Assembly: GCF_000236705.1 (NCBI RefSeq)
Contig: NC_016599.1
Location: 1,550,001-1,614,000, forward strand
Reading direction: 5' to 3'
Length of the DNA: 64,000 bases
Origin: Owenweeksia hongkongensis DSM 17368
GTDB lineage: Bacteria > Bacteroidota > Bacteroidia > Flavobacteriales > Schleiferiaceae
The translations under genes were made by a program, and so were the position numbers. Shown one piece after another: positions 1-64,000 of this stretch (within the stretch, counting starts at the first letter, position 1; each line of letters begins with the position of its first letter). Below the pieces are notes generated by a model. It saw nothing but the letters and a program-made list of their open reading frames with translations. It was not told where the DNA came from and searched no databases.

Positions 1-2987
1 AGCGAAGAATAAGTACCTACAACAACACCAATCAATAGTGCAAACATAAATCCGCGGATTGCTTCACCACCAAAAAGGAAGATTACAAGCAATACGAAGA
101 AGGTAGTTAACGAGGTATTGATAGTACGACTAAGCGTGCTGTTCAAAGCGTCATTTACCACAAGGTTCATATCTTTTTTCTTACTATGCGTGGCCAGGTA
201 TTCACGAATACGGTCAAATACTACCACGGTATCATTCAGCGAGTAACCAATTACGGTAAGTACTGCCGCAATAAATGCCTGATCAATTTCTAGTGAGAAA
301 GGCAAGAATCCATAAAGAATAGAGAATACTGACAGTACGATAAGTACATCATGGAAAGCTGCGGAAACAGCACCAAGGCTAAACTGCCACTTACTAAATC
401 TGATAAGGATGTAAATAAAGATTACTACTAGAGAGAACAAGATTGCCCAGAAAGCTGAAGTTTTGATATCATCAGCAATGGTGGGTCCCACTTGACGCTC
501 AGAAACAATCCCTATATCACCACTTCCCGTAGCTTCACTAGAGAAAGACTCTTTATTTGGAGTTTCAGCATAAAAACCTTTTAAGCCTTCATACAATTTG
601 TCTTTAATCTCGTCATTAATCTCTGTTCCAGTTTCGTCAATCTTATACTTGGTAGTAATCACCACTTGATTGTCGCCTCCAATAGTTTTTACTTCAGGAG
701 CTACTGCCGTACCGTCTTCATCAACAAATACGGTAGCCAATTTACTCGAAACATCTACAGAGCTCACAGGCTGGTCAAAACGAACCTGGTATGAACGACC
801 TCCTACAAAATCAACACCGTAGTTAAGACCTCTGGTAGCCAAAGAACCAATACCAGCGATGATGATGATAGCACTGAATGCGTAAGCAATCTTTCTTTTT
901 GACAAGAAATCAATTTTGAACTTCTTGAAAGCGTTTGCCGTCATTCCTGTTGAGAATGCAATCGACTTCTTCTTATCCAAGCGAGCTTCAAAAATCAAAC
1001 GAGTGATAAAGATTGCACAGAAAAGGGAAGTAAGAATACCAATAATCAAAGTAGTAGCAAATCCTCTAATAGGGCCTGTTCCGAAAAGGTAAAGAATAAC
1101 ACCCGTTAGGAAAGTAGTAACGTTTGCATCAATAATAGAGCTGTATGCATTACCGTAACCATCCTTTATAGCCAACTTCAAACCTTTACCCTGAGCAAGC
1201 TCTTCACGAATTCTTTCGTAGATAAGTACGTTGGCATCTACCGCCATACCAATGGTAAGTACAATACCAGCTATACCAGGAAGTGTAAGCACTGCACCTA
1301 GCGAAGCTAATATTCCGAAGATGAAGAACATGTTTACGATAAGTGCAAGGTCTGAAGCAATACCAGCACCGCTGTAATAGAAAATCATGTACAACATAAC
1401 GATACCCAAAGCTACCACGAAAGACCAAAGTCCTGCGCTAATTGCTTCCTGACCTAATGATGGTCCTACGATATCTGCTTGAATAATTTTTGCAGCAACA
1501 GGAAGTTTACCAGCTTTTAGCTTGTTAGCTAAATCCTGTGCTTCTTGTACTGTAAAGTTACCAGTAATTTGTGTGTTTCCTGTTGGAATCTCACCTTGAA
1601 CAGTTGGGAAAGAGTATACATAGTTATCCAAAACTACCGCTACACTTTTCTTTGGTTCTTGAGAAGAAGCTTCCTTGGTAATTTTTGCCCATTCACGAGC
1701 TCCAACCGCATTCATACTCATACTTACCACAGCAGAGTTTCCTTGGTCAAAATCTTGACGGGCATCAGTTACCACATCGCCTGCAAGAGCAGGTGTACCT
1801 TCGCGGTTACCTTTTGCTGCAAGTAAATAAAGGTAGTTTCCATCAGTAGACTTAGCCGTGTAGAAGAATCTAGTATAGCGTTGCTCACCTGTCAATAAGC
1901 TTTTAATCTTAGGGTCACGTAAGTAAGCATTTACTTTAGCAGTATCCTTTACAGCAACAAACCCGATAATTGGGCCTGGCTGAAAACGATTTTGCTCATC
2001 CAAGTTAGGAGCAAATACACGTAAAAATGGGCTATACGTTTGACCAGCGATTGCGCTGTCATTTTCTACAACACCATCTTCGCCAGTTGCGCTATCTCCT
2101 TCAGCAACTACATTGCTACTGTCGTCAATAGATTGAATTTCATCTAGAATATCATTTGAAGCAGTTTCAGTATCAGTGCTATCTGCACCTTTCACCTTTA
2201 CGGTACCTACTTTTTCGATAACGGCATTGATAAAAGGAGCCATTTCGTAAGTATCGTATAGATTCCAGAATTCAAGTTCAGCAGTAGACTGAAGCAATTT
2301 CTTTACACGATCCGGATCTTTCACACCTGGGAGCTCTACCAATATTCTACCACCATTTTCAAGGCGCTGAATGTTTGGCTGAACCACTCCAAATTGGTCG
2401 ATACGTGCTCTTAGTACAGTGTAAACATTTTCTACAGCCGCATTTACTTCACTTCTAAGCTCTTCTTTTACCGCTTCATCTTCAGCGTTAAAACCAAGCT
2501 TATCGTTCATCTCTTTTGTACCAAAAACTTGAGGATCGCTAAGCTTAGTAGCTGCTTTAGTTTCAGCTTTTACTTCTTCAAATGCATCAAAAAAGTTTGA
2601 CAAATAATCTTGCTGGCTATTTACAGCAGCTGCAGTTGCCTTATCAATTGCTTGTCTAAAGAGAGAATTTTTGGAATTATTTGCCAATTCGATAAGAATA
2701 TCTCTTACCTGAACCTCTAAAATCACGTTCATTCCACCACGAAGGTCAAGACCTAAATTGATCTCACGCTCCTTTACTTGTTGGTAGGTGAACTGTTCCA
2801 AAAGAACATCATAAGCCTCCTCAGATCCCATAGAATCAAGATAGCGCTGTTCCTTCTCATAGTCGCCATTGGCGTACTCTTCAGCATCTTTTTCCACGCT
2901 ACCTGCTATGTAGGTAAATGAAAGTTGATACAGGCAAGCCAGCGCAAATACGATGGCGAATAATCTAATAACTCCTTTATTTTGCAT
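1..2987 (-). CDS. secDF: SecDF fused protein-export membrane subunit (C-terminus cut by window edge)
   Basis: This is the fused SecD-SecF subunit that uses the proton gradient to drive late steps of Sec export across the inner membrane. On the minus strand the frame opens with MQNKGVIRLFAIVFAL at 2987, a first membrane segment. The SecD signature INLGLDLRGGMNV follows near residue 75. The central part holds SecD membrane helices. The second half has the SecF motif GVDFVGGRSY and the helices containing DVLIVLSVFSIL and IGYSLNDTVVVFDRIREYL. About 995 codons are present without a stop, so only a short tail is missing beyond base 1. A SecDF fusion of about 1000 residues is usual in Bacteroidota. 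A well-matched promoter lies just upstream (3026-3056). Identity is certain from the motifs. Confidence 0.96.
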   Translation of the reverse strand, partial: MQNKGVIRLFAIVFALACLYQLSFTYIAGSVEKDAEEYANGDYEKEQRYLDSMGSEEAYDVLLEQFTYQQVKEREINLGLDLRGGMNVILEVQVRDILIELANNSKNSLFRQAIDKATAAAVNSQQDYLSNFFDAFEEVKAETKAATKLSDPQVFGTKEMNDKLGFNAEDEAVKEELRSEVNAAVENVYTVLRARIDQFGVVQPNIQRLENGGRILVELPGVKDPDRVKKLLQSTAELEFWNLYDTYEMAPFINAVIEKVGTVKVKGADSTDTETASNDILDEIQSIDDSSNVVAEGDSATGEDGVVENDSAIAGQTYSPFLRVFAPNLDEQNRFQPGPIIGFVAVKDTAKVNAYLRDPKIKSLLTGEQRYTRFFYTAKSTDGNYLYLLAAKGNREGTPALAGDVVTDARQDFDQGNSAVVSMSMNAVGAREWAKITKEASSQEPKKSVAVVLDNYVYSFPTVQGEIPTGNTQITGNFTVQEAQDLANKLKAGKLPVAAKIIQADIVGPSLGQEAISAGLWSFVVALGIVMLYMIFYYSGAGIASDLALIVNMFFIFGILASLGAVLTLPGIAGIVLTIGMAVDANVLIYERIREELAQGKGLKLAIKDGYGNAYSSIIDANVTTFLTGVILYLFGTGPIRGFATTLIIGILTSLFCAIFITRLIFEARLDKKKSIAFSTGMTANAFKKFKIDFLSKRKIAYAFSAIIIIAGIGSLATRGLNYGVDFVGGRSYQVRFDQPVSSVDVSSKLATVFVDEDGTAVAPEVKTIGGDNQVVITTKYKIDETGTEINDEIKDKLYEGLKGFYAETPNKESFSSEATGSGDIGIVSERQVGPTIADDIKTSAFWAILFSLVVIFIYILIRFSKWQFSLGAVSAAFHDVLIVLSVFSILYGFLPFSLEIDQAFIAAVLTVIGYSLNDTVVVFDRIREYLATHSKKKDMNLVVNDALNSTLSRTINTSLTTFFVLLVIFLFGGEAIRGFMFALLIGVVVGTYSS

Positions 2988-3025
2988 TCGTCTTAGGAAG
3001 TATGTTTGGGTTCAAAAATGGTCGG

Positions 3026-3056
3026 CAAATATAGAATTTCAGCTAATAAATAACAA
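3026..3056 (-). promoter_or_regulatory. Bacteroidota-type promoter of secDF
   Basis: On the minus strand TTG (3054-3056) is followed after 20 bases by TATATTTG (3026-3033), matching the known -33/-7 consensus TTG-N19/20-TAnnTTTG. The box lies 38 bases before the secDF start, leaving a short leader. Confidence 0.75.
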
Positions 3057-3076
3057 TGTGCGTTAACTTATCGCCA

Positions 3077-3107
3077 TTTGCCAGAAATATTTAATGGTGT
3101 ACTTTTG
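3077..3107 (+). promoter_or_regulatory. Bacteroidota-type promoter of the first FG-GAP gene
   Basis: TTTG at 3077-3080 is followed after 19 bases by TACTTTTG at 3100-3107, an exact TAnnTTTG box. Transcription should begin around 3112-3115, just before the ATG at 3126. The TTG at 3078, which could be misread as a start codon, is therefore the -33 element and not part of the gene. The promoter is divergent from that of secDF, with only 20 bases between the two -33 elements. Confidence 0.75.
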
Positions 3108-3125
3108 ATGCTATATACGAAATCT

Positions 3126-5816
3126 ATGAAAAAACTAAGCTCAACACTCTTGTTTTCAGCACTATGTGTTTTTGCCTTTGGACAAAACTCACCCAATCTT
3201 TATGGTTTTATTAAAACTGATAACATATCGGTAACTCAAAACGGCTCTAATTTGAAAGATCCTTGGGCCGGAGGTATCAACAGTGCACAAATAAATACCA
3301 TTGATTTGGACATGGATGGTACTTCTGATTTGGTGATTTTTGATAGGCAAGGAAAAAATCTACTTCCCTACTTAGCCGTTGGCTCAGGTGCCTCAGCGCA
3401 TTACGAGTACGCTCCTCAGTACGAAAGTATTCTTCCTCCAGTAGATATTAGTGCCTCATGGACACTTTTTAGGGATTATAACTGTGATGGAAAAAAAGAT
3501 ATTTTCTTCAGCATCGGAAGTTACTTTTATGTGTGGGAAAATACTTCTGGCAGCAGCTTGAGCTTTTCACCTGCAAATGGAGGAAAAGCCATTCAATCAA
3601 GTTATAATGGTCATACCAGCAATCTATATGTAAATAGCGCTAACATACCAGGCATAATAGATATAGATGATGATGGAGCCATCGACTTGCTTACTTACGT
3701 GAATGGTGGCATTGAAGTAGAGTTTCACCAAGGCCAAACCCCATGTGGGCTTAGTTTTATTAATACCGAAACTTGCTGGGGTCATTTTACCGAAACAGGG
3801 TATAAGCGAGGAGTAAACTTAAACGCTTGTACACCTCGTAAAAAGAAAACTTTACATGACGGTAGCACGATCCTCCCTATTGATCTTGATAATGATCAGG
3901 TAAAAGATCTTATTCTTGGAAACATCACTTTCCAAACTATGACAGCTGTGCACAATGGCGGAACTCTGGACAGTGCACACATGGTTTCTCAGGATACCGT
4001 TTACCCTATTCAAAACCCAGTTCAAATTCCTTTCTTTCCAGGAGCGTTTTATGAAGATGTAGACTTTGACAACATTCCCGACTTATTGGCAAGTCCAGCA
4101 CTTGTTACCAGTGACGGCATCAATAAAAAGAGCCTTTACCTTTACAAAAATACAGGTAGCACAGGCACTCCTAATTTTGTTTTCCAAGAGGAAGATTTCA
4201 TTCAAAATGAAATGATAGATATGGGTGAACGAACCGTGCCACGCTTTGCTGACTTAACTGGAGACGGCTTGCAGGACTTGGTTGTAAGTAACTCTAGCTA
4301 TAAGCTAAAAGACACAGCAAATGTGCATACGTACTATTTCTATACAAACGTAGGAACAGCTACTCAACCCGCTTTTTCTCTTACCGACACAAACTTCATG
4401 AATATTTCAAGCTATGGAATTGGCTTAGGTACCATCCCAACTTTTGCCGACTTGGATAATGATGGAGATTTGGACGCACTTGTTGGAGACCGAACAGGTA
4501 AGATTCATTATTTTACCAACAGCTCACCTTCATCACCAAATTTTACCCTAGCTACTGCGGGGATAGGAAGTATTGACGTTGGGAATAATGCAGCACCATT
4601 TTTATATGACCTTGACAGCAATGGAACTTATGATTTATTTGTAGGAAACGAGGTGGGCACTATTTATTATTACTCGAATAACTCTACATCCAGCCCAAAC
4701 TTTACCCTTGAGGATAATAGACTTGGTGGAATTACCACTAAAGGTGCCAATACCTATGGCTATAGCATCCCTTATATGTTTAAGAAAAATGGACTGGATA
4801 ATCTTTTAGTAGGTTCATTTAGTGCTGGTATTTTTCAGTTTGATAGCCTAAGTCAGGTAATGAATAAGCCATCACTACTTCAGCCTAATATTGGGGCTGG
4901 CACTTTGGAAAGTAGTGGCTCAGATGAAACCCCATTTGGCATTAAAAGAAAAAATGGTAGAAATCAATTCCTGGTTAAAAGTTCAGAGCTCCGTCAAGCT
5001 GGGTTGGTATTTGGCTACATTAATGCAATTGCATTTAAGGTTACTACTTCCTCCAATAATATTATCGAAAACTTTCACATTAGGATGAAGAACACTTCTG
5101 ATACGGTACTCAATGATTTTCAAACGGGGCTGACTGAAGTGCTAGAAATAAGAGAACAACCAAGTAATGGATGGAGTACCTTTACTTTTACAACCCCATT
5201 TTTATGGGATGGAGCTTCTAGCATTGTAATTGAAACTTGCTTTAGAGGACAACCAAATAGCCTGGACATAAAAGTAGAAATGACTGATGTAGGCTTCAAT
5301 GCCAATGCGTATGGAGACTATGTAGATCCATCACTTCAAGGCAACGGGTGTGCGCAACCCTACATTGCGTCAACCACTAGAAGACCTAATGTTAAAATAA
5401 TTTTGACACCAGCTTTTGCCAATACCGAAAATTATATGAGTGGCGTATACACCGCCCCTGCCCTTGCAGATCTCAATGGTGATGGGTTTGTAGACATGAT
5501 AATGGGTAATATAAATGGTGGTCTCAATTATTTTGAAGGAAAAATATATGATGTAGGTATAGAAGAACATAAGCCCACTGGAGTAGCCAACCTCAATGTA
5601 TTCCCGAATCCGGGCAATGGGAGCTTTACGATAAGTACACCTAATATGAGCAAAGCAAACCTAAGTGTGTTTACCCTTAGCGGGAAATTACTCATGAATA
5701 AACAAGTAATAGCGGATGAAACCAAGATTGACCTGCAAAGTCAACCAGACGGAATGTACCTCTTTATTCTTCAAGGAGACGGAGAGTTACGAACCGCCAA
5801 GGTGATAAAACGATAA
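3126..5816 (+). CDS. Secreted FG-GAP/VCBS repeat protein with T9SS sorting domain (copy 1)
   Basis: A secreted or cell-surface protein of 896 residues. It opens with a signal peptide (MKKLSSTLLFSALCVFAFGQ). It then carries many DxDxDGxxDL-type calcium-binding loops of FG-GAP/VCBS repeats, for example IDLDMDGTSDL, IDIDDDGAIDLL, ADLDNDGDLDALVGD and ADLNGDGFVDMIMGN, which in this family build a beta-propeller. The C-terminus (LNVFPNPGNGSFTIS to TAKVIKR) is a type A sorting domain for export and anchoring by T9SS. I chose the ATG at 3126 because the promoter -7 box lies at 3100-3107, so the longer TTG start at 3078 cannot be transcribed from it. It is followed 54 bases later by a close paralogue. 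No enzymatic domain is visible; adhesion or ligand binding is an inference. Confidence 0.88.
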   Translation: MKKLSSTLLFSALCVFAFGQNSPNLYGFIKTDNISVTQNGSNLKDPWAGGINSAQINTIDLDMDGTSDLVIFDRQGKNLLPYLAVGSGASAHYEYAPQYESILPPVDISASWTLFRDYNCDGKKDIFFSIGSYFYVWENTSGSSLSFSPANGGKAIQSSYNGHTSNLYVNSANIPGIIDIDDDGAIDLLTYVNGGIEVEFHQGQTPCGLSFINTETCWGHFTETGYKRGVNLNACTPRKKKTLHDGSTILPIDLDNDQVKDLILGNITFQTMTAVHNGGTLDSAHMVSQDTVYPIQNPVQIPFFPGAFYEDVDFDNIPDLLASPALVTSDGINKKSLYLYKNTGSTGTPNFVFQEEDFIQNEMIDMGERTVPRFADLTGDGLQDLVVSNSSYKLKDTANVHTYYFYTNVGTATQPAFSLTDTNFMNISSYGIGLGTIPTFADLDNDGDLDALVGDRTGKIHYFTNSSPSSPNFTLATAGIGSIDVGNNAAPFLYDLDSNGTYDLFVGNEVGTIYYYSNNSTSSPNFTLEDNRLGGITTKGANTYGYSIPYMFKKNGLDNLLVGSFSAGIFQFDSLSQVMNKPSLLQPNIGAGTLESSGSDETPFGIKRKNGRNQFLVKSSELRQAGLVFGYINAIAFKVTTSSNNIIENFHIRMKNTSDTVLNDFQTGLTEVLEIREQPSNGWSTFTFTTPFLWDGASSIVIETCFRGQPNSLDIKVEMTDVGFNANAYGDYVDPSLQGNGCAQPYIASTTRRPNVKIILTPAFANTENYMSGVYTAPALADLNGDGFVDMIMGNINGGLNYFEGKIYDVGIEEHKPTGVANLNVFPNPGNGSFTISTPNMSKANLSVFTLSGKLLMNKQVIADETKIDLQSQPDGMYLFILQGDGELRTAKVIKR

Positions 5817-5820
5817 GTTG

Positions 5821-5851
5821 AAAAGGGTGGAAATATTTTCTGCCCTTTTTT
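5821..5851 (+). terminator. Rho-independent terminator after FG-GAP copy 1
   Basis: AAAAGGG (5821-5827) pairs with CCCTTTT (from 5843), with additional inner A/T pairing, and a run of six T residues follows. It sits in the 54-base gap between the two paralogues, so copy 2 is probably expressed by read-through or from its own promoter. Confidence 0.6.
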
Positions 5852-5870
5852 AATTTCAAATCTCCTCAGT

Positions 5871-8567
5871 TTGAAAAAACTAACTTCTCTAATATTATTA
5901 ACTGCACTCAGTTCTTCTCTCTTCGCTCAAAGCCCGCGTAATCTATATGGCTTTGAAAAATCAAACGATATTCCGGTAATTCATGATGCTAAAAACATAA
6001 AACTAGCTTGGACTGGTGGGATTAATAATGCTCAAGTAAATACAATCGACCTCAACCTAGATGGCCTTGATGACCTAGTGTTATTTGATAAAGAAGGGAA
6101 AAATTTTCACACCTATATTACCGTGGGGAGCGGTAGCAACGCGCGCTATGAATATGCACCAGAGTACGAGCTAAAAATGCCACCTCTTGATCCTCAAAAT
6201 CATTGGGCACTTTTTCGAGATTATAATTGCGATGGAAAAAAAGATATTTTTCTTGGGTTAAACAGCGATGTGTATGTTTGGAAAAACACCTCTACCAGTA
6301 CTAGTCTCAGTTTTTCTAAAGCAAATAATGGCAACAGAATAGAATCAGATTACCGGCAAGGTAGAATGAGGCTTTACGTTAACTCTGCCAACCTACCCGG
6401 TATAGCCGATATTGACAATGATGGCGCTTTAGACATTCTTACTTATGCGAATTATAGCATCGAAATGCAATACCATAGAGGGCAAACACCTTGTGAGTTA
6501 GATTTTGAAGAAGAAGAAACTTGCTGGGGGCACTTTGTTGAAGGTGGAGCCTCACCTGGTGTAACTTTAAATTCATGTATTCCACACAAGAAAAAAACAA
6601 TGGATGGAAGCACCACCATACTGCCCATTGATTTGGATAACGATCAGGTGATGGATTTGATTTTGGGAAATAATGCCTTCCCATCATTGGCAGCCCTCTA
6701 TAATGGAGGTACAGCAAATAATGCTCACATGACTTCACAAATGGTGCACTTTCCTGCATCCCATCCTATAAATATTCCATCGTCTCCCGCGGCTTTTTAT
6801 GAAGATGTAGACTTTGACGGACTTCCCGATTTACTGGTAAGCCCCACATTGGAAACAAACTATTTGAGTAACAACAAAAAGAGCCTTCACTTTTATAAAA
6901 ATACAGGTAGCGCGAATTCCCCAAACTTCGTTTTTCAGCAAAAAGACTTTCTTCAAGAAAATATGATTGATGTGGGTGAAAGATCTGTGCCCAGACTTGT
7001 AGATCTTAATGGTGATGGAAATCTGGATTTAATAGTTAGCAATAGCTACGCCCACATAAAAGACACTACAATAAGTCACAGCTATTACTATTATCAAAAT
7101 ACAGGAACACCCACCCAACCTGAGTTCACGCTGATAGACACTAACTTTATGAACATTGCTTCTTCTGGAATATCCAGCAATTCTATTCCCTGCTTTGGCG
7201 ATCTGGATGGCGATGGCGATATGGATGCTTTGGTTGGAAATCTGAATGGAACACTACATTATTTTAAAAACTCATCGCAAACCTCCCCATCCTTCACATT
7301 GGTAGCTTCAAATTTTCAAAACATTGATGCCGGTGATTTTGCAGCTCCATTTCTATACGATATTGATAGTAATGGAACTTTAGATTTATTTATTGGCAAC
7401 CAAGACGGACGGGTTTATTACTACTCAAACAACTCTTCTACTTCTCCTAATTTCACGCTAGAAACCACCATTTATGGAGGGCTTAGTATACCTCCAAAAC
7501 AATCGGGATATAGCATTCCGTATCTTTTCAAAAAAAATGGTTCAGATAATCTTTTTGTCGGCTCCACTCATTCTGGCATTTATCAATTTGATAGTATCGG
7601 CAAAGTGATGAATAGCCCATCCCTACTTCAACCAAACATAGGCTCTGGCACCATTGTAAGTAGCAATAGATTTGAAACGCCTTTTGGCACAAGAAAGAAA
7701 AATGGTAGGAATCAATTTTTGATCAGAGCTTCGGAATTGCGAAATGCGGGACTCACCTATGGATATATTTATAGTATTTCATTTAAAATTACAACCAGCT
7801 CCAATAATGATATTGAAAACCTGATTATTAAAATGAAGAACACGAGTGACACAGTACTCAATTCGTTCGTAACCCAAGGTTTGGAAGATGCATATGAAGA
7901 GAGGATGCAACCAAAACAAGGCTGGCAGAGTTTTGACTTTAATAATAACTTTCTCTGGGATGGGACTTCTAATATAATTATTGAAACATGTTTTAGCAAC
8001 CAACCAAGAAGCCGAGATGTGCACGTAGAAATGACTGACGTGGGCTTCAATGCCAATGCATTCGGTTCCTACGTAGATTCCTCAGGCAATGCGTCAGGTT
8101 GCCAACAACCCTATAATGCAAGCAGCACATTGAGACCTAACATTAAAATAGTATTGAAACCAGCATTTGCAAATACTGAAAATTATAGTGGCGGTTTGTA
8201 CACAGCTCCTGCCATTGCTGACTTAAATAATGATGGGTTTATGGATATGCTAGTCGGAAACATGAACGGAGGTATTACCTACTATAAAGGCAAAATTTAT
8301 GAGGTGGGAATCAATGAGTTCAGAAATGAGTCAAATACTTCCTTAAACGTGTTTCCAAATCCCGGCAATGGAAACTTTATGGTAAGTACACCAAACTTAA
8401 GCAAGGCTCACATTAGTGTATTTGACCTTAGCGGGAAATTGATTCTTAAACAGCAGGTAGATTCGGATAAAACCAAAATTGATTTATCTGGACAACCAAA
8501 CGGAATGTATATTTTCATCCTGCAAGGAGAGGGGCAACTAATGACAGCCAAAGTGGTAAAAAACTAA
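5871..8567 (+). CDS. Secreted FG-GAP/VCBS repeat protein with T9SS sorting domain (copy 2)
   Basis: A protein of 898 residues that aligns over its full length with the gene just upstream. The signal peptide (MKKLTSLILLTALSSSLFAQ), the block order, the repeated DxDxDGxxD loops (IDLNLDGLDDLVLFD, VDLNGDGNLDLIVSN, GDLDGDGDMDALVGN) and the C-terminal sorting domain starting LNVFPNPGNGNF are all shared. The start is TTG at 5871, which is unusual but places the signal peptide exactly as in the paralogue; no nearer ATG gives a signal peptide. The two genes are a tandem duplication that has diverged throughout, so it is not recent. The function is probably an exported beta-propeller surface protein; the ligand is unknown. 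The gene converges on the next one with 14 bases between stops. Confidence 0.87.
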   Translation: MKKLTSLILLTALSSSLFAQSPRNLYGFEKSNDIPVIHDAKNIKLAWTGGINNAQVNTIDLNLDGLDDLVLFDKEGKNFHTYITVGSGSNARYEYAPEYELKMPPLDPQNHWALFRDYNCDGKKDIFLGLNSDVYVWKNTSTSTSLSFSKANNGNRIESDYRQGRMRLYVNSANLPGIADIDNDGALDILTYANYSIEMQYHRGQTPCELDFEEEETCWGHFVEGGASPGVTLNSCIPHKKKTMDGSTTILPIDLDNDQVMDLILGNNAFPSLAALYNGGTANNAHMTSQMVHFPASHPINIPSSPAAFYEDVDFDGLPDLLVSPTLETNYLSNNKKSLHFYKNTGSANSPNFVFQQKDFLQENMIDVGERSVPRLVDLNGDGNLDLIVSNSYAHIKDTTISHSYYYYQNTGTPTQPEFTLIDTNFMNIASSGISSNSIPCFGDLDGDGDMDALVGNLNGTLHYFKNSSQTSPSFTLVASNFQNIDAGDFAAPFLYDIDSNGTLDLFIGNQDGRVYYYSNNSSTSPNFTLETTIYGGLSIPPKQSGYSIPYLFKKNGSDNLFVGSTHSGIYQFDSIGKVMNSPSLLQPNIGSGTIVSSNRFETPFGTRKKNGRNQFLIRASELRNAGLTYGYIYSISFKITTSSNNDIENLIIKMKNTSDTVLNSFVTQGLEDAYEERMQPKQGWQSFDFNNNFLWDGTSNIIIETCFSNQPRSRDVHVEMTDVGFNANAFGSYVDSSGNASGCQQPYNASSTLRPNIKIVLKPAFANTENYSGGLYTAPAIADLNNDGFMDMLVGNMNGGITYYKGKIYEVGINEFRNESNTSLNVFPNPGNGNFMVSTPNLSKAHISVFDLSGKLILKQQVDSDKTKIDLSGQPNGMYIFILQGEGQLMTAKVVKN

Positions 8568-8581
8568 AGCAAAAATATTAG

Positions 8582-9013
8582 TTACATTAAACTCTCACTC
8601 TTAAGCTCTTCTAAAATTTCTTCAAGCTTAGTTAAACTCAGAGGATAATGTAGCCACGATAATGCTTCCACTTCTGTTGTACATACTTTCCAGGTAACTA
8701 TACTATCAGTCATGTGCTTTTCAAATAACATGGAGTATGCCGTTTGAAGTGGCTCCAGTGTAAGAAGACATCCTTTGCGGTCAATATCCAAACGGATGCT
8801 TTCTTTAAAAAAAGTAACCATCTTGTGCACATCCTTTGCGGGAACAGTAAAATTTGAGCATCGCAAGTCGGAAAGAATATCATATTCTGGGTTAAAATCC
8901 GGATGGGTAATTTCTCGCTTTTTAAATTCGATATAGTCATCCAAACCAAAGCTAGATCCACAGAGTTCAATTATTAACTTATGCTCTGGTAAAATGCGGA
9001 ACACATGTTTCAT
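8582..9013 (-). CDS. Small hypothetical protein, STAS/SpoIIAA-like
   Basis: A 143-residue soluble protein starting MKHVFRILPEHKLIIELCGS. The pattern of short strands followed by an acidic helix, and the phrase YDILSDLRCSNFTVPAKDV in the middle, resemble the small SpoIIAA/STAS-like proteins found in many Bacteroidota genomes. I cannot confirm the family from sequence alone. No signal peptide or membrane segment is visible. Its stop lies 14 bases from the stop of the FG-GAP gene on the other strand, and the next minus-strand gene upstream begins 40 bases beyond its start. Function unknown. Confidence 0.7.
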   Translation of the reverse strand: MKHVFRILPEHKLIIELCGSSFGLDDYIEFKKREITHPDFNPEYDILSDLRCSNFTVPAKDVHKMVTFFKESIRLDIDRKGCLLTLEPLQTAYSMLFEKHMTDSIVTWKVCTTEVEALSWLHYPLSLTKLEEILEELKSESLM

Positions 9014-9052
9014 AATATACTTGAGCCATTAGAGTTCGAAATATCGCAAAAG

Positions 9053-9379
9053 CTATGAAACAACCACTGCTGCCTCACGCTCAGCTATTTCCTTCTTTAC
9101 CGTTTTGTCAAATACGAAAGGGCCAAATGGAAGCAATGAAGCCAATACAGCTAAAGCCACTTTGCCGATAGGCCATTTGCATAAAACGGCAACTCGAAGA
9201 CCTACTATTAAATAAGCAATAAATAAAACACCATGTGCCCAACCCGTGTACTTTACCGGCAAGGGATAATCTGCCATGTACTTTAATGGCATCGCGATAA
9301 ACATTAATAATAGAAAGGACGCCCCCTCTAGAATACTAATAATATGAAACTGCTTTAAAGCCTTTATTTTGTTTTCCAT
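9053..9379 (-). CDS. DUF3817 small integral membrane protein
   Basis: A 108-residue membrane protein with three hydrophobic segments. The pattern near the N-terminus (LKQFHIISILEGASFLLLMFIAMPLKY), the middle WAHGVLFIAYL, and the end LLPFGPFVFDK are hallmarks of the DUF3817 family, which often occurs alone or fused to transporters. The conserved Glu in ILEG and the His in WAHG are both present. The role of the family is not known. It may be cotranscribed with the downstream small gene at 8582-9013, since they share a strand and lie 39 bases apart. Confidence 0.85.
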   Translation of the reverse strand: MENKIKALKQFHIISILEGASFLLLMFIAMPLKYMADYPLPVKYTGWAHGVLFIAYLIVGLRVAVLCKWPIGKVALAVLASLLPFGPFVFDKTVKKEIAEREAAVVVS

Positions 9380-9437
9380 GTTTCTGATTTGGCCGCAAAG
9401 GTCGATGCGGAAGGTGGATTTACCAAGCCCTTTTGCA

Positions 9438-11690
9438 TTAATGATTAATGACTAGTGGTGTATATTCATTTACACCTTTCTCATCAAACAAATGAAGCCA
9501 GTAAGTACCATTCGGGAGATTACTTAAATCCAGCTCCATATCTAAAAAGCTTTCTTTTATTGGGATTGTACGCAGCCGCTGTCCTTCAGAAGAAATCACC
9601 GCCAGATAACCATTTTTAAAACTGCAGTCACAACTTATCGAAACCTTGCCCTGTGTAGGATTTGGGTACAACTGTAAGAGATTATTTCTTCTTTCAATAA
9701 GCGATAATGGCTGCCCTATTGCCACGATAATCGTATCATGAACTAAGCATCCAAAACGGTCAATTGCCTGAACGTAATAGGTAAATAGCCCAGCTCCCAA
9801 CACATTCCCATCAATCAAAAGTTGACGGCTTGTATCGCCCGTACTCCACATAATCTGAGAATAATCGCCCCCAAGGCTAAGTAGTAAACTTTGATTCAAT
9901 GCGATAGAGGTATCATTTCCAAGGTAAATATCTCCTGCATTTACTATTGCTTCAATTAAAGTGTCTGTAGCGCAATCTCCTTCCGGGTTAAACCCAAAAT
10001 GATAAAAGACTTCCCCATTCCAAATACGAGGAAAATAAGAGGCTCCAAAATTATGCGCCTTACCCGTACCACTCGTCAAAGTCAATTTACTACTTGTAAA
10101 ATTTGCAACCTGAGAAGCACTTAAATATCTCAAGTTGGTCCCATTTTGCATCATCAAATAAACGCCTAAAGTATCTCCCGCTTGAAGCGAAATACTACCA
10201 AAGTTTACATTGCAAAACTGATCGGCTACAGAAGCTGAAATAGTATCTGTGCCCCACATGGTCCACGCCTGAGCGCTATCTTCCAAGCCAAAATGAGATT
10301 TATTTACATAATAAGCAGTTACCCCTGAAACGCCTGCCACAGCCGCCTTTAGAGCAAGGCTATCAATCACCAAACTATCATTGGCAATTAAGTCAAACAT
10401 GATTCCATTATAGCTTATCGAAGAATTATCAGTAGTGAAGAGTGATTCTTTAAAAGTCATTTCTCCATATACAGCTGAAGCTCTATATACCTCAGACTGC
10501 TGAAGTGCAGATGTATTAAAAAAAGGTCCAAAGCCTATAATACTATCCATTGCATTATACCACACAATGGTATCTCCTCCACTTGCGAAAAAGCTCGCAC
10601 TATCTCCCGCACAAATCGTATCGTTTTGAGTGGCTATGGTTGGGAGACTTTGGCGAATAATAGTTAGAGTATCTGAAAAATCGTTGACCGTAAGGGAATC
10701 GCCAGTTGTTATGAGACTTGCGCTTACCATCCATTTGCCACCATTGGATGTATTAATGGCCAATGTTTGAGTAAATGACTCACATGTGTTCACTCCTCCA
10801 AAAATGGTATCCCACTCTGTGCTTACACTACTTTGAAGTAAATTCTCCACCTCCCACTTTATCGGAAGGTTGTATGTACTAGGTGCCCCAACATTGGATA
10901 ATTGGATAAACACAGTATCCCACTCGGTACCACATTTCATTTTTGTGTTTTCGATAGAATAAATGGAGTGTTCAGGAACGCTTAAAGTGTCTATGAGTTG
11001 AGAAAAAATTTGCTTGTCTCGCACTCTTTCAAATAATATTTGATGAGCCGTATCATTCATGTGCACACCATCGCCTGAGTCAAAGGTCGGCCCCATTTGT
11101 CCCGTGGAATCAGCGAATCCTGTCCAAAAGTCAATTGCGTGAGCTCCAAAATATGATAGAATGCTATCCCTCACACCTTCCTGAATTTGCACCTTGGCAG
11201 TGGAAAAATTTCTAGGCTGAGTAGTACAAACCCATACAGGTATGCCTGCACTATCCGCCACCTGAGCTATCAGGATAAAATTGGCCATCTGTTCATTTAC
11301 TGTAAAACCACCAGCCGCATCATTGGAAGGCATGTTTACTATAATACCGTCCGCTTGCAAGCGAATAGCCTCAGAAACATTGCGCAGCGCGTTAGTGGTG
11401 GGTCGCCCCGATGGAGCCACAAACCAATCGGGCATAATATGATAGGTGGTGGTACCGCCTTGTGCCAAGTTGGTAACCTGGTTTTGTGGATTTATGGATT
11501 GTAAAAATGTTCGATATCTATTTACCCAGGCATTGGCCGATGATGAAGGCCCTGCCCCAGCAGCTGTAGACGATCCTAATATTACCAAATGGAATGCTTG
11601 TCCGCGAACACAGGGATTTAGAGTATCATTTGATTTTCCTGGAATACTTAGAAATACAATAAAAAATAGGGAGAGTAGTGTTTTTTTCAT
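9438..11690 (-). CDS. Secreted SGNH/GDSL-family hydrolase with T9SS sorting domain
   Basis: A 750-residue exported protein. After a signal peptide (MKKTLLSLFFIVFLSIPGKS), residues about 30-220 form an SGNH/GDSL hydrolase domain. Block I is LGSSTAAGAGPS with the nucleophile Ser, a Gly block is GGTTTYHI, the Asn block is MPSNDAAG, and the catalytic Asp-His pair is in DGVHMND near residue 203. This family cleaves ester bonds in lipids, acetylated polysaccharides and similar substrates. The remaining 500 residues are beta-rich adhesion-like modules. The C-terminus (LLQLYPNPTQGKVSIS to TPLVINH) is a type A T9SS sorting domain. The substrate cannot be told from sequence. All expected catalytic blocks are present, so activity is likely. 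Confidence 0.85.
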   Translation of the reverse strand: MKKTLLSLFFIVFLSIPGKSNDTLNPCVRGQAFHLVILGSSTAAGAGPSSSANAWVNRYRTFLQSINPQNQVTNLAQGGTTTYHIMPDWFVAPSGRPTTNALRNVSEAIRLQADGIIVNMPSNDAAGGFTVNEQMANFILIAQVADSAGIPVWVCTTQPRNFSTAKVQIQEGVRDSILSYFGAHAIDFWTGFADSTGQMGPTFDSGDGVHMNDTAHQILFERVRDKQIFSQLIDTLSVPEHSIYSIENTKMKCGTEWDTVFIQLSNVGAPSTYNLPIKWEVENLLQSSVSTEWDTIFGGVNTCESFTQTLAINTSNGGKWMVSASLITTGDSLTVNDFSDTLTIIRQSLPTIATQNDTICAGDSASFFASGGDTIVWYNAMDSIIGFGPFFNTSALQQSEVYRASAVYGEMTFKESLFTTDNSSISYNGIMFDLIANDSLVIDSLALKAAVAGVSGVTAYYVNKSHFGLEDSAQAWTMWGTDTISASVADQFCNVNFGSISLQAGDTLGVYLMMQNGTNLRYLSASQVANFTSSKLTLTSGTGKAHNFGASYFPRIWNGEVFYHFGFNPEGDCATDTLIEAIVNAGDIYLGNDTSIALNQSLLLSLGGDYSQIMWSTGDTSRQLLIDGNVLGAGLFTYYVQAIDRFGCLVHDTIIVAIGQPLSLIERRNNLLQLYPNPTQGKVSISCDCSFKNGYLAVISSEGQRLRTIPIKESFLDMELDLSNLPNGTYWLHLFDEKGVNEYTPLVINH

Positions 11691-11758
11691 GGAACCAAAT
11701 TATTGCCAAAAAGGTATGACTAAAAAATTGAACCACTCAAAAGCACACTTGATACCGT

Positions 11759-13000
11759 CTACTTTTTAATAAGCTTTACCACTGTGTTTTGCCCTCCCGC
11801 ACTCACATTAAGCAAATAGAAACCTGCAGGCTCAATTTCCAAATTCACTTCAAAGGTATTTACATCTGTAAATGTCATTTCCTTTACCCGGGAGCCGGAA
11901 ATATTAGTGAGTTGTACTGATACATCTTCATTTACTGGTAAACTAACCGAAACGGTATTTACTGTTGGATTTGGAAACACCTCCAGCTGCAACAGCCCTT
12001 TTTCTTCAATTATAGAAATAAGCGCACTATTTTTATACACGTGGCGGTTGGTTATAAAGTAGCCTACACCTCCATTAGGGAAACTCATATCCACAACATA
12101 ATTATTACTGTCCACAGGAATCAATTGACTGCTCCATGTATTTCCAAAGTCTGATGTTTCAAAAAGCTTCTTGATACCACCATCATCACCAATGGCGTAT
12201 ATCCTTCCATCAGCCATCTCTGCCATCGTAAATATCAAAGAAGAGTCAGCCAGTGGAACAATGTTCCAACCACTGCCTTGATTGCTTCTTACCTGCCCCT
12301 TTTCTCCAAATAAAATACCATTGCCTGAAGCGTCAATTACAAAATCTGTGAAGCCCTGATAACCCAAGGTATCGCTATGAACAACTTGCCAAGTGGAGCC
12401 TCCATCAGTGGTTTCATATAGTCGGTTGAGATAAGTAGAAGTTTGCACGTAAGTGCGGCCCAATAAGTAGCCGTGTTGAGGGCTCACAAACTCTATTTTG
12501 CTAAAGCTTTCTAAAGGAGTAGATATTGAGAATGTATCTAAAGTAGCTCCTCCATCTGTAGAGTGAACCATCATATAATCGCCCACAGCATAAAATTCAT
12601 TTGGGCTAACCACCTCAACATCATAAAATACCCCACCCGAACTATTGCCATATACCGAGTCCCAATTCAATCCACCATCGGTAGTTTTCATTATGCTATT
12701 TGCATAATATTTATTGAAGGGAAACCATGCTCCTCCCACTGCGTAACCCACGTTGTTATTAGCAAAATCAATATCATACATGTAGCTGTCAAACGCAATA
12801 GACACGGTGTCCCAGCTATTTCCACCATCGGTGGTTCGTCTCAAAGTTGCCCAATCATTGTAGGCAAAACCAGTATCTGAATTGACAAAATGCAAACATT
12901 GAAAACTTCCGTTGCTGATGGAATCTACAAGCTGCCATTGTGAAAATGACGACAAGCTAAGCAAGCATGAAATGGTAAGAAGAAAGTATTTGTTTTTCAT
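11759..13000 (-). CDS. Secreted BNR/YCF48-type beta-propeller protein with T9SS sorting domain (copy A)
   Basis: A 413-residue protein with a signal peptide (MKNKYFLLTISCLLSLSSFSQ). Several repeats of the BNR/photosynthesis-stability-factor type follow, recognised by T(T/S)DGGxxW phrases such as TTDGGNSWDTV, TTDGGLNWDSV, TTDGGSTWQVV and TSDFGNTWSSQ. The C-terminus from LEVFPNPTVNTVSVS to VVKLIKK is a type A sorting domain for T9SS. Proteins of this shape are exported beta-propellers, usually without known enzyme activity. A paralogue with the same organisation lies at 16187-17440, on the far side of the helicase gene. The ATG at 13000 is directly before the signal peptide. Confidence 0.87.
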   Translation of the reverse strand: MKNKYFLLTISCLLSLSSFSQWQLVDSISNGSFQCLHFVNSDTGFAYNDWATLRRTTDGGNSWDTVSIAFDSYMYDIDFANNNVGYAVGGAWFPFNKYYANSIMKTTDGGLNWDSVYGNSSGGVFYDVEVVSPNEFYAVGDYMMVHSTDGGATLDTFSISTPLESFSKIEFVSPQHGYLLGRTYVQTSTYLNRLYETTDGGSTWQVVHSDTLGYQGFTDFVIDASGNGILFGEKGQVRSNQGSGWNIVPLADSSLIFTMAEMADGRIYAIGDDGGIKKLFETSDFGNTWSSQLIPVDSNNYVVDMSFPNGGVGYFITNRHVYKNSALISIIEEKGLLQLEVFPNPTVNTVSVSLPVNEDVSVQLTNISGSRVKEMTFTDVNTFEVNLEIEPAGFYLLNVSAGGQNTVVKLIKK

Positions 13001-13080
13001 AAGGAAAGGTATTGTGTGATACGTGCGACCTCTACCTTATACTCGTTAAAAACCCTGCCTTGGTTGGGTTGTCTCTACTT

Positions 13081-15321
13081 TTAATTTTCTTCTTTACGAA
13101 GGTGGGCCTGTACCATCCTCAATTTTCCAAAAGTGTATTTCCCCTCTTGCTCCTTAAAAACAGCGTTAAGGCTTTGGTGAATATTATTCCCAAAAGCAGC
13201 TGTGATTTCCTTCAAATCAGAAGCACCAATCACCTCATGTACCTCTATTTCCCCTTCGGTAATACCTTTAGCCAAATGTCCCTCAATGGTGCTAACGGCC
13301 ATTTCGCGCTTCTCGGCAATTTCATCTGGCGTAAGTCCGCCCTTTACCATTTCATAGGTTATTTTATAAGTCTCGCCTTTTGGCTTTTTGGCTTTGCTTT
13401 TTCGCCCTGACTTGGTACTTAAGTTTTTAGGATTATCCTTGAGGTGAGTTTCCGTGGCTTGCTGTAAATCTTCTCTGAGATTTTTACGCTCAGCTTCAAC
13501 TTTATCCAACTGAGTAATTTCCTCATCATTTAGCATGCACTCACACAGTCGGCTCACTTTGAGCAAATCTGTGATTGTAACCATTATCAACTGATCGATT
13601 TCTTCCAGCAGATTTACATAAGCTTTGGTGCGCGAAAGCTGACTCACCTCTCCAATATGTATCAATAGCTCCTTGGCTCTGGATTTTAAAAAGCCTAAAT
13701 AATACTCCCGGCCTTTTATCAGCCTTTGCTTTAATTTTTCAGTCTCTTCCCGATGAAGCAAGCCCGCCAACTGGCCTCTAAATTTTCGTGTATTATCTTC
13801 TTCCGCGGCAAAAGCTTCACGCAAATTATTTAGAGCTGTTTTCATTTCCTCATCCTCAAAATCAAGCTTACCCGCCATTTTGCTTTGCGTGTATTCCACT
13901 TGCTTCAAAATTGGTTCAAACGAAAAAGTATTGCCAAGCATTTCAAACAAATACCTCTTCCGTTCACCTTGTAATCTGGTATTTAAATCATCAGCCGCAC
14001 GAGCGGTCGAAAAGCTTACTACCTGCGCATCACTGCTTATAACGGAAGATAAAATTTTGGTGCGAAGAATTAAACCATCTAATGAGCGAAGGCGTGAAAG
14101 CGCCACATATACCTGCCCCGGAGCAAAGGCTTGCCCCACATCTATCACCGCTTTATCAAAAGTTAAACCCTGGCTTTTGTGTACCGTAATGGCCCACGCC
14201 AATCTAATGGGGAATTGACTAAAAGTGCCTATCACCTCCTCCTCCAAATCTTTGGTGGATTCATTTACCTGATACTTTTTATTTTCCCACTCATGGCGGC
14301 TCAACCAGTATTCGTCATCACCCTCCATGCTTACAGAAATGCTATCGTCACCCAGCTTAGTAACCTGTGCTATTTTTCCATTATAAAAAGCTTTGCTCTC
14401 CGAAATATCATTCTTCACAAACATAACCTGAGCGCCAACTCGCAGCTCCAAACTTTCCGGCAATGGAAAAAGCTTCTCCGGAAAATCCTTCTCTACCTCA
14501 GCTTCATAATAATGTGAAGGACCATCCAGTTTATCCAGTGCCTCACGATTCATTTTGTCCGCACGATTATTATGGGTGGTAAGAGTTATCACGCCCTCTT
14601 CCTCTATTTCTCCTTCACGGAAATGACTGTTCAGCAATTCCAGATCAGCTGGAGTACACACATCATTTCGAAGGTTGTTCAGCACATTAATAAACGTGTC
14701 ATCACTTTGACGAAAAATCTTATCCAACTCAATGTAGGTGAAGCCTTCTTTTAGCGCCAGCGCTTCAAAAAAGTGAGGACTTCGATAAAATTGCTTCATG
14801 TACTGCCACTCGTGATCCTTTACAATAGGTGGCAATTGATACAAATCGCCAATCATCAAAAGTTGCACGCCACCAAATGGTCTTTTGTAATCACCTTTTA
14901 CGGCACGCATTCTATAATCAATAGCATCCAGCAAATCCGCACGCAGCATGCTCACTTCATCAATTATCAGAAGGTCAATATTTCGCAATACTTTTTTGCG
15001 GGCGCTGTTTAGCGAATGGCGGCTTGCCAGTTCTTTTCGGGTGTAAAAACTACTTTGCAGGCTTCCCTGGAATTGTACTGGCTCAGGTAAATATGTTCCG
15101 AAAGGCAATAGAAATTGCGAGTGAATCGTCACCCCTTTTGCGTTAAGCGCAGCAATGCCGGTAGGCGCTACTACCACAAACTTTTTATGCGTGGCTTCCG
15201 CCAAATTGTGTAGAAAAGTAGTTTTACCGGTTCCCGCTTTTCCCGTAAGGAAAATGTGGCTGGCTGTGGAGTTTACAAATTGGGCAGCCAGTTGAAGTTT
15301 GTCGGTAGAAACCTGAGACAT
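13081..15321 (-). CDS. PIF1/RecD-like superfamily 1 helicase with C-terminal HTH_40 domain
   Basis: A 746-residue DNA helicase. The Walker A motif GKAGTGKTTFL lies near residues 24-34 and Walker B LLIIDEVSML near 116-125. Motif III includes GDLYQLPP. The C-terminal helicase motifs are TVHKSQGLTFDKAVIDV and VYVALSRLRSLDGLIL. After a long helical linker, residues about 645-690 (YKITYEMVKGGLTPDEIAE to STIEGHLAKGI) form a helix-turn-helix of the HTH_40 type seen at the C-terminus of some RecQ helicases. I prefer the ATG at 15321 (MSQVSTDKLQLA) because the 21 residues before it are low in complexity and unlike the family. Such proteins are common, single-copy chromosomal genes in Bacteroidota; replication or recombination roles are inferred from PIF1. 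Confidence 0.9.
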   Translation of the reverse strand: MSQVSTDKLQLAAQFVNSTASHIFLTGKAGTGKTTFLHNLAEATHKKFVVVAPTGIAALNAKGVTIHSQFLLPFGTYLPEPVQFQGSLQSSFYTRKELASRHSLNSARKKVLRNIDLLIIDEVSMLRADLLDAIDYRMRAVKGDYKRPFGGVQLLMIGDLYQLPPIVKDHEWQYMKQFYRSPHFFEALALKEGFTYIELDKIFRQSDDTFINVLNNLRNDVCTPADLELLNSHFREGEIEEEGVITLTTHNNRADKMNREALDKLDGPSHYYEAEVEKDFPEKLFPLPESLELRVGAQVMFVKNDISESKAFYNGKIAQVTKLGDDSISVSMEGDDEYWLSRHEWENKKYQVNESTKDLEEEVIGTFSQFPIRLAWAITVHKSQGLTFDKAVIDVGQAFAPGQVYVALSRLRSLDGLILRTKILSSVISSDAQVVSFSTARAADDLNTRLQGERKRYLFEMLGNTFSFEPILKQVEYTQSKMAGKLDFEDEEMKTALNNLREAFAAEEDNTRKFRGQLAGLLHREETEKLKQRLIKGREYYLGFLKSRAKELLIHIGEVSQLSRTKAYVNLLEEIDQLIMVTITDLLKVSRLCECMLNDEEITQLDKVEAERKNLREDLQQATETHLKDNPKNLSTKSGRKSKAKKPKGETYKITYEMVKGGLTPDEIAEKREMAVSTIEGHLAKGITEGEIEVHEVIGASDLKEITAAFGNNIHQSLNAVFKEQEGKYTFGKLRMVQAHLRKEEN

Positions 15322-16186
15322 GAATTGAGATTTGGAATGATTTGCAAAGTAGGGATAAGGTGAGGGATTATCCAAAAGAGTCATGGTTTATGTCCTTTTT
15401 CCCATTATGCGCCCAAGTGCTTATGCTTTCCCCCGAAAGCTTTCGGGGTCAGGTGCCCCCAAGACCCTGCTTACCGGCAGGCAGGGAACCAAAATGTCTC
15501 TTACTTTTTTCTCGAGTCAAAAAATTAAACAACCGACCCCAATAGCTATCGGGGAGCTCATGAAGTCTTATTTAAACAATAAAAGAGAGGTGAATAAAAG
15601 TTTATCTCTTACTTTTTTCTCGAGTCAAAAAAGTAAGCAAAAAGTCCCAGGCTACTCAGCTTTTCCTTGAAGCCTACATTCCCTTCCGCTAAAATTTAGA
15701 AACTCATTCCGCATACCTGCGGAACTCAAACAGCCTAAATTTTTACGCTCCACTTCATTTGGCTTCTTACGGAAAAGATGAAAGGCCTATCCATCGAAAC
15801 AAGTTTCCCCTCAAGACAATTAAAAGACGTACAGAAGCAAAGCGGTAATAAATCGGGTATAATGAAAATACATTTTCGTGATGTGACCGGCTTCATTGCA
15901 TCTCCGTAAAAAACAAAGCTGAACTTTCACAGGAGTGATCAGCGAATGAAGCGCAGCGCCATTGTCACACTGAGCGCAGTCGAAGTGGGCTCTGATCGCG
16001 AATGAAAGTGAAGACGTAGTTTTTGAGGAGAGGGAATGCAGCCTAGATTTTTGCTTCCTTTTTATCAATGAAAAAGGAAGAGCCCCGTGGCTTGAGCAAA
16101 AAGGAAAAGATAAAAACAATTCACCCTTCGATACGACCTCCCTGCGGTCAGTCACTCAGGGTGACGATCTGCAACACAGACAAACA
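15322..16186. repeat. Gene-free 865-base stretch packed with interspersed palindromic repeats
   Basis: No convincing gene is visible. The stretch contains a palindrome CCCCGAAAGCTTTCGGGG around 15433-15450, a second one around 15538-15555 (CCCCAATAGCTATCGGGG) and a 28-base direct repeat at 15497-15524 and 15605-15632. A hairpin CCGCATACCTGCGG lies near 15709. A fragment at 15964-15990 contains CTGAGCGCAGTCGAAG, and a complete 46-base REP-like unit lies at 16121-16166. Open frames crossing it consist of translated repeat and have no family resemblance. Similar units recur at 28.6, 29.9, 30.7, 32.3, 36.8 and 38.7 kb. Confidence 0.75.
16121..16166 (-). repeat. REP-like unit, TCACCCTGAGTGACTGACC family
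   Basis: Read on the minus strand it runs from TCACCCTGAGTGACTGACC to GTATCGAAGGGTGA. The outer ends TCACCCT and AGGGTGA are complementary. Copies with few changes lie at 28561-28605 and inside the mutase gene at 30694-30739. Confidence 0.75.
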
Positions 16187-17440
16187 CTACTTCTTTACGA
16201 ACCTTTTATTCACACGCTGTTTACCTTGGAAAAACTCCAAAACATAAACCCCACTCTTCAACTCCCCCACAGGAATCCGGCTCTCCCCTTCATCACTCAC
16301 AACACCTTCCAGCACTCTTTGCCCATGAATGTTACAGATACTGTAAGGAGCTAGCCCATTTTCGTTAAGCTTAATGGAAAGAAAATCTGAAGCAGGGTTG
16401 GGATATAATTCAAAACCACTATTCTGCAATTCAGGAATAGATGTCAACTGTTCATTTTTATACACCTCACGCCAGGTAGCAAAATATCCTGCGGTACTGG
16501 AGGAAATACTAAAATCCACTAAACCACCTGTGGTCCATTTGGTAGAAAACTGTTTTTGCCAGCTACTGCCCCAGTCTGATGAGTAAAATAGTACACTTGT
16601 GGTATCATCGGAATCGCTACCCAATCCATAAATATGTCCATCTACTTCTTCTATCTGGTGAATAAAAAAACTGTTATCAGAAATCGCAACCTTTTGCCAG
16701 CTGTTTCCTCCATTGGTAGTACGGAGTACATAATTGTCATTTCCCACAATAAGCCCGTTTCCTGAAGATGTCATCACAAAATCAAGGGCGAAATTGCTTG
16801 CTGTGTCTTCATGAATGCTTTGCCATGAACCACCGCTATCGGTAGTTTTGAACAGCTTGAAAAGATGCCCCACAAAAGAATTGGACCTAACCAACACATA
16901 ACCTTCATTGGCATCTAAAAAACGTATTCGGGTGTATTGCTCCGTTCCCCACGGGAGATTGGAAACTGAAGCTGTATCGTAAGTAAGGCCTCCATCATCT
17001 GAGTGTAACATTCCCTCCTGACTGGTGGCAAAAAACTCCATATCGCTTACCGTAGCCACATAATTGAAAACTCCTCCAGCACCTCCTACATGAATAGAAT
17101 CCCAGCTAAGGCCGGCATCCATAGTTTTATAAATAGCATAAGGATAATGCACGCCATGTGGAAACCAGGCTCCGCCCACCGCATAACCTACGCTGGCATT
17201 GGCAAAGGCCATATCATGAAGGTATCCAGTAAAGTTGAGCGGAATAGAATCCCAGGTCTGCCCGCCATTGGCCGTGCGCCAAATAACACCCGGCTGGGCA
17301 TACACAAAACCCGTATCGGCATTTATAAAGTGGATAGAATTAATACTCCCATGGGTGATGGTGTCAATGCGGTTCCACTGTGACTGGCCCTGAAAAGCCA
17401 AAAGAGCAAAGCATACGAGAAAGTAAATTTTTGACTTCAT
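16187..17440 (-). CDS. Secreted BNR/YCF48-type beta-propeller protein with T9SS sorting domain (copy B)
   Basis: A 417-residue paralogue of the gene at 11759-13000. Signal peptide MKSKIYFLVCFALLAFQGQSQ is followed by the same opening (WNRIDTITHGSINSIHFINADTGF versus WQLVDSISNGSFQCLHFVNSDTGF), BNR repeats (TANGGQTWDS, TMDAGLSWDS, TTDSGGSWQS, TTNGGNSWQK, SSDWGSSWQK) and a T9SS type A sorting domain from FELYPNPASDFLSIK to RFVKK. The ATG at 17440 gives a clean signal peptide; the longer frame adds 13 unlikely residues. The divergence is spread evenly, indicating an old duplication. Role unknown; exported beta-propeller. Confidence 0.87.
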   Translation of the reverse strand: MKSKIYFLVCFALLAFQGQSQWNRIDTITHGSINSIHFINADTGFVYAQPGVIWRTANGGQTWDSIPLNFTGYLHDMAFANASVGYAVGGAWFPHGVHYPYAIYKTMDAGLSWDSIHVGGAGGVFNYVATVSDMEFFATSQEGMLHSDDGGLTYDTASVSNLPWGTEQYTRIRFLDANEGYVLVRSNSFVGHLFKLFKTTDSGGSWQSIHEDTASNFALDFVMTSSGNGLIVGNDNYVLRTTNGGNSWQKVAISDNSFFIHQIEEVDGHIYGLGSDSDDTTSVLFYSSDWGSSWQKQFSTKWTTGGLVDFSISSSTAGYFATWREVYKNEQLTSIPELQNSGFELYPNPASDFLSIKLNENGLAPYSICNIHGQRVLEGVVSDEGESRIPVGELKSGVYVLEFFQGKQRVNKRFVKK

Positions 17441-17598
17441 AGGAAGGTGTATTGGAGTAGCAAGAAATTGGGGCTTCAACTACATAGACGTGGGGAATGG
17501 AGAAAGGGTTGGGAGCTTTTATTTCTTACGTATTCAAAAAAGCAAAATGTAGACAATTCTCCGTTGTTCAGTTTTCAACATAGCTTCAAATTGGCTTG

Positions 17599-17715
17599 AT
17601 GACAAATCAAGAACAATTTGAACTTAAACTCAAAGAGTTAAGACTCAAAGCTGGATTATCTAAAGGGTGTTTTGCCAACAAGTCAGAGATAGATCAAACT
17701 TATAACGAGCATTAG
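17599..17715 (+). pseudogene. Truncated XRE-type helix-turn-helix regulator remnant
   Basis: A 38-codon frame reads MTNQEQFELKLKELRLKAGL and continues SKGCFANKSEIDQTYNEH before a stop. This is the first half of a Cro/C1-type HTH: the opening helix LKELRLKAGLS, the turn, and the recognition helix ending in TY. The usual continuation (an I-x-x-I/LERG motif) is missing. The frame ends one base before the stop codon of the DUF4420 gene on the other strand. It looks like a regulator truncated at the boundary of the defence island. An intact relative inside the island is the C-type gene at 24648-24872 (LRDRRIKKNLS, GLHRTYIGALERG). It could alternatively be a very short expressed peptide. Confidence 0.6.
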
Positions 17716-18735
17716 TTAAGTCATGTCAAGATATTGTTCCCATGCCGCAGACTTCAATTCATCTCCATGAATTGAAGTTAAATCTATATCATACCTCACA
17801 TCTGAAATTCTAGAACTAAGTGACGTGCTAAGCATTTTTGGAATCAATCTAGGAAAATCTCCCTCAACACTATACACAAAAGCGGAGAGTATATCATATC
17901 CAGATTGGCGATAGTATTCCTCATGCAAAGGGCTGTAATTAGCTGATAGCAATAACTTGTTAAACTTAATAACTAAATCAGGACGAGACTTAAATTGAAC
18001 ATCTCTAATCAATTTAACCAGATCTGCTAGATTGACCCCAACTTCGCTAATTGCGGTGACCAGTTGGAAAGAGACAAAGCTAAGCTGTTTGTTTATGGGA
18101 GCCACCAATTGCTCAATTCCATTAATAGTGTGAATACGTTTACTATTTCTTGTTCCTTTCACCTCAAGACTCCAATTTGGAAAGGAAAAATCGTGTTTTT
18201 CCTGAAGCGGACCTTTCCAGCTTTCCAAAGCTTTTTGAGGATCTATTTCGCATAGTTTTTCGAGCACAAGTAATTCACAAATAAGCCCAATCTGATTGCT
18301 TTCCGAAAGAATGTCTTTATTCACTTTACCCCAGAAAGTAAGCCAATTTCGAATAACCATCTGCACTGCTATTACTGGTGCCGTACCACGTTGAAGAATC
18401 TCAGTGACTATTTCGCGTACTACTTCGGTAAATTCTTCGAGATAATCTGAAATGCTGCATGCAAGATCAATGAAACGCCTAGTAGAGCCACTGTGGAACC
18501 TATATTCGACAAGTTGAATTTCAAGACCATTGACACCCGGATCATTGAGATGCTTTGATTGTGCCTCCGGAGCCTCAATAGCCATATGGTAATTATCTAA
18601 GTGATCTCGAAAAAGGTGAATAATAACTGGATCAGCATCATCCAAGGTAATAGTGCTAGTTAGATAGCCACCGCTAACGCCATCTGGAGCTGGCAAGGTT
18701 GACCATATTTCACTTGTAAAATCTTCGAACTTCAT
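17716..18735 (-). CDS. DUF4420-family PD-(D/E)XK nuclease-like protein, last gene of the defence operon
   Basis: A 339-residue protein of the DUF4420 family (PD-(D/E)XK motif protein), usually found beside Z1-domain ATPases. A nuclease-like core can be seen around residues 180-195: an Asp in HDFSFPNWS followed by LEVKGT, matching the D..ExK pattern of restriction-enzyme folds. The conserved Glu in helix ICELLVLEKL lies upstream of it. It overlaps the stop of the Z1 gene by four bases (ATGA), so the two are translationally coupled. In context it is the probable DNA-cutting effector of the island; this is inferred from the fold and position, not from a demonstrated activity. Confidence 0.82.
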   Translation of the reverse strand: MKFEDFTSEIWSTLPAPDGVSGGYLTSTITLDDADPVIIHLFRDHLDNYHMAIEAPEAQSKHLNDPGVNGLEIQLVEYRFHSGSTRRFIDLACSISDYLEEFTEVVREIVTEILQRGTAPVIAVQMVIRNWLTFWGKVNKDILSESNQIGLICELLVLEKLCEIDPQKALESWKGPLQEKHDFSFPNWSLEVKGTRNSKRIHTINGIEQLVAPINKQLSFVSFQLVTAISEVGVNLADLVKLIRDVQFKSRPDLVIKFNKLLLSANYSPLHEEYYRQSGYDILSAFVYSVEGDFPRLIPKMLSTSLSSRISDVRYDIDLTSIHGDELKSAAWEQYLDMT

Positions 18736-21383
18736 ATCAACTGTCCAAGATAACTGTTAGGTTCCTGTGGACTTTCGGGCAAAACTATAGCAATACCTAA
18801 AAGGTCAACATGTGCTGTTTTCACTCCATAATACAGATTGACCCTAACATTTGCTGAAAGGGGTAGCTGCGGCTGTATTCGCGCCCTGCTTTCTTTGGCA
18901 ACTAGATATAATAGCAGCAAAGGATTTTGAGAATCTCTATTATCGTATGGACTACTAGCTCCCTCTACCAAGTCTATACGCAAGTGAGGGGACTCGGTGA
19001 GTACTCCGATGTTATACCCCTTCTCACTATACCTTCTGCTCCTACCAAGAGGATTGATCTGGAGTCCTCCAAAATCTACAGGATTAACTCCTAATGTTGG
19101 ATTCGCGTTACCGACCACAGCTACACTCCATTGCGTAAGCTCGGGACTAGCATGATTAAGTCTCCGGTCAATGTATTCTAGCAGCAATTGATCAGGAAGA
19201 CCAGGCCCTCCGGTACTTTCAGTGCCTGCGAAACTATAGCCATTTAAAAATTCTAGTACTATTGCACCATCTACTTTATCATTAGATAGAAATACACCTG
19301 TGTCATTAACATTGGTGAAATCCGTATCATTATCAATGGCTTCAATAAACCGACTTCCTAAATACCAGTTTTCGCGAAGCACTTCTGGTTGATCAAGAGG
19401 AAACCATATGGTTTGGTTAAGCGACTCGCTGAAAGATGTTTGCCTCATCATCGCTGCTCCCATTTTATTAGGAGCAGTTACGCTTAGGGTGCGATGATCA
19501 CGAATAGCAAGTGCCATTTGCATTGGAGTAAGACCATCCTCTTCGTAGCGGTAAATTTCACTACGGAGTTCCTGCTCTACCAAAGCAAGGTGTTCGAAAA
19601 ATTCCCAGATTCGGGCAGTAGTATGGATACGGGTCAAATCTTCATAGCCGTGACGGTAACCAAACCAGCGGGCCATTTGTAGGAGTGTATCGTACTGGCG
19701 ACTTTCACGCAAATAATAGCTAATCATGAGCCCTTCAAGCGTTAGCCCACGTGACAACTGATTTCCACCAACAGCAATCACTTTTATTTCTTCCCCGGTA
19801 GTATAATCTAGAGTATCGTCTGAACGACTATTAAGTTCCAGCACCTGAAGCACCTGAAACACTCTATCAAGCTCGGTCCAAACCTCATTATAATCAGGCA
19901 GAAAGTTTTCGAGTTTCAAATCCCTATTGATAGCAGCGGCATTTTCCGAGTAATCATTCCACATTTCCCTCATATCATCTTTCAGTGCCGCGCTTTGAAC
20001 CGCATCTCTATAACGACTTTTCAAATCTTCCATGTACCCCTCTACAATACGCTTTGCTACCGCCATTTCATCAATTATATGGGAAACATGCACCAGCATA
20101 CTCATTGGCTTTTCCTTTTGTAAGCGAAGGTTTCTGACCGCACAGCCCAAAAGAAACTGATCTATTGATCGAGCCAAGCTTGTAGTAATTTCGCCTGTAC
20201 GATACAACTGATTCCTCTCGGATGGAATTTGTTGGACAAAGTAATCCGAGAGATCGCCCTGAAAAATGCGGGCAGCTCCAAAGTACCCTTCAGGTTTGGG
20301 TAGCGAAACAACAAAGTTCCTCGGATAAAGATCGTCTTCCAGCCCATCATGTTCAGTAGTCAAATCGATAAGCGCATTTGCAAACGGTGTCGCTGTGTAG
20401 CCAACGTAAGTTTTACGCGAAAAATAACTCAGCAATGTGCGAATACGCTCGTTAGTACGTGTAGGATCTGCATCAGGGTCATTGGCATTCCCATCCACAG
20501 ATGCCTGATCAGCCTCATCATCAATTATCAGTATTGGCATGTTTGCCCGAGCCTCTGAGTTTGCCTCAGATACATATTCTATTAATCTTTCAAGAACACG
20601 CACATTTTTCTTAACTACAGCAAGTGTTGGTGTTACTCGCTCACAATAGCCGGAAAAAAGTCCATGTGTACCCTGAAAAAAGTCACTATCCGCAGAAGTA
20701 AGCCTATTCCATGCTTTGGCAGCACCTGGCTGAGCTATGTACGCTCCCTCACTTTCTACATCCCTTATTCCTGTAAGTTCCTGATCCAATCTTACCTGGG
20801 TCTGTCTACGCAATACATTATGAATACCTGCTAGAACAACTATGAATTTGTATCCCGCATCCGCTGCTTTTGCAATTAGAGTAGTGAAATTGGCTGTTTT
20901 ACCACTTTGAACATAACCTACTACCATACCCTTGTAGCTAAATTCTTTTCGAGCTGGGTTGGCTAGCTTATCCATAATACGATAGGTCGCATCATCTATA
21001 CTTCTTACCACTTTAGCCGCTGAATCCGGACCGTACTTGCGGGTCAATTCGCGGGAGAGGTGATCTTCTAATCGTTTCCAGTAATAGCTGCTTTCGTCAT
21101 TGTTATGGATATCCCACCATTCAGGATACCACTCTTCGTGCAGCCGAGGGTCTGATACTACTGAAACTGGAATAAGAATGGCACCATCATGTGAGCGTTT
21201 GTATTGAGTTTTTTGTAGAAATCGCTCTTCTATCGCTCGTAAGGATTCTTTATCCGGCTTTTCTCGAGTTATCGGATGAGTAACTTGTTCCAGTTCATTA
21301 TTTATATCAAAAGCCTCGACCCCTACATGATTGAAGTAACCATAAAGATTTTTGGCAATTTGTTCAATGTATTGTTCTTCCAT
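18732..21383 (-). CDS. Z1-domain superfamily II ATPase/translocase of the defence operon
   Basis: An 883-residue protein with a Z1 domain. Walker A lies in GYVQSGKTANF (about residues 152-162). A DEAD-like Walker B in LIIDDEADQAS lies near 287, followed by GYTATPFAN near 327 (motif III type). A helicase motif VI region, QMARWFGYR, lies near 570. Z1 proteins occur with restriction-like nucleases and GHKL ATPases and are thought to move along DNA. The start is 3 bases after the GHKL gene's stop and its end overlaps the DUF4420 start. All NTPase motifs look intact, so the gene appears functional. Role in the system: energy-driven translocation or remodelling (inference). Confidence 0.9.
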   Translation of the reverse strand: MEEQYIEQIAKNLYGYFNHVGVEAFDINNELEQVTHPITREKPDKESLRAIEERFLQKTQYKRSHDGAILIPVSVVSDPRLHEEWYPEWWDIHNNDESSYYWKRLEDHLSRELTRKYGPDSAAKVVRSIDDATYRIMDKLANPARKEFSYKGMVVGYVQSGKTANFTTLIAKAADAGYKFIVVLAGIHNVLRRQTQVRLDQELTGIRDVESEGAYIAQPGAAKAWNRLTSADSDFFQGTHGLFSGYCERVTPTLAVVKKNVRVLERLIEYVSEANSEARANMPILIIDDEADQASVDGNANDPDADPTRTNERIRTLLSYFSRKTYVGYTATPFANALIDLTTEHDGLEDDLYPRNFVVSLPKPEGYFGAARIFQGDLSDYFVQQIPSERNQLYRTGEITTSLARSIDQFLLGCAVRNLRLQKEKPMSMLVHVSHIIDEMAVAKRIVEGYMEDLKSRYRDAVQSAALKDDMREMWNDYSENAAAINRDLKLENFLPDYNEVWTELDRVFQVLQVLELNSRSDDTLDYTTGEEIKVIAVGGNQLSRGLTLEGLMISYYLRESRQYDTLLQMARWFGYRHGYEDLTRIHTTARIWEFFEHLALVEQELRSEIYRYEEDGLTPMQMALAIRDHRTLSVTAPNKMGAAMMRQTSFSESLNQTIWFPLDQPEVLRENWYLGSRFIEAIDNDTDFTNVNDTGVFLSNDKVDGAIVLEFLNGYSFAGTESTGGPGLPDQLLLEYIDRRLNHASPELTQWSVAVVGNANPTLGVNPVDFGGLQINPLGRSRRYSEKGYNIGVLTESPHLRIDLVEGASSPYDNRDSQNPLLLLYLVAKESRARIQPQLPLSANVRVNLYYGVKTAHVDLLGIAIVLPESPQEPNSYLGQLI

Positions 21384-21386
21384 GGC

Positions 21387-22994
21387 TCAAAGGACTTTTT
21401 CTTCTATTAGTCGTTCCAGCGTATTTGCACAAACAGACTTGAAAGTGTCAAACAGTTGGGCATTTTGATCAGATTTGTTATATAACTCAGCAAAGGCTAG
21501 CGAAAAAATAAAAGCATCCAAAGCATCAGTTATGGCTTTATTAGTGCTACTCCTGTATACTTTTTCATAAAAAGGGTGATTGGAATTGACAATGACTTTA
21601 AAGCGCTCACCCGGGTGACATACAATCTTCCACAGTCTGCCTTTTTCGAGAGTGTCCGACACAATTTCAAAATCTTGGCTTTTACCATACTTGCTGAACT
21701 CATGTAGTTTATTGGCCAGCCATGTGCCTCTTGGATTACTCACATGCACTTCTTCTTTGCCCCCCACTTCAGAAGTATGTGTAGTGATCTTATTCTCCTG
21801 AATCAGCCCTTTTGAGATTTTGCTCACTTGGGGCGCCTTTCTACGAAAGTTATTATTGACCTTTTTCTGATCACCAGATTTGTTGTACGCAGTCTTGGCC
21901 TGCTTTACCACTATAGGATTCACTTGAGTTTTCAGGTGCTGAGCTAGGAGTTCGGGAAACTGCACCCTATTCTTATTTACTGTAATGCGAAAAAGTGCAT
22001 CAAGTTCTGGGTCTATGTCTATGCTAATACGGGCCAGCTTGTCATGCTCATCCTTTGCCTTAGTAAAGTGCCAGCCCCCAAAGCGAATAATGCGGTTAGC
22101 TCGGTAGATATAATAACCCTGAGCATCGTTCCAAGAGAGCAAACCCTTGCCTTTTGTCCAAGCTTCAGAAGAAGAGAAGGCTTGCTGATTAGGCATCACC
22201 CAACCTTTAATTTGAATTGCTTTGTTATAACCATCTATATGCAATTCTTCTTGGCTAGGCTTAAGCACTACTTTATTACTATGTTCTTCTTCGCGAAGAA
22301 ATGGATCCCAAGGACTGATGGGCTCTCCATTAATGCGGATATCAAATGTACCTGTAGTAGCTACTGTTCCATCCAAAAAACGGTGATATACCATACCCAA
22401 ATGCAAACGCAGCCTGCTAAGTAGACGAATGAAATAGTTGCGCGCCAGCTTTCCATTTTCATATGAATGGTAATCCCTATCAATGTTAAAAACATCGTCC
22501 CAGCAAACAAGAGTTCCTTGTTCACCTATTTCTATACTTTCAAGCTCAAGTAAATCGGTAATATCACTTTCATCAAGCTGTAACAATGTCCATTTTTGTG
22601 TTTCTTCCACCTTGTCTATATCCCAGCGAAAACCACAAAGAGATGATTTGCTTTTTTTACTAATAACTGTCAATACATTACAGTGACTAAGGGAAGCTGT
22701 TTTCATCCCCATACCAAACTTCCCTAAATCTTGATCTTCGTAAGTGGTTTCGGTACCCAGACGCATTGCTTCCTCCAGTACGTCAGCTGTCATGCCGCCA
22801 CCATTGTCCTGAATGCGACATACAATTGCATTGCTTGCATCAGGCTCAAACCGGATATCCACCCTATTGGCGCTTACCTTTTCTGTTATAGCATTATCGA
22901 CCACATCGGCAATGGAAGAATAAAGATCGTAGCCCAAACTGCGAAGGGCATGAAAAGTCCGTGGAGCATTAGGAATGCTAATTATTTCTTTCAT
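21387..22994 (-). CDS. MORC/MutL-like GHKL ATPase of the defence operon
   Basis: A 535-residue ATPase of the GHKL (gyrase, Hsp90, histidine kinase, MutL) superfamily. The N box is SSIADVVDNAI with the Mg-binding Asn at residue 34, the G1 box is QDNGGGM near 61, and the G2 box is DLGKFGMGMKTASLS near 88-102. The conserved Lys of an S5-like fold is probably in ITVNKNRVQFPELL. This arrangement matches the MORC-like ATPases that accompany restriction-modification genes. Such proteins dimerise on ATP binding and may clamp DNA. It starts 58 bases after the methyltransferase stop and is followed after 3 bases by the Z1 gene, so it belongs to the same transcription unit. No coiled coil or nuclease motif is obvious. 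Confidence 0.88.
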   Translation of the reverse strand: MKEIISIPNAPRTFHALRSLGYDLYSSIADVVDNAITEKVSANRVDIRFEPDASNAIVCRIQDNGGGMTADVLEEAMRLGTETTYEDQDLGKFGMGMKTASLSHCNVLTVISKKSKSSLCGFRWDIDKVEETQKWTLLQLDESDITDLLELESIEIGEQGTLVCWDDVFNIDRDYHSYENGKLARNYFIRLLSRLRLHLGMVYHRFLDGTVATTGTFDIRINGEPISPWDPFLREEEHSNKVVLKPSQEELHIDGYNKAIQIKGWVMPNQQAFSSSEAWTKGKGLLSWNDAQGYYIYRANRIIRFGGWHFTKAKDEHDKLARISIDIDPELDALFRITVNKNRVQFPELLAQHLKTQVNPIVVKQAKTAYNKSGDQKKVNNNFRRKAPQVSKISKGLIQENKITTHTSEVGGKEEVHVSNPRGTWLANKLHEFSKYGKSQDFEIVSDTLEKGRLWKIVCHPGERFKVIVNSNHPFYEKVYRSSTNKAITDALDAFIFSLAFAELYNKSDQNAQLFDTFKSVCANTLERLIEEKVL

Positions 22995-23052
22995 CTCACA
23001 CTGATATTGATCTTATGGTTATAGTAGGCTGAATAATATGTTTTCAAGGCAG

Positions 23053-24648
23053 TTAATCTTTGGTTAGACTTTTTATTTGTTTAAATATGTCATGAACGAC
23101 ATTCCCAATTTGTTTTGCCAAATAAGGCGGCACAGCGTTCCCTACCTGATGAAATTGAGCCGTACGACTACCGCAAAACAGGTAATTATCAGGAAATGTC
23201 TGCACTCGAGCTGCTTCGCGCACTGTAAAGCTTCTGCACTGTGCAGGGTCATAATGAATAAAATAATGGCCGTCCTTTGAAATATGACTTGTAACTGTAG
23301 TGGCTGCTGTGTTGGGGAGTTGAACTCTGAATCTGTCATTGAACTTTCCACTTTCTGCGGAAGCGTGATCTGGCAATAGTTCTTTTTGATGCTCTGCAAA
23401 GTCTTGCATTCTAGGGAAGCGGTGATAATGCTCTGTATAGATTGCAGCAAACAAGTACCTCTTTAAATCTTGAACTAGATGAGAACGAGATTCGTGATTG
23501 CAAACCCCACCAAGCTTATCATCCTTGTACCAAGCTCTAAGCGGGTTTGTTTCTGATGGGGTATTATACTTAATGAATTCTGCACCAAAAGATGATGGTT
23601 GATTGGAAGTCTTAGGATTCTCCGCAAACCCATTCCAGCTTACGATTTCCTTCTTGAATTGCTTGGTCAGCTTTGTCCAGTTTTCATCTGTGTTTTCAAC
23701 CTTCTCGTAGATATGTTTTTTTCTACCCTTGACAATACTTGATGAAATAAGACTCTTACTTATTCCACTTCTTATGATTGGTAAATCATCAATTATCGAT
23801 TCTAAAGTCACTTCCTTACTGACCTTAGCCAAAACACTTGGTTGAATATCCAAATCTTTTCTAATCCCTAGTAGGATGACACGATGTCTTTTTTGAGGCA
23901 CACCATACTGTTCTGACTTTATTAAATAGTCCGTGTTGTTTTCATAAAGTGGGTTCCCGTTTGCATCAAACGAATCGGGCTTCTTTGTAAGTGAATATAT
24001 TTTGTATTCAGGCGAATTGTGTTCTTCGAAAACAGAACCAGGTTTTGTTAAATCCCTTAATATCCAATCGAAAACTTTTTCTTCTCCAACCTTGGCTGAG
24101 AGTAAGCCTTTTACGTTCTCCATCACAAAAACTGAGGGATGATGTTTCGCGATTATTCGGAGATACTCTTTGTATAAATATACGCGATGATCTTTTGCAT
24201 CTATACCGCCAACTCTTGATCTACCAACTAATGAATAAGCTTGACAAGGCGGTCCTCCAATTAGAAGCCAATTTTTGGATTGGTTCAAAGCTTTCGATAT
24301 TCTAGAGTCGATTAAATCCGATGGGAATTTTGGATTTCCGAGTTCGCACAGCCATGCTTCATTTTTTGCAATTTTTGTTTGTTTGGGATATGTGTTGAAT
24401 AATGAAACTCGTTTCTCCTCTCTTTTGTCAAGGCTTGTTTCTCTCAGTAGTTCGTAATACTTTTCTGGTAGTTTTCCTTTTATAAATTGCCGTGTAAAAC
24501 TTCTAAGCTCTAATGTTTGATGAGCGTTTTCATCTTTTTCAATTGAAAGCTTAATATTAAAGACCCTTTTATCATTTTCAACCAAAGAAGAAAAACCTTC
24601 ACCCAGACCTCCCGGACCAGCAAATATGTCTATAACCGGAATAGACAT
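23053..24648 (-). CDS. DNA cytosine-5 methyltransferase
   Basis: A 531-residue C5-methyltransferase. Motif I is DIFAGPGGLGEGF at residues 7-19. Motif IV, GGPPCQAYS with the catalytic Cys near 133, follows a long insertion. Motif VI is ENVKG near 176, motif VIII contains QKRHRVILLGIR, and motifs IX-X are VREAARVQTFPDN and QVGNAVPPYLAKQIG near the end. It transfers a methyl group from S-adenosylmethionine to carbon 5 of cytosine in a specific DNA sequence, protecting host DNA. It shares the bases TAATG with the end of the C-type regulator, so the two are coupled. The gene is somewhat larger than minimal Dcm-type enzymes because of the insertion between motifs I and IV. The target sequence cannot be read from the protein. 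Confidence 0.94.
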   Translation of the reverse strand: MSIPVIDIFAGPGGLGEGFSSLVENDKRVFNIKLSIEKDENAHQTLELRSFTRQFIKGKLPEKYYELLRETSLDKREEKRVSLFNTYPKQTKIAKNEAWLCELGNPKFPSDLIDSRISKALNQSKNWLLIGGPPCQAYSLVGRSRVGGIDAKDHRVYLYKEYLRIIAKHHPSVFVMENVKGLLSAKVGEEKVFDWILRDLTKPGSVFEEHNSPEYKIYSLTKKPDSFDANGNPLYENNTDYLIKSEQYGVPQKRHRVILLGIRKDLDIQPSVLAKVSKEVTLESIIDDLPIIRSGISKSLISSSIVKGRKKHIYEKVENTDENWTKLTKQFKKEIVSWNGFAENPKTSNQPSSFGAEFIKYNTPSETNPLRAWYKDDKLGGVCNHESRSHLVQDLKRYLFAAIYTEHYHRFPRMQDFAEHQKELLPDHASAESGKFNDRFRVQLPNTAATTVTSHISKDGHYFIHYDPAQCRSFTVREAARVQTFPDNYLFCGSRTAQFHQVGNAVPPYLAKQIGNVVHDIFKQIKSLTKD

Positions 24649-24872
24649 TAAGCATTAAAGTTTAGAAGTTCATGTAGCTCAATACCGAATGTATCAGCCA
24701 ATCTTTTTAGATTAAGAAGTGATACGTTCTTCTCACCTCTTTCCAATGCACCAATGTAGGTTCGGTGCAATCCTGCTTCTGCCGCCAGCTTCTCCTGAGA
24801 GAGGTTTTTCTTAATACGCCTGTCGCGCAAGGACTTACCAAATGATAATAAAAACTCGAAATCGCTATTCAT
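24648..24872 (-). CDS. XRE-family C-type controller protein
   Basis: A 74-residue Cro/C1-type HTH protein: LRDRRIKKNLSQEKLAAEAG, then LHRTYIGALERGEKN and LLNLKRLADTFGIEL. Length, fold and position just before a methyltransferase match the controller (C) proteins of restriction-modification systems, which delay nuclease expression until host DNA is methylated. I choose the ATG at 24872. The TTG at 24881 is part of a TAGATTTG -7 promoter box, so the transcript would begin at or next to the ATG, as in other C genes that are leaderless. Its stop overlaps the methyltransferase ATG. Confidence 0.87.
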   Translation of the reverse strand: MNSDFEFLLSFGKSLRDRRIKKNLSQEKLAAEAGLHRTYIGALERGEKNVSLLNLKRLADTFGIELHELLNFNA

Positions 24873-24878
24873 AGAGTT

Positions 24879-24886
24879 CAAATCTA
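24879..24886 (-). promoter_or_regulatory. -7 box of the C-type regulator
   Basis: TAGATTTG on the minus strand is an exact TAnnTTTG box six bases before the ATG at 24872. No TTG is found at the expected -33 distance, which would suit a promoter that needs an activator such as the C protein itself. That last point is inference. Confidence 0.45.
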
Positions 24887-24948
24887 CCAGCCCTCAGGTC
24901 GGTTGTCTACACTCTATAAATAGCATTTAGTAAAAAGTTAGATTTAAC

Positions 24949-25353
24949 TTAGAAGAGCTTTTCTTTGTAACTCCCATCTTTAACCTCACACTCCCAAATC
25001 ACAATAACCTTCCACCCCATTTCTTCAAGCTCGCGTTGGTGTTTTTCATCACGGGCTTTGTTTTTATAGAGCTTATCCTTCCACCATTCAGTGCGGGTTT
25101 TAGGTAGGGAGAAGTATTTGCAACCTTCATGAACATGCCAGAAACAGCCATGCACAAAAATTACTGTTTTGTATTTGGGTAAAACCAAATCAGGCTTACC
25201 GGGTAGAATTTGTCCTTTATACTTTCCATGCAGATTATAGCGGAAGCCCTGAGCATGGAGATACTTCCTCACCTTCATTTCAGGTTTGGTATCCTTACCC
25301 TTTATCCTACTCATATTGTATGAGCGCACCTCAGGTTCGTGTACATCTGCCAT
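24949..25353 (-). CDS. vsr: Very short patch repair endonuclease
   Basis: A 134-residue Vsr endonuclease, which nicks 5' of the T in T:G mismatches made when 5-methylcytosine deaminates, preventing C-to-T mutation at methylated sites. The opening MADVHEPEVRSYNMSRIKGKD, the core PDLVLPKYKTVIFVHGCFWH and the His/Cys run VHEGCKYF are typical. The catalytic Asp (GKPDLVLP) and the metal-site His residues are present. The ATG at 25353 matches the family start better than the upstream extension. It is the first gene of the leftward island and pairs logically with the cytosine-5 methyltransferase downstream. Confidence 0.94.
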   Translation of the reverse strand: MADVHEPEVRSYNMSRIKGKDTKPEMKVRKYLHAQGFRYNLHGKYKGQILPGKPDLVLPKYKTVIFVHGCFWHVHEGCKYFSLPKTRTEWWKDKLYKNKARDEKHQRELEEMGWKVIVIWECEVKDGSYKEKLF

Positions 25354-25409
25354 ATCAAAAACGCTTTGCCCGAAGATAAACAATAGCCAAACTTCAAGTT
25401 AATTGAGAA

Positions 25410-25437
25410 TAAACTTTCAATATTTATTGAAAGTTTA
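25410..25437. promoter_or_regulatory. Probable GbsR-family operator O1 (perfect inverted repeat)
   Basis: TAAACTTTCAAT (25410-25421) and ATTGAAAGTTTA (25426-25437) form perfect 12-base arms with a four-base spacer. The right arm contains the TTG (25427-25429) of the promoter for the regulator gene, so a bound dimer would block RNA polymerase. The same half-sites recur at 25981-26011. Confidence 0.7.
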
Positions 25438-25456
25438 AAATATATTATTACTTTAG
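25427..25456 (+). promoter_or_regulatory. Promoter of the GbsR/MarR regulator
   Basis: TTG at 25427-25429, 19 bases, then TACTTTAG (25449-25456), one mismatch from TAnnTTTG. The box ends four bases before the ATG at 25461, so the mRNA is expected to be leaderless or nearly so. Confidence 0.6.
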
Positions 25457-25460
25457 CCCC

Positions 25461-25961
25461 ATGCAATTAGACGAAGCCAAAAATCAATTCATTCAAGCCT
25501 GGGGAGCACTGGGCAGCAGCTGGGGGATAAACCGCACCATGTCTTCTATCCACGCTTTGCTTATTGCCAGCAAAGACGCTATGACCACCGAGGAGATAAT
25601 GGATACGCTAAAGATTTCGCGTGGCAACGCCAACATGAACATTCGTGCTTTGATTGAGTGGGGTTTGGTGAAAAGAGAAATGGTGGCCGGAGAAAGAAAG
25701 GAATATTTTTCTGCGGGAAAAGATGTGTGGGAAATAGCACGTCAAATTGCTAAAGAACGTGCCAAGCGCGAGTTGGAGCCGGTAACTAAAATAGTTGCAG
25801 ATCTACAAACCGTAGAAGATGACAGTGAAGATGCCAAGCAGTTTAAAGAAACAATGGCCAATCTTCAGGACTTTACCTCTAAGGTAAATGGCACTCTGGA
25901 TAAGTTTATCAAGTCTGACAAAAACTGGTTTTACAAATCATTGATGAGCCTTATAAAATAG
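25461..25961 (+). CDS. GbsR/MarR-family transcriptional regulator
   Basis: A 166-residue regulator with the GbsR-type opening (MQLDEAKNQFIQAWGALGSSWG). A winged HTH follows around residues 30-80: MTTEEIMDTLKISRGNANMNIRALIEWGLVKREMVAGERKEYF. A helical C-terminus suits dimerisation. GbsR proteins control osmoprotectant or transport genes in Firmicutes; in Bacteroidota the ligands are mostly unknown. A perfect inverted repeat overlaps its own promoter and a degenerate copy sits directly before the next gene, so it likely represses itself and the following membrane-protein genes. The start is fixed by the leaderless-type promoter. Confidence 0.88.
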   Translation: MQLDEAKNQFIQAWGALGSSWGINRTMSSIHALLIASKDAMTTEEIMDTLKISRGNANMNIRALIEWGLVKREMVAGERKEYFSAGKDVWEIARQIAKERAKRELEPVTKIVADLQTVEDDSEDAKQFKETMANLQDFTSKVNGTLDKFIKSDKNWFYKSLMSLIK

Positions 25962-25980
25962 AAGCAAAAAAAATTTACCT

Positions 25981-26011
25981 ACATACTTTCAATTTTTACT
26001 GAAACTTCTGT
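25981..26011. promoter_or_regulatory. Probable GbsR-family operator O2
   Basis: ACTTTCAAT (25985-25993), spacer TTTT, ACTGAAACTT (25998-26007): the same half-site and spacing as O1, slightly degenerate, with outer ACA and TGT also symmetric. It ends four bases before the ATG of the first membrane-protein gene. Confidence 0.65.
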
Positions 26012-26015
26012 AATT

Positions 26016-26375
26016 ATGAATTTAAATATCCTCGCATACGGTCTTTACTTCGGCATCACTGCCTTTATCATTCTCAGAATTGGTTGGCTATTTTACCACT
26101 TTGGCGCAGTATATCTGCATGATCTTTATCCTAACCGACCTGACCTTGCCAACAGCTTAAACAGCATTTTACTAATTGGCTACTATCTGTTCAATCTCGG
26201 CTATGTAGCTCTAAACCTCAGCAGCTGGCCACAGCTACAGTCCTACTCCCACTTACTGGCTTTGCTCACCAGCAAAATCGGTTTTATCTGTCTTGCCCTC
26301 GGAGCTATTCACTTTGCCAACATGCTGTGGGTAAGACTCCTCAAAAAAGAGAATACAATAAATACTAATCTATAA
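26016..26375 (+). CDS. Small integral membrane protein (paralogue 1)
   Basis: A 119-residue protein with about three hydrophobic segments (residues 5-30, 48-68, 80-108). The conserved phrase VYLHDLYPNRPDLANSLNSILLIGYYLFNLGY aligns with the matching part of the next gene, VYMRDIFNGREEIAVSTNQLFKTGFYLLNVGF, so the two are paralogues. I do not recognise a named family. It follows the O2 operator directly and is probably under control of the upstream GbsR-type regulator. Likely partners are the two membrane proteins downstream, perhaps as subunits of one complex. Confidence 0.75.
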   Translation: MNLNILAYGLYFGITAFIILRIGWLFYHFGAVYLHDLYPNRPDLANSLNSILLIGYYLFNLGYVALNLSSWPQLQSYSHLLALLTSKIGFICLALGAIHFANMLWVRLLKKENTINTNL

Positions 26376-26386
26376 ATTCAATTACC

Positions 26387-26785
26387 ATGACTACGGATTT
26401 AACAGTTACCGCCTATTTCATCTACATCCCCATAGCCCTTGTGCTCACATGGTTTGTAGCTCGCAATCTTTTCAAAAACGGACTTGTGTATATGCGCGAC
26501 ATCTTTAACGGAAGAGAAGAAATTGCGGTGAGTACCAATCAACTTTTCAAAACGGGTTTTTACCTTCTTAATGTTGGTTTTGCTTTATGGATCCTCAAAA
26601 TGTATCAGCTGGAAAACACCCAGGAAATGATTGAGGCTTTGAGCCAAAAAATTGGTGGCTTCAGCATTTACCTCGGTGCCGTACTTTTTGTAAATCTGTT
26701 CATGTTTTTTAGAGGTAAAAAAGCGGCTCGTCAAAACAGAGAAGCAACTGAACGCAGAGCCCGCATGATTCCTAATGCTGAATAG
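26387..26785 (+). CDS. Small integral membrane protein (paralogue 2)
   Basis: A 132-residue protein with three hydrophobic segments and a basic, hydrophilic tail (FRGKKAARQNREATERRARM) that should lie in the cytoplasm by the positive-inside rule. It is a paralogue of the gene 11 bases upstream (see the shared R/HD-I/L-F/Y and GFYLLNVGF phrases). Function unknown. Three bases separate its stop from the next start, so the genes are cotranscribed. Confidence 0.75.
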   Translation: MTTDLTVTAYFIYIPIALVLTWFVARNLFKNGLVYMRDIFNGREEIAVSTNQLFKTGFYLLNVGFALWILKMYQLENTQEMIEALSQKIGGFSIYLGAVLFVNLFMFFRGKKAARQNREATERRARMIPNAE

Positions 26786-26787
26786 GG

Positions 26788-27276
26788 ATGAAAACCAAGA
26801 ACAAAGCTTACGTGCAAAAAACCGCCACAATCGCCAACCTCATTGGGTTGGCGATCCCGTTCCTTTGGATAACTATTTATGTTTTGCAGCAAGCTGGGTT
26901 TCCAAATGGATTATACTGGTATCAAGATGTAGAGTACCCAATTTCTTTTCTTGTAGGATGCATGACGATGTTAGCCACAAGCTTCTCTGTTGCCGGATGT
27001 GTAGCTCAGCGCAAAATAGCCTCTAAAGCAGTGTTCATTTTTGCAAGTGTTGGCACCGCTCTACTGGCACTTACAACAGGAAGCTTTCTTGGTAGCATAG
27101 TCTTCTTTATAGAGTACCACACCGGCATTGACTATGAAGTTTCTGTTGACCTTCTGTTGAAATATATCGGGATTCCAACCTTATTTTTTGCAGTGGTGGG
27201 TGCTATCCCTGCGGGTATTTTTGGAGGAATTGGTGGCTGGTTGATTTATATAAGAAACAAACCCCAGAATTTCTGA
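26788..27276 (+). CDS. Four-helix membrane protein, last gene of the GbsR-controlled group
   Basis: A 162-residue protein with four predicted membrane segments (about residues 17-34, 51-70, 79-102, 124-155), the last rich in Gly (AGIFGGIGGWLIYI). I do not recognise the family. It begins two bases after the previous stop, which makes an operon likely with the two small paralogues and the regulator. No signal peptide or catalytic motif is visible. The following 49-bp palindrome belongs to the next gene. Confidence 0.72.
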   Translation: MKTKNKAYVQKTATIANLIGLAIPFLWITIYVLQQAGFPNGLYWYQDVEYPISFLVGCMTMLATSFSVAGCVAQRKIASKAVFIFASVGTALLALTTGSFLGSIVFFIEYHTGIDYEVSVDLLLKYIGIPTLFFAVVGAIPAGIFGGIGGWLIYIRNKPQNF

Positions 27277-27294
27277 TTAGTCAATCATCTCTAT

Positions 27295-27343
27295 AATCAT
27301 CCCTGCAAATTTAAAAATTATTTTTAAATTTGCAGGGATGATT
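27295..27343. repeat. 49-bp perfect palindrome upstream of the DUF4143 ATPase
   Basis: Two exact 24-base arms flank a single T at 27319. The left arm begins AATCATCCCTGCAAATTTAA (27295-27314) and the right arm ends TTAAATTTGCAGGGATGATT (27324-27343). It ends five bases before the ATG at 27348. As DNA it could bind a dimeric protein; as RNA it would form a strong hairpin just upstream of the start codon. Confidence 0.9.
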
Positions 27344-27347
27344 GCTT

Positions 27348-28505
27348 ATGATACATCGCTTAATCACAGAAGAGTTTAACTATTTGCTACAGCATTTTCC
27401 GGCTGTAGGTATAGTAGGAGCACGTCAAGTAGGCAAAACTACCTTGGCCAAAAGTCACTTTGACGATAGACAAAAATTTGTATATCTCGATCTGGAAAGA
27501 AATTCGGATAGAGCCAAGCTTACAGATGCCGAACTGTTCTTACAATCCAATGAAAATAAAACGGTGATTTTAGATGAAATCCAATTTATGCCCGAGCTTT
27601 TTCCCTTGCTACGTTCGCTTATTGATGATAATCGCAGGGCTGCTCGGTTTATCATTTTAGGCTCCGCTTCACCTGCCCTGCTCAGGCAAAGTTCTGAAAG
27701 TTTAGCTGGGCGCATTGCTTACTTACTCTTGCGCCCTCTTAATTTACTGGAAGTGAAAACCACTAAAACCTGGCAAGAGACGTGGCTTTTGGGTGGGTTT
27801 CCTGAGCCTTTACTAAAATCTCAAAACCGTTTTGCCTCCACTTGGCAGCAAAATTTTATCAATAACTATATACAGCGTGATTTACCCGCTCTAGGTCTAG
27901 CCGCAAACCCAAATACAAGTTTGCGACTGCTGCAAATGCTGAGCTCTAACCAGGGTTCTACCCTAAATTTTTCCGTGCTAGCAAGATCTTTAGGAGTTAG
28001 CATGCCTTCTGTAAAAACATATTTCAGTTACTATGAAAATGCCTTCTTAGTATATAGCCTAAAGCCCTGGTCTAGCAATCTTAAAAAGCGAATTGTAAAG
28101 TCGCCTAAAGTATTTTTTACCGATACTGGAATGTTGCATCATTTGTTAGGTATAAAAAATTTTAACAGCCTGATGGGGCATCTCGCAGTAGGACATTCTT
28201 GGGAAGCTTTTGTGATAAATCAACTCATTACCGTTTTGAAACCTGATGATGAATACTACTTTTATCGTACTCAGGATGGTGCCGAAATCGATTTTTTGGT
28301 AAGGCGAAATAATAATTGGTTGCTTGCTGCCGAGATAAAACTATCCAACTCTCCCACTCTTACCAAAGGCACCCACATTGCTATGGAAGATTTAGAATTA
28401 AAGCATCTTTTTGTAATCACTCCTGAAGCTGATAATTACTACATCAAAGAGAATATTGAGGTAATTGGTTTGCTTGATATTTTGGAAAGAGTAGAGCAAT
28501 GGTAA
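27348..28505 (+). CDS. AAA ATPase with DUF4143 domain
   Basis: A 385-residue protein of the AAA_14/DUF4143 type. Walker A (GARQVGKTTL) lies at residues 24-33, Walker B (VILDEIQFM) near 73-81, sensor-like FIILGSASP near 104-112, and the DUF4143 C-terminal half contains the nuclease-like SWEAFVINQLI and GAEIDFLVRR with AAEIKLS. These genes are numerous and mobile in Bacteroidota; the function is not established, although a PD-(D/E)XK-like core has been suggested for DUF4143. I start at the ATG at 27348 rather than the TTG at 27342. An exact palindrome immediately upstream (27295-27343) may regulate it. Confidence 0.87.
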   Translation: MIHRLITEEFNYLLQHFPAVGIVGARQVGKTTLAKSHFDDRQKFVYLDLERNSDRAKLTDAELFLQSNENKTVILDEIQFMPELFPLLRSLIDDNRRAARFIILGSASPALLRQSSESLAGRIAYLLLRPLNLLEVKTTKTWQETWLLGGFPEPLLKSQNRFASTWQQNFINNYIQRDLPALGLAANPNTSLRLLQMLSSNQGSTLNFSVLARSLGVSMPSVKTYFSYYENAFLVYSLKPWSSNLKKRIVKSPKVFFTDTGMLHHLLGIKNFNSLMGHLAVGHSWEAFVINQLITVLKPDDEYYFYRTQDGAEIDFLVRRNNNWLLAAEIKLSNSPTLTKGTHIAMEDLELKHLFVITPEADNYYIKENIEVIGLLDILERVEQW

Positions 28506-28523
28506 GCCCAAGCTGGCAAAAAA

Positions 28524-28547
28524 AAAGGAGGACTCTCGTCCTCCTTT
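28524..28547. terminator. Bidirectional terminator between convergent genes
   Basis: AAAGGAGGAC (28524-28533), loop TCTC, GTCCTCCTTT (28538-28547), with an A run on the left that becomes a U tract for minus-strand transcripts. It separates the AAA ATPase gene from the mutase gene. Confidence 0.8.
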
Positions 28548-28560
28548 ATATCTCAAAAGC

Positions 28561-28605
28561 TCATCCTTCGATACAACCTCTCTTCGGTCGGTCACTCAGG
28601 ATGAC
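28561..28605 (-). repeat. REP-like unit between convergent genes
   Basis: Minus-strand reading begins TCATCCTGAGTGACCGACC and ends GTATCGAAGGATGA. It matches the unit at 16121-16166 apart from compensatory changes in the outer stem (TCATCCT/AGGATGA versus TCACCCT/AGGGTGA), which shows that pairing is conserved. Confidence 0.75.
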
Positions 28606-28614
28606 ATTCGTGTA

Positions 28615-31600
28615 TTACATATTTCTACGGTACTGCCCACCTACCTCAAACAAGGCATTGGTGATTTGGCCTAGTGAACAGAACTTCACTGCTTCCATCA
28701 GTACATCAAACATATTTTCATTATGAATAGCTGCTTCCTGAAGACGCTTTAGCCATTTACCGGTAAGGTCTTCGCCACGCTTGTGAAGGCGACCCAACAT
28801 ATCTATCTGGTATTGTTTTTCTTCTTCCGTAGCGCGGATTACTTCACCCGGACGAACCGTTGGTGAACCTTCAGAACTCAAGAAAGTATTCACACCTATA
28901 ATTGGGAATTCACCTGTGTGCTTAAGGGTTTCGTAATACAGGCTTTCTTCCTGAATCTTTCCACGCTGATACATGGTTTCCATGGCACCAAGAACGCCTC
29001 CCCTTTCGGTAATGCGGTCAAATTCTGCCAAAACAGCTTCCTCTACCAAGTCGGTCAATTCTTCAATAATGAAACTTCCCTGTGTTGGGTTTTCATTTTT
29101 GGCAAGACCTAATTCCTTATTGATAATCAGCTGAATCGCCATCGCTCTTCTCACGCTTTCCTCAGTTGGGGTGGTAATCGCCTCATCATAGGCATTGGTG
29201 TGTAGCGAGTTACAGTTATCATAAATAGCATACAAAGCTTGAAGCGTGGTACGGATATCGTTAAACTGAATTTCTTGAGCATGCAGCGAACGACCCGAAG
29301 TTTGAATGTGGTATTTCAACATCTGAGCACGAGCATTGGCACCGTACTTTTCCTTCATGGCTTTCGCCCAAATTTTACGCGCAGCACGTCCAATCACCGC
29401 GTATTCCGGGTCGATTCCATTAGAGAAGAAGAAACTCAAGTTTGGTCCAAACTCGTTGATGTCCATTCCGCGGCTCAGGTAATATTCCACGTAAGTGAAA
29501 CCATTGGCCAAAGTAAATGCCAACTGCGTAATTGGATTGGCTCCCGCTTCTGCAATGTGATATCCCGAAATAGAAACTGAGTAGAAGTTTCTAACCTTTT
29601 TGTCAATAAAGCTTTCCTGAACGTCACCCATCAGGCGAAGGGCAAATTCAGTAGAGAAAATACAGGTGTTTTGTGCCTGATCTTCTTTCAAAATATCCGC
29701 CTGAACGGTACCACGAACGGTAGCCAGCGTTTTAGCTTTTATCTCATTGTACACTTTTGCATCCAAAACCTGATCTCCGGTAATACCGAGAAGCATCAAA
29801 CCAAGGCCAGCGTTTCCAGCTGGAAGATCTCCGTTTACAGCAACTCCAGAAAGGGTTTTGGTAGTATCCTCCCCCCCGCTGCGCGTACCCCCTCCAGCGG
29901 GGGACACATCATCATCGCCATGCATGGCTTCTTCGCTGCGGGCAGCAATGGCGCCTTGGTATTGTGGCCGTTGAAGACCGTTGTCATCATAAATTTCTTT
30001 TAACTTTTTATCCACCTCAGCTTCCAGCCCGTTTTCACGGATATACTTTTCGCACTGCTGATCGATAGCGGCATTCATAAAGAAAGCCAAAAGCATAGGC
30101 GCAGGACCGTTAATCGTCATACTCACAGAAGTGGTAGGCGCACAAAGGTCAAAACCTGAATATAGTTTTTTGGCATCGTCAAGGCAGCAAATGCTCACCC
30201 CTGAGTTACCAATCTTTCCGTAAATATCTGGTCGGTGATCTGGGTCATTCCCGTAAAGGGTAACCGAGTCAAAAGCAGTACTTAAACGCGCAGCAGGCAT
30301 ATCCTGGCTCACATAGTGAAAACGTCTGTTGGTACGCTCTGGGCCACCTTCTCCGGCAAACATCCTCGTGGGATCTTCACCCGTTCTTTTGAATGGGTAG
30401 ATTCCCGCTGTGTATGGAAATTCTCCTGGTACATTTTCCTGAAGGTTCCATTGAAGTAAATCTCCCCAAGCTGTGTAGCGAGGCAATGACACTTTCGGAA
30501 CCTGAGTGTGACTCAAGGATTCCGTGTGTGTTTTTATTTCAATCTTTTTGTCCCTTACGGTAAAAGTGTACACCTCATCCTTGTACTTTTTCACCTTTTC
30601 TTCCCAATGCACCACGATGTCCCAGTTGTGCGGGTCGAGGTCTTTTTTTACTTCCTTGAATTTGGTGATAAGAGAAGAAATTATGTCTTCGTTTTCACCC
30701 TTCGATACAGAGCTTCCTGCGTCAGCCCCACTCAGGGTGACATTCCCCATTCCGTCAGGCTGAGCGGAGTCGAAGCCTTTCAACAAATCCGGGCCACCAA
30801 AAGTAAGTACCGCTTGGTACAAGCCATATAGCTTTTGTGCTACAGCAGATTGATCTTTGGCTTTCTTATCATAAGCACGGTTTCCTTCAGAAATTTCAGA
30901 GAGGTAACGTGTACGATTTGGTGGAATGATGAAAATCTTTTCACTCATCTCCTCGCCACTTTGAAAGCTGGTTTTTAATTGCTCAGCGCCTGTGCGCTCT
31001 ACAATTTTGTCCATCAATGAACGGTACAATTGGTTTGTACCCGGATCATTAAACTGGCTGGCGATACTTCCAAAAACAGGCATCGTCTCCGGGTCTTTAT
31101 CCCAAAGCTGATGATTGCGCTGGTATTGTTTTTTTACATCGCGTAAAGCGTCCAAAGCTCCACGTTTGTCAAATTTGTTAAGTGCAATAATGTCTGCAAA
31201 ATCAAGCATGTCGATTTTCTCCAACTGAGTAGCAGCACCATATTCAGGGGTCATCACATATAGTGAAACATCACTGTGTTCAATGATTTCGGTATCACTT
31301 TGACCAATACCCGAAGTTTCCAAAATGATTAAATCATAATTGGCAGCCTTCAAAATATTCACCGCTTCCTTTACGTGCTTGCTTAGCGCCAAATTACTTT
31401 GACGGGTAGCCAATGAGCGCATGTAAACACGGTCATTGCGAATGGCGTTCATGCGAATACGGTCACCCAAAAGAGCTCCACCCGTTTTACGCTTGGATGG
31501 ATCTACAGAAATAATAGCGATGGTTTTATCTTCAAAATCCATCAAAAACCTGCGAACCAACTCATCTACCAAAGAAGACTTTCCGGCACCACCGGTACCT

Positions 31601-32205
31601 GTAATACCCAAAACCGGGGTTTTTACTTCTTCCGCTTTTTTATCAATAATGTCAAGAATTTCCTTGCTCTCTTCCATGTAGTTTTCGGCAGCCGAAATAA
31701 GACGGGCAATAGCGGGCTTAAACTTTTCGTCAAGCTGATTCACCTCACCGTTTATATCATTTCCGGTAGGATAATCTGCCTGCTCCACCATATCGTTAAT
31801 CATTCCCTGAAGGCCCATTTCGCGGCCATCGTCAGGTGAATAAATACGATCAATGCCATAAGCATGAAGCTCCTCAATTTCTTCAGGAAGGATAACTCCA
31901 CCGCCACCACCAAAAATCTTGATGTGTCCGGCTCCCTTTTCCTTTAGTAAATCGCGCATGTATTTAAAATACTCAATGTGCCCACCTTGGTAAGATGTCA
32001 TGGCAATGGCCTGCGCATCTTCTTGAATAGCGGTGTTCACCACTTCCTCTACAGAACGGTCGTGACCAAGGTGAATCACCTCGCAGCCAGTAGATTGAAT
32101 GATACGTCTCATGATATTGATAGCCGCATCGTGGCCATCAAAAAGTGAGGCTGCCGTAACAATTCGAACTTTATTCTTAGGGGTATATGGAGCTGTTTGT
32201 TGCAT
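28615..32205 (-). CDS. icmF: Fused isobutyryl-/methylmalonyl-CoA mutase (IcmF type) with two in-frame repeat insertions
   Basis: A 1196-residue cobalamin enzyme that interconverts branched and straight acyl-CoA thioesters. Domains in order: an N-terminal B12-binding domain ([15 protein letters not shown], then VIHLGHDRS); a MeaI-type G-protein chaperone with P-loop GTGGAGKSS around residue 205 and [12 protein letters not shown]; and, from about residue 570, the mutase barrel ([32 protein letters not shown] lies in the G domain). The start is ATG 32205 ([19 protein letters not shown]) rather than an upstream TTG. Two stretches do not belong to the family: residues 477-504 are encoded by REP-like sequence and 767-780 by a second repeat type, both open in this frame. 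They account for part of the extra length relative to family members of about 1100 residues. The gene is therefore intact but enlarged. Confidence 0.93.
29866..29907 (-). repeat. GC-rich palindromic repeat translated in frame inside icmF
   Basis: The minus strand reads GTGTCCCCCGCTGGAGGGGG and continues to a CGCAGCGGGG stem end; it encodes [14 protein letters not shown] (residues 767-780). The intergenic copy at 32298-32380 shares CTCCCGCCAGCGGGAGACA against CCCCCTCCAGCGGGGGACA here. GC-rich compared with the surrounding gene. Confidence 0.7.
30694..30777 (-). repeat. Compound REP-like element translated in frame inside icmF
   Basis: The minus strand encodes residues 477-504 (GFDSAQPDG..., ending SSVSKGE). 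Its first part contains CTTCGACTCCGCTCAGCCTG, a unit also seen at 36.8 and 38.7 kb. The second part runs from GTCACCCTGAGTGGGGCTGA to GTATCGAAGGGTGA, matching the intergenic units at 16121-16166 and 28561-28605. Confidence 0.8.
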
Positions 32206-32297
32206 ATCGTGATTTTTAAAGGATGGCAAAGGTAAGCAATGGTGTGGCTAGCCGCCAAACGTGGAATTGGTTGATTGGGGAATTAGTTGAAATGTCC

Positions 32298-32380
32298 ACC
32301 CTCGCCCTTCGGGCACTCCCGCCAGCGGGAGACAAAACCCTATCCCCCTCTGGAGGGGGTGGCTGAAAGCTGGGGGAGGA
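32298..32380. repeat. GC-rich palindromic repeats upstream of icmF
   Basis: A cluster of short perfect palindromes, CGCCCTTCGGGC, CTCCCGCCAGCGGGAG and CCCCCTCTGGAGGGGG, in the 219-base gap between icmF and the SpoIID gene. The second is the same family as the insertion at 29866-29907 inside the neighbouring gene. Two flanking stretches, rich in TTGA/AATTA words, also repeat imperfectly (32260-32290 and 32385-32425). No gene is seen here. Confidence 0.65.
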
Positions 32381-32424
32381 CCAGTTAACTTTTTAACCAA
32401 TTGACCAGTCAACTAATTAACTTA

Positions 32425-33597
32425 TCAACTATCCCCCAGATGCTCAATACACTCCAGCTCCACGTCAGAAAAGTAGAACTTTAAAATTTCGCGGTAGTTG
32501 TAGCCTCGCTTGTCCATTTCCATGGCGCCATCTTGTGAAAGGCCCACTCCATGGCCGTAGCCATTACCTTTTAAGATTAGGTTACTACCCGATTCCTGAA
32601 CAGTAAAATAGGTGGAGCGTAAGCGAAACTTTGTCCGGAGACTGGTCAGTTTAAGACGTTTTCCTTTGTATTCAAAGTAGGCAACTCTTCCATTTCTTTG
32701 GTCAAAGTTGAGCCAGGCTTTGTGTAAATGAACATCATTAGAAACGCCCATTTTGCTTGCCACATATCCGTAAAATTCTGATTTGGAAACTGTTTTTTCC
32801 CAATTGTAACTTCCTACATTCAGACTAAAAGTATCACGTTGTGGCTTTAAATATTCAATAGCTTTTGACCAAGCATGATCTGACCCCACAGTGTATCCAC
32901 CACTATTGGCATGAAAAACACCAAGTATAGGCTCGCAATCATAGGTTACAATTACGGTGTCTTTAGTGCAATCCACCGCGTCTTGAATTGCTGCAGAATA
33001 ACGATAATGCGCTTTGGAAAAATACACCTGAGATGTAACATCATCTTTCAGGTTGTAACCATCGCGTATGTGTTTGTTCCAATTTCGTAAAACAAAAGTG
33101 CGCGCCAAAACCGCTTGAGCCTTAAAGTATTCCGGGTTCAACTCATGCCCACCTTCACTTTCTACTACGCCCCCCACATAATCTTCTATATCTACAATAT
33201 TTACCACCTGCACATAGCCATCATAAATTCTTAGCTGCAAATCGCCATGATAAACGCGCCATTTGCCGGCTGCATAAATTCTAAACTCCTTTTTGGGATC
33301 CTTGCTACGAATGAGCACTGCATCATAAATTCCAAGATTGTTATCACCCTTTTTGGCTTGCACATCTTTACCATATCTGATGATGGAAAGTTTACGGTTT
33401 TCCTCTTCCTCAAATACATCAAGCACCGTATCAATCGGTCGAAGCTTATCATCCAAAGCAATAAGATAATACGCTCCCGTATCAGGAATGATGGTAGCCG
33501 AAGTCAGATTATCTGTAGAGAACAAACGAATCTTCACATCCAAAGCCCAAAGCGATGGGCTGAGGAAAAGGGTTAATATGAGTAGCTTGAGTTTCAT
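32425..33597 (-). CDS. SpoIID/LytB-domain protein
   Basis: A 390-residue exported protein with a short signal peptide (MKLKLLILTLFLSPSLWA). The SpoIID/LytB core includes VDIEDYVGGVVESEGGHE with the probable catalytic Glu, EYFKAQAVLARTFVLRN, HANSGGYT and the C-terminal GNGYGHGVGLSQDGAMEM. SpoIID is a lytic transglycosylase acting on peptidoglycan strands lacking stem peptides in sporulating bacteria; this organism is not expected to sporulate, so here it is probably a general cell-wall enzyme. I use ATG 33597 because the upstream 21 residues overlap the end of lpxB and lack family resemblance. It starts four bases after lpxB ends. Confidence 0.88.
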   Translation of the reverse strand: MKLKLLILTLFLSPSLWALDVKIRLFSTDNLTSATIIPDTGAYYLIALDDKLRPIDTVLDVFEEEENRKLSIIRYGKDVQAKKGDNNLGIYDAVLIRSKDPKKEFRIYAAGKWRVYHGDLQLRIYDGYVQVVNIVDIEDYVGGVVESEGGHELNPEYFKAQAVLARTFVLRNWNKHIRDGYNLKDDVTSQVYFSKAHYRYSAAIQDAVDCTKDTVIVTYDCEPILGVFHANSGGYTVGSDHAWSKAIEYLKPQRDTFSLNVGSYNWEKTVSKSEFYGYVASKMGVSNDVHLHKAWLNFDQRNGRVAYFEYKGKRLKLTSLRTKFRLRSTYFTVQESGSNLILKGNGYGHGVGLSQDGAMEMDKRGYNYREILKFYFSDVELECIEHLGDS

Positions 33598-33601
33598 TAT
33601 T

Positions 33602-34711
33602 CTACGCTCCAACTTCTTCCACAATAATCTTAGCTGCCCTTTGCGAAGCCCCCGGTCCACCGAGTAGTTCCTTTAGCTTTTTATACTCTTCGGTAAAATA
33701 GCCCTTGTTGCTAATGCACTTTTCCAGCTCCTTTTGAAGCTTGGCAACATTCATATCGGCCTGTATCATTTCCTTCACCACTTCCTTATCCGCAATAAGA
33801 TTTACCAAAGAGATATAATTCACTTTGATTAACTGACGAGCAATGTGGTACGAAATCCAATTGCCTTTATAGCACACCACTTCAGGAACTTCAAAAAGTG
33901 CTGCTTCTAAAGTTGCGGTGCCTGAGGTTACCAATGCGGCATCGGCAATTTCAAATAAATCGTAAGTCTTCCCTGAAAGGGTAGCCACATCTTTTAAGTC
34001 TGCTACTTTTTTGTAAAAATGTAAATCCTGAGATGGCGCCATGGCCAACACCAATTGGTGGTCTTTAAACTTGCGCCCGGCCTTTAGCATGGTAGGCAAC
34101 ATACTTTGTATTTCCTGCTTTCGGCTTCCGGGAAGAATGGCAATCACAGGCTTGCTTGGATCAAGGCCCAATTCTTTTTTGTGCTCTTCGGGCTTAAGAT
34201 TTTCACGTCTTTCGATGGCGTCAATAAGTGGGTGTCCCACAAAATCAACCTCCATATCAAAGCGTGCATAAAAGTCTTTTTCGAAGGGAAGTATACAAAG
34301 CATTCTGTCCACATCTCGCTTTAGCTTGTGCACTCTGTTTTGCTTCCAGGCCCAAATTTGTGGCGAGATATAATAAATCACCTTGATGCCTTCTTTCTTG
34401 GCCCATTCGGCAATTCGCATATTAAAACCAGGGTAATCAATAAGGATAAGAGCATCAGGCTTGTAAGCCTTAATATCTTCTTTGCAAAACTTAAGGTTGC
34501 TCACTATCGTGCGGATATTGAGCACCACTTCTACAAAACCCATAAAAGCTAAATCGCGGTAATGCTTGCGCAGCAAACCGCCCACAGCCTGCATGCGGTC
34601 ACCACCCCAAAAGCGGAAATCGGCCTGAGCATCCTGGGCTGCAAGCTCACGCATTAGGTTGGCACCGTGTAGGTCGCCACTGGCTTCTCCGGCTATGATG
34701 TAGTATTTCAC
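33602..34711 (-). CDS. lpxB: Lipid-A-disaccharide synthase
   Basis: A 369-residue glycosyltransferase (GT19) that joins UDP-2,3-diacylglucosamine with lipid X to make lipid A disaccharide at the inner face of the inner membrane. The N-terminus MKYYIIAGEASGDLHGANLM, the middle IDYPGFNMRIAEWAKK and YYISPQIWAWKQNRVHKLKRDVD, and the C-terminal SGTATLEAALFEVPEVVCYK are family signatures. The start codon is GTG (34711). The small hydrophobic gene and surE lie upstream on the same strand. A palindrome GCCCCTGAGGGGC sits in the 65-base gap before it. Confidence 0.95.
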   Translation of the reverse strand: MKYYIIAGEASGDLHGANLMRELAAQDAQADFRFWGGDRMQAVGGLLRKHYRDLAFMGFVEVVLNIRTIVSNLKFCKEDIKAYKPDALILIDYPGFNMRIAEWAKKEGIKVIYYISPQIWAWKQNRVHKLKRDVDRMLCILPFEKDFYARFDMEVDFVGHPLIDAIERRENLKPEEHKKELGLDPSKPVIAILPGSRKQEIQSMLPTMLKAGRKFKDHQLVLAMAPSQDLHFYKKVADLKDVATLSGKTYDLFEIADAALVTSGTATLEAALFEVPEVVCYKGNWISYHIARQLIKVNYISLVNLIADKEVVKEMIQADMNVAKLQKELEKCISNKGYFTEEYKKLKELLGGPGASQRAAKIIVEEVGA

Positions 34712-34776
34712 AAGTATATTTTGAAACTATAAAATTAGCCCCTGAGGGGCATCTTAAATCATTAAGGCGAAAAAGA

Positions 34777-35070
34777 TTATAACAGAAACCTGTAGATAAA
34801 AATCACCACCAAATAAACCACACTGATGGAGAGAATGCCGCGCCCGATTTCTTCTTTATCAAACTTTAGACTGAGGAAAAACAGACCTGCATTGATGATC
34901 ATCCCAAGGGTGATAATCTGCACATTTACCTGCTTGATAATGTCACCTTCAAAACGCTGAATGCCCACCAGCTCTGGACGAGATTCTATCATTAATAAAA
35001 TTCCGAGCAGTGGCATCAACAAACCGATGACTAAACCCAGCAGCCACTGTGGCGAAAGATTTTTGAACAT
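34777..35070 (-). CDS. Small integral membrane protein
   Basis: A 97-residue protein with three hydrophobic segments: WLLGLVIGLLMPLLGILLMI, VNVQIITLGMIINAGLFFLSL and ISVVYLVVIFIYRFLL. I do not recognise a named family, though similar small proteins sit next to surE and lpxB in related genomes as far as I recall. It starts 49 bases after surE ends and 65 bases before lpxB, in an apparent operon. Confidence 0.72.
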   Translation of the reverse strand: MFKNLSPQWLLGLVIGLLMPLLGILLMIESRPELVGIQRFEGDIIKQVNVQIITLGMIINAGLFFLSLKFDKEEIGRGILSISVVYLVVIFIYRFLL

Positions 35071-35119
35071 GTATGTGTGATTTTTTTAAACTAACGAAAA
35101 GGCAATTGCAAATATTGGG

Positions 35120-35893
35120 CTACAAATCCCAATCGTTTAATTCGTTGATAAGATGGTGGGCGGTGATGTCGCTATTTACGGGAACCACCGAAATGTAATA
35201 ATTGGCCAGCGCCCACTCATCGGTGTCCTGCCCTTTGTCATAATCTACAAACTTGCCGGTAAGCCAGTAGTAATTTCGGCCACGCGGATCGGTGCGAGAG
35301 TCAAACTCCTCTTCCCAGTTGGCTTTTGCCTGACGGCACACTTTTACACCTTTGTACTCTTCACCGGTATGCTTGGGAATATTCACGTTGAGGCAAGTAC
35401 CATAGGGCAAACCTTCCTTTAGAGTTTTGGCGGCTATTTCCTTGATATATTTCTGAGCGGGTTTAAAATTCGCTTCCCAGCTAAAGTCAGAAAGTGAAAA
35501 ACCGATAGACGGAATTCCTTCCAAAGAGCCTTCTACCGCTGCCGACATCGTTCCTGAATAAATCACGTTGATGGAAGAATTACTTCCGTGATTGATACCG
35601 GACACCACTAAGTCTGGTTTGCGATCAAGCACCACATTTACTGCCAGCTTGACACAATCCACAGGTGTACCTGTACAGCTATATTCTGTCTGTGGACCCT
35701 CTTCAATTTTTATTTCATCACAGCGCAAAATACCATTGATGGTAATGGCGTGACCCATCCCGGATTGTGGTCCATCAGGCGCAACTACCACTACTTCACC
35801 TAGTTCGTTCATGGTTTCCACCAAATGGCGAATACCCGGTGCTGTGATTCCATCATCGTTACAAACTAAGATCAGTGGTTTTTTATCGGCCAT
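35120..35893 (-). CDS. surE: 5'/3'-nucleotidase SurE
   Basis: A 257-residue acid phosphatase that dephosphorylates nucleoside 5'- and 3'-monophosphates. The metal site is formed by LVCNDDGI (the consecutive Asp-Asp), SGMGH (Ser) and VSGINHGSN with its Asn. The TGTPVDCVK and YSGTMSAAVEG blocks are typical. Full length and apparently intact. It is the first gene of a minus-strand group with the small membrane protein, lpxB and SpoIID, and it diverges from the zinc peptidase gene at 35990. Confidence 0.95.
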   Translation of the reverse strand: MADKKPLILVCNDDGITAPGIRHLVETMNELGEVVVVAPDGPQSGMGHAITINGILRCDEIKIEEGPQTEYSCTGTPVDCVKLAVNVVLDRKPDLVVSGINHGSNSSINVIYSGTMSAAVEGSLEGIPSIGFSLSDFSWEANFKPAQKYIKEIAAKTLKEGLPYGTCLNVNIPKHTGEEYKGVKVCRQAKANWEEEFDSRTDPRGRNYYWLTGKFVDYDKGQDTDEWALANYYISVVPVNSDITAHHLINELNDWDL

Positions 35894-35989
35894 ATCTGTT
35901 ATTTTGGGTAAAACTATTATTTATAAAGCAATTGAAGGGGCACGCAATTTGATATTTTTACACCAGTAAATTTTAAAACAATCTGAACG

Positions 35990-36676
35990 ATGATAATTAT
36001 TCTCTTGGCTTTTATGGCGATTGGCTTTATAGTACAAATGCGCCTAAAGAGTAAGTTTAAAAAATATAGCGAAGTTGGCTTGGCCAACGGGCTAAGCGGC
36101 CGCGAGATTGCCGAAAAAATGTTGGCTGATAATAATATTCACGATGTACGCGTGATTTCTACTCCCGGCCAGCTTACCGACCATTACAATCCTGCAAACA
36201 AAACTGTAAACCTTAGTGAAGCAGTTTACGAACAACGAAACATTGCCGCTGCTGCCGTTGCTGCCCACGAATGTGGACACGCTGTGCAACATGCTACCGC
36301 TTATAGCTGGTTGCAATTCCGTTCGGCCATGGTACCTATCGTGAGCTTTAGCTCCAAGGCTATGGGTATTGTTTTCCTATTGATGATTTTAGGTTCTGCC
36401 TTTGTGCACCTATTTCCATTGGACACAGTTCTATGGACGATGATTTTCCTACAAGGAGCCATTACATTATTTACTGTAGTTACCCTTCCGGTGGAATATG
36501 ACGCGAGTAATCGTGCACTGGTTTGGTTAGAAACCACTGGCACCGCCACCCCAAGTGAGCACGCACAAGCAAAAGACGCTCTTAATGCTGCCGCTAATAC
36601 TTATTTGGTAGCTGCTTTGGCTTCTATCACTCAGCTGGCTTACTATGTAATGCTATTGATGGGAAGTCGAGACTAA
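35990..36676 (+). CDS. YugP-family zinc metallopeptidase
   Basis: A 228-residue membrane protease of the zinc_peptidase_2/YugP type. An N-terminal membrane segment (MIIILLAFMAIGFIV), the zinc motif AAHECGHAVQHA with HExxH at about residues 93-97, the downstream Glu in VEYDASNRALVWLE and two further hydrophobic segments are present. Substrates are not known. The gene is followed by a strong terminator and diverges from surE. Confidence 0.9.
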   Translation: MIIILLAFMAIGFIVQMRLKSKFKKYSEVGLANGLSGREIAEKMLADNNIHDVRVISTPGQLTDHYNPANKTVNLSEAVYEQRNIAAAAVAAHECGHAVQHATAYSWLQFRSAMVPIVSFSSKAMGIVFLLMILGSAFVHLFPLDTVLWTMIFLQGAITLFTVVTLPVEYDASNRALVWLETTGTATPSEHAQAKDALNAAANTYLVAALASITQLAYYVMLLMGSRD

Positions 36677-36704
36677 GCTTCATTGAAGCTTTTAAAATAT
36701 TTAG

Positions 36705-36739
36705 CCCTGTCAGAGTTTCAAACTCTGACAGGGTTTTTT
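36705..36739 (+). terminator. Rho-independent terminator after the zinc peptidase
   Basis: CCCTGTCAGAGTT pairs perfectly with AACTCTGACAGGG (36705-36733), followed by TTTTTT. The inner stem is uninterrupted. The stop codon of the peptidase is 28 bases upstream. Confidence 0.85.
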
Positions 36740-36743
36740 CTTT

Positions 36744-36901
36744 TATCCACCTCCGCCCTACGGGGACCTCTACTTCCCCGAAAGCTTTCGGGGTCAGCAC
36801 AGGCTCTCTGCGGAGGACAAGCAACACCCAGTCAGTCCGAGCGGAGTCGAGGCCCCATCTTGACACTTTCTTTTATCCCCTCTCGACTCCGCTCGGGGAA
36901 A
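36744..36901. repeat. Interspersed repeat cluster with CCGAGCGGAGTCGAGG inverted pair
   Basis: Contains the palindrome CCCCGAAAGCTTTCGGGG around 36777-36794 (also at 15.43 kb), then CCGAGCGGAGTCGAGG at 36837-36852 and its near-perfect inverse at 36882-36897. Together with the terminator and the BlaI operators it fills the 316-base gap between the peptidase and blaI-like genes. Confidence 0.7.
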
Positions 36902-36929
36902 CTTTCCTAAATGTCTAAATTAAAATTTC

Positions 36930-36964
36930 AAACTAAACAATTAGTTTAAACTAAAATTTTAGTT
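36930..36964. promoter_or_regulatory. Twin BlaI/CopY-type operators before the regulator
   Basis: Two 14-base palindromes, ACTAAACAATTAGT (36932-36945) and ACTAAAATTTTAGT (36950-36963), centres 18 bases apart. They overlap the region of a promoter with a -7-like box TACATTAG (36964-36971), 22 bases before the ATG. The half-site ACTA/TAGT is close to the known BlaI-type TACA/TGTA form. Confidence 0.68.
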
Positions 36965-36992
36965 ACATTAGCTCCAGCAAAATATTTAAAGC

Positions 36993-37364
36993 ATGGAAAT
37001 CAAGGAGCTAACAAAAGCAGAAGAAGAGATAATGCAAATCCTGTGGGAACTGGATGGTGGCTTTGTGAAAGACATCATTGCAGAAATATCTGAGCCGAAA
37101 CCTGCCTACAATACCGTTTCTACCATTGTTAGAATTTTGGTACAAAAAGAAATGGTGGACCACACCTCACACGGAAAATCGCACCGCTACCATCCTCTGA
37201 TCACCAAAGAAGAATACAGCAAATACAAAATGGACAATCTGATGAGTGGCTACTTTGAAGGCTCATTCAGCAACATGGTTTCCTTTTTTGTAAAGAAGAA
37301 ACAGCTCAACACCAAAGAACTTGATGACATTCTTAAAATAATCGAAAACAATAAGGAATCATGA
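36993..37364 (+). CDS. BlaI/MecI/CopY-family repressor
   Basis: A 123-residue winged-helix repressor: MEIKELTKAEEEIMQILWELD, FVKDIIAEI, AYNTVSTIVRILVQKEMVDH and HRYHPLI. BlaI proteins dimerise on palindromic operators and are cleaved by their M56 partner peptidase when it is activated, releasing the genes. Its stop overlaps the M56 gene by four bases (ATGA), the standard coupling. Two matching palindromes lie in the promoter region. No beta-lactamase is in the window, so the signal is probably not an antibiotic. Confidence 0.92.
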   Translation: MEIKELTKAEEEIMQILWELDGGFVKDIIAEISEPKPAYNTVSTIVRILVQKEMVDHTSHGKSHRYHPLITKEEYSKYKMDNLMSGYFEGSFSNMVSFFVKKKQLNTKELDDILKIIENNKES

Positions 37365-38653
37365 ATACCCTCCTCATCATCCGCTTTGTAGCCTTTTCAG
37401 GGATGCTTTATCTACTTTATATCTTGGTATTTAAGCGCTTTAGCTTTTTTGCAGGAAACCGTTGGTTGTTACTTTCTATCCCCTTGATATCGTTTGTCAT
37501 TCCTTTAGTTGCGCCACAGTTTACCAATAGCGTTGCGCCCGCTCTCGCCACTTTTCAGTTGGAAGAAATTATCCTGAATACTACAGCCTCACCAATAGAA
37601 GAAACTACAAATTCCACCAACTGGCTGCTTCTCTCCTATTTTGCAGGATTCTCAATCATGACCCTGCTCCTTATAATAGGACTCGCCAAAGCGTTTCAAA
37701 TAAAAAGAAAGGCGGTTGAGAAAACCGGCAACATCTATTATTCATCCAATATTTCCAGCGCCTACACTTTTTTCAAGAGCATCATTATTCCGCTTTCGCT
37801 AAAAGGGCATAAAGACATTGATACTATTATAAAACACGAGCAGGTGCATGTTCGCCAATGGCACGGGCTGGACAATCTCTACTTTCAAATTATTACAGCC
37901 CTCGCCTGGTTCAACCCATTTATACACCTACTGGCAAAAGAGCTAAGGCAAACCCATGAGTGCCTGGCTGATGAAGAAGCTGTAGAAAAAACATCACGTG
38001 AAGAGTATGCACACCTCCTTCTGAGCAGTGCATTTGGCAATGAACTCAATTTCCCGTTGGCCGCGGGAACTGCCACTCCTTTTTTTAATTCAAGTTTAAT
38101 TAAAACACGTATTACCATGATTTACAAATCGAAAACAAACAGACATTTTAAATGGGCTTATTTGGCTCTTCTGCCCATGCTGGCGGCTATGACGCTTTAT
38201 TCTTGTGATAAAGTGAAAGAAGAAAAGTCAGTAAGTGCACAACATGAAGAAAAAACGACTCCCATTTCTTTTGCAGATGTAGAACAGGTGCCACTTTTTG
38301 AAGGCTGTGATGCTAATTTATCCAATGATGAAGCAAAAGCCTGTTTCCAACAAGGTATTATGAAGTACATTGGAAATAACTTCGAATATCCTAAAACAGC
38401 CTCCAAGCTAGGTATTGAAGGAAAAGTGTACGTGCAATTTATAATTGCTAAAGATGCTTCCATTGAAGACGTGGAAGTACTCAAAGGGCTTTCGTATGAA
38501 GAAGACAATATTGAGCAAAAATCCGCAGTGGACGAGGCTCATGAGGAAATAAGTAAACTCATTGCTTCCATTCCTCTTACCGCCCCAGCCTATAAAGGAG
38601 GAAAAAAGGTAGCGATGTCTTTTATAATCCCCATCAACATGAAGCTTAAATGA
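37361..38653 (+). CDS. M56 (BlaR1/MecR1-like) metallopeptidase with C-terminal TonB domain
   Basis: A 430-residue membrane peptidase. Several N-terminal membrane segments enclose the zinc motif HEQVHVRQWH (HExxH at about residues 159-163) followed by a second Glu in ECLADEEAV. A fourth membrane segment ends near residue 285 (YLALLPMLAAMTLYS). The C-terminus carries a TonB-type fold: YPKTASKLGIEGKVYVQFII, with VLKGLSYEED and IPINMKLK. The TonB-like end would face the periplasm. It is translated with the upstream BlaI gene and is the likely sensor and protease that inactivates that repressor. This fused arrangement is common in Bacteroidota. Confidence 0.9.
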   Translation: MNTLLIIRFVAFSGMLYLLYILVFKRFSFFAGNRWLLLSIPLISFVIPLVAPQFTNSVAPALATFQLEEIILNTTASPIEETTNSTNWLLLSYFAGFSIMTLLLIIGLAKAFQIKRKAVEKTGNIYYSSNISSAYTFFKSIIIPLSLKGHKDIDTIIKHEQVHVRQWHGLDNLYFQIITALAWFNPFIHLLAKELRQTHECLADEEAVEKTSREEYAHLLLSSAFGNELNFPLAAGTATPFFNSSLIKTRITMIYKSKTNRHFKWAYLALLPMLAAMTLYSCDKVKEEKSVSAQHEEKTTPISFADVEQVPLFEGCDANLSNDEAKACFQQGIMKYIGNNFEYPKTASKLGIEGKVYVQFIIAKDASIEDVEVLKGLSYEEDNIEQKSAVDEAHEEISKLIASIPLTAPAYKGGKKVAMSFIIPINMKLK

Positions 38654-38743
38654 AATGTAACAGTGATTCCTTTACTTAATGAAGGTTCGCAGCAATTGAA
38701 ATTAATATAGCTTTAATCTTAGCAGGTTTAAACTTCCAGCTTC

Positions 38744-38806
38744 GTCAGTCCGAGCAAAGTCGAGGACCCTCACAGATACTGCCCCTCGACTCCGCTCGGG
38801 GAGACT
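38744..38806. repeat. Interspersed inverted-pair repeat
   Basis: GTCAGTCCGAGCAAAGTCGA (38745-38764) with the inverse unit CCTCGACTCCGCTCGG at 38784-38799. The same pair occurs at 36831-36897, and the unit CTTCGACTCCGCTCAG is part of the element inside icmF. No gene is present in the 38654-38878 gap. Confidence 0.7.
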
Positions 38807-38843
38807 CTCGTGGAAGTATAAAAAGTGAGAATTAGAAATAGTA

Positions 38844-38880
38844 AACCCTGACCAGTTTAAAAACTCGTCAGGGTTATTTT
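38844..38880. terminator. Bidirectional terminator between M56 and radical SAM genes
   Basis: AACCCTGAC (38844-38852) pairs with GTCAGGGTT (38867-38875), with inner AGTTT/AACT pairing and T-rich flanks on both sides. It lies between two convergent genes and could serve both transcripts. Confidence 0.7.
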
Positions 38881-39883
38881 AAAAACTCACACAGTTTTTA
38901 CAAAGATCCAACTCATCCTTGCGACCATCGTGTAAAAGATGAACATAGCGCAAGCGCTGCTGTCCTTTGTAAACATCATAAAGGGTGTCTTTCAAAATAT
39001 TCCCAACCACGCCTTCACTGTTCAAATCGTTGCAGCACACGCTCACATCACCATTTGGCAAAATTACCATTTGCTTCATCAGTAGGTCGCAGCCCTTTTT
39101 ATTTACTTTTTGCTTTTCGCCAATATCCACCTGTCCGCCCCAATCGTGTAGCCTGCGGTATTCCACAGAATCCAACATCTGAGTAATTTCTCTAAACTCA
39201 GGATGCATCCATGTATCATTAAGAGGGTGCGGAGCCATTACAATACTAATCCCAAATGTTTTGCATTCTGGGTGAAGGTCTTTTTTAAGGTTTATAAAAT
39301 CCTTTACGTTTCTAGAAAATTTCTCCCATTTGGCGTTTACACGCACATCCTCAAATGCTTCTGGTGAACCTCCATCCAAACTAAAGCCTACTTCATCCAA
39401 CACTTTCAAACTCAGTATTTCTCGCGCCAATTTGGAACGCAAAAGCATCCCATTGGTGAGCAATACTATTTTAGGAAAAGGCCTGTCCATTGCTTTAAAA
39501 AGAGTTTGGTAATACTTAATGCGCTCAAACAACTTGAGTTTATTGGGATGCATCAAAGTTTCGCCACCATTATATAGGTTGATGGTTTTAACTCTTTCAA
39601 AACGATTTTCGTGCAAGAGGTTTTCAAACAATGTATCGAGTACCTTCAAACTCATATAAGTTTTGGGCTTCAAGTGATCTAAAGCACAAAACTTACACCT
39701 AAGATTGCAATTGCTACAAAATTCAAGGTTGATTTCGGTAATTGAAGCGGTCTCCGTTTTGAACTTGCCATAATACCTTTGGTACTGATAATTGTACTTC
39801 AGCTCCTGACCTTTTTTTATGGCTTTCCATATCAAGGGCTTATCGGCAGCTAGGCTTTTAAATTTTCGCTTCAATTCTGACAT
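38879..39883 (-). CDS. Radical SAM enzyme with SPASM-type C-terminus
   Basis: A 334-residue radical SAM protein. The cluster motif is CSNCNLRCKFC (CxxxCxxC) near residues 56-66. After the barrel (LYNGGETLMHP, KIVLLTNGML, EVGFSLDGG) comes a second Cys set: VSVCCNDLN and LDLCKNC at the end, which fits a SPASM-like domain binding extra Fe-S clusters. Such proteins often modify peptides or lipids, or mature carbohydrates; no substrate gene sits next to it, so the reaction is unknown. It begins just downstream of a TAGTTTTG box at the ATG. Confidence 0.87.
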   Translation of the reverse strand: MSELKRKFKSLAADKPLIWKAIKKGQELKYNYQYQRYYGKFKTETASITEINLEFCSNCNLRCKFCALDHLKPKTYMSLKVLDTLFENLLHENRFERVKTINLYNGGETLMHPNKLKLFERIKYYQTLFKAMDRPFPKIVLLTNGMLLRSKLAREILSLKVLDEVGFSLDGGSPEAFEDVRVNAKWEKFSRNVKDFINLKKDLHPECKTFGISIVMAPHPLNDTWMHPEFREITQMLDSVEYRRLHDWGGQVDIGEKQKVNKKGCDLLMKQMVILPNGDVSVCCNDLNSEGVVGNILKDTLYDVYKGQQRLRYVHLLHDGRKDELDLCKNCVSF

Positions 39884-39949
39884 GAAACAAAACTAGTCCG
39901 TTTTGACCTCTCAAAAAATGACAAAGGTCAGTTTTGATTGTAAACCAAA

Positions 39950-39979
39950 AAACCCCGACCTCTTTCGAGATCGGGGTTT
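39950..39979 (-). terminator. Terminator of LruC cassette 1
   Basis: AAACCCCGAC and GTCGGGG-type arms with an A run that becomes a U tract on the minus strand. The sequence from AACCCCGACC to GGGGTTTGT is identical to the terminator at 44018-44048, which is 4 kb away behind the DUF3467 gene. Confidence 0.75.
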
Positions 39980-40030
39980 GTATTAATTAAGCTCAAGCCG
40001 TTTAAGTATATTCGAGCAATAAATAGTTAC

Positions 40031-41416
40031 CTAGTAAATCTTTGCACTATTTCTGTAAGTTCCTTCAGTAGTATTGGTGTGCCAGTCTTGGTATGAATTT
40101 CCACCACTTTGTGCCCAGCTAGCGAATTTCAAAAAGGCTTCTACTATATCTGTTTTCTCTACTGCATAATCAGTTGCGGAAGTAGATATTGCCCATGGAA
40201 AACCATCTACAGACACATAAGTATCCCCACTATTCAAGTTGGTGGCATCTGCCATAGTTCCAAAAAGTGATACATCTGCAAGGCTTGTTGGGGCCATACC
40301 GATTTCATGAATTTCATGGCTTCTATCTGTTGTTCTAAAGCTAAAGAAGTTGTAGTTAAGATCAGCCAACGCTAGATTACTGTTTTTTGCAAATTCGATA
40401 GTAACCGTAATAATATCGCCTGTACCTACAGGATCTCCGGCAACTGTATTAAAGAAAGATCCACCTCCCCAGGTTATCACTTTATTTACATTGTCAAATA
40501 CCGGAATTACTGCATGGGTTTGGCCATTTTCTGTACCATTTGCTCCTAGCATCATTACATTTCCTGAAACATCACTACCATTTACACTTACCACATCAGA
40601 TGGGTTGATTCCATTTAACTCTAAGCCCCAACCTTGTGCAATTGATCCACCAGCAGCTTTTACCTGTGCCTCTATCACCAAATAGCGAAGGTCATTATCT
40701 GCATCTGTAATGGCTTCTCTTTTAGCTGAAACTACTAAGTCGTTAAAATCAAAATCGCCATAGGCAGGGAAAAGATCTTCGTACATAAAGGTGGTAGATG
40801 GCACCACAGAGCTGTAGGCCTTAGTAGGATCGTTTGGATAATCATCTACATCATCGCAAACACCATCAGAATCGGTATCAGCACATGGCGCAACTGTAGA
40901 AACGTTGCAACCTGTAGAAGGAGCTGTGTATGTGGCGTTAGTTATATTAATAGAGTGTAACACCAAAGTTCCACCACCAATTAAGTTTCGAATAACAATG
41001 TGTGGGCGGTAAAAACCACTAGCTGCCCCGCTATGAACTGTAATAGTTTGACGCTGCGAACTTCCAGTAAAATGCACTGTCTGAATATGATTAAAAGACC
41101 CTCCTGGGGTAACCAAATAAGCATCTACCGAGTTTGAGCTAGCAGCAGTCAGTTCTATTGTTATCACATACCCTGTGTTCAACTGCATTACAGGCATCAT
41201 CATCTGCAAGTAAGATAGATCTGGAAGAACACCATCTAAATTTGCGTCATAAACGCTTCCATTACCTACCATAAAACAACCTGAATTGCTCGTGTAGTAA
41301 GGTGTCGAAAACGGGTTTAGATTAGAAGTACTTGAAAAATCATGACTAAACTGAGCGTTAGAGATTCCTCCAAATACAAGAGCCAATAGGCCTATATAAA
41401 TCATTTTAGCTTTCAT
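40031..41416 (-). CDS. LruC-domain protein (copy 1)
   Basis: A 461-residue secreted protein with signal peptide (MKAKMIYIGLLALVFGGISNA). The C-terminal half is an LruC domain/DUF4842: YEDLFPAYGDFDFNDLVVSA and the rest of the phrase to YLVIEAQVKAAGG, GWGLELNGI, GDIITVTIEF, FFSFRTTDRSHEIHE and FPWAIST. Calcium-binding-like DTDSDGVCDDVDDYP precedes it. LruC-type proteins are outer-surface proteins of unknown function. It overlaps nothing but follows the lipoprotein gene with a one-base gap, and the pair is repeated at 42057-43843. The last residues (NSAKIY) are identical to the paralogue. Confidence 0.87.
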   Translation of the reverse strand: MKAKMIYIGLLALVFGGISNAQFSHDFSSTSNLNPFSTPYYTSNSGCFMVGNGSVYDANLDGVLPDLSYLQMMMPVMQLNTGYVITIELTAASSNSVDAYLVTPGGSFNHIQTVHFTGSSQRQTITVHSGAASGFYRPHIVIRNLIGGGTLVLHSINITNATYTAPSTGCNVSTVAPCADTDSDGVCDDVDDYPNDPTKAYSSVVPSTTFMYEDLFPAYGDFDFNDLVVSAKREAITDADNDLRYLVIEAQVKAAGGSIAQGWGLELNGINPSDVVSVNGSDVSGNVMMLGANGTENGQTHAVIPVFDNVNKVITWGGGSFFNTVAGDPVGTGDIITVTIEFAKNSNLALADLNYNFFSFRTTDRSHEIHEIGMAPTSLADVSLFGTMADATNLNSGDTYVSVDGFPWAISTSATDYAVEKTDIVEAFLKFASWAQSGGNSYQDWHTNTTEGTYRNSAKIY

Positions 41417-41417
41417 C

Positions 41418-41807
41418 TTAAATAGAATTTAGAGTTACTACGTTTCCTGATACTGATAAGGCTTTTCTTGTACCGCTAGCATTTACCAAAAACAATTCTT
41501 TGGTTCCATCAACTATATCAAACGGCATTTCCAAACCCTTGGAAAGATCAACATTGTATTTTAGAAGTGTTACTTCGTCTTTATTTTGAATAGTAATTAA
41601 TGTCATGGCTTGAGAAGGCAATCCTTCATGAGCCGGTACTTTAAGAGTTACTGTTTTCAATTCAGAAAAATCAAAACCTTCGGGTACGTTTAACTCTTGA
41701 AAAGAAGTAACTGACTCATCATAATTCCCTTGAATTTTCTGCTCCTCTTTTGAACAGCTGACCAATGCGATAGCTGAAATCGCGGCAACAATCAATGCTT
41801 GCTTCAT
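41418..41807 (-). CDS. Small lipoprotein partner of LruC copy 1
   Basis: A 129-residue protein with a lipoprotein signal (MKQALIVAAISAIALVSC, Cys as acylation site) and a charged mature part SKEEQKIQGNYDESVTSFQELNVPEGFDFSELKT. It is a close relative of the gene at 43457-43843. It lies one base before the LruC gene, so the two are cotranscribed and probably function together at the cell envelope. No family with a known role is recognised. Confidence 0.8.
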   Translation of the reverse strand: MKQALIVAAISAIALVSCSKEEQKIQGNYDESVTSFQELNVPEGFDFSELKTVTLKVPAHEGLPSQAMTLITIQNKDEVTLLKYNVDLSKGLEMPFDIVDGTKELFLVNASGTRKALSVSGNVVTLNSI

Positions 41808-41975
41808 AGTATTTGTTTTTAGTTGAATTTATAAAACGAGGCAAAAATTGAAATTTTCAGATAATTGTAGGAAAAATCTTCGTTTAACGATATGTTTTTT
41901 TCGACTACATTTTAAAACAACACAGGTAAGTTCAGGTACATACAAGAACAATTTACCGACCAAATAAGACACAAA

Positions 41976-42005
41976 AAAACCCCAACCTCTTTAGAGATTG
42001 GGGAT
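41976..42005 (-). terminator. Terminator of LruC cassette 2
   Basis: CCCCAACCTC (41980-41989) pairs with GAGATTGGGG (41994-42003), preceded by an A run that is a U tract on the minus strand. It matches the terminator of cassette 1 in layout but differs at several bases. Confidence 0.72.
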
Positions 42006-42056
42006 ATATTAATTACGCCAAAGCAGTTTAAATATGCTCGAGCAATAAATAACTGT

Positions 42057-43454
42057 CTAGTAAATCTTAGCGCTATTTCTATAAGTTCCTTCTGTAGTAT
42101 TAGTATGCCAGTCCTGGTAAGAGTTACCACCACTTTGTGCCCAGCCTGCAAGTTTAAGGAAAGCTTCTACTATATCCGCTTTCTCTACAGCATAGTCAGT
42201 TCCCGAAGTAGATATTGCCCATGGAAGTCCATCTATAGAAGCATAGGTTTCACCATTGTTCAAGTTGCTGGCATCTGCCATAGTTCCAAAAAGAGCTTGA
42301 TTGGCTAAGTTTGTAGGAGCCATTCCCATTTCATGAATTTCATGACTTCTATCTCCAGTTCTAAAGCTAAAGAAGTTGTAGTCAAGATCCCCTACTGTCA
42401 AATTACTACTTTTTGCAAATTCAATGGTAACCGTAATAATATCGCCTGTACCTACAGGATCTCCGGCAACTGTATTAAAGAAAGATCCACCTCCCCAGGT
42501 TATCACTTTATTTACATTGTCAAATACCGGAATTACTGCATGGGTTTGGCCATTTTCGGTGCCATTTGCTCCTAGCATCATTACATTTCCTGAAACATCA
42601 CTACCATTTACACTTACCACATCAGATGGGTTGATTCCATTTAACTCTAAGCCCCAACCTTGTGCAATAGATCCACCAGCAGCTTTTACTTCGGCCTCTA
42701 TTACCAAGTAACGAAGGTCATTATCCGCATCTGTAATGGCTTCTCTTTTAGCTGAAACTACCAAGTCATTAAAATCAAAATCGCCATAGGCAGGGAAAAG
42801 ATCTTCGTACATAAAAGTGGTAGGTAAAACCATAGAACTATAAGCTTTATTAGGATCATTCGGGTAATCATCTACATTATCACATACACCGTCTGCATCA
42901 GTATCTGTACAAGCAGTACCGCCTCCATTTGTCACCGTACATCCAGGACCAGGAGAATAGGTGGCGTTGGTTACCTCAACACCGTGAAGGGTTAAATTAG
43001 TTGACGGACTACTGTAAATATATGGTCTTAACAAACCCGTATATCCCGAAGGAACATTAATAGTAGCTTCAGTAGGAGTAGCCGCAGCAGGTAAACTAGT
43101 CGAGGGCCACCCTCCCTCAAATGTATTGGAGCTAGTGCCAAAATTAAAATATACAACAACAGGAACCTGACTCGAATACGTAATTTTAACCGAGTAACCA
43201 CTTTGAATATTCATCACTGGGAAAAAGATTATAAATGGGTTGCTGTGAGACATGGCCTTAACCCCTCCTGCAGTATTGTCCCAAAATAACTGAGGATATC
43301 CCGTATAGTTTCGAAAGCACCCCGGGTCATTAAATACACCACTATTGTCTAAACTCGGTTGGAAACTTGAGCTACTGTTAAATGTATGTGCAAACTGAGC
43401 CTGTGCAGTACTCACCAAACACGCTGCTATCAATAAATTAAATATTTTTTTCAT
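42057..43454 (-). CDS. LruC-domain protein (copy 2)
   Basis: A 465-residue paralogue of the gene at 40031-41416. N-terminal halves differ (after the signal peptide MKKIFNLLIAACLVSTAQA), while from YEDLFPAYGDFDFNDL onwards they are almost the same. The bases 42427-42689 match 40401-40663 with three differences, much closer than the rest, indicating recent gene conversion. The calcium-like DTDADGVCDNVDDYP segment and the C-terminal EGTYRNSAKIY are present. Function unknown; exported surface protein. Confidence 0.87.
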   Translation of the reverse strand: MKKIFNLLIAACLVSTAQAQFAHTFNSSSSFQPSLDNSGVFNDPGCFRNYTGYPQLFWDNTAGGVKAMSHSNPFIIFFPVMNIQSGYSVKITYSSQVPVVVYFNFGTSSNTFEGGWPSTSLPAAATPTEATINVPSGYTGLLRPYIYSSPSTNLTLHGVEVTNATYSPGPGCTVTNGGGTACTDTDADGVCDNVDDYPNDPNKAYSSMVLPTTFMYEDLFPAYGDFDFNDLVVSAKREAITDADNDLRYLVIEAEVKAAGGSIAQGWGLELNGINPSDVVSVNGSDVSGNVMMLGANGTENGQTHAVIPVFDNVNKVITWGGGSFFNTVAGDPVGTGDIITVTIEFAKSSNLTVGDLDYNFFSFRTGDRSHEIHEMGMAPTNLANQALFGTMADASNLNNGETYASIDGLPWAISTSGTDYAVEKADIVEAFLKLAGWAQSGGNSYQDWHTNTTEGTYRNSAKIY

Positions 43455-43456
43455 GA

Positions 43457-43843
43457 TTAGATAGAGTTTAGATTAACAAAGGGTGAATTGATCTTCACGT
43501 GTTTCATTATAGGCCCATCTACCACAACAAGCTCTTTAGTACCTACTGGAATATTGATGCGCATCTCAAAATCCTGATCAAGATTTCGATTATGCTTTAG
43601 AAGTGTAATTCCATCCAAGGTTTGTACAGTTAGCAAACCTTTAGCCCCCACAGTAAGGCCACTATTGCCGGTAGATGTAAAGGTTACAGTTTTACTTCCG
43701 GCAAAATCAAATCCTTCAGGCACGTTCATTTCTCTAAAAGAAGTAACTGACTCATCAGTATTTCCTTGGATTTTCTGCTCCTCTTTTGAACAGCCAACCA
43801 ATGCGACAGCCGAAATTGCGGCAACAATCAATGTTTGCTTCAT
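43457..43843 (-). CDS. Small lipoprotein partner of LruC copy 2
   Basis: A 128-residue lipoprotein: MKQTLIVAAISAVALVGC, then SKEEQKIQGNTDESVTSF, close to the partner of copy 1. I use the ATG at 43843, since the upstream frame lacks a signal peptide and the paralogue starts at the matching place. The leader before both genes shares TTTATAAAT and AAAACAAATACT, so the duplication includes regulatory DNA. It is followed after two bases by LruC copy 2. Confidence 0.8.
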   Translation of the reverse strand: MKQTLIVAAISAVALVGCSKEEQKIQGNTDESVTSFREMNVPEGFDFAGSKTVTFTSTGNSGLTVGAKGLLTVQTLDGITLLKHNRNLDQDFEMRINIPVGTKELVVVDGPIMKHVKINSPFVNLNSI

Positions 43844-44017
43844 AGTATTTGTTTTTAGTTGATTTATAAAACGAGGCAAACATTCACATTTTGAACCTAT
43901 CAAAAGAAAAACATTCGTTTATCGGCATTATTTATACGTCTACTTTACTGCTCTTTATAACTTGAGAAATCATTTGCAAAGTTGAATTGAGAGTGGCCAC
44001 CTTCCTTATCAACTCAC

Positions 44018-44048
44018 AAAAAAACCCCGACCTCTTTCGAGATCGGGG
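44018..44048 (-). terminator. Terminator at the end of the rpo transcription unit
   Basis: CCCCGACCTC (44025-44034), loop TTTC, GAGATCGGGG (44039-44048), with a preceding A run that is a U tract on the minus strand. It lies 26 bases after the DUF3467 stop. The core is the same as in 39950-39979. Confidence 0.78.
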
Positions 44049-44074
44049 TTTGTAATTTATAGCTTAAGCTAAGT

Positions 44075-44398
44075 TTATGCCTGCCCAGTAGGGCCGCCAA
44101 AGTTTAGAGGAATTTGTGGTTGCTCTATATCCTTGATTTCACCATGCTGTGCTTCAAAGCGCGCTACATTGTCTTGCATCGCTCTTAGGAAACGCTTGGC
44201 ATGCTGTGGGGTAAGTACAATTCTCGACTTTACTCGAGCCTTGGGTACACCTGGCATAATTTTGATAAAATCCAACACAAACTCGCTTGATGAGTGGTTG
44301 ATGATAGCTAAGTTGGAATAAATTCCTTCCGCAATCTCTTCACTCAACTCCACGTTTACTTGCCCTTCTTTAGGCATTTGTTGATTTTCGTCAGCCAT
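44075..44398 (-). CDS. DUF3467 protein coupled to rpoC
   Basis: A 107-residue soluble protein of the DUF3467 family: GQVNVELSEEIAEGIYSNLAIINHSSSEFVLDF, GVPKARVKSRIVLTPQHAKRFL. The family has no proven function. Only three bases separate the rpoC stop from its ATG and a terminator follows, so it is the last gene of the rplK-rpoC transcription unit. That position suggests a role linked to the transcription apparatus (inference). Confidence 0.88.
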   Translation of the reverse strand: MADENQQMPKEGQVNVELSEEIAEGIYSNLAIINHSSSEFVLDFIKIMPGVPKARVKSRIVLTPQHAKRFLRAMQDNVARFEAQHGEIKDIEQPQIPLNFGGPTGQA

Positions 44399-44401
44399 CT
44401 C

Positions 44402-47400
44402 TTAGCTTTTTACTTCTTCTACATCTTCTACAGCCTCGCTTGCTTTCAAACGATCGTAGTCTTCACGGCTACCTACTATGATATTTTCGTACTCTTTGAG
44501 TCCGGTACCAGCAGGTATTTTGTGTCCTACAATTACGTTTTCTTTCAGGCCTTCCAAAGTATCGCGTTTACCATTTACGGCAGCCTCGTTAAGTACTTTA
44601 GTAGTTTCCTGGAAGGAAGCAGCTGAGATAAACGACTTGGTTTGTAGCGAAGCTCTTGTGATACCTTGCAATATCGGACGTGCCGTTGCAGGGTGTGCAT
44701 CACGTGCCTCTACCAATTGCTTATCAGCTCTGCGTAGAAGTGAATTCTCATCTCTTAGTTTACGAGCAGTGATAATCTGACCTGCTTTCAGGTTTTCAGA
44801 CTCTCCCGGCTCCATCACTACTTTCTTATCAAAAATCCAGTCATTCTGCTTGATGAAGTCATTCTTGTGAACAAGGTTTCCTTCCAGGAACATGGTATCA
44901 CCCGGATCCTGAATATCTACCTTACGCATCATCTGACGAACGATTACCTCAAAGTGCTTATCATTAATCTTCACACCCTGTAGACGGTAAACTTCCTGCA
45001 CTTCATTTACAAGATATTCCTGAACTCTGTTTGGTCCCTGAATAGCCAAAATATCAGCTGGAGTAATAGCTCCATCAGAAAGTGGCATACCTGCACGAAC
45101 GTAATCGTTCTCTTGTACAAGGATTTGCTTACTTAGGTTGATAAGGTATTTCTTTAATTCACCAGTACGGCTTTCTACGATAATCTCGCGGTTACCACGC
45201 TTGATTTTACCATAAGAAACTACACCATCAATCTCAGAAACCACAGCAGGGTTAGAAGGGTTACGTGCTTCAAAAAGCTCAGTCACACGTGGAAGACCTC
45301 CAGTAATATCACCCGCTTTTGCAGATTTACGTGGAATCTTAACAAGTGTTTTACCTGCTTTAATCTTATCACCTTCTTCCACAATAATGTGGGCTCCCAC
45401 AGGAAGTGTATAATGCTTCAGTTCGTTTCCTTTAGCATCTACAATAGAGATGGTAGGAATAACTTTCTTGCTACGGGTTTCAGAGATTACTTTCTCCATG
45501 AAACCTGTCTGCTCATCAATCTCTACACGGTAAGTTACACCCTGATCAATATCCTGGAACTTAATAGTACCAGCAGTTTCAGAAATGATAACCGCGTTAT
45601 ATGGATCCCAATCACAGATTACATCACCTTTCTTAAGCTTAGCACCGTTTTTCACTCTTAGGAATGAACCATAAGGTACGTTGTTGGTAGCCAAAGTGAT
45701 TCCTGTTTTCTCGTCTACCAAACGCATTTCTGCAGTACGACCGATTACAGTTTCCACTTCATTACCATCACCATCCTCACCAGTTACGGTACGTAGTTCG
45801 TCAAAGTCGATCTGACCATCAAACTTAGCTTTGATAGAAGATTCTTCAGCAACGTTACCCGCAGTACCACCCACGTGGAATGTACGAAGGGTAAGCTGTG
45901 TTCCTGGTTCTCCAATTGACTGGGCTGCAATTACACCTACAGCTTCACCTTTTTGTACCATCTTACCAGTACTTAGGTTACGACCGTAGCACTTACCGCA
46001 AATACCTCTATCGGTTTCACATGTCAATGCTGAACGAACCTCCACCATTTCTACCGGAGACTCTTCAATTTGGCGTGCAGCTGGTTCTTCAATAACATCT
46101 CCAGACTTCACATATATTTCACCTGAAACAGGATCAATCACATCATGAAGTGAAGTACGTCCCAAAATTCTTTCGAACAATGGTTCTACTACTTCTTCAT
46201 TCTTCTTAAGTGCAGTTACTTCCAATCCTCTAAGAGTACCGCAATCTGGCTCATTGATAATTACGTCCTGAGCCACATCTACCAATCTACGAGTTAGGTA
46301 TCCTGCATCAGCCGTTTTAAGTGCCGTATCCGCAAGTCCTTTACGCGCACCGTGAGTAGAAATAAAGTACTCAAGGATAGAAAGACCTTCTTTAAAGTTT
46401 GAGATAATCGGGTTTTCGATAATCTCACCACCGCTAGAACCTGATTTTTGAGGCTTGGCCATCAAACCACGCATTCCGGAAAGCTGACGAATCTGCTCTT
46501 TAGAACCCCTCGCACCAGAGTCAAGCATCATATAGATGGGGTTGAACCCTTGGCGGTCGGTAATAAGGTGATGCATAGCACGCTCAGTAAGGCGGGCGTT
46601 GGTATTTGTCCATACGTCAATTACCTGATTATAACGTTCGTTATTGGTAATAAGACCCATGTTATAGCTAGCTAGAATGCTTTCGATTTGCTCTTCAGCA
46701 CCTTTTACTAGGCTATCTTTTTCTTCTGGAATAATGATATCTCCAAGCGAGAACGACAATCCTCCACGGAATGCGAACCCATATCCAAGTGACTTAATAT
46801 CATCAAGGAAATTAGCTGTGGTAGGGATATCAGTTTGCTTAAGAATATCAGCAATAATCTCACGAAGTGCTTTCTTAGTAAGTACTTCGTTGATAAACGG
46901 TACATTCTTAGGCACTACTTGATTAAACAAAACTCTACCAGCAGAAGTTTCAATAACTTTCATGGTAAGGTTTCCATCTTCTCCAAGTACGCGAGCACGC
47001 ACTTTGATTGGTGCATTTAGGTTAATGCGACCTTCGTTGTGTGCAATCTGAACTTCTTCATCAGAGTAGAAGGTAAGCCCCTCTCCTTTGATTGGATGCT
47101 CTGGAGTACTCTTACGGCTTTTGGTCATGTAATACAGACCCAAAACCATATCCTGAGAAGGTACAGTAATAGGAGATCCGTTTGCAGGGTTCAAAATGTT
47201 ATGAGATGCAAGCATCAACATTTGAGCCTCCAAAACCGCTGCTGATCCTAGTGGCAAGTGAACCGCCATTTGGTCACCATCAAAATCCGCGTTAAATGCA
47301 GTACATACAAGCGGGTGAAGCTGGATCGCTTTTCCTTCAATCAGTTTTGGCTGGAAAGCCTGAATACCCAAACGGTGAAGAGTTGGTGCACGGTTTAGCA

Positions 47401-48721
47401 ATACAGGGTGTCCTTTCATTACATTTTCAAGGATATCCCATACTACAGGCTCGCGCTTGTCAATAATCTTCTTGGCTGATTTTACAGTTTTTACAATACC
47501 TCTTTCGATAAGCTTACGCACGATGAAAGGCTTGTAAAGCTCTGCTGCCATATTTTTTGGAAGACCACACTCATGTAATTTCATTTCAGGACCTACAACG
47601 ATCACCGAACGTGCAGAGTAGTCAACCCTTTTACCAAGTAAGTTTTGACGGAAACGACCTTGCTTACCTTTCAATGAATCAGAAAGAGATTTTAGTGCAC
47701 GGTTGCTATCAGTCTTTACTGCGCTTGATTTACGTGTATTGTCAAATAGAGAATCTACCGCTTCTTGAAGCATACGCTTCTCGTTACGAAGGATTACTTC
47801 TGGAGCTTTAATCTCCACAAGTCTCTTCAAACGGTTGTTACGGATGATTACTCTACGGTACAAGTCATTCAAATCCGAAGTTGCAAAACGACCACCATCA
47901 AGTGGCACCAATGGACGAAGTTCTGGTGGAATAACTGGTACCACCTTAACGATCATCCACTCCGGACGATTTTCAATACGAGTGTTTGCATCACGCAAAG
48001 CTTCCACAACCTGAAGACGCTTAAGAGCCTCTTGCTTACGTTGCTGAGAAGTTTCGGTGCTAGCCTTGTGACGAAGGTCATAAGACAGTTGATCCAAGTC
48101 AAGACGCGCTAACAAATCGATAAGTGCTTCAGCACCCATCTTAGCGATGAATTTGTTAGGATCGCTATCATCAAGGTAATTGTTTTCGCTTGGTAAGCGC
48201 TCCAATGCCTCTAGATATTCTTCTTCAGTAAGGTACTCCATGTAGCCTAGTGGTGAACCATCAGGCTTGGTAGCATTACCCGCCTGAATTACCACATAGC
48301 GCTCGTAATAAATAATCATATCGAGTTTCTTGGTAGGAAGACCTAGCAAGTACCCAATTTTGTTTGGCAAAGATTTGAAGTACCAGATATGCGCTACAGG
48401 CACCACCAAGTTGATGTGACCTACACGCTCTCTACGTACTTTCTTTTCAGTTACTTCAACACCACAACGGTCGCACACAATACCCTTATATCGGATACGC
48501 TTGTACTTACCGCAAGCACATTCGTAATCCTTTACAGGACCGAAGATGCGCTCACAAAACAGACCATCACGCTCTGGTTTGTGAGTACGGTAGTTAATCG
48601 TCTCTGGTTTCAGCACTTCTCCGTGAGATCTCTCTAAAAGAAACTCAGGAGATGCAAGGCTAATTGTTATGCTCTTGAAGTTGCTGTTGTAACTGTTATT
48701 ATCGTTTTTCCTTAAAGCCAT
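44402..48721 (-). CDS. rpoC: RNA polymerase beta' subunit
   Basis: A 1439-residue subunit. The N-terminal zinc motif [20 protein letters not shown] lies near residues 68-87, and the catalytic Mg site [12 protein letters not shown] begins at residue 477. The bridge-helix/trigger-loop part contains [23 protein letters not shown], and a second zinc motif is formed by [14 protein letters not shown]. Length and order are typical for Bacteroidota. It follows rpoB with 33 bases between and is followed by DUF3467. Confidence 0.98.
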
Positions 48722-48754
48722 GAATTCGGAAACTTAAGTTCTTAAAAATGATGA

Positions 48755-51700
48755 TTAATCCAAAGTGATCTTCAAACCAAGACCGTTCAATTCGTGTAGT
48801 AACACGTTGAAAGATTCAGGGATACCTGGTTCAGGCATTGGTTCTCCCTTCACTATGGTTTCATAGGTTTTAGCTCTACCCACTACGTCATCCGACTTTA
48901 CAGTCAAAATTTCGCGAAGGATGTTTGAAGCACCAAATGCTTCAAGAGCCCAAACTTCCATCTCTCCAAAACGCTGACCTCCAAATTGAGCTTTACCTCC
49001 AAGTGGCTGTTGCGTAATAAGCGAGTAAGGTCCAATAGAACGAGCGTGCATTTTATCATCTACCATGTGACCCAGCTTAAGCATGTAAATCACACCTACT
49101 GATGCCGCTTGGTGGAATTTCTCACCGGTACCACCATCATAAAGGAAGGTGTGACCAAACTGTGGAATTCCTGCTTCATCGGTAATTGCATTGATATCAT
49201 CAAGTGATGCTCCATCAAAAATTGGAGTACCATATTTTCTACCAAGCTTCTTACCAGCCCATCCTAGTACGGTTTCATAAATCTGTCCGATGTTCATACG
49301 AGAAGGTACACCCAGTGGGTTCAATACGATATCCACAGGAGTTCCATCCTCAAGGAATGGCATGTCCTCATCACGAACGATCTTAGCAACGATACCTTTG
49401 TTACCGTGACGTCCAGCCATTTTATCACCCACTTTAAGCTTACGCTTTTTAGCGATGTATACTTTGGCCATTTTCACAATACCTGATGGCAATTCGTCAC
49501 CAATGCTGATGGTAAATTTCTCACGCTTGTATACTCCCAATACATCCATCACCTTGATCTTGTAGTTATGGATAAGAGTAGCGATAAGGTCATTCTTCTC
49601 AGCATCTGTTGTCCAGGTTCCACCAGTGATGCGAGTATAGTCATCTATACTGTTAAGGATCTTTTGAGTAAACTTGGTTCCTTTTGGAATCACGTCTTCA
49701 TGAAGATCATTTTTTACACCTTGGCTGGTTTTACCGGCAACAAGTATATTTAGCTTTTCAAGGAATTTCTGGCGGATAGTTTCCACCTGCATGTTAAATT
49801 CTTCCTCAAGTTTTTCAAGAACTTCTTTGTCAGCAAGACGAGTCTTCTTGTCTTTTACTGATCTTGAGAATAGCTTTTTATTAATTACCACACCTTGCAA
49901 TGATGGAGAAGCCTTAAGGGATGCATCTTTTACATCACCAGCTTTATCACCAAATATGGCGCGAAGTAATTTTTCTTCTGGAGTAGGATCAGATTCTCCT
50001 TTTGGAGTAATCTTTCCGATAAGGATATCACCAGCTTTTACCTCTGCTCCTACGCGAATAATTCCATTTTCGTCAAGCTCACGAGTTGCCTCTTCACTCA
50101 CGTTTGGAATATCAGCAGTAAGTTCTTCAGCACCAAGCTTAGTATCTCTTACGTCCAATGAATATTCATCAATATGGATAGAGGTGAAGATATCTTCACG
50201 AACAACTCTTTCTGAGATTACAATTGCATCCTCAAAGTTGTACCCTTTCCAAGGCATAAATGCCACTTGCATATTTCTACCAAGTGCCAATTCACCACCT
50301 TCGGTTGCATAACCTTCGCAAAGTACTTGACCTTTCTTAACGGTTTCGCCTTTTACAACGATTGGGTTAATGTTGATACATGTACCTTGGTTAGTCTTGC
50401 GGAACTTAACAAGGTTATAAGTTTTGGAATCATCTTCGAAGCTTACCAAGCGCTCATCATCAGTACGGTCATACTTAATGGTGATCTTTTCAGCATCTAC
50501 ATATTCTACTACTCCACTACCTTCAGCGTTGATAAGCACACGGCTATCACTAGCTACGCGGCCTTCAAGACCTGTTCCTACAACTGGAGCTTCAGGGCGC
50601 AACAATGGTACGGCCTGACGCATCATGTTTGATCCCATCAATGCACGGTTCGCATCATCATGCTCCAAAAACGGAATAAGAGATGCAGAAATAGATGCAA
50701 TCTGATTAGGAGAAACGTCCATATAATCAAGCTTATCTGGCTCAATAAGAGGATAATCTGCTTCATCACGTGCTTTTACACGGTCGTTTTCAAAGTATCC
50801 ATCTTCTTTTACCGGAGCATTTGCTTGTGCAATTACCTTTTCTTCTTCCTCTTCTGCGCTTAGGTATACTGGTGGAGTAGCAAAATCTACTTTACCTTCT
50901 ACCACTTTACGATAAGGAGTTTCAAGGAATCCCATACGGTTTACCTTAGAGTAAACACACATAGAAGAAATCAAACCAATGTTTGGTCCTTCAGGAGTTT
51001 CAATAGGGCAAAGACGACCGTAGTGGGTATAGTGAACGTCACGTACTTCAAAACCTGCTCTTTCACGAGATAGACCACCAGGCCCTAGGGCTGAAAGTCT
51101 ACGCTTATGCGTAATCTCGGCCAATGGATTGGTTTGATCCATAAACTGAGAAAGCTGGTTTGTACCAAAGAATGAGTTGATCACAGAAGAAAGTGTCTTC
51201 GCGTTGATCAAATCAATCGGGGTAAATACTTCGTTGTCACGTACGTTCATACGCTCACGAATGGTACGAGCCATACGAGCAAGACCTACACCAAATTGGT
51301 TAGCCATTTGCTCACCTACAGTACGCACACGTCTGTTGCTCAAGTGGTCAATATCATCCACTTCAGCTTTTGAGTTGATAAGCTCAATAAGGTATTTTAC
51401 AATGTTTAGGATATCATCCTTTGTTAATACCTGAGTATCAGCTGCAATATCAAGACCCAATTTCTTGTTTAGGCGGTAACGACCTACCTCACCAAGATTG
51501 TAACGTTGCTCAGAGAAGAACAGCTTGTCGATGATACCACGAGCAGTTTCCTCATCTGGCGGCTCAGCGTTTCTCAACTGTCGGTAGATGTGCTCCACCG
51601 CTTCTTTCTCAGAGTTAGTTGGATCTTTTTGTAATGTATTATGAATGATTGAGAATTCTGATGCTTCGATATCCTCTTTGTGAAGAAGAATAGTTTGCAC

Positions 51701-52579
51701 GTCAGCATCTACAATCTCATCAATGTGTTCTTTTTCTAAAACAGTGTCACGATCTAACACTACTTCATTACGCTCAATAGATACTACTTCACCAGTATCT
51801 TCATCCACGAAATCCTCAACCCAGGTTTTCAATACACGAGCAGCTAGTTTTCTGCCCAACACCTTTTTAAGGCCGGATTTAGAAACCTTTACTTCTTCTG
51901 CAAGATCAAAGATTTCCAAAATGTCTTTATCGCGCTCATATCCAATAGCACGAAGAAGTGTAGTAAGTGGTAACTTCTTCTTACGATCGATATAAGCATA
52001 CATCACACTGTTGATGTCTGTTGCAAATTCTATCCAGCTACCCTTAAATGGGATAATACGTGCTGAATACAATTTAGTACCATTAGCGTGGTAGCTTTGG
52101 CCAAAGAATACACCAGGAGAACGGTGTAGCTGAGACACTACTACTCTTTCTGCCCCATTTACGATAAAAGTACCGCGTGGTGACATATAAGGAATGGTAC
52201 CTAGGTACACATCCTGAACAATGGTTTCAAAATCCTCGTGTTCAGGGTCTGTACAATATAACTTCAATCTAGCCTTAAGTGGTACACTGAATGTAAGTCC
52301 TCTTTCGATACACTCCTCTTCGCTATAGCGAGGTGGGTCTATGAAATAGTCCAGAAACTCCAGCACAAACTGGTTTCTGGCATCAGTAATGGGGAAGTTT
52401 TCACTAAACGTCTTATAAAGCCCTTCATCATGTCGATCATCAGGTTTAGTGTCTAGCTGGAAAAAATCGTGGAAAGACTGCAATTGAATATCCAAAAAAT
52501 CAGGATAATCGAAAGCGTTCTTGATAGACGCGAAGTTTATTCTTTCCGAAAGATTTTTTGTAACTGGGTTTTTGGACAT
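48755..52579 (-). CDS. rpoB: RNA polymerase beta subunit
   Basis: A 1274-residue subunit. The rifampicin region reads [20 protein letters not shown] and LSALGPGGL: the Asp, His and Ser residues that mutate in resistant strains are all wild type. GRHGNKG and the C-terminal KLNHMVDDK-type block ([18 protein letters not shown]) are present. A 42-base hairpin sits in the 98-base gap between rplL and this gene. Full length, intact. Confidence 0.98.
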
Positions 52580-52613
52580 TGGAATTTAAATAAAGTTAAA
52601 ATAAACACAAAAG

Positions 52614-52655
52614 GGTTTAGGCCTATCCCGCACTTCTGCGGGAAAGACCTAAACC
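52614..52655 (-). promoter_or_regulatory. rplL-rpoB intercistronic hairpin
   Basis: On the RNA-like strand GGTTTAGGTC pairs with GGCCTAAACC (one G-T pair), then TCCCGCA pairs with TGCGGGA around a GAAG loop, giving about 17 paired positions with a small internal mismatch. There is no U tract, so it is more likely an attenuator, pause or RNase site than a full terminator. Confidence 0.72.
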
Positions 52656-52677
52656 GTAATAAGAAAGCTAAGTGAGA

Positions 52678-53055
52678 TTACTTAATCTCAACTTCAGCAC
52701 CTGCCTCTTCCAATTGAGCTTTAAGTGCTTCTGCTTCGTCTTTTGCTACACCTTCTTTAAGAGGCTTAGGAGCTCCATCAACTAGCTCTTTTGCTTCTTT
52801 AAGACCTAATCCTGTAAGTTCTTTTACAAGTATTACAACAGCTAGCTTAGAGCTACCTGCAGCTTTAAGGATTACGTCAAATTCAGTTTGCTCGTCACCA
52901 CCACCGGCTTCGCCACCAGCTGCAGGACCTGCAACAGCAACAGCTGCAGCAGCTGGCTCAATGCCATGCTCTTCTTTAAGGTAGTCTGCTAATTCGTTTA
53001 CTTCCTTAACAGTAAGGTTTACAAGCTGATCGCCTAATTCTTTAATATCCGCCAT
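52678..53055 (-). CDS. rplL: Ribosomal protein bL12 (L7/L12)
   Basis: A 125-residue stalk protein. N-terminal dimerisation segment [22 protein letters not shown], an Ala/Gly-rich hinge ([18 protein letters not shown]) and the C-terminal domain with [37 protein letters not shown]. It recruits translation factors to the ribosome. It lies 67 bases downstream of rplJ and ahead of rpoB in the standard cluster. Confidence 0.97.
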
Positions 53056-53122
53056 TTCGGTATTCTTTTTAAAATTTAAATAAATAATTACGCCAATATA
53101 TGGAAGCTGAGTGCGTACACTT

Positions 53123-53647
53123 TTAAGATGCCGCGCGCTCCTCTAAGGTCTTCATAAGACCACCCAAAGTGTTCTTTCCACTCTGTAGAGCAGAGATAAC
53201 ATTCTTGGCAGGAGATTGCAACAAGGTGATAACTTCGCCAATAAGCTCTTCCTTAGATTTAAGGGTTGCAAGGGCTTCTAGTTGATCATCACCTACATAA
53301 ATAGATTCCTGAATATATGCTCCTTTTAAGAAAGGCTTTTCAGCTTTCTTTCTAAACTCTTTTATAAGCTTAGCAGGTGCATTTGCAGTTTCAGAAACCA
53401 AGATTGTGGTATTCCCTTTAAGGGTAGGAAACAAGTCCTCAAAATTCTTCTCAGAACGCTCCATAGCCTTCTTAAGAAGTGTATTTTTTACCACATTAAT
53501 CTTTACTTCATTTTTGAAGCAAAGTCTACGAAGGCTGCTTGATTGCTCAGCGTTTAAGCCAGCGATGTCAGCTACATAAAGTACTTCTGCACCTTTTAGT
53601 ACCTCCGTAAGGTTGTCTATTGCTAGATTTTTTTCTTCTCTTGTCAT
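53123..53647 (-). CDS. rplJ: Ribosomal protein uL10
   Basis: A 174-residue protein forming the base of the L12 stalk. [54 protein letters not shown] and the helical C-terminus that binds L12 dimers are present. The 24-base gap to rplA leaves little room for the leader hairpin that autoregulates L10 in enterics; none is visible. Confidence 0.96.
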
Positions 53648-53671
53648 CGTCTAATTTCTTTTACTGTGGGA

Positions 53672-54361
53672 TTAGATTGACTTTGCATCAATAGAAACTC
53701 CCGGACTCATAGAGCTGCTCATGCTGATGCTCTTGATGTAAGTTCCTTTTGCAGCAGATGGCTTCATACGCAATAGAGTTTTAAGCAACTCTTCTGCGTT
53801 TTCTCTGATTTTTTCTGCTTCAAATGATACTTTACCCACTGCAGCGTGAATGATTCCGTAACGATCAACTTTAAAGTCAATCTTACCAGCTTTCACATCA
53901 GATACAGCTTTAGCCACATCCATAGTTACAGTACCGGTTTTTGGGTTAGGCATCAAGCCACGAGGACCTAATACTCTACCTAGGGGACCAATCTTACCCA
54001 TTACACTTGGCATGGTTACAATTACGTCCACATCGGTCCATCCACCTTTTATTTTCTCGATGTACTCATCCAAACCTGCGTAGTCTGCACCAGCATCTTT
54101 TGCTTCCTGCTCTTTGTCAGGAGTAACAAGTGCCAATACTTTTACGTCTTTACCTGTACCGTGAGGTAGTGTTACTACACCACGAACCATTTGGTTTGCT
54201 TTACGAGGGTCAACTCCCAATCTTACTGCTACATCTACTGAAGCATCAAATTTGGTAGTATTAATGTCTTTTACAAGGGCACTTGCATCTTCTAGAGAGT
54301 AAAGTTTATTTACATCTAGCTTGCTTAGTGCTTCTTTTCTCTTTTTGCTTATTGCTGCCAT
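53672..54361 (-). CDS. rplA: Ribosomal protein uL1
   Basis: A 229-residue protein of the L1 stalk: [57 protein letters not shown]. In enterics L1 represses its own operon by binding the rplK leader; a hairpin at 54836-54881 could be such a site. Gap to rplK is 17 bases, so they are cotranscribed. Confidence 0.97.
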
Positions 54362-54378
54362 TTCTTAAATCTTTATGA

Positions 54379-54816
54379 TTAAAATGGTTTTTGTCCAGTA
54401 ACATTCAATCCCATGCTACGAGCAGTACCCGCAACCATCATCATTGCTGACTCAGGAGTAAATGCATTGAGATCCGCCATCTTGTCCTCGGCAATTGCTT
54501 TCACCTGTTCCCAGGTTACTTTTCCTACTTTCTGAAGGTTACTCTGTGGAGAACCTTTTTTGATTTTGGCCGCCTCCATTAGCTGTACAGCTGCTGGTGG
54601 GGTTTTGATTACAAAGTCAAAAGATTTATCAGCGTATACGGTGATAACTGCCGGTAGTACCTTTCCTTGCTTATCTTGAGTACGAGCATTAAACTGCTTG
54701 CAAAACTCCATGATATTAACACCCTTAGCACCCAATGCAGGTCCTACTGGTGGAGCTGGATTAGCAGCACCGCCTCTTACCTGAAGCTTAATTAAAGCGC
54801 TTACTTCTTTAGCCAT
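54379..54816 (-). CDS. rplK: Ribosomal protein uL11
   Basis: A 145-residue protein of the GTPase-associated centre. Conserved [46 protein letters not shown] and [10 protein letters not shown]. It binds 23S rRNA next to L10/L12. The leader between nusG and this gene (54817-54906) holds a possible regulatory hairpin. Confidence 0.97.
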
Positions 54817-54835
54817 TTTGTTATTTTTCTATTAA

Positions 54836-54881
54836 AAAAGTCTAAACTATTTGCCGGCTGTGGAAGCAAGACCGGACTTTT
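54836..54881 (-). promoter_or_regulatory. Possible hairpin in the rplK leader
   Basis: On the RNA-like strand AAAAGTC (complement of 54875-54881) can pair with GACTTTT (54836-54842), and CCGG with CCGG inside. A run of T follows, so it may act as an attenuator or as a protein-binding site. Weak evidence, no comparison possible. Confidence 0.35.
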
Positions 54882-54906
54882 ATATAGCTCACATACTATT
54901 CGTTAA

Positions 54907-55458
54907 TTACGCCTCCTTCTCAACTTGCATATAGCTAAGTTCCAAAGGAGTTTTTCGACCGAAGATTTTCACCATTACCTCAAGCTTACGCTTCTCTTCA
55001 TTTATCTTCTCGATCGAACCGTTGAATCCATTAAATGGACCATCGATAACTTTTACAGTTTCTCCAACCATAAAAGGAATATTTATCTTCTCATCTACTT
55101 CAGTAAGCTCATCTACCTTACCAAGCATTCTATTTACTTCAGATTGACGAAGTGGAACAGGATCTCCACCTTTTACTTCACCAAGAAAGCCAATTACACC
55201 CTGCACTCCTTTTATAGTGTGCACCATCTCACCAATAAGATTGGCTTCGATCATTATATAACCAGGAAAGTAATTTCTTTCCTTACTTACTTTCTTGCCG
55301 TTGCGTATTTGATATACCTTTTCAGTAGGTACTAATATCTGACCATAGTAATCGCTCAATCCCTGGAATTCGATTTCATCCTCGATGTAGCCTTTTATCT
55401 TATTTTCCTGTCCGGAAATAGCTCTAACTACATACCATTTTTTCCCGCTGTCGCTCAT
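54907..55458 (-). CDS. nusG: Transcription elongation/antitermination factor NusG
   Basis: A 183-residue factor with an N-terminal NGN domain (KKWYVVRAISGQENKIKGYIE, FPGYIMIEA, VIGFLG) and a C-terminal KOW domain (PFMVGETVKVIDGPFNGFNGSI). It couples RNA polymerase to ribosomes or Rho. The start is MSDSGKKWYVV and it follows secE by 23 bases, as in most bacteria. Confidence 0.96.
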   Translation of the reverse strand: MSDSGKKWYVVRAISGQENKIKGYIEDEIEFQGLSDYYGQILVPTEKVYQIRNGKKVSKERNYFPGYIMIEANLIGEMVHTIKGVQGVIGFLGEVKGGDPVPLRQSEVNRMLGKVDELTEVDEKINIPFMVGETVKVIDGPFNGFNGSIEKINEEKRKLEVMVKIFGRKTPLELSYMQVEKEA

Positions 55459-55481
55459 ACTTAATTTTGTGCCAGTGTTGT

Positions 55482-55673
55482 TTAGAACAAATTATAGAAT
55501 CCTTCTAATGCAGTACTGATAACTTTATCCATTGCAAAAATTATCAACGCAATAATTATCGATGCAACAGCTACTAACACTGCTGACTTTTGCAATTCTG
55601 ACCAGGTAGGCCAAGAAGTTTTGTGCACTAACTCCTCGTACGACTCCTGGAAATAAGTTTTTACTTTACTCAT
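55482..55673 (-). CDS. secE: Preprotein translocase subunit SecE
   Basis: A 63-residue protein with one membrane helix (residues about 33-53) and the amphipathic Y-x-E-L-x-K-x-x-W-P segment (SYEELVHKTSWPTWSEL) before it. It clamps SecY. The ATG at 55673 (MSKVKTYFQ) is preferred because an upstream in-frame start would extend into the tRNA-Trp gene. Confidence 0.95.
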   Translation of the reverse strand: MSKVKTYFQESYEELVHKTSWPTWSELQKSAVLVAVASIIIALIIFAMDKVISTALEGFYNLF

Positions 55674-55688
55674 TCTTTTTGTCCTTAG

Positions 55689-55761
55689 CACGGGTGGTAA
55701 GAATCGAACTCACGACCTTCGGTTTTGGAGACCACTGCTCTACCAGCTGAGCTACACCCGT
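55689..55761 (-). tRNA. tRNA-Trp (CCA)
   Basis: Read on the minus strand ACGGGTGTAGCTCAGCTGGT opens a cloverleaf with anticodon loop CTCCAAA (anticodon CCA). T-arm TTCGATT and acceptor ends ACGGGTG/CACCCGT are complementary. It sits between tuf and secE, as in many Bacteroidota. Confidence 0.95.
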
Positions 55762-55772
55762 ATTTAGGCAGA

Positions 55773-55800
55773 AAGGTATCCCGACAAATCGGGACACCTT
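55773..55800 (-). terminator. Hairpin between tuf and tRNA-Trp
   Basis: Minus-strand AAGGTGTCCCGA and TCGGGATACCTT are complementary over 12 bases with a TTTG loop and a G-T pair; a short T run follows. It could be an attenuator, since downstream genes continue in the same direction. Confidence 0.55.
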
Positions 55801-55832
55801 TTCTTACCTATTTATTATATAAGACCTAAGTC

Positions 55833-57020
55833 TTAGTCAGTAATTTCAGTTACCTGACCAGCACCAACAGTTCTACCACCTTCGCGGATAGCGAAACGTA
55901 GTCCTTTGTTGATTGCTACTGGAGAGATAAGTTCTACGTTAATAGAAACGTTATCACCAGGCATTACCATTTCAGTTCCTTCTGGAAGATAAATCTCACC
56001 AGTTACATCAGTTGTACGTAGGTAAAACTGAGGACGGTACTTATTATGGAATGGAGTGTGACGTCCACCTTCTTCTTTCTTAAGGATATAAACCTCAGCT
56101 TTAAATTTGCTGTGAGGAGTAATTGAACCTGGCTTACAGATTACCATACCTCTCTTGATTTGAGTTTTCTCAATACCTCTAAGAAGGATACCAACGTTAT
56201 CACCTGCTTCACCGCGATCAAGGATCTTACGGAACATCTCAACACCAGTGATAGTAGAAGTAAGCTTCTCATCACCCATACCGATAATTTCTACAGGATC
56301 TCCAGTGTTAGCAACACCAGTTTCGATACGACCAGTAGCTACAGTACCACGACCAGTTATAGAGAATACATCTTCGATAGGCATCAAGAATGGCTTCTCG
56401 TTATCGCGCTCTGGCTCTTCGATCCACTCATCAACTTTAGCCATCAAGTCCATTACAGTATCAACCCACTTTTGCTCACCGTTAAGTGCACCAAGAGCTG
56501 AACCTGCAATTACAGGAGACTCATCACCATCATATTCGTAGAAAGAAAGCAATTCTCTGATTTCCATCTCAACTAGCTCAAGAAGCTCTTCATCATCTAC
56601 CATATCCACTTTGTTCATGAATACAACGATACGAGGAATACCTACCTGACGACCAAGAAGGATGTGCTCACGAGTTTGTGGCATAGGACCATCAGTAGCA
56701 GCAACTACCAAGATAGCTCCGTCCATTTGAGCAGCTCCAGTAACCATGTTCTTTACGTAATCCGCGTGACCTGGGCAGTCAACGTGAGCGTAGTGACGGT
56801 TAGCAGTTTGATACTCTACGTGAGAAGTATTAATAGTGATACCCCTTTCTTTTTCTTCAGGAGCGTTGTCGATAGAGTCGAACGAACGAAGTTCAGAAAG
56901 ACCAGCGTTAGCTAGTACGGTGGTAATAGCCGCTGTCAAAGTGGTCTTACCGTGGTCAACGTGTCCGATGGTACCGATGTTCAAGTGGGGCTTATCCCTT
57001 TTGAATGTTTCTTTTGCCAT
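55833..57020 (-). CDS. tuf: Elongation factor Tu
   Basis: A 395-residue GTPase that delivers aminoacyl-tRNA to the ribosome. G1 GHVDHGKT, switch [19 protein letters not shown] and SALGALNGE are present, and the C-terminal barrels end VEITD-like ([10 protein letters not shown]). One copy in the window. It is embedded in the tRNA cluster that precedes secE-nusG. Confidence 0.98.
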
Positions 57021-57086
57021 GGTTAAAAAACTTAATTATATTATAATCTATTAATAAAAGCGAGACCACCGTGGTCTTTCACTTAG

Positions 57087-57158
57087 AGCCAATGAGGGGA
57101 ATTGAACCCCTGACCTCTTCCTTACCAAGGAAACGCTCTACCCCTGAGCTACATCGGC
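57087..57158 (-). tRNA. tRNA-Thr (GGT)
   Basis: Minus strand GCCGATGTAGCTCAGGGGTA, anticodon loop TTGGTAA between TTTCC and GGAAG, T-arm TTCAATT, acceptor GCCGATG/CATTGGC with one G-T pair. Anticodon GGT reads ACC/ACU. Confidence 0.95.
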
Positions 57159-57250
57159 TTTTTTCATCACAAAAGATTATTAATCTACCTACAAACTTCC
57201 TACTAAAAGAAGTTTCGATAAATCAATAACCAATTATTTTAAACCTTACA

Positions 57251-57279
57251 AAGAGAACCCGGAAAAACCGGATTCTCTT
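57251..57279 (-). other. Hairpin in spacer between tRNA-Gly and tRNA-Thr
   Basis: Minus-strand AAGAGAATCCGG pairs with CCGGGTTCTCTT over 12 bases around a TTTTT loop. Without a U tract, it is more likely a processing signal for the polycistronic tRNA transcript than a terminator. Confidence 0.5.
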
Positions 57280-57289
57280 CTTTAAGTTG

Positions 57290-57363
57290 AGCGGGAAACG
57301 GGATTCGAACCCGCGACCCTCAGCTTGGAAGGCTGATGCTCTAGCCAGCTGAGCTACTCCCGC
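57290..57363 (-). tRNA. tRNA-Gly (TCC)
   Basis: Minus strand GCGGGAGTAGCTCAGCTGGC, anticodon loop CTTCCAA between TCAGC and GCTGA, T-arm GGGTTCGAATCCC, acceptor GCGGGAG/TTCCCGC. Anticodon TCC. Confidence 0.95.
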
Positions 57364-57450
57364 TGGTACACTTGATTAAAATTTAAAAGCTTATTATTGA
57401 AAAAGAATTTTCAACTTTTAGCTTCTCACTAAAACCAAGTCTGGCTTAAG

Positions 57451-57532
57451 TGGGGAGAGCAGGATTCGAACCTGCGAAGGTAAAACCAACAGATTTACAG
57501 TCTGTCCTCGTTGGCCGCTTGAGTATCTCCCC
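57451..57532 (-). tRNA. tRNA-Tyr (GTA)
   Basis: Minus strand GGGGAGATACTCAAGCGGCC, anticodon loop TGTAAAT between CAGAC and CTGTT, a long variable arm (type II tRNA) and T-arm GGTTCGAATCC. Acceptor GGGGAGA/TCTCCCC. Confidence 0.95.
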
Positions 57533-57570
57533 GAAAAAAATTTCCCACCAAAAATGATGGGAAATTAAAG

Positions 57571-57644
57571 AGCCGATGGAGGGATTCGAACCCCCGACCA
57601 GCTGATTACAAATCAGCTGCTCTGGCCAACTGAGCTACATCGGC
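57571..57644 (-). tRNA. tRNA-Thr (TGT)
   Basis: Minus strand GCCGATGTAGCTCAGTTGGC, anticodon loop TTGTAAT between CTGAT and CAGCT, T-arm GGGTTCGAATCCC, acceptor GCCGATG/CATCGGC. First tRNA of the cluster after the promoter. Confidence 0.95.
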
Positions 57645-57691
57645 ATTGACTCCAATAAAAACAAGAGCAGCCCGCTTTTTTAAACGGACTG

Positions 57692-57721
57692 CAAATGTAA
57701 AACAATTTTGAATTGCTGCAA
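57692..57721 (-). promoter_or_regulatory. Promoter of the tRNA-tuf-rpo cluster
   Basis: On the minus strand TTG (57719-57721), 19 bases, then TACATTTG (57692-57699), an exact match to the Bacteroidota consensus. It lies upstream of tRNA-Thr (TGT), and the hairpin at 57665-57691 lies in the leader. Confidence 0.75.
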
Positions 57722-57738
57722 GCGATCTGAAAAAAAAA

Positions 57739-58044
57739 TTACGATGCTATCGCATTTACTTTTTCCTTGTGCTTTCTAAGCTGCCTGCGAAGAGCGTCCG
57801 CACCTAGCTGAGCCGCCTCCTCAAAGGACTTACATTGCTTTTTCACAACTAGCTCATGCCCAGGAATATTGAGCTTAATTTCTGAGATTTTATTTTGCTT
57901 TCCGGGGTTGTTATCTACTTTCAAAAACACCTCCCCATCAATTACTCGATCATGAAACTGATCTAGCTTATTTAATTTTTCTTGAATGAAATTTATTAAT
58001 TTTTGATCGGCTGTGAAGTTTACGGACTGAACTCTTACTTTCAT
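57739..58044 (-). CDS. hpf: Ribosome hibernation-promoting factor (HPF/RaiA family)
   Basis: A 101-residue short-type HPF/RaiA protein: VQSVNFTADQKLINFIQEKLNKLDQFHDRVIDGEVFLKVD, ELVVKKQCKSFEEAAQLGADALRRQLRKHKEKV. It binds idle ribosomes at the A and P sites. It is six bases downstream of the recombinase gene, an arrangement common in Bacteroidota. The stop codon runs into a T tract that may help terminate the transcript. Confidence 0.92.
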   Translation of the reverse strand: MKVRVQSVNFTADQKLINFIQEKLNKLDQFHDRVIDGEVFLKVDNNPGKQNKISEIKLNIPGHELVVKKQCKSFEEAAQLGADALRRQLRKHKEKVNAIAS

Positions 58045-58050
58045 ACTTCT

Positions 58051-58950
58051 TTAGTTTTTATCATCGCCCCTCGGGTGGGCTTGGTTATACAAATTCTTCA
58101 ATTGATCTATACTATTGTGCGTATACACCTGTGTGGCTGACAAGCTGGAATGCCCGAGTAATTCCTTAATTGAATTCAAGTCAGCCCCCCGATTTAACAT
58201 GTGTGTAGCAAAAGAATGGCGCAACACATGAGGACTCTTCTTTTCCAAATCGGAGACTAAACCAAGGTATGTATTAATGGTATTATAAACAAGCTTCGGA
58301 TATAGCTTATTTCCTCTTTTAGATAGAAACAAATTATCTGGATCACACCCCTCTTCTTGAGACTCCCTCACCGCAAGATAAGCCCCCAACTCTTCCTTTA
58401 ACTTAGAGGTCAACGGAACACTTCTTTCCTTATTTCTTTTCCCAATCACCGTAAGTTTTGATTGCGAAAAATCAACATCCTCAACTTTTATATTGATGAG
58501 TTCGCTTAAACGAATTCCTGTATGATAAAAAGTGGTGATTATAGCGCGTTGAGTCAGCCCCCAGTAATCATCAGGGAAAAGATCATTATTAAGAAGATCT
58601 GACATATCATCTTCAGACGCTACGCGTAAAAGTTTTTTCTTTTGCTTGGGAGCAACCACACGAAGCGCGGGATTAGCCTCAACCTCTCCTTCACGCAATA
58701 AATATTTATAAAAGCTCTTTACAGCCGAAAGCTTGCGATTTACGCTTCGTGGAGAAACATCAGCCTCCATTAAGGAAACTACCCATTCACGAATCATGTG
58801 ATGTGAAACCTCATCCCACCCCTCTTCTATTTCATAAGACTGAAGCAGGAAGTCATGAAAGCTACCCAGGTCATTTTTATAAGCTGTAATAGTATGCGCT
58901 GAATAGCGCTTATGGTTTTGGAGATAATCCAAAAAGAGAGTTATAGACAT
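58051..58950 (-). CDS. Tyrosine recombinase of the XerC/XerD type
   Basis: A 299-residue recombinase. SAM-like N-terminus (LFLDYLQNHKRYSAHTITAYKNDL), catalytic Arg in YHTGIRLSELI, the Lys in TVIGKRNKERSVPL, the box HVLRHSFATHML and GHSSLSATQVYTH with the nucleophile Tyr. It resolves chromosome dimers at dif with its partner; which of XerC or XerD this is cannot be said from the sequence. It is next to hpf and rpsU. Confidence 0.92.
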   Translation of the reverse strand: MSITLFLDYLQNHKRYSAHTITAYKNDLGSFHDFLLQSYEIEEGWDEVSHHMIREWVVSLMEADVSPRSVNRKLSAVKSFYKYLLREGEVEANPALRVVAPKQKKKLLRVASEDDMSDLLNNDLFPDDYWGLTQRAIITTFYHTGIRLSELINIKVEDVDFSQSKLTVIGKRNKERSVPLTSKLKEELGAYLAVRESQEEGCDPDNLFLSKRGNKLYPKLVYNTINTYLGLVSDLEKKSPHVLRHSFATHMLNRGADLNSIKELLGHSSLSATQVYTHNSIDQLKNLYNQAHPRGDDKN

Positions 58951-58954
58951 AAAA

Positions 58955-58990
58955 AAAGCAAGGAGATGTAAATCTACAAATCCTTGCTTT
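58955..58990 (-). terminator. Terminator after rpsU
   Basis: On the minus strand AAAGCAAGGA and TCCTTGCTTT are complementary (10 bases) around a 16-base loop, followed by seven T. Lies between rpsU and the recombinase gene. Confidence 0.75.
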
Positions 58991-59026
58991 AAATATGAAT
59001 ATTGTTAACCTAAAAGTACGAGAAAT

Positions 59027-59218
59027 CTATTCTTCGTCCTGACGTTTGGTTTGAATATAAGCGGCTTTCAAAACCTCTTTCCTTCTTACTACAGAAGGCT
59101 TATTGAATTGCTGACGTCCACGCAATTGACGCATGGTACCAGTGCGGTCGAATTTTCTTTTGTAGCGCTTAAGTGCGCGTTCAATTGATTCTCCTTCTTT
59201 TACAGAAACTACAAGCAT
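59027..59218 (-). CDS. rpsU: Ribosomal protein bS21
   Basis: A 63-residue basic protein of the small subunit: VVSVKEGESIERALKRYKRKFDRTG, the typical N-terminus, and a basic tail. It helps in base pairing of mRNA with the anti-Shine-Dalgarno region. It has its own promoter (59247-59276) and terminator. Confidence 0.95.
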   Translation of the reverse strand: MLVVSVKEGESIERALKRYKRKFDRTGTMRQLRGRQQFNKPSVVRRKEVLKAAYIQTKRQDEE

Positions 59219-59246
59219 TGTTAAAACTTCTTAATTTTTAGGGCTG

Positions 59247-59276
59247 CAAATGTATGCGTAATAATTTAATTACCAA
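59247..59276 (-). promoter_or_regulatory. Promoter of rpsU
   Basis: On the minus strand TTG (59274-59276), 19 bases, TACATTTG (59247-59254). Exact consensus. About 22 bases of leader remain between the expected start of transcription and the ATG at 59218. Confidence 0.75.
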
Positions 59277-59293
59277 TACAAGTGCGCCTTTAT

Positions 59294-60466
59294 TTATTTC
59301 ATAATATTATTAGAGATCACCAATTTCTGGATCTCTGAGGTTCCCTCACCAATGGTACAAAGCTTTACATCACGGTAAAACTTCTCTACTGGAAAGTCTT
59401 TTGTGAAACCATAACCTCCAAAAATCTGTACAGCCTCATTACAAACTCTTACCGCTACTTCTGAAGCATAAAGCTTTGCCATCGCTCCTTCTGTGGTGAT
59501 TTTCATGCCTTTATTTTTCATATCGGCAGCCTTTAAGGTTAGTAGTTCTGCAGCCTCTAGCTCAGTGGCCATATCCGCCAATTTAAAAGCGATTGCTTGA
59601 AACTGACTAATTGGCTTTCCAAACTGCTCACGCTCCTTAGAGTATTTAGTAGCTGCATCCAAAGCTCCAAAACCAGTTCCTAAAGAAAGTGATGCGATAG
59701 AAATTCTACCACCATCCAAAACTTTCATAGCCTGGATAAAACCATCACCTTCTTCACCAATAAGGTTCTCGGCAGGAATACGGCAATTGTCAAAAATCAT
59801 CTCAGCAGTTTCTGAAGCACGCATGCCCAGCTTGTTTTCTTTTTTACCACCAGAAAAACCAGGAGTACCTCTTTCTACTATAAACGCAGAAATACCGTGA
59901 CTATCCAAGAGCTCACCAGTACGAGCTAGCACCACTGCAACATCTCCGGTAATACCGTGAGTAATCCAGTTTTTAGCACCATTTAGCACCCAGTGATCGC
60001 CATCTTTTTTAGCAGTCACCTTCATACGCATGGCATCACTACCTGTATTGGCTTCGGTCAATCCCCAAGCACCAATCCATTCAGCAGTAGCTAATTTTGG
60101 CAAATATTTTTTCTTCTGTTCTTCGTTTCCAAACTGAAGAATATGGCCGGTACAAAGTGAATTATGAGCCGCCATTGACAATCCAATAGATGGATCGACT
60201 CTACTCAATTCAGTAATTGCGGTAACATACTCTGTGTAAGTAAGCCCGGCACCACCGTACTCTTCTGGCACCAAAACACCCATCAAGCCAAGTTCACCTA
60301 GCTTTTGAAAAACTTCTTTGGGAAAAGTCTGGGCTTCGTCCCACTCCATAATATTAGGGGTGATATGCTGTGCGCAAAAATCTTTTACAGTCTCTGCGAT
60401 CATCTTTTGCGTTTCGGTCATACCGAAAGAAATTCCGCCTTCCATCGTATCTGCTGTTAATTCCAT
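59294..60466 (-). CDS. Acyl-CoA dehydrogenase
   Basis: A 390-residue flavoprotein that introduces a trans double bond into acyl-Co[68 protein letters not shown] and the C-terminal [20 protein letters not shown] with the EGTSEI segment containing the catalytic Glu. It is likely short- or medium-chain or branched-chain type, but the substrate is unclear. Start ATG 60466 ([13 protein letters not shown]), with TTG 60472 as the alternative. It lies 27 bases after the HhH gene. Confidence 0.93.
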
Positions 60467-60493
60467 TATCAAATTTTTAATATTTCCCTCCCA

Positions 60494-61591
60494 TTACTGA
60501 GAGGGTGAGGGGTTTAGATAGTTTGCAATTTTACTGAATATTGCGTCATCAATCAACTCAATGTGCTTTAACTCTTCGTTAGTCTTGAATGGGCGCACCT
60601 TCTCACGGAAGTTCACAATGTTCTTAACCTGCTCATAGCTAAGGTATGGGTGATTCACTAGCTCCTTAAAAGTGGCCTTATTTATATCTAATCTTTTTAT
60701 TAGTGACTCATCCACATTTACATAAGGAGCAACTTTTTCAAATCTCTCCGCATCCATGCCATACACTTCCAGCAATTGCTCTTTGGTATAAAATCCTCCC
60801 AGCTTATTTCGATACTCCAAAATACGCTTTGAAAATGCCGGACCAATTCCCTTAAGGGAAAGTAGCTGTAGCGAATCAGCAGAATTGATTTCTACTTTCA
60901 CCATTTCTGTAGGAGTGCTTTCCTCCTCCATCTCATCAATTACCACAAAAGGCAGCAGCTCTTTTACAAAAGCGGAATCAAAACCGTAAACTTTAAAAAG
61001 CTCTTCTTTAGTTTTAAAAGGATGCACCTTTTCCCGAAAGGTAATAATGCGCTTGGCCTGCCACTCCTTTATATTATACGATTCCAACTCGGCTTGTGAA
61101 ACGGAATTGATCTTGAACGGTTTTAGGTTTAGCTTCTTTTCCTTTTTGGTAAAAGATTCTATCCGCTCCGCCCCTTCAATATCCACATACGGAGCCAACT
61201 GACTGTACCAAGTCGAATCCATACCATATATATTAAGAAGGTCTTCTTTTTTATAAAACTGCCCGCCTTTATTTCTGTACTTAATAATTCGTTCTGCTAA
61301 AAAGGGACGTAAACCCAGCGCTTCAAATTCCTCACGATCTGCTATGTTGGGGTCAAAATCAAAAAGTGCAACTTCATTGGTTGATGAGTAATTTTCTACC
61401 GAATCCTTTTCTCGCTCCCAATTTTTAACCACCGCGGCAAAGCGCGCTGTATCTTCTTCAGGAAGTGGCTCAACAAAAATGTCACTGAAATAAAGGAATA
61501 GCTGAATACCCAAGGCTACAGCTATCAAAATCAAAAGTCCGTTGCGTTGCTTTTTATTGTAATTGAATATTTCTTTAAGCCCCTTCCACAT
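60494..61591 (-). CDS. Helix-hairpin-helix repeat protein
   Basis: A 365-residue protein with an N-terminal membrane segment (GLLILIAVALGIQLFLYFSDI) and four helix-hairpin-helix repeats (phrases FDPNIADREEFEALGL, INSVSQAELESYNIKE, INSADSLQLLSLKGIGP, INKATFKELVNHPYLS, each followed by (K/R)I(I/L)xxRxK and FxxxEEL). HhH repeats bind DNA or proteins; similar ComEA-like repeats take part in DNA uptake in Bacteroidota as well, but that is not shown here. It begins two bases after metS stops. Confidence 0.85.
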   Translation of the reverse strand: MWKGLKEIFNYNKKQRNGLLILIAVALGIQLFLYFSDIFVEPLPEEDTARFAAVVKNWEREKDSVENYSSTNEVALFDFDPNIADREEFEALGLRPFLAERIIKYRNKGGQFYKKEDLLNIYGMDSTWYSQLAPYVDIEGAERIESFTKKEKKLNLKPFKINSVSQAELESYNIKEWQAKRIITFREKVHPFKTKEELFKVYGFDSAFVKELLPFVVIDEMEEESTPTEMVKVEINSADSLQLLSLKGIGPAFSKRILEYRNKLGGFYTKEQLLEVYGMDAERFEKVAPYVNVDESLIKRLDINKATFKELVNHPYLSYEQVKNIVNFREKVRPFKTNEELKHIELIDDAIFSKIANYLNPSPSQ

Positions 61592-61593
61592 AT

Positions 61594-61740
61594 CTATGGC
61601 CTTGGTTCGTCATCATTTTCATCATACGAATCCGGCTCGGGCTTGGGTGGTGTGCTTAGTACTTTTTTGAAAAAATATATAGTAAAACCAACTACCACGA
61701 GTTGAGTACTGACCATCAAAATTATCGCGCTGGTATTCAT
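61594..61740 (-). CDS. Small subunit of NSS transporter (MetS-like)
   Basis: A 48-residue protein too short for usual gene callers: MNTSAIILMVSTQLVVVGFT, then IYFFKKVLSTPPKPEPDSYD and an acidic end. A single membrane helix followed by a short hydrophilic tail is the layout of MetS, the small partner needed by MetP-type NSS transporters. Its ATG overlaps the stop of the NSS transporter by four bases (ATGA) and two bases separate it from the HhH gene, so translation is coupled. The identification rests on position and layout, not on strong similarity. Confidence 0.7.
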   Translation of the reverse strand: MNTSAIILMVSTQLVVVGFTIYFFKKVLSTPPKPEPDSYDENDDEPRP

Positions 61741-63434
61741 ATTGTTTCGGTTTTAAGATTCTTTTGACGTTTGAGATAAGCGATGTACACCAAGATACTA
61801 ATTCCTAAAAAGAGAGAAACGAGCAAGCCCCGAGCGGCATTGACATAATTTATTTTTTGAGTCAATCTTGCGATTTCTTCAGGGTTGGATGCTGCAGCCA
61901 TGGTTTCTTTCAGACCTGTGTTTTGAAGCATCAAAATGATAGAGTTATTATCCAATTGCCAGCCGTTGCCCGAAAACAATCCACTAAAAGCTGAAGCCCA
62001 ATCTCCGCCTTGCGGCAAAAAGAGCGAGCCAAAAAATACGGCCATCAATAATAAAGGAGTAACGTACATCATTACATATTTAAAGAATACTGGCACTTTC
62101 ATATCTGACCCAGAAAGCAACTCTGCCCAGCCTCGTTTCATTCCAAATATCCATGCAAAGAGCACTGCTTCCGCTGTAGCGAAAACCACCAACGACATGG
62201 TGCCTGCCCAGTAATCATATTCATTAAAGAAAATTTGGTCCACCACCCCATTGGTCGCTACTTGATAAATTAAAACCGTGGGTAGGCCAAACATTAATAT
62301 GATAAGGCCAAAAGACCACGCGGCACTTTTTCTGCTAAAGCTAAATTCATCCTGCATGAAGCCCATCCATGGTGTACCCATAGCTAAGGAAGATGTGATT
62401 CCTGCAAAGAATAAAAGTCCAAACCAGAAGACACCTGCGAGATTACTAATGACGCTTCCCCATTGGTCAAACAAATAAGGCATGGTTTGAAACGCCATTC
62501 CAAAGCCTGCATTTTCCTTTACCCAATCAATGCCCAAATAACCAGCCGCGATAGGAATTACAATAAGGCTACCGAGAACCACTTCCACAAATTCGTTCAT
62601 AAAACCAGCCGATACTGCGTTGAGCGCAATATCATCCTTAGACTTTATATAGGAAGCATAACAATGCACCGTACCCATTCCTACTGAAAGCGTAAAAAAC
62701 ATTTGGCCCGCAGCCGCCAACCATACCGTAGGGTTGGAAAGTGAGTCAAACTGTGGTGTCCACAAAAAGTTAAGACCGTCCCACGCATTGGAATCAGGGT
62801 GCATGGCCGAAGCTCCATCCGTGCCAAGGGTCAATCCGCGAAAAGCGAGAAAAGCACCAAAAATAAGCAACATGGGCACACCTATTTTGGCGGCACGCTC
62901 CACTCCTTTTAGTCCTCTTGATAATATATAGGTATTCAGCGCCAAGCAGATCACATAAAAAACCACCGCTTCATAAGGTATGCCAGTGGTAGATTTACCA
63001 ATAGTAAGATAGGTGTTGAAGAAATCGGCTACGGCTCCCTGCTCCATTCCCGTAAAGGTGCCACTAATGGAATGAAAAACGTAGGACATTGTCCATGACT
63101 CGATGTAACAATAATAGGAAGCAACGGCTATGTTGGTGAAAATACCGAACACGCCAAAGTATTTCCAAAAACGGGCTTTACCCATGGTATCCAATATAAA
63201 TGGAGTACTGTGATTTCCTCCTTTGCCGCCAAAGCGCCCCATGCTCCACTCTATCCAAAGGATTGGGATTCCCATTAAAACAAAGCAAACTAAATATGGA
63301 ATAATGAAGGCGCCACCTCCATTTTGAACAGCTTGAACAGGAAATCGAAGAAAGTTTCCAAGTCCTACGGCATTTCCGGCCATTGCCAAAATCAGCCCTA
63401 TCCTGGAACCCCAGGCTTCTTTATTTGTACTCAT
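61737..63434 (-). CDS. Sodium-dependent transporter of the NSS (SNF) family
   Basis: A 565-residue 12-helix transporter: GNAVGLGNFLRFPVQAVQNGGGAFIIPYLVCF near the start matches the Na-binding helix 1 of NSS proteins. SMGRFGGKG, the FFTLSVGMGTVHCYASYIKS helix and GYLGIDWVKENAGFGMAFQTMPY further support this. It imports amino acids or similar solutes with sodium. The gene is followed by the overlapping small subunit. Confidence 0.92.
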   Translation of the reverse strand: MSTNKEAWGSRIGLILAMAGNAVGLGNFLRFPVQAVQNGGGAFIIPYLVCFVLMGIPILWIEWSMGRFGGKGGNHSTPFILDTMGKARFWKYFGVFGIFTNIAVASYYCYIESWTMSYVFHSISGTFTGMEQGAVADFFNTYLTIGKSTTGIPYEAVVFYVICLALNTYILSRGLKGVERAAKIGVPMLLIFGAFLAFRGLTLGTDGASAMHPDSNAWDGLNFLWTPQFDSLSNPTVWLAAAGQMFFTLSVGMGTVHCYASYIKSKDDIALNAVSAGFMNEFVEVVLGSLIVIPIAAGYLGIDWVKENAGFGMAFQTMPYLFDQWGSVISNLAGVFWFGLLFFAGITSSLAMGTPWMGFMQDEFSFSRKSAAWSFGLIILMFGLPTVLIYQVATNGVVDQIFFNEYDYWAGTMSLVVFATAEAVLFAWIFGMKRGWAELLSGSDMKVPVFFKYVMMYVTPLLLMAVFFGSLFLPQGGDWASAFSGLFSGNGWQLDNNSIILMLQNTGLKETMAAASNPEEIARLTQKINYVNAARGLLVSLFLGISILVYIAYLKRQKNLKTETI

Positions 63435-63574
63435 CAGCGGTATATAAGGTCTTTAGTTAAAAAGTAAACCGCATTAAATATATAAATATAAGCACCTCCA
63501 AAATAGCTTGTTGACATCTTAAATTTGCCATAGCGGTATATTTTTAAGAACATTGCAAACTTTCAAAAACCAAA

Positions 63575-64000
63575 ATGCACAAAATGCGTAAAGCAATACC
63601 GCTGTTATCATTTCTATTTCTTAGCCTATTAAATCTTCAAGCGCAAAACCCTCCCCTTGTTATTGAAGACCTCAAAATCGACAACGTAAGCAATCAAATC
63701 AATGATGCTACTGCCGAAATTGATGTAAAAGGCGGAACACCTCCTTATAGATATTATTGGTCAAAAACCAGTACTGACACCAATGCCAGCAAAAGCAATG
63801 GCTTGACAGAAGGCATTTCGCATTCAGTTACCGTACGCGATGCTGTCGGCACAGAACTAAGCCGTGAATTTGAAGTTGAGTCAGAATCTGTTGCCGAAAC
63901 TTTTAATGGAACATTCAAACCAATAGTGGATGTGTTTGCATCGGTAATTTTTTGGGACCCATTCTATGCAATGGGGATGTATGATAATAAAGTGTACACT
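63575..64000 (+). CDS. Membrane carrier with N-terminal SprB-like extension (3' end beyond window)
   Basis: At least 142 codons without a stop. The frame opens MHKMRKAIPLLSFLFLSLLN with a signal peptide-like stretch ending LQAQ. A 90-residue beta-rich module follows (GGTPPYRYYWSKTSTDTN, typical of SprB-type repeats), and then FNGTFKPIVDVFASVIFWDPFY. The last part resembles the start of alanine/glycine:cation symporters (AGCS) as I recall them from Bacteroidota, where a leading secretion signal and SprB-like domain precede the carrier. Two starts nine bases apart (63575, 63584) are possible. A TAAATTTG box lies about 45 bases upstream. Confidence 0.5.
   Translation, partial: MHKMRKAIPLLSFLFLSLLNLQAQNPPLVIEDLKIDNVSNQINDATAEIDVKGGTPPYRYYWSKTSTDTNASKSNGLTEGISHSVTVRDAVGTELSREFEVESESVAETFNGTFKPIVDVFASVIFWDPFYAMGMYDNKVYT

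Follow-up and report, generated by a model that had tools for sequence, protein, structure and literature searches.

GTAG- and CGTC-tagged REPs are short dispersed palindromes which lie mostly outside of genes, but some are found in frame inside open reading frames (PMC3733652). In the parts of that study that treat them, intragenic REPs are often dimers or groups that add 20-30 residues to the protein, double insertions in one gene occur, flexible linkers or loops are proposed as tolerant sites, and different REPs are recorded at about the same recB site in two Xanthomonas species (PMC3733652). Rickettsia palindromic elements (RPE) are described in PMC10969869 as in-frame, translated insertions in metabolic genes. 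A search of the open-access literature on intragenic REPs in Flavobacterium, flavobacteria and Owenweeksia yielded no recognised paper on such insertions, and the passages of PMC3751351 that mention Owenweeksia hongkongensis name it only for a k-mer genome-size estimate. The gene icmF of this flavobacterium carries two palindromic elements of different families, A and C. We regard it as likely that dispersed REP-like palindromes landed in frame in two linkers of icmF and that the first linker is a permissive site reached repeatedly in the Flavobacteriales.

Two palindromic elements in icmF of O. hongkongensis

The window, the whole stretch of 64,000 nucleotides analysed from the 4,000,057-bp genome, contains icmF on the minus strand at 28615-32229. 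The predicted protein has 1204 amino acids from a TTG start or 1196 from an ATG at 32205, and unites a B12-binding domain, a MeaB-like G domain (residues 175-405) and the mutase in a single chain, the domain set of a fused isobutyryl-CoA mutase (IcmF). The solved IcmF 4xc6 aligned to query residues 16-469, 538-744 and 829-1204. Both inserts mapped to the gaps of this alignment, insert 1 to 469-538 and insert 2 to 744-829. The first gap lies between the G domain and the mutase part, a linker of IcmF that is named in the relevant part of PMC10481361 (linker 1 in the following). The preliminary description had given residues 477-504 for insert 1 and had placed them in this interdomain linker; both statements hold, the numbering being that from the ATG. 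It had also taken residues 767-780, which contain insert 2, for a probable surface loop of the mutase. These residues are indeed in a gap of 4xc6, but residues ~750-800 form a variable segment between the motifs YQG and GLGLMLLG which exceeds 20 residues in three of the 80 named homologues, the close relatives L062-L064, and is short in the other 77. Since this segment is absent from 4xc6 and from these 77 proteins, insert 2 sits in a lineage-specific extra segment (linker 2) outside the conserved mutase core and not in a loop of that core. A structural argument from an AlphaFold model was dropped: scores were below 50 at 477-503 and 748-798, but the model was poor (mean pLDDT 57.5) and many conserved places scored as low, so that the values at the inserts carry little weight.

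Insert 1 covers 30777-30695 on the minus strand and begins with a short A-type palindrome, GGCTTCGACTCCGCTCAGCC (30758-30777), which includes an exact CTTCGACTCCGCTCAG at 30760-30775. It is followed by a complete 47-nt A element (30695-30741, minus strand), the predicted source of a 15-residue peptide. Insert 2 is a complete 40-nt C element (29866-29905, minus strand) within a predicted peptide of 14 residues. Both inserts are open in the icmF reading frame, as had been claimed, and with conserved protein on both sides they are probably translated. Further copies flank the gene at the places indicated in the preliminary description: a C copy just upstream (32294-32333, minus strand; a match to the C pattern) and an intergenic A copy just downstream (28561-28605, minus strand), whose core, 28562-28600, is identical at the same place in the sister species G026. 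The gene is thereby bracketed by repeats of both families. The A copy reported at 16.1 kb was located at 16121-16165 (minus strand), where a 381-nt stop-to-stop frame spans the copy and no convincing gene is apparent. The short A-type units reported at 36.8 and 38.7 kb are present (36837-36852, minus strand; 38784-38799, plus strand), but each differs from the icmF unit by two mismatches, and a nearer copy with one mismatch, unlisted before, lies at 15970-15985 (minus strand). A search of positions 28400-32500 against Rfam gave two matches, both below the gathering score. The inserts are free of them, and one of the two overlaps the C copy upstream of icmF.

Both families are dispersed in the genome. 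Including the icmF copies, 14 matches were counted for A (1 and 0 in reversed-pattern controls) and 14 for C (control 0), and the short A-type unit occurs at 10 places within two mismatches (control 2). Three of the 14 A copies and two of the 14 C copies fall into the window. Within the window, the A arm was found three times against 0.24 expected and the short unit four times against 0.01 expected, numbers reached in none of 100 shuffles. The C probe CCCGCTGGAGGGGG, with three mismatches allowed, gave five window matches against 1.57 expected, a weak excess that was reached in 2 of 100 shuffles and in which two matches represent one palindrome on both strands; the case for C therefore rests on the longer genome-wide C pattern. 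In a list read by eye, the A copies have the outer arms in common and differ in the inner hairpins, and the icmF copy resembles a subtype with intergenic members.

The window contains further repeats. The palindrome CCCCGAAAGCTTTCGGGGTCAG occurs exactly twice (36776-36797 and 15431-15452), and similar stems are present inside some A elements, e.g., in L191. Between 39944 and 44054, three 39-nt hairpins of the type ACAAAAAAACCCCGACCTCTTTCGAGATCGGGGTTTGTA are spaced by ~2.03 kb, two nearly identical and one at 77%; the long direct repeats between them represent a duplicated segment with terminator-like ends.

Distribution of the elements among relatives and genes

A family-wide search found IcmF matches in 87 of 88 genomes, and 30 loci were aligned. 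Nine related icmF genes (L033, L036, L039-L045) lack both the A and the C elements. In L033 and L039, linker 2 is occupied by native sequence of about the same length as the insert-bearing segment, thus the absence of C is one of sequence and not of length. On the basis of these outgroup alignments, an ancestral protein sequence was rejected for both inserts. The preliminary description had expected insert-free relatives with exact junctions. The former were obtained; neither an exact empty site nor a target duplication was recovered among the icmF relatives compared, and exact junctions are not demonstrable because a near-identical empty allele was not found. Among the homologues compared, none from a genome free of the repeats shares the O. 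hongkongensis residues; the genome G023 retains an A element in icmF and has almost none elsewhere.

The genomes G002, G022, G023, G000, G026, G027 and G028 form one clade (local support 96), and all seven carry extra linker sequence (for G026, linker 2 only), though not the same one. In L035 and L037, linker 1 contains an A element behind an inverted A-type unit; in L034, it contains a C element along with further sequence that resembles palindromes. The linker insert of L038 and L046 fits no proven family, with a longest perfect inverted repeat of 6 and 5 nt, respectively. The nearest named relative, an uncultured Owenweeksia (L063), has the same linker as the same-genus G028. In the sister species G026 (L053), whose protein is 97% identical over residues 723-1204, linker 2 contains an A-type element where O. 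hongkongensis has C. This element is the best DNA match to linker 1 of O. hongkongensis (86% over 58 bases). That the A element moved within icmF, out of linker 1 and into linker 2, is no more than suggested by this match, as linker 1 of G026 was not found in its assembly.

Linker 1 of relatives also holds other palindromes. Among the 80 named loci, the unit R1 (ATTCTGAAACAAGTTCAGAATGAC or ATCCTGAATCAAGTTCAGGATGAC) is present in linker 1 of L072 and L100, and R2/R3 units of the type GTCATTC..GGAATCT in linker 1 of L071, L080, L088 and L131; folding of the linker DNA covered at least 45 listed entries. All eight in-gene matches fall within linker 1, at ORF residues 483-500. The single gene with two repeats that had been called remarkable was confirmed, but this judgement understated the case, considering the other families in the same linker of relatives. 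For most of these linker-1 palindromes, not for all, repeat copies exist elsewhere in the respective genomes. R1 gave 10 to 35 matches in each of six genomes, 135 in total (control 0). R2/R3 gave 49 matches in six of seven genomes (control 0), a search that left the eighth locus, L090, aside and was without a match in G089, the genome of L094. Beyond icmF, the genomes of L072, L100, L071, L080, L088 and L131 hold 9, 9, 4, 1, 13 and 21 further matches (controls 0), the sole one in the L080 genome being of different length. The exact R1 unit of icmF recurs three times elsewhere in the L072 genome and once in the L100 genome.

A strict match to one of four palindrome patterns was found in 6 of 80 icmF genes and in 0 of 634 neighbouring ORFs of the same loci (Fisher p 1.7e-6); the test is circular in part, as icmF inserts had served to define R1-R3. 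Linker length is 41-51 residues in the six cases with a strict R1-R3 match, and its median is 43 in the remaining 74. Replacement or old insertion thus fits as well as plain addition, and the R1-R3 cases show repeat sequence in the linker without a clear net gain in length. On a tree built without the linkers, the linker-1 labels require at least 11 changes, a count that includes weak labels: L094 (no other genomic R2/R3), L080 (a single further copy, whose length differs), L113 and L074 (units diverged and decayed, respectively), L139 (a weaker label, from the icmF linker sequence only) and the L038/L046 insert of no proven family. The tree left out L062, L063, L064 and L127, which come from the same genomes as L033, L038, L039 and L049, and the entries L047, L048, L050 and L054; the count of changes also left out L053.

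Most copies lie outside of genes. In O. hongkongensis, 1 of 14 A and 3 of 14 C copies were judged to be within real genes: one A and one C in icmF, one C in a serA-like and one C in an hsdM-like gene, whereas other spanning frames of at least 300 nt were by our judgement spurious or upstream of the true start. The C element of the serA-like, phosphoglycerate-dehydrogenase-like gene is in frame between query residues 258 and 287, a stretch missing in the solved relative 1wwk. The C copy of the hsdM-like gene, as read in the own genome, is also in frame. Counts of A and C, which were defined from this genome, carry less bias than the test with R1-R3. All 47 A matches of ten relatives were inspected, not counting the altered A element in linker 2 of G026 icmF that the strict pattern missed: two are in icmF (G022 and G023, which may stem from one event), one is in a DNA-methylase ORF, one is antisense in an ORF without Pfam match, one is at the very edge of an antisense ORF, and the remainder are in no ORF of at least 600 nt within the stretches examined. 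Among eight relatives, C was absent from five; G026 had eight matches, G027 one and G002 one, the last in linker 1 of icmF.

Of the 135 R1 copies, 61 were examined. Besides icmF, their open-frame hosts are genes for a DegT-type aminotransferase, an RmlD-type protein, a 3-hydroxyacyl-CoA dehydrogenase, an MnmE-type GTPase and leucyl-tRNA synthetase; a copy in L292 near an ORF start is doubtful as an in-gene case. The C copy of G027 lies in another DegT-type gene. Among 44 of the 49 R2/R3 copies, four were in icmF and one was in a gene of the phosphoglucomutase family. Some of the stretches examined around repeat copies stop at contig ends. As observations apart, two Mesonia genomes (L212, L280) have an R1 element in common, near residue 294 of the 3-hydroxyacyl-CoA dehydrogenase, and the leucyl-tRNA synthetase gene of G096 (L283:1-2742) has, in addition to the R1 palindrome, a DUF559 match at residues 132-235, a second apparent insertion.

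Change of the elements after insertion

The A insert in linker 1 is common to two genera (L035 and L037), which permits a comparison of its DNA and its peptide. The inner stem of seven pairs differs in three pairs, and all three differences are compensated (chance about 4e-4), while the peptide encoded there is unlike. Over the whole icmF gene, only 41% of the four-fold degenerate sites and 50% of the third positions are identical. Within the insert, the arms together with the spacer agree in 21 of 23 third positions (p 3e-5 against 50%); for the whole aligned insert the agreement is lower, 30 of 40, with 3 of 7 in the inner part. The left units differ as well: the inverted repeat is imperfect in L035, and in its place L037 shows a perfect one of 20 nt, the outcome to be expected had one arm served as template for the other.

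These data could speak for a selected hairpin, kept in the icmF mRNA or DNA for a role in place such as pausing between domains, mRNA stability or a binding site, with the linker as its functional seat. That the stem changed at three pairs on both sides and at none on one side only, while its peptide diverged, would be in line with such a role, as would the conserved arms in a genome almost devoid of donor copies and the four icmF A units, which are all 47 nt long, fold similarly and are read in one frame. The common frame is expected anyway by our own reading, since stop codons interrupt the remaining frames of an element so oriented. The linker lacks an insert in many relatives, and the inserts of L038 and L046 contain only the very short inverted repeats mentioned above. 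Strand switching corrects quasi-palindromes and thereby produces paired changes in the absence of selection. Taken together, we consider a selected function of the hairpins unlikely; their upkeep may be due to strand switching rather than to selection. Conversion from genomic donors is unsupported as a general cause of this upkeep, because A-type sequence in G023 is nearly confined to icmF, with two matches, one of them icmF itself, against four in the control.

Differences between O. hongkongensis and its sister species G026 are not limited to icmF. In the serA-like genes of this pair (L183:686-1675 and L023:687-1667), a 40-nt C element occupies nearly the same position but points the opposite way. 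In the inverted orientation, 33 of 40 positions match, and the alignment score is 26 compared to 2.5 in the same orientation and to at most 16 in 2000 shuffles. As the flanks differ by several bases between the two species, an inversion in place and a second insertion nearby are indistinguishable.

The observations suggest the following course. Elements of the REP-like families A and C would enter genes now and then and persist only where frame and structure permit, in icmF in two flexible linkers, where they would be translated as spacer peptide. The linker between G domain and mutase would be a permissive site, reached repeatedly by unrelated palindrome families in the Flavobacteriales. Once inserted, an element may go on evolving as a DNA hairpin by pairwise stem change, swap or flip, with hardly any constraint on the peptide; the linkers are presumably flexible and the inserts nearly neutral for the enzyme. 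A farther-reaching version, which we hold only tentatively and rather doubt, regards the interdomain linkers of IcmF as a long-lived exchange site, in which unrelated selfish palindromes enter, replace each other, flip and are re-perfected in place. If true, a part of a conserved enzyme would evolve by hairpin-driven DNA change independent of the peptide, and the linker sequence would be renewed repeatedly from genomic repeats.

Mobilisation, choice of the site and relation to known systems

The genome encodes three Y1 transposases. The preliminary description had proposed a look-up of RAYT genes: two of the three pass the NCBIfam RAYT cut-off of 80 bits (L002, 87.6 bits; L003, 104.4 bits), but within 1.5 kb on each side of these two transposase matches there was no convincing A or C copy. 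The third, L001, is of the IS200 type and has one imperfect A-arm match within 1.5 kb. No transposase gene lies beside a convincing copy. RAYT-driven movement is plausible, and Y1/RAYT transposases may have acted on single-stranded hairpins. The two proposals made earlier, loops that tolerate insertions and repeats mobilised in this lineage, both fit the dispersal, the insert-free relatives and the RAYT genes. Of the 14 A copies, none has GTAG at an end and one has CGTC, within 8 nt of its core; the C copies were read by eye. By their end tetranucleotides, A and C stand outside the GTAG and CGTC super-families of REPs.

The mobilising enzyme might also prefer the linker as a target, by sequence- or structure-specific insertion, so that the linker would be more than a site of survivors. 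It would agree with this that two genes of the sister species differ in the element, or in its orientation, at nearly the same place, and that three A and two C copies, of 14 each, lie in the window. By eye, however, no shared target motif was seen; the families found in the linker do not have the same ends, unrelated genes hold further insertions, and the serA flanks of the sister species differ by several bases. A preferred target is therefore quite unlikely. Least probable by far, and refuted for both window inserts, with the weakest cases L094 and L080 excepted, are ancestral or ordinary IcmF linkers that resemble repeats by chance: IcmF linkers do vary in length and composition, and R1-R3 matches do not go with greater length, but complete 47-nt and 40-nt elements match dispersed families (controls 1 and 0), nine related icmF genes are without them, and the exact R1 unit recurs in two genomes.

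The permissive linker, our preferred reading, presents a natural experiment with replicates: in several lineages, the same linker of one conserved enzyme contains different mobile palindromes. The origin of new protein linker sequence and the upkeep of intragenic REP-like hairpins by mutation or by selection become testable. Caution is indicated for repeat-derived peptides in proteins of Bacteroidota, which can be of genomic origin and not ancestral protein.

In comparison to known systems, the icmF elements have the features of intragenic repeats: dispersed copies outside the gene, and in-frame inserts that are absent from homologues. Paired dispersed palindromes in a genome with two proteins above the RAYT cut-off recall the REPINs with RAYT of PMC3116915 and PMC8049555; unlike in those systems, as far as the two accounts present them, no RAYT gene adjoins a convincing A or C copy, and mobilisation is here presumed. 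With the RPE as outlined in PMC10969869, they have in common the in-frame palindrome in a metabolic gene, translation being predicted in our case. RPE, by the same outline, are ~150 bp long with a conserved peptide, whereas the elements here have 40 and 47 nt, occur in an unrelated lineage and encode no conserved peptide, the inner peptide being diverged between L035 and L037. The intragenic GTAG/CGTC REPs are closest, since A and C are likewise dispersed, mostly extragenic and in frame in linkers (PMC3733652). Differences to the REPs in that part of the literature are the absent GTAG tag, with CGTC near a single A copy, the reuse of one icmF linker by several families across an order, and the possible inversion and the paired stem change inside coding sequence. 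The insertions in icmF are thus of an already known kind, in-frame REPs as characterised in the portions of PMC3733652 and PMC10969869 cited above, at an unusually clear recurrent site.
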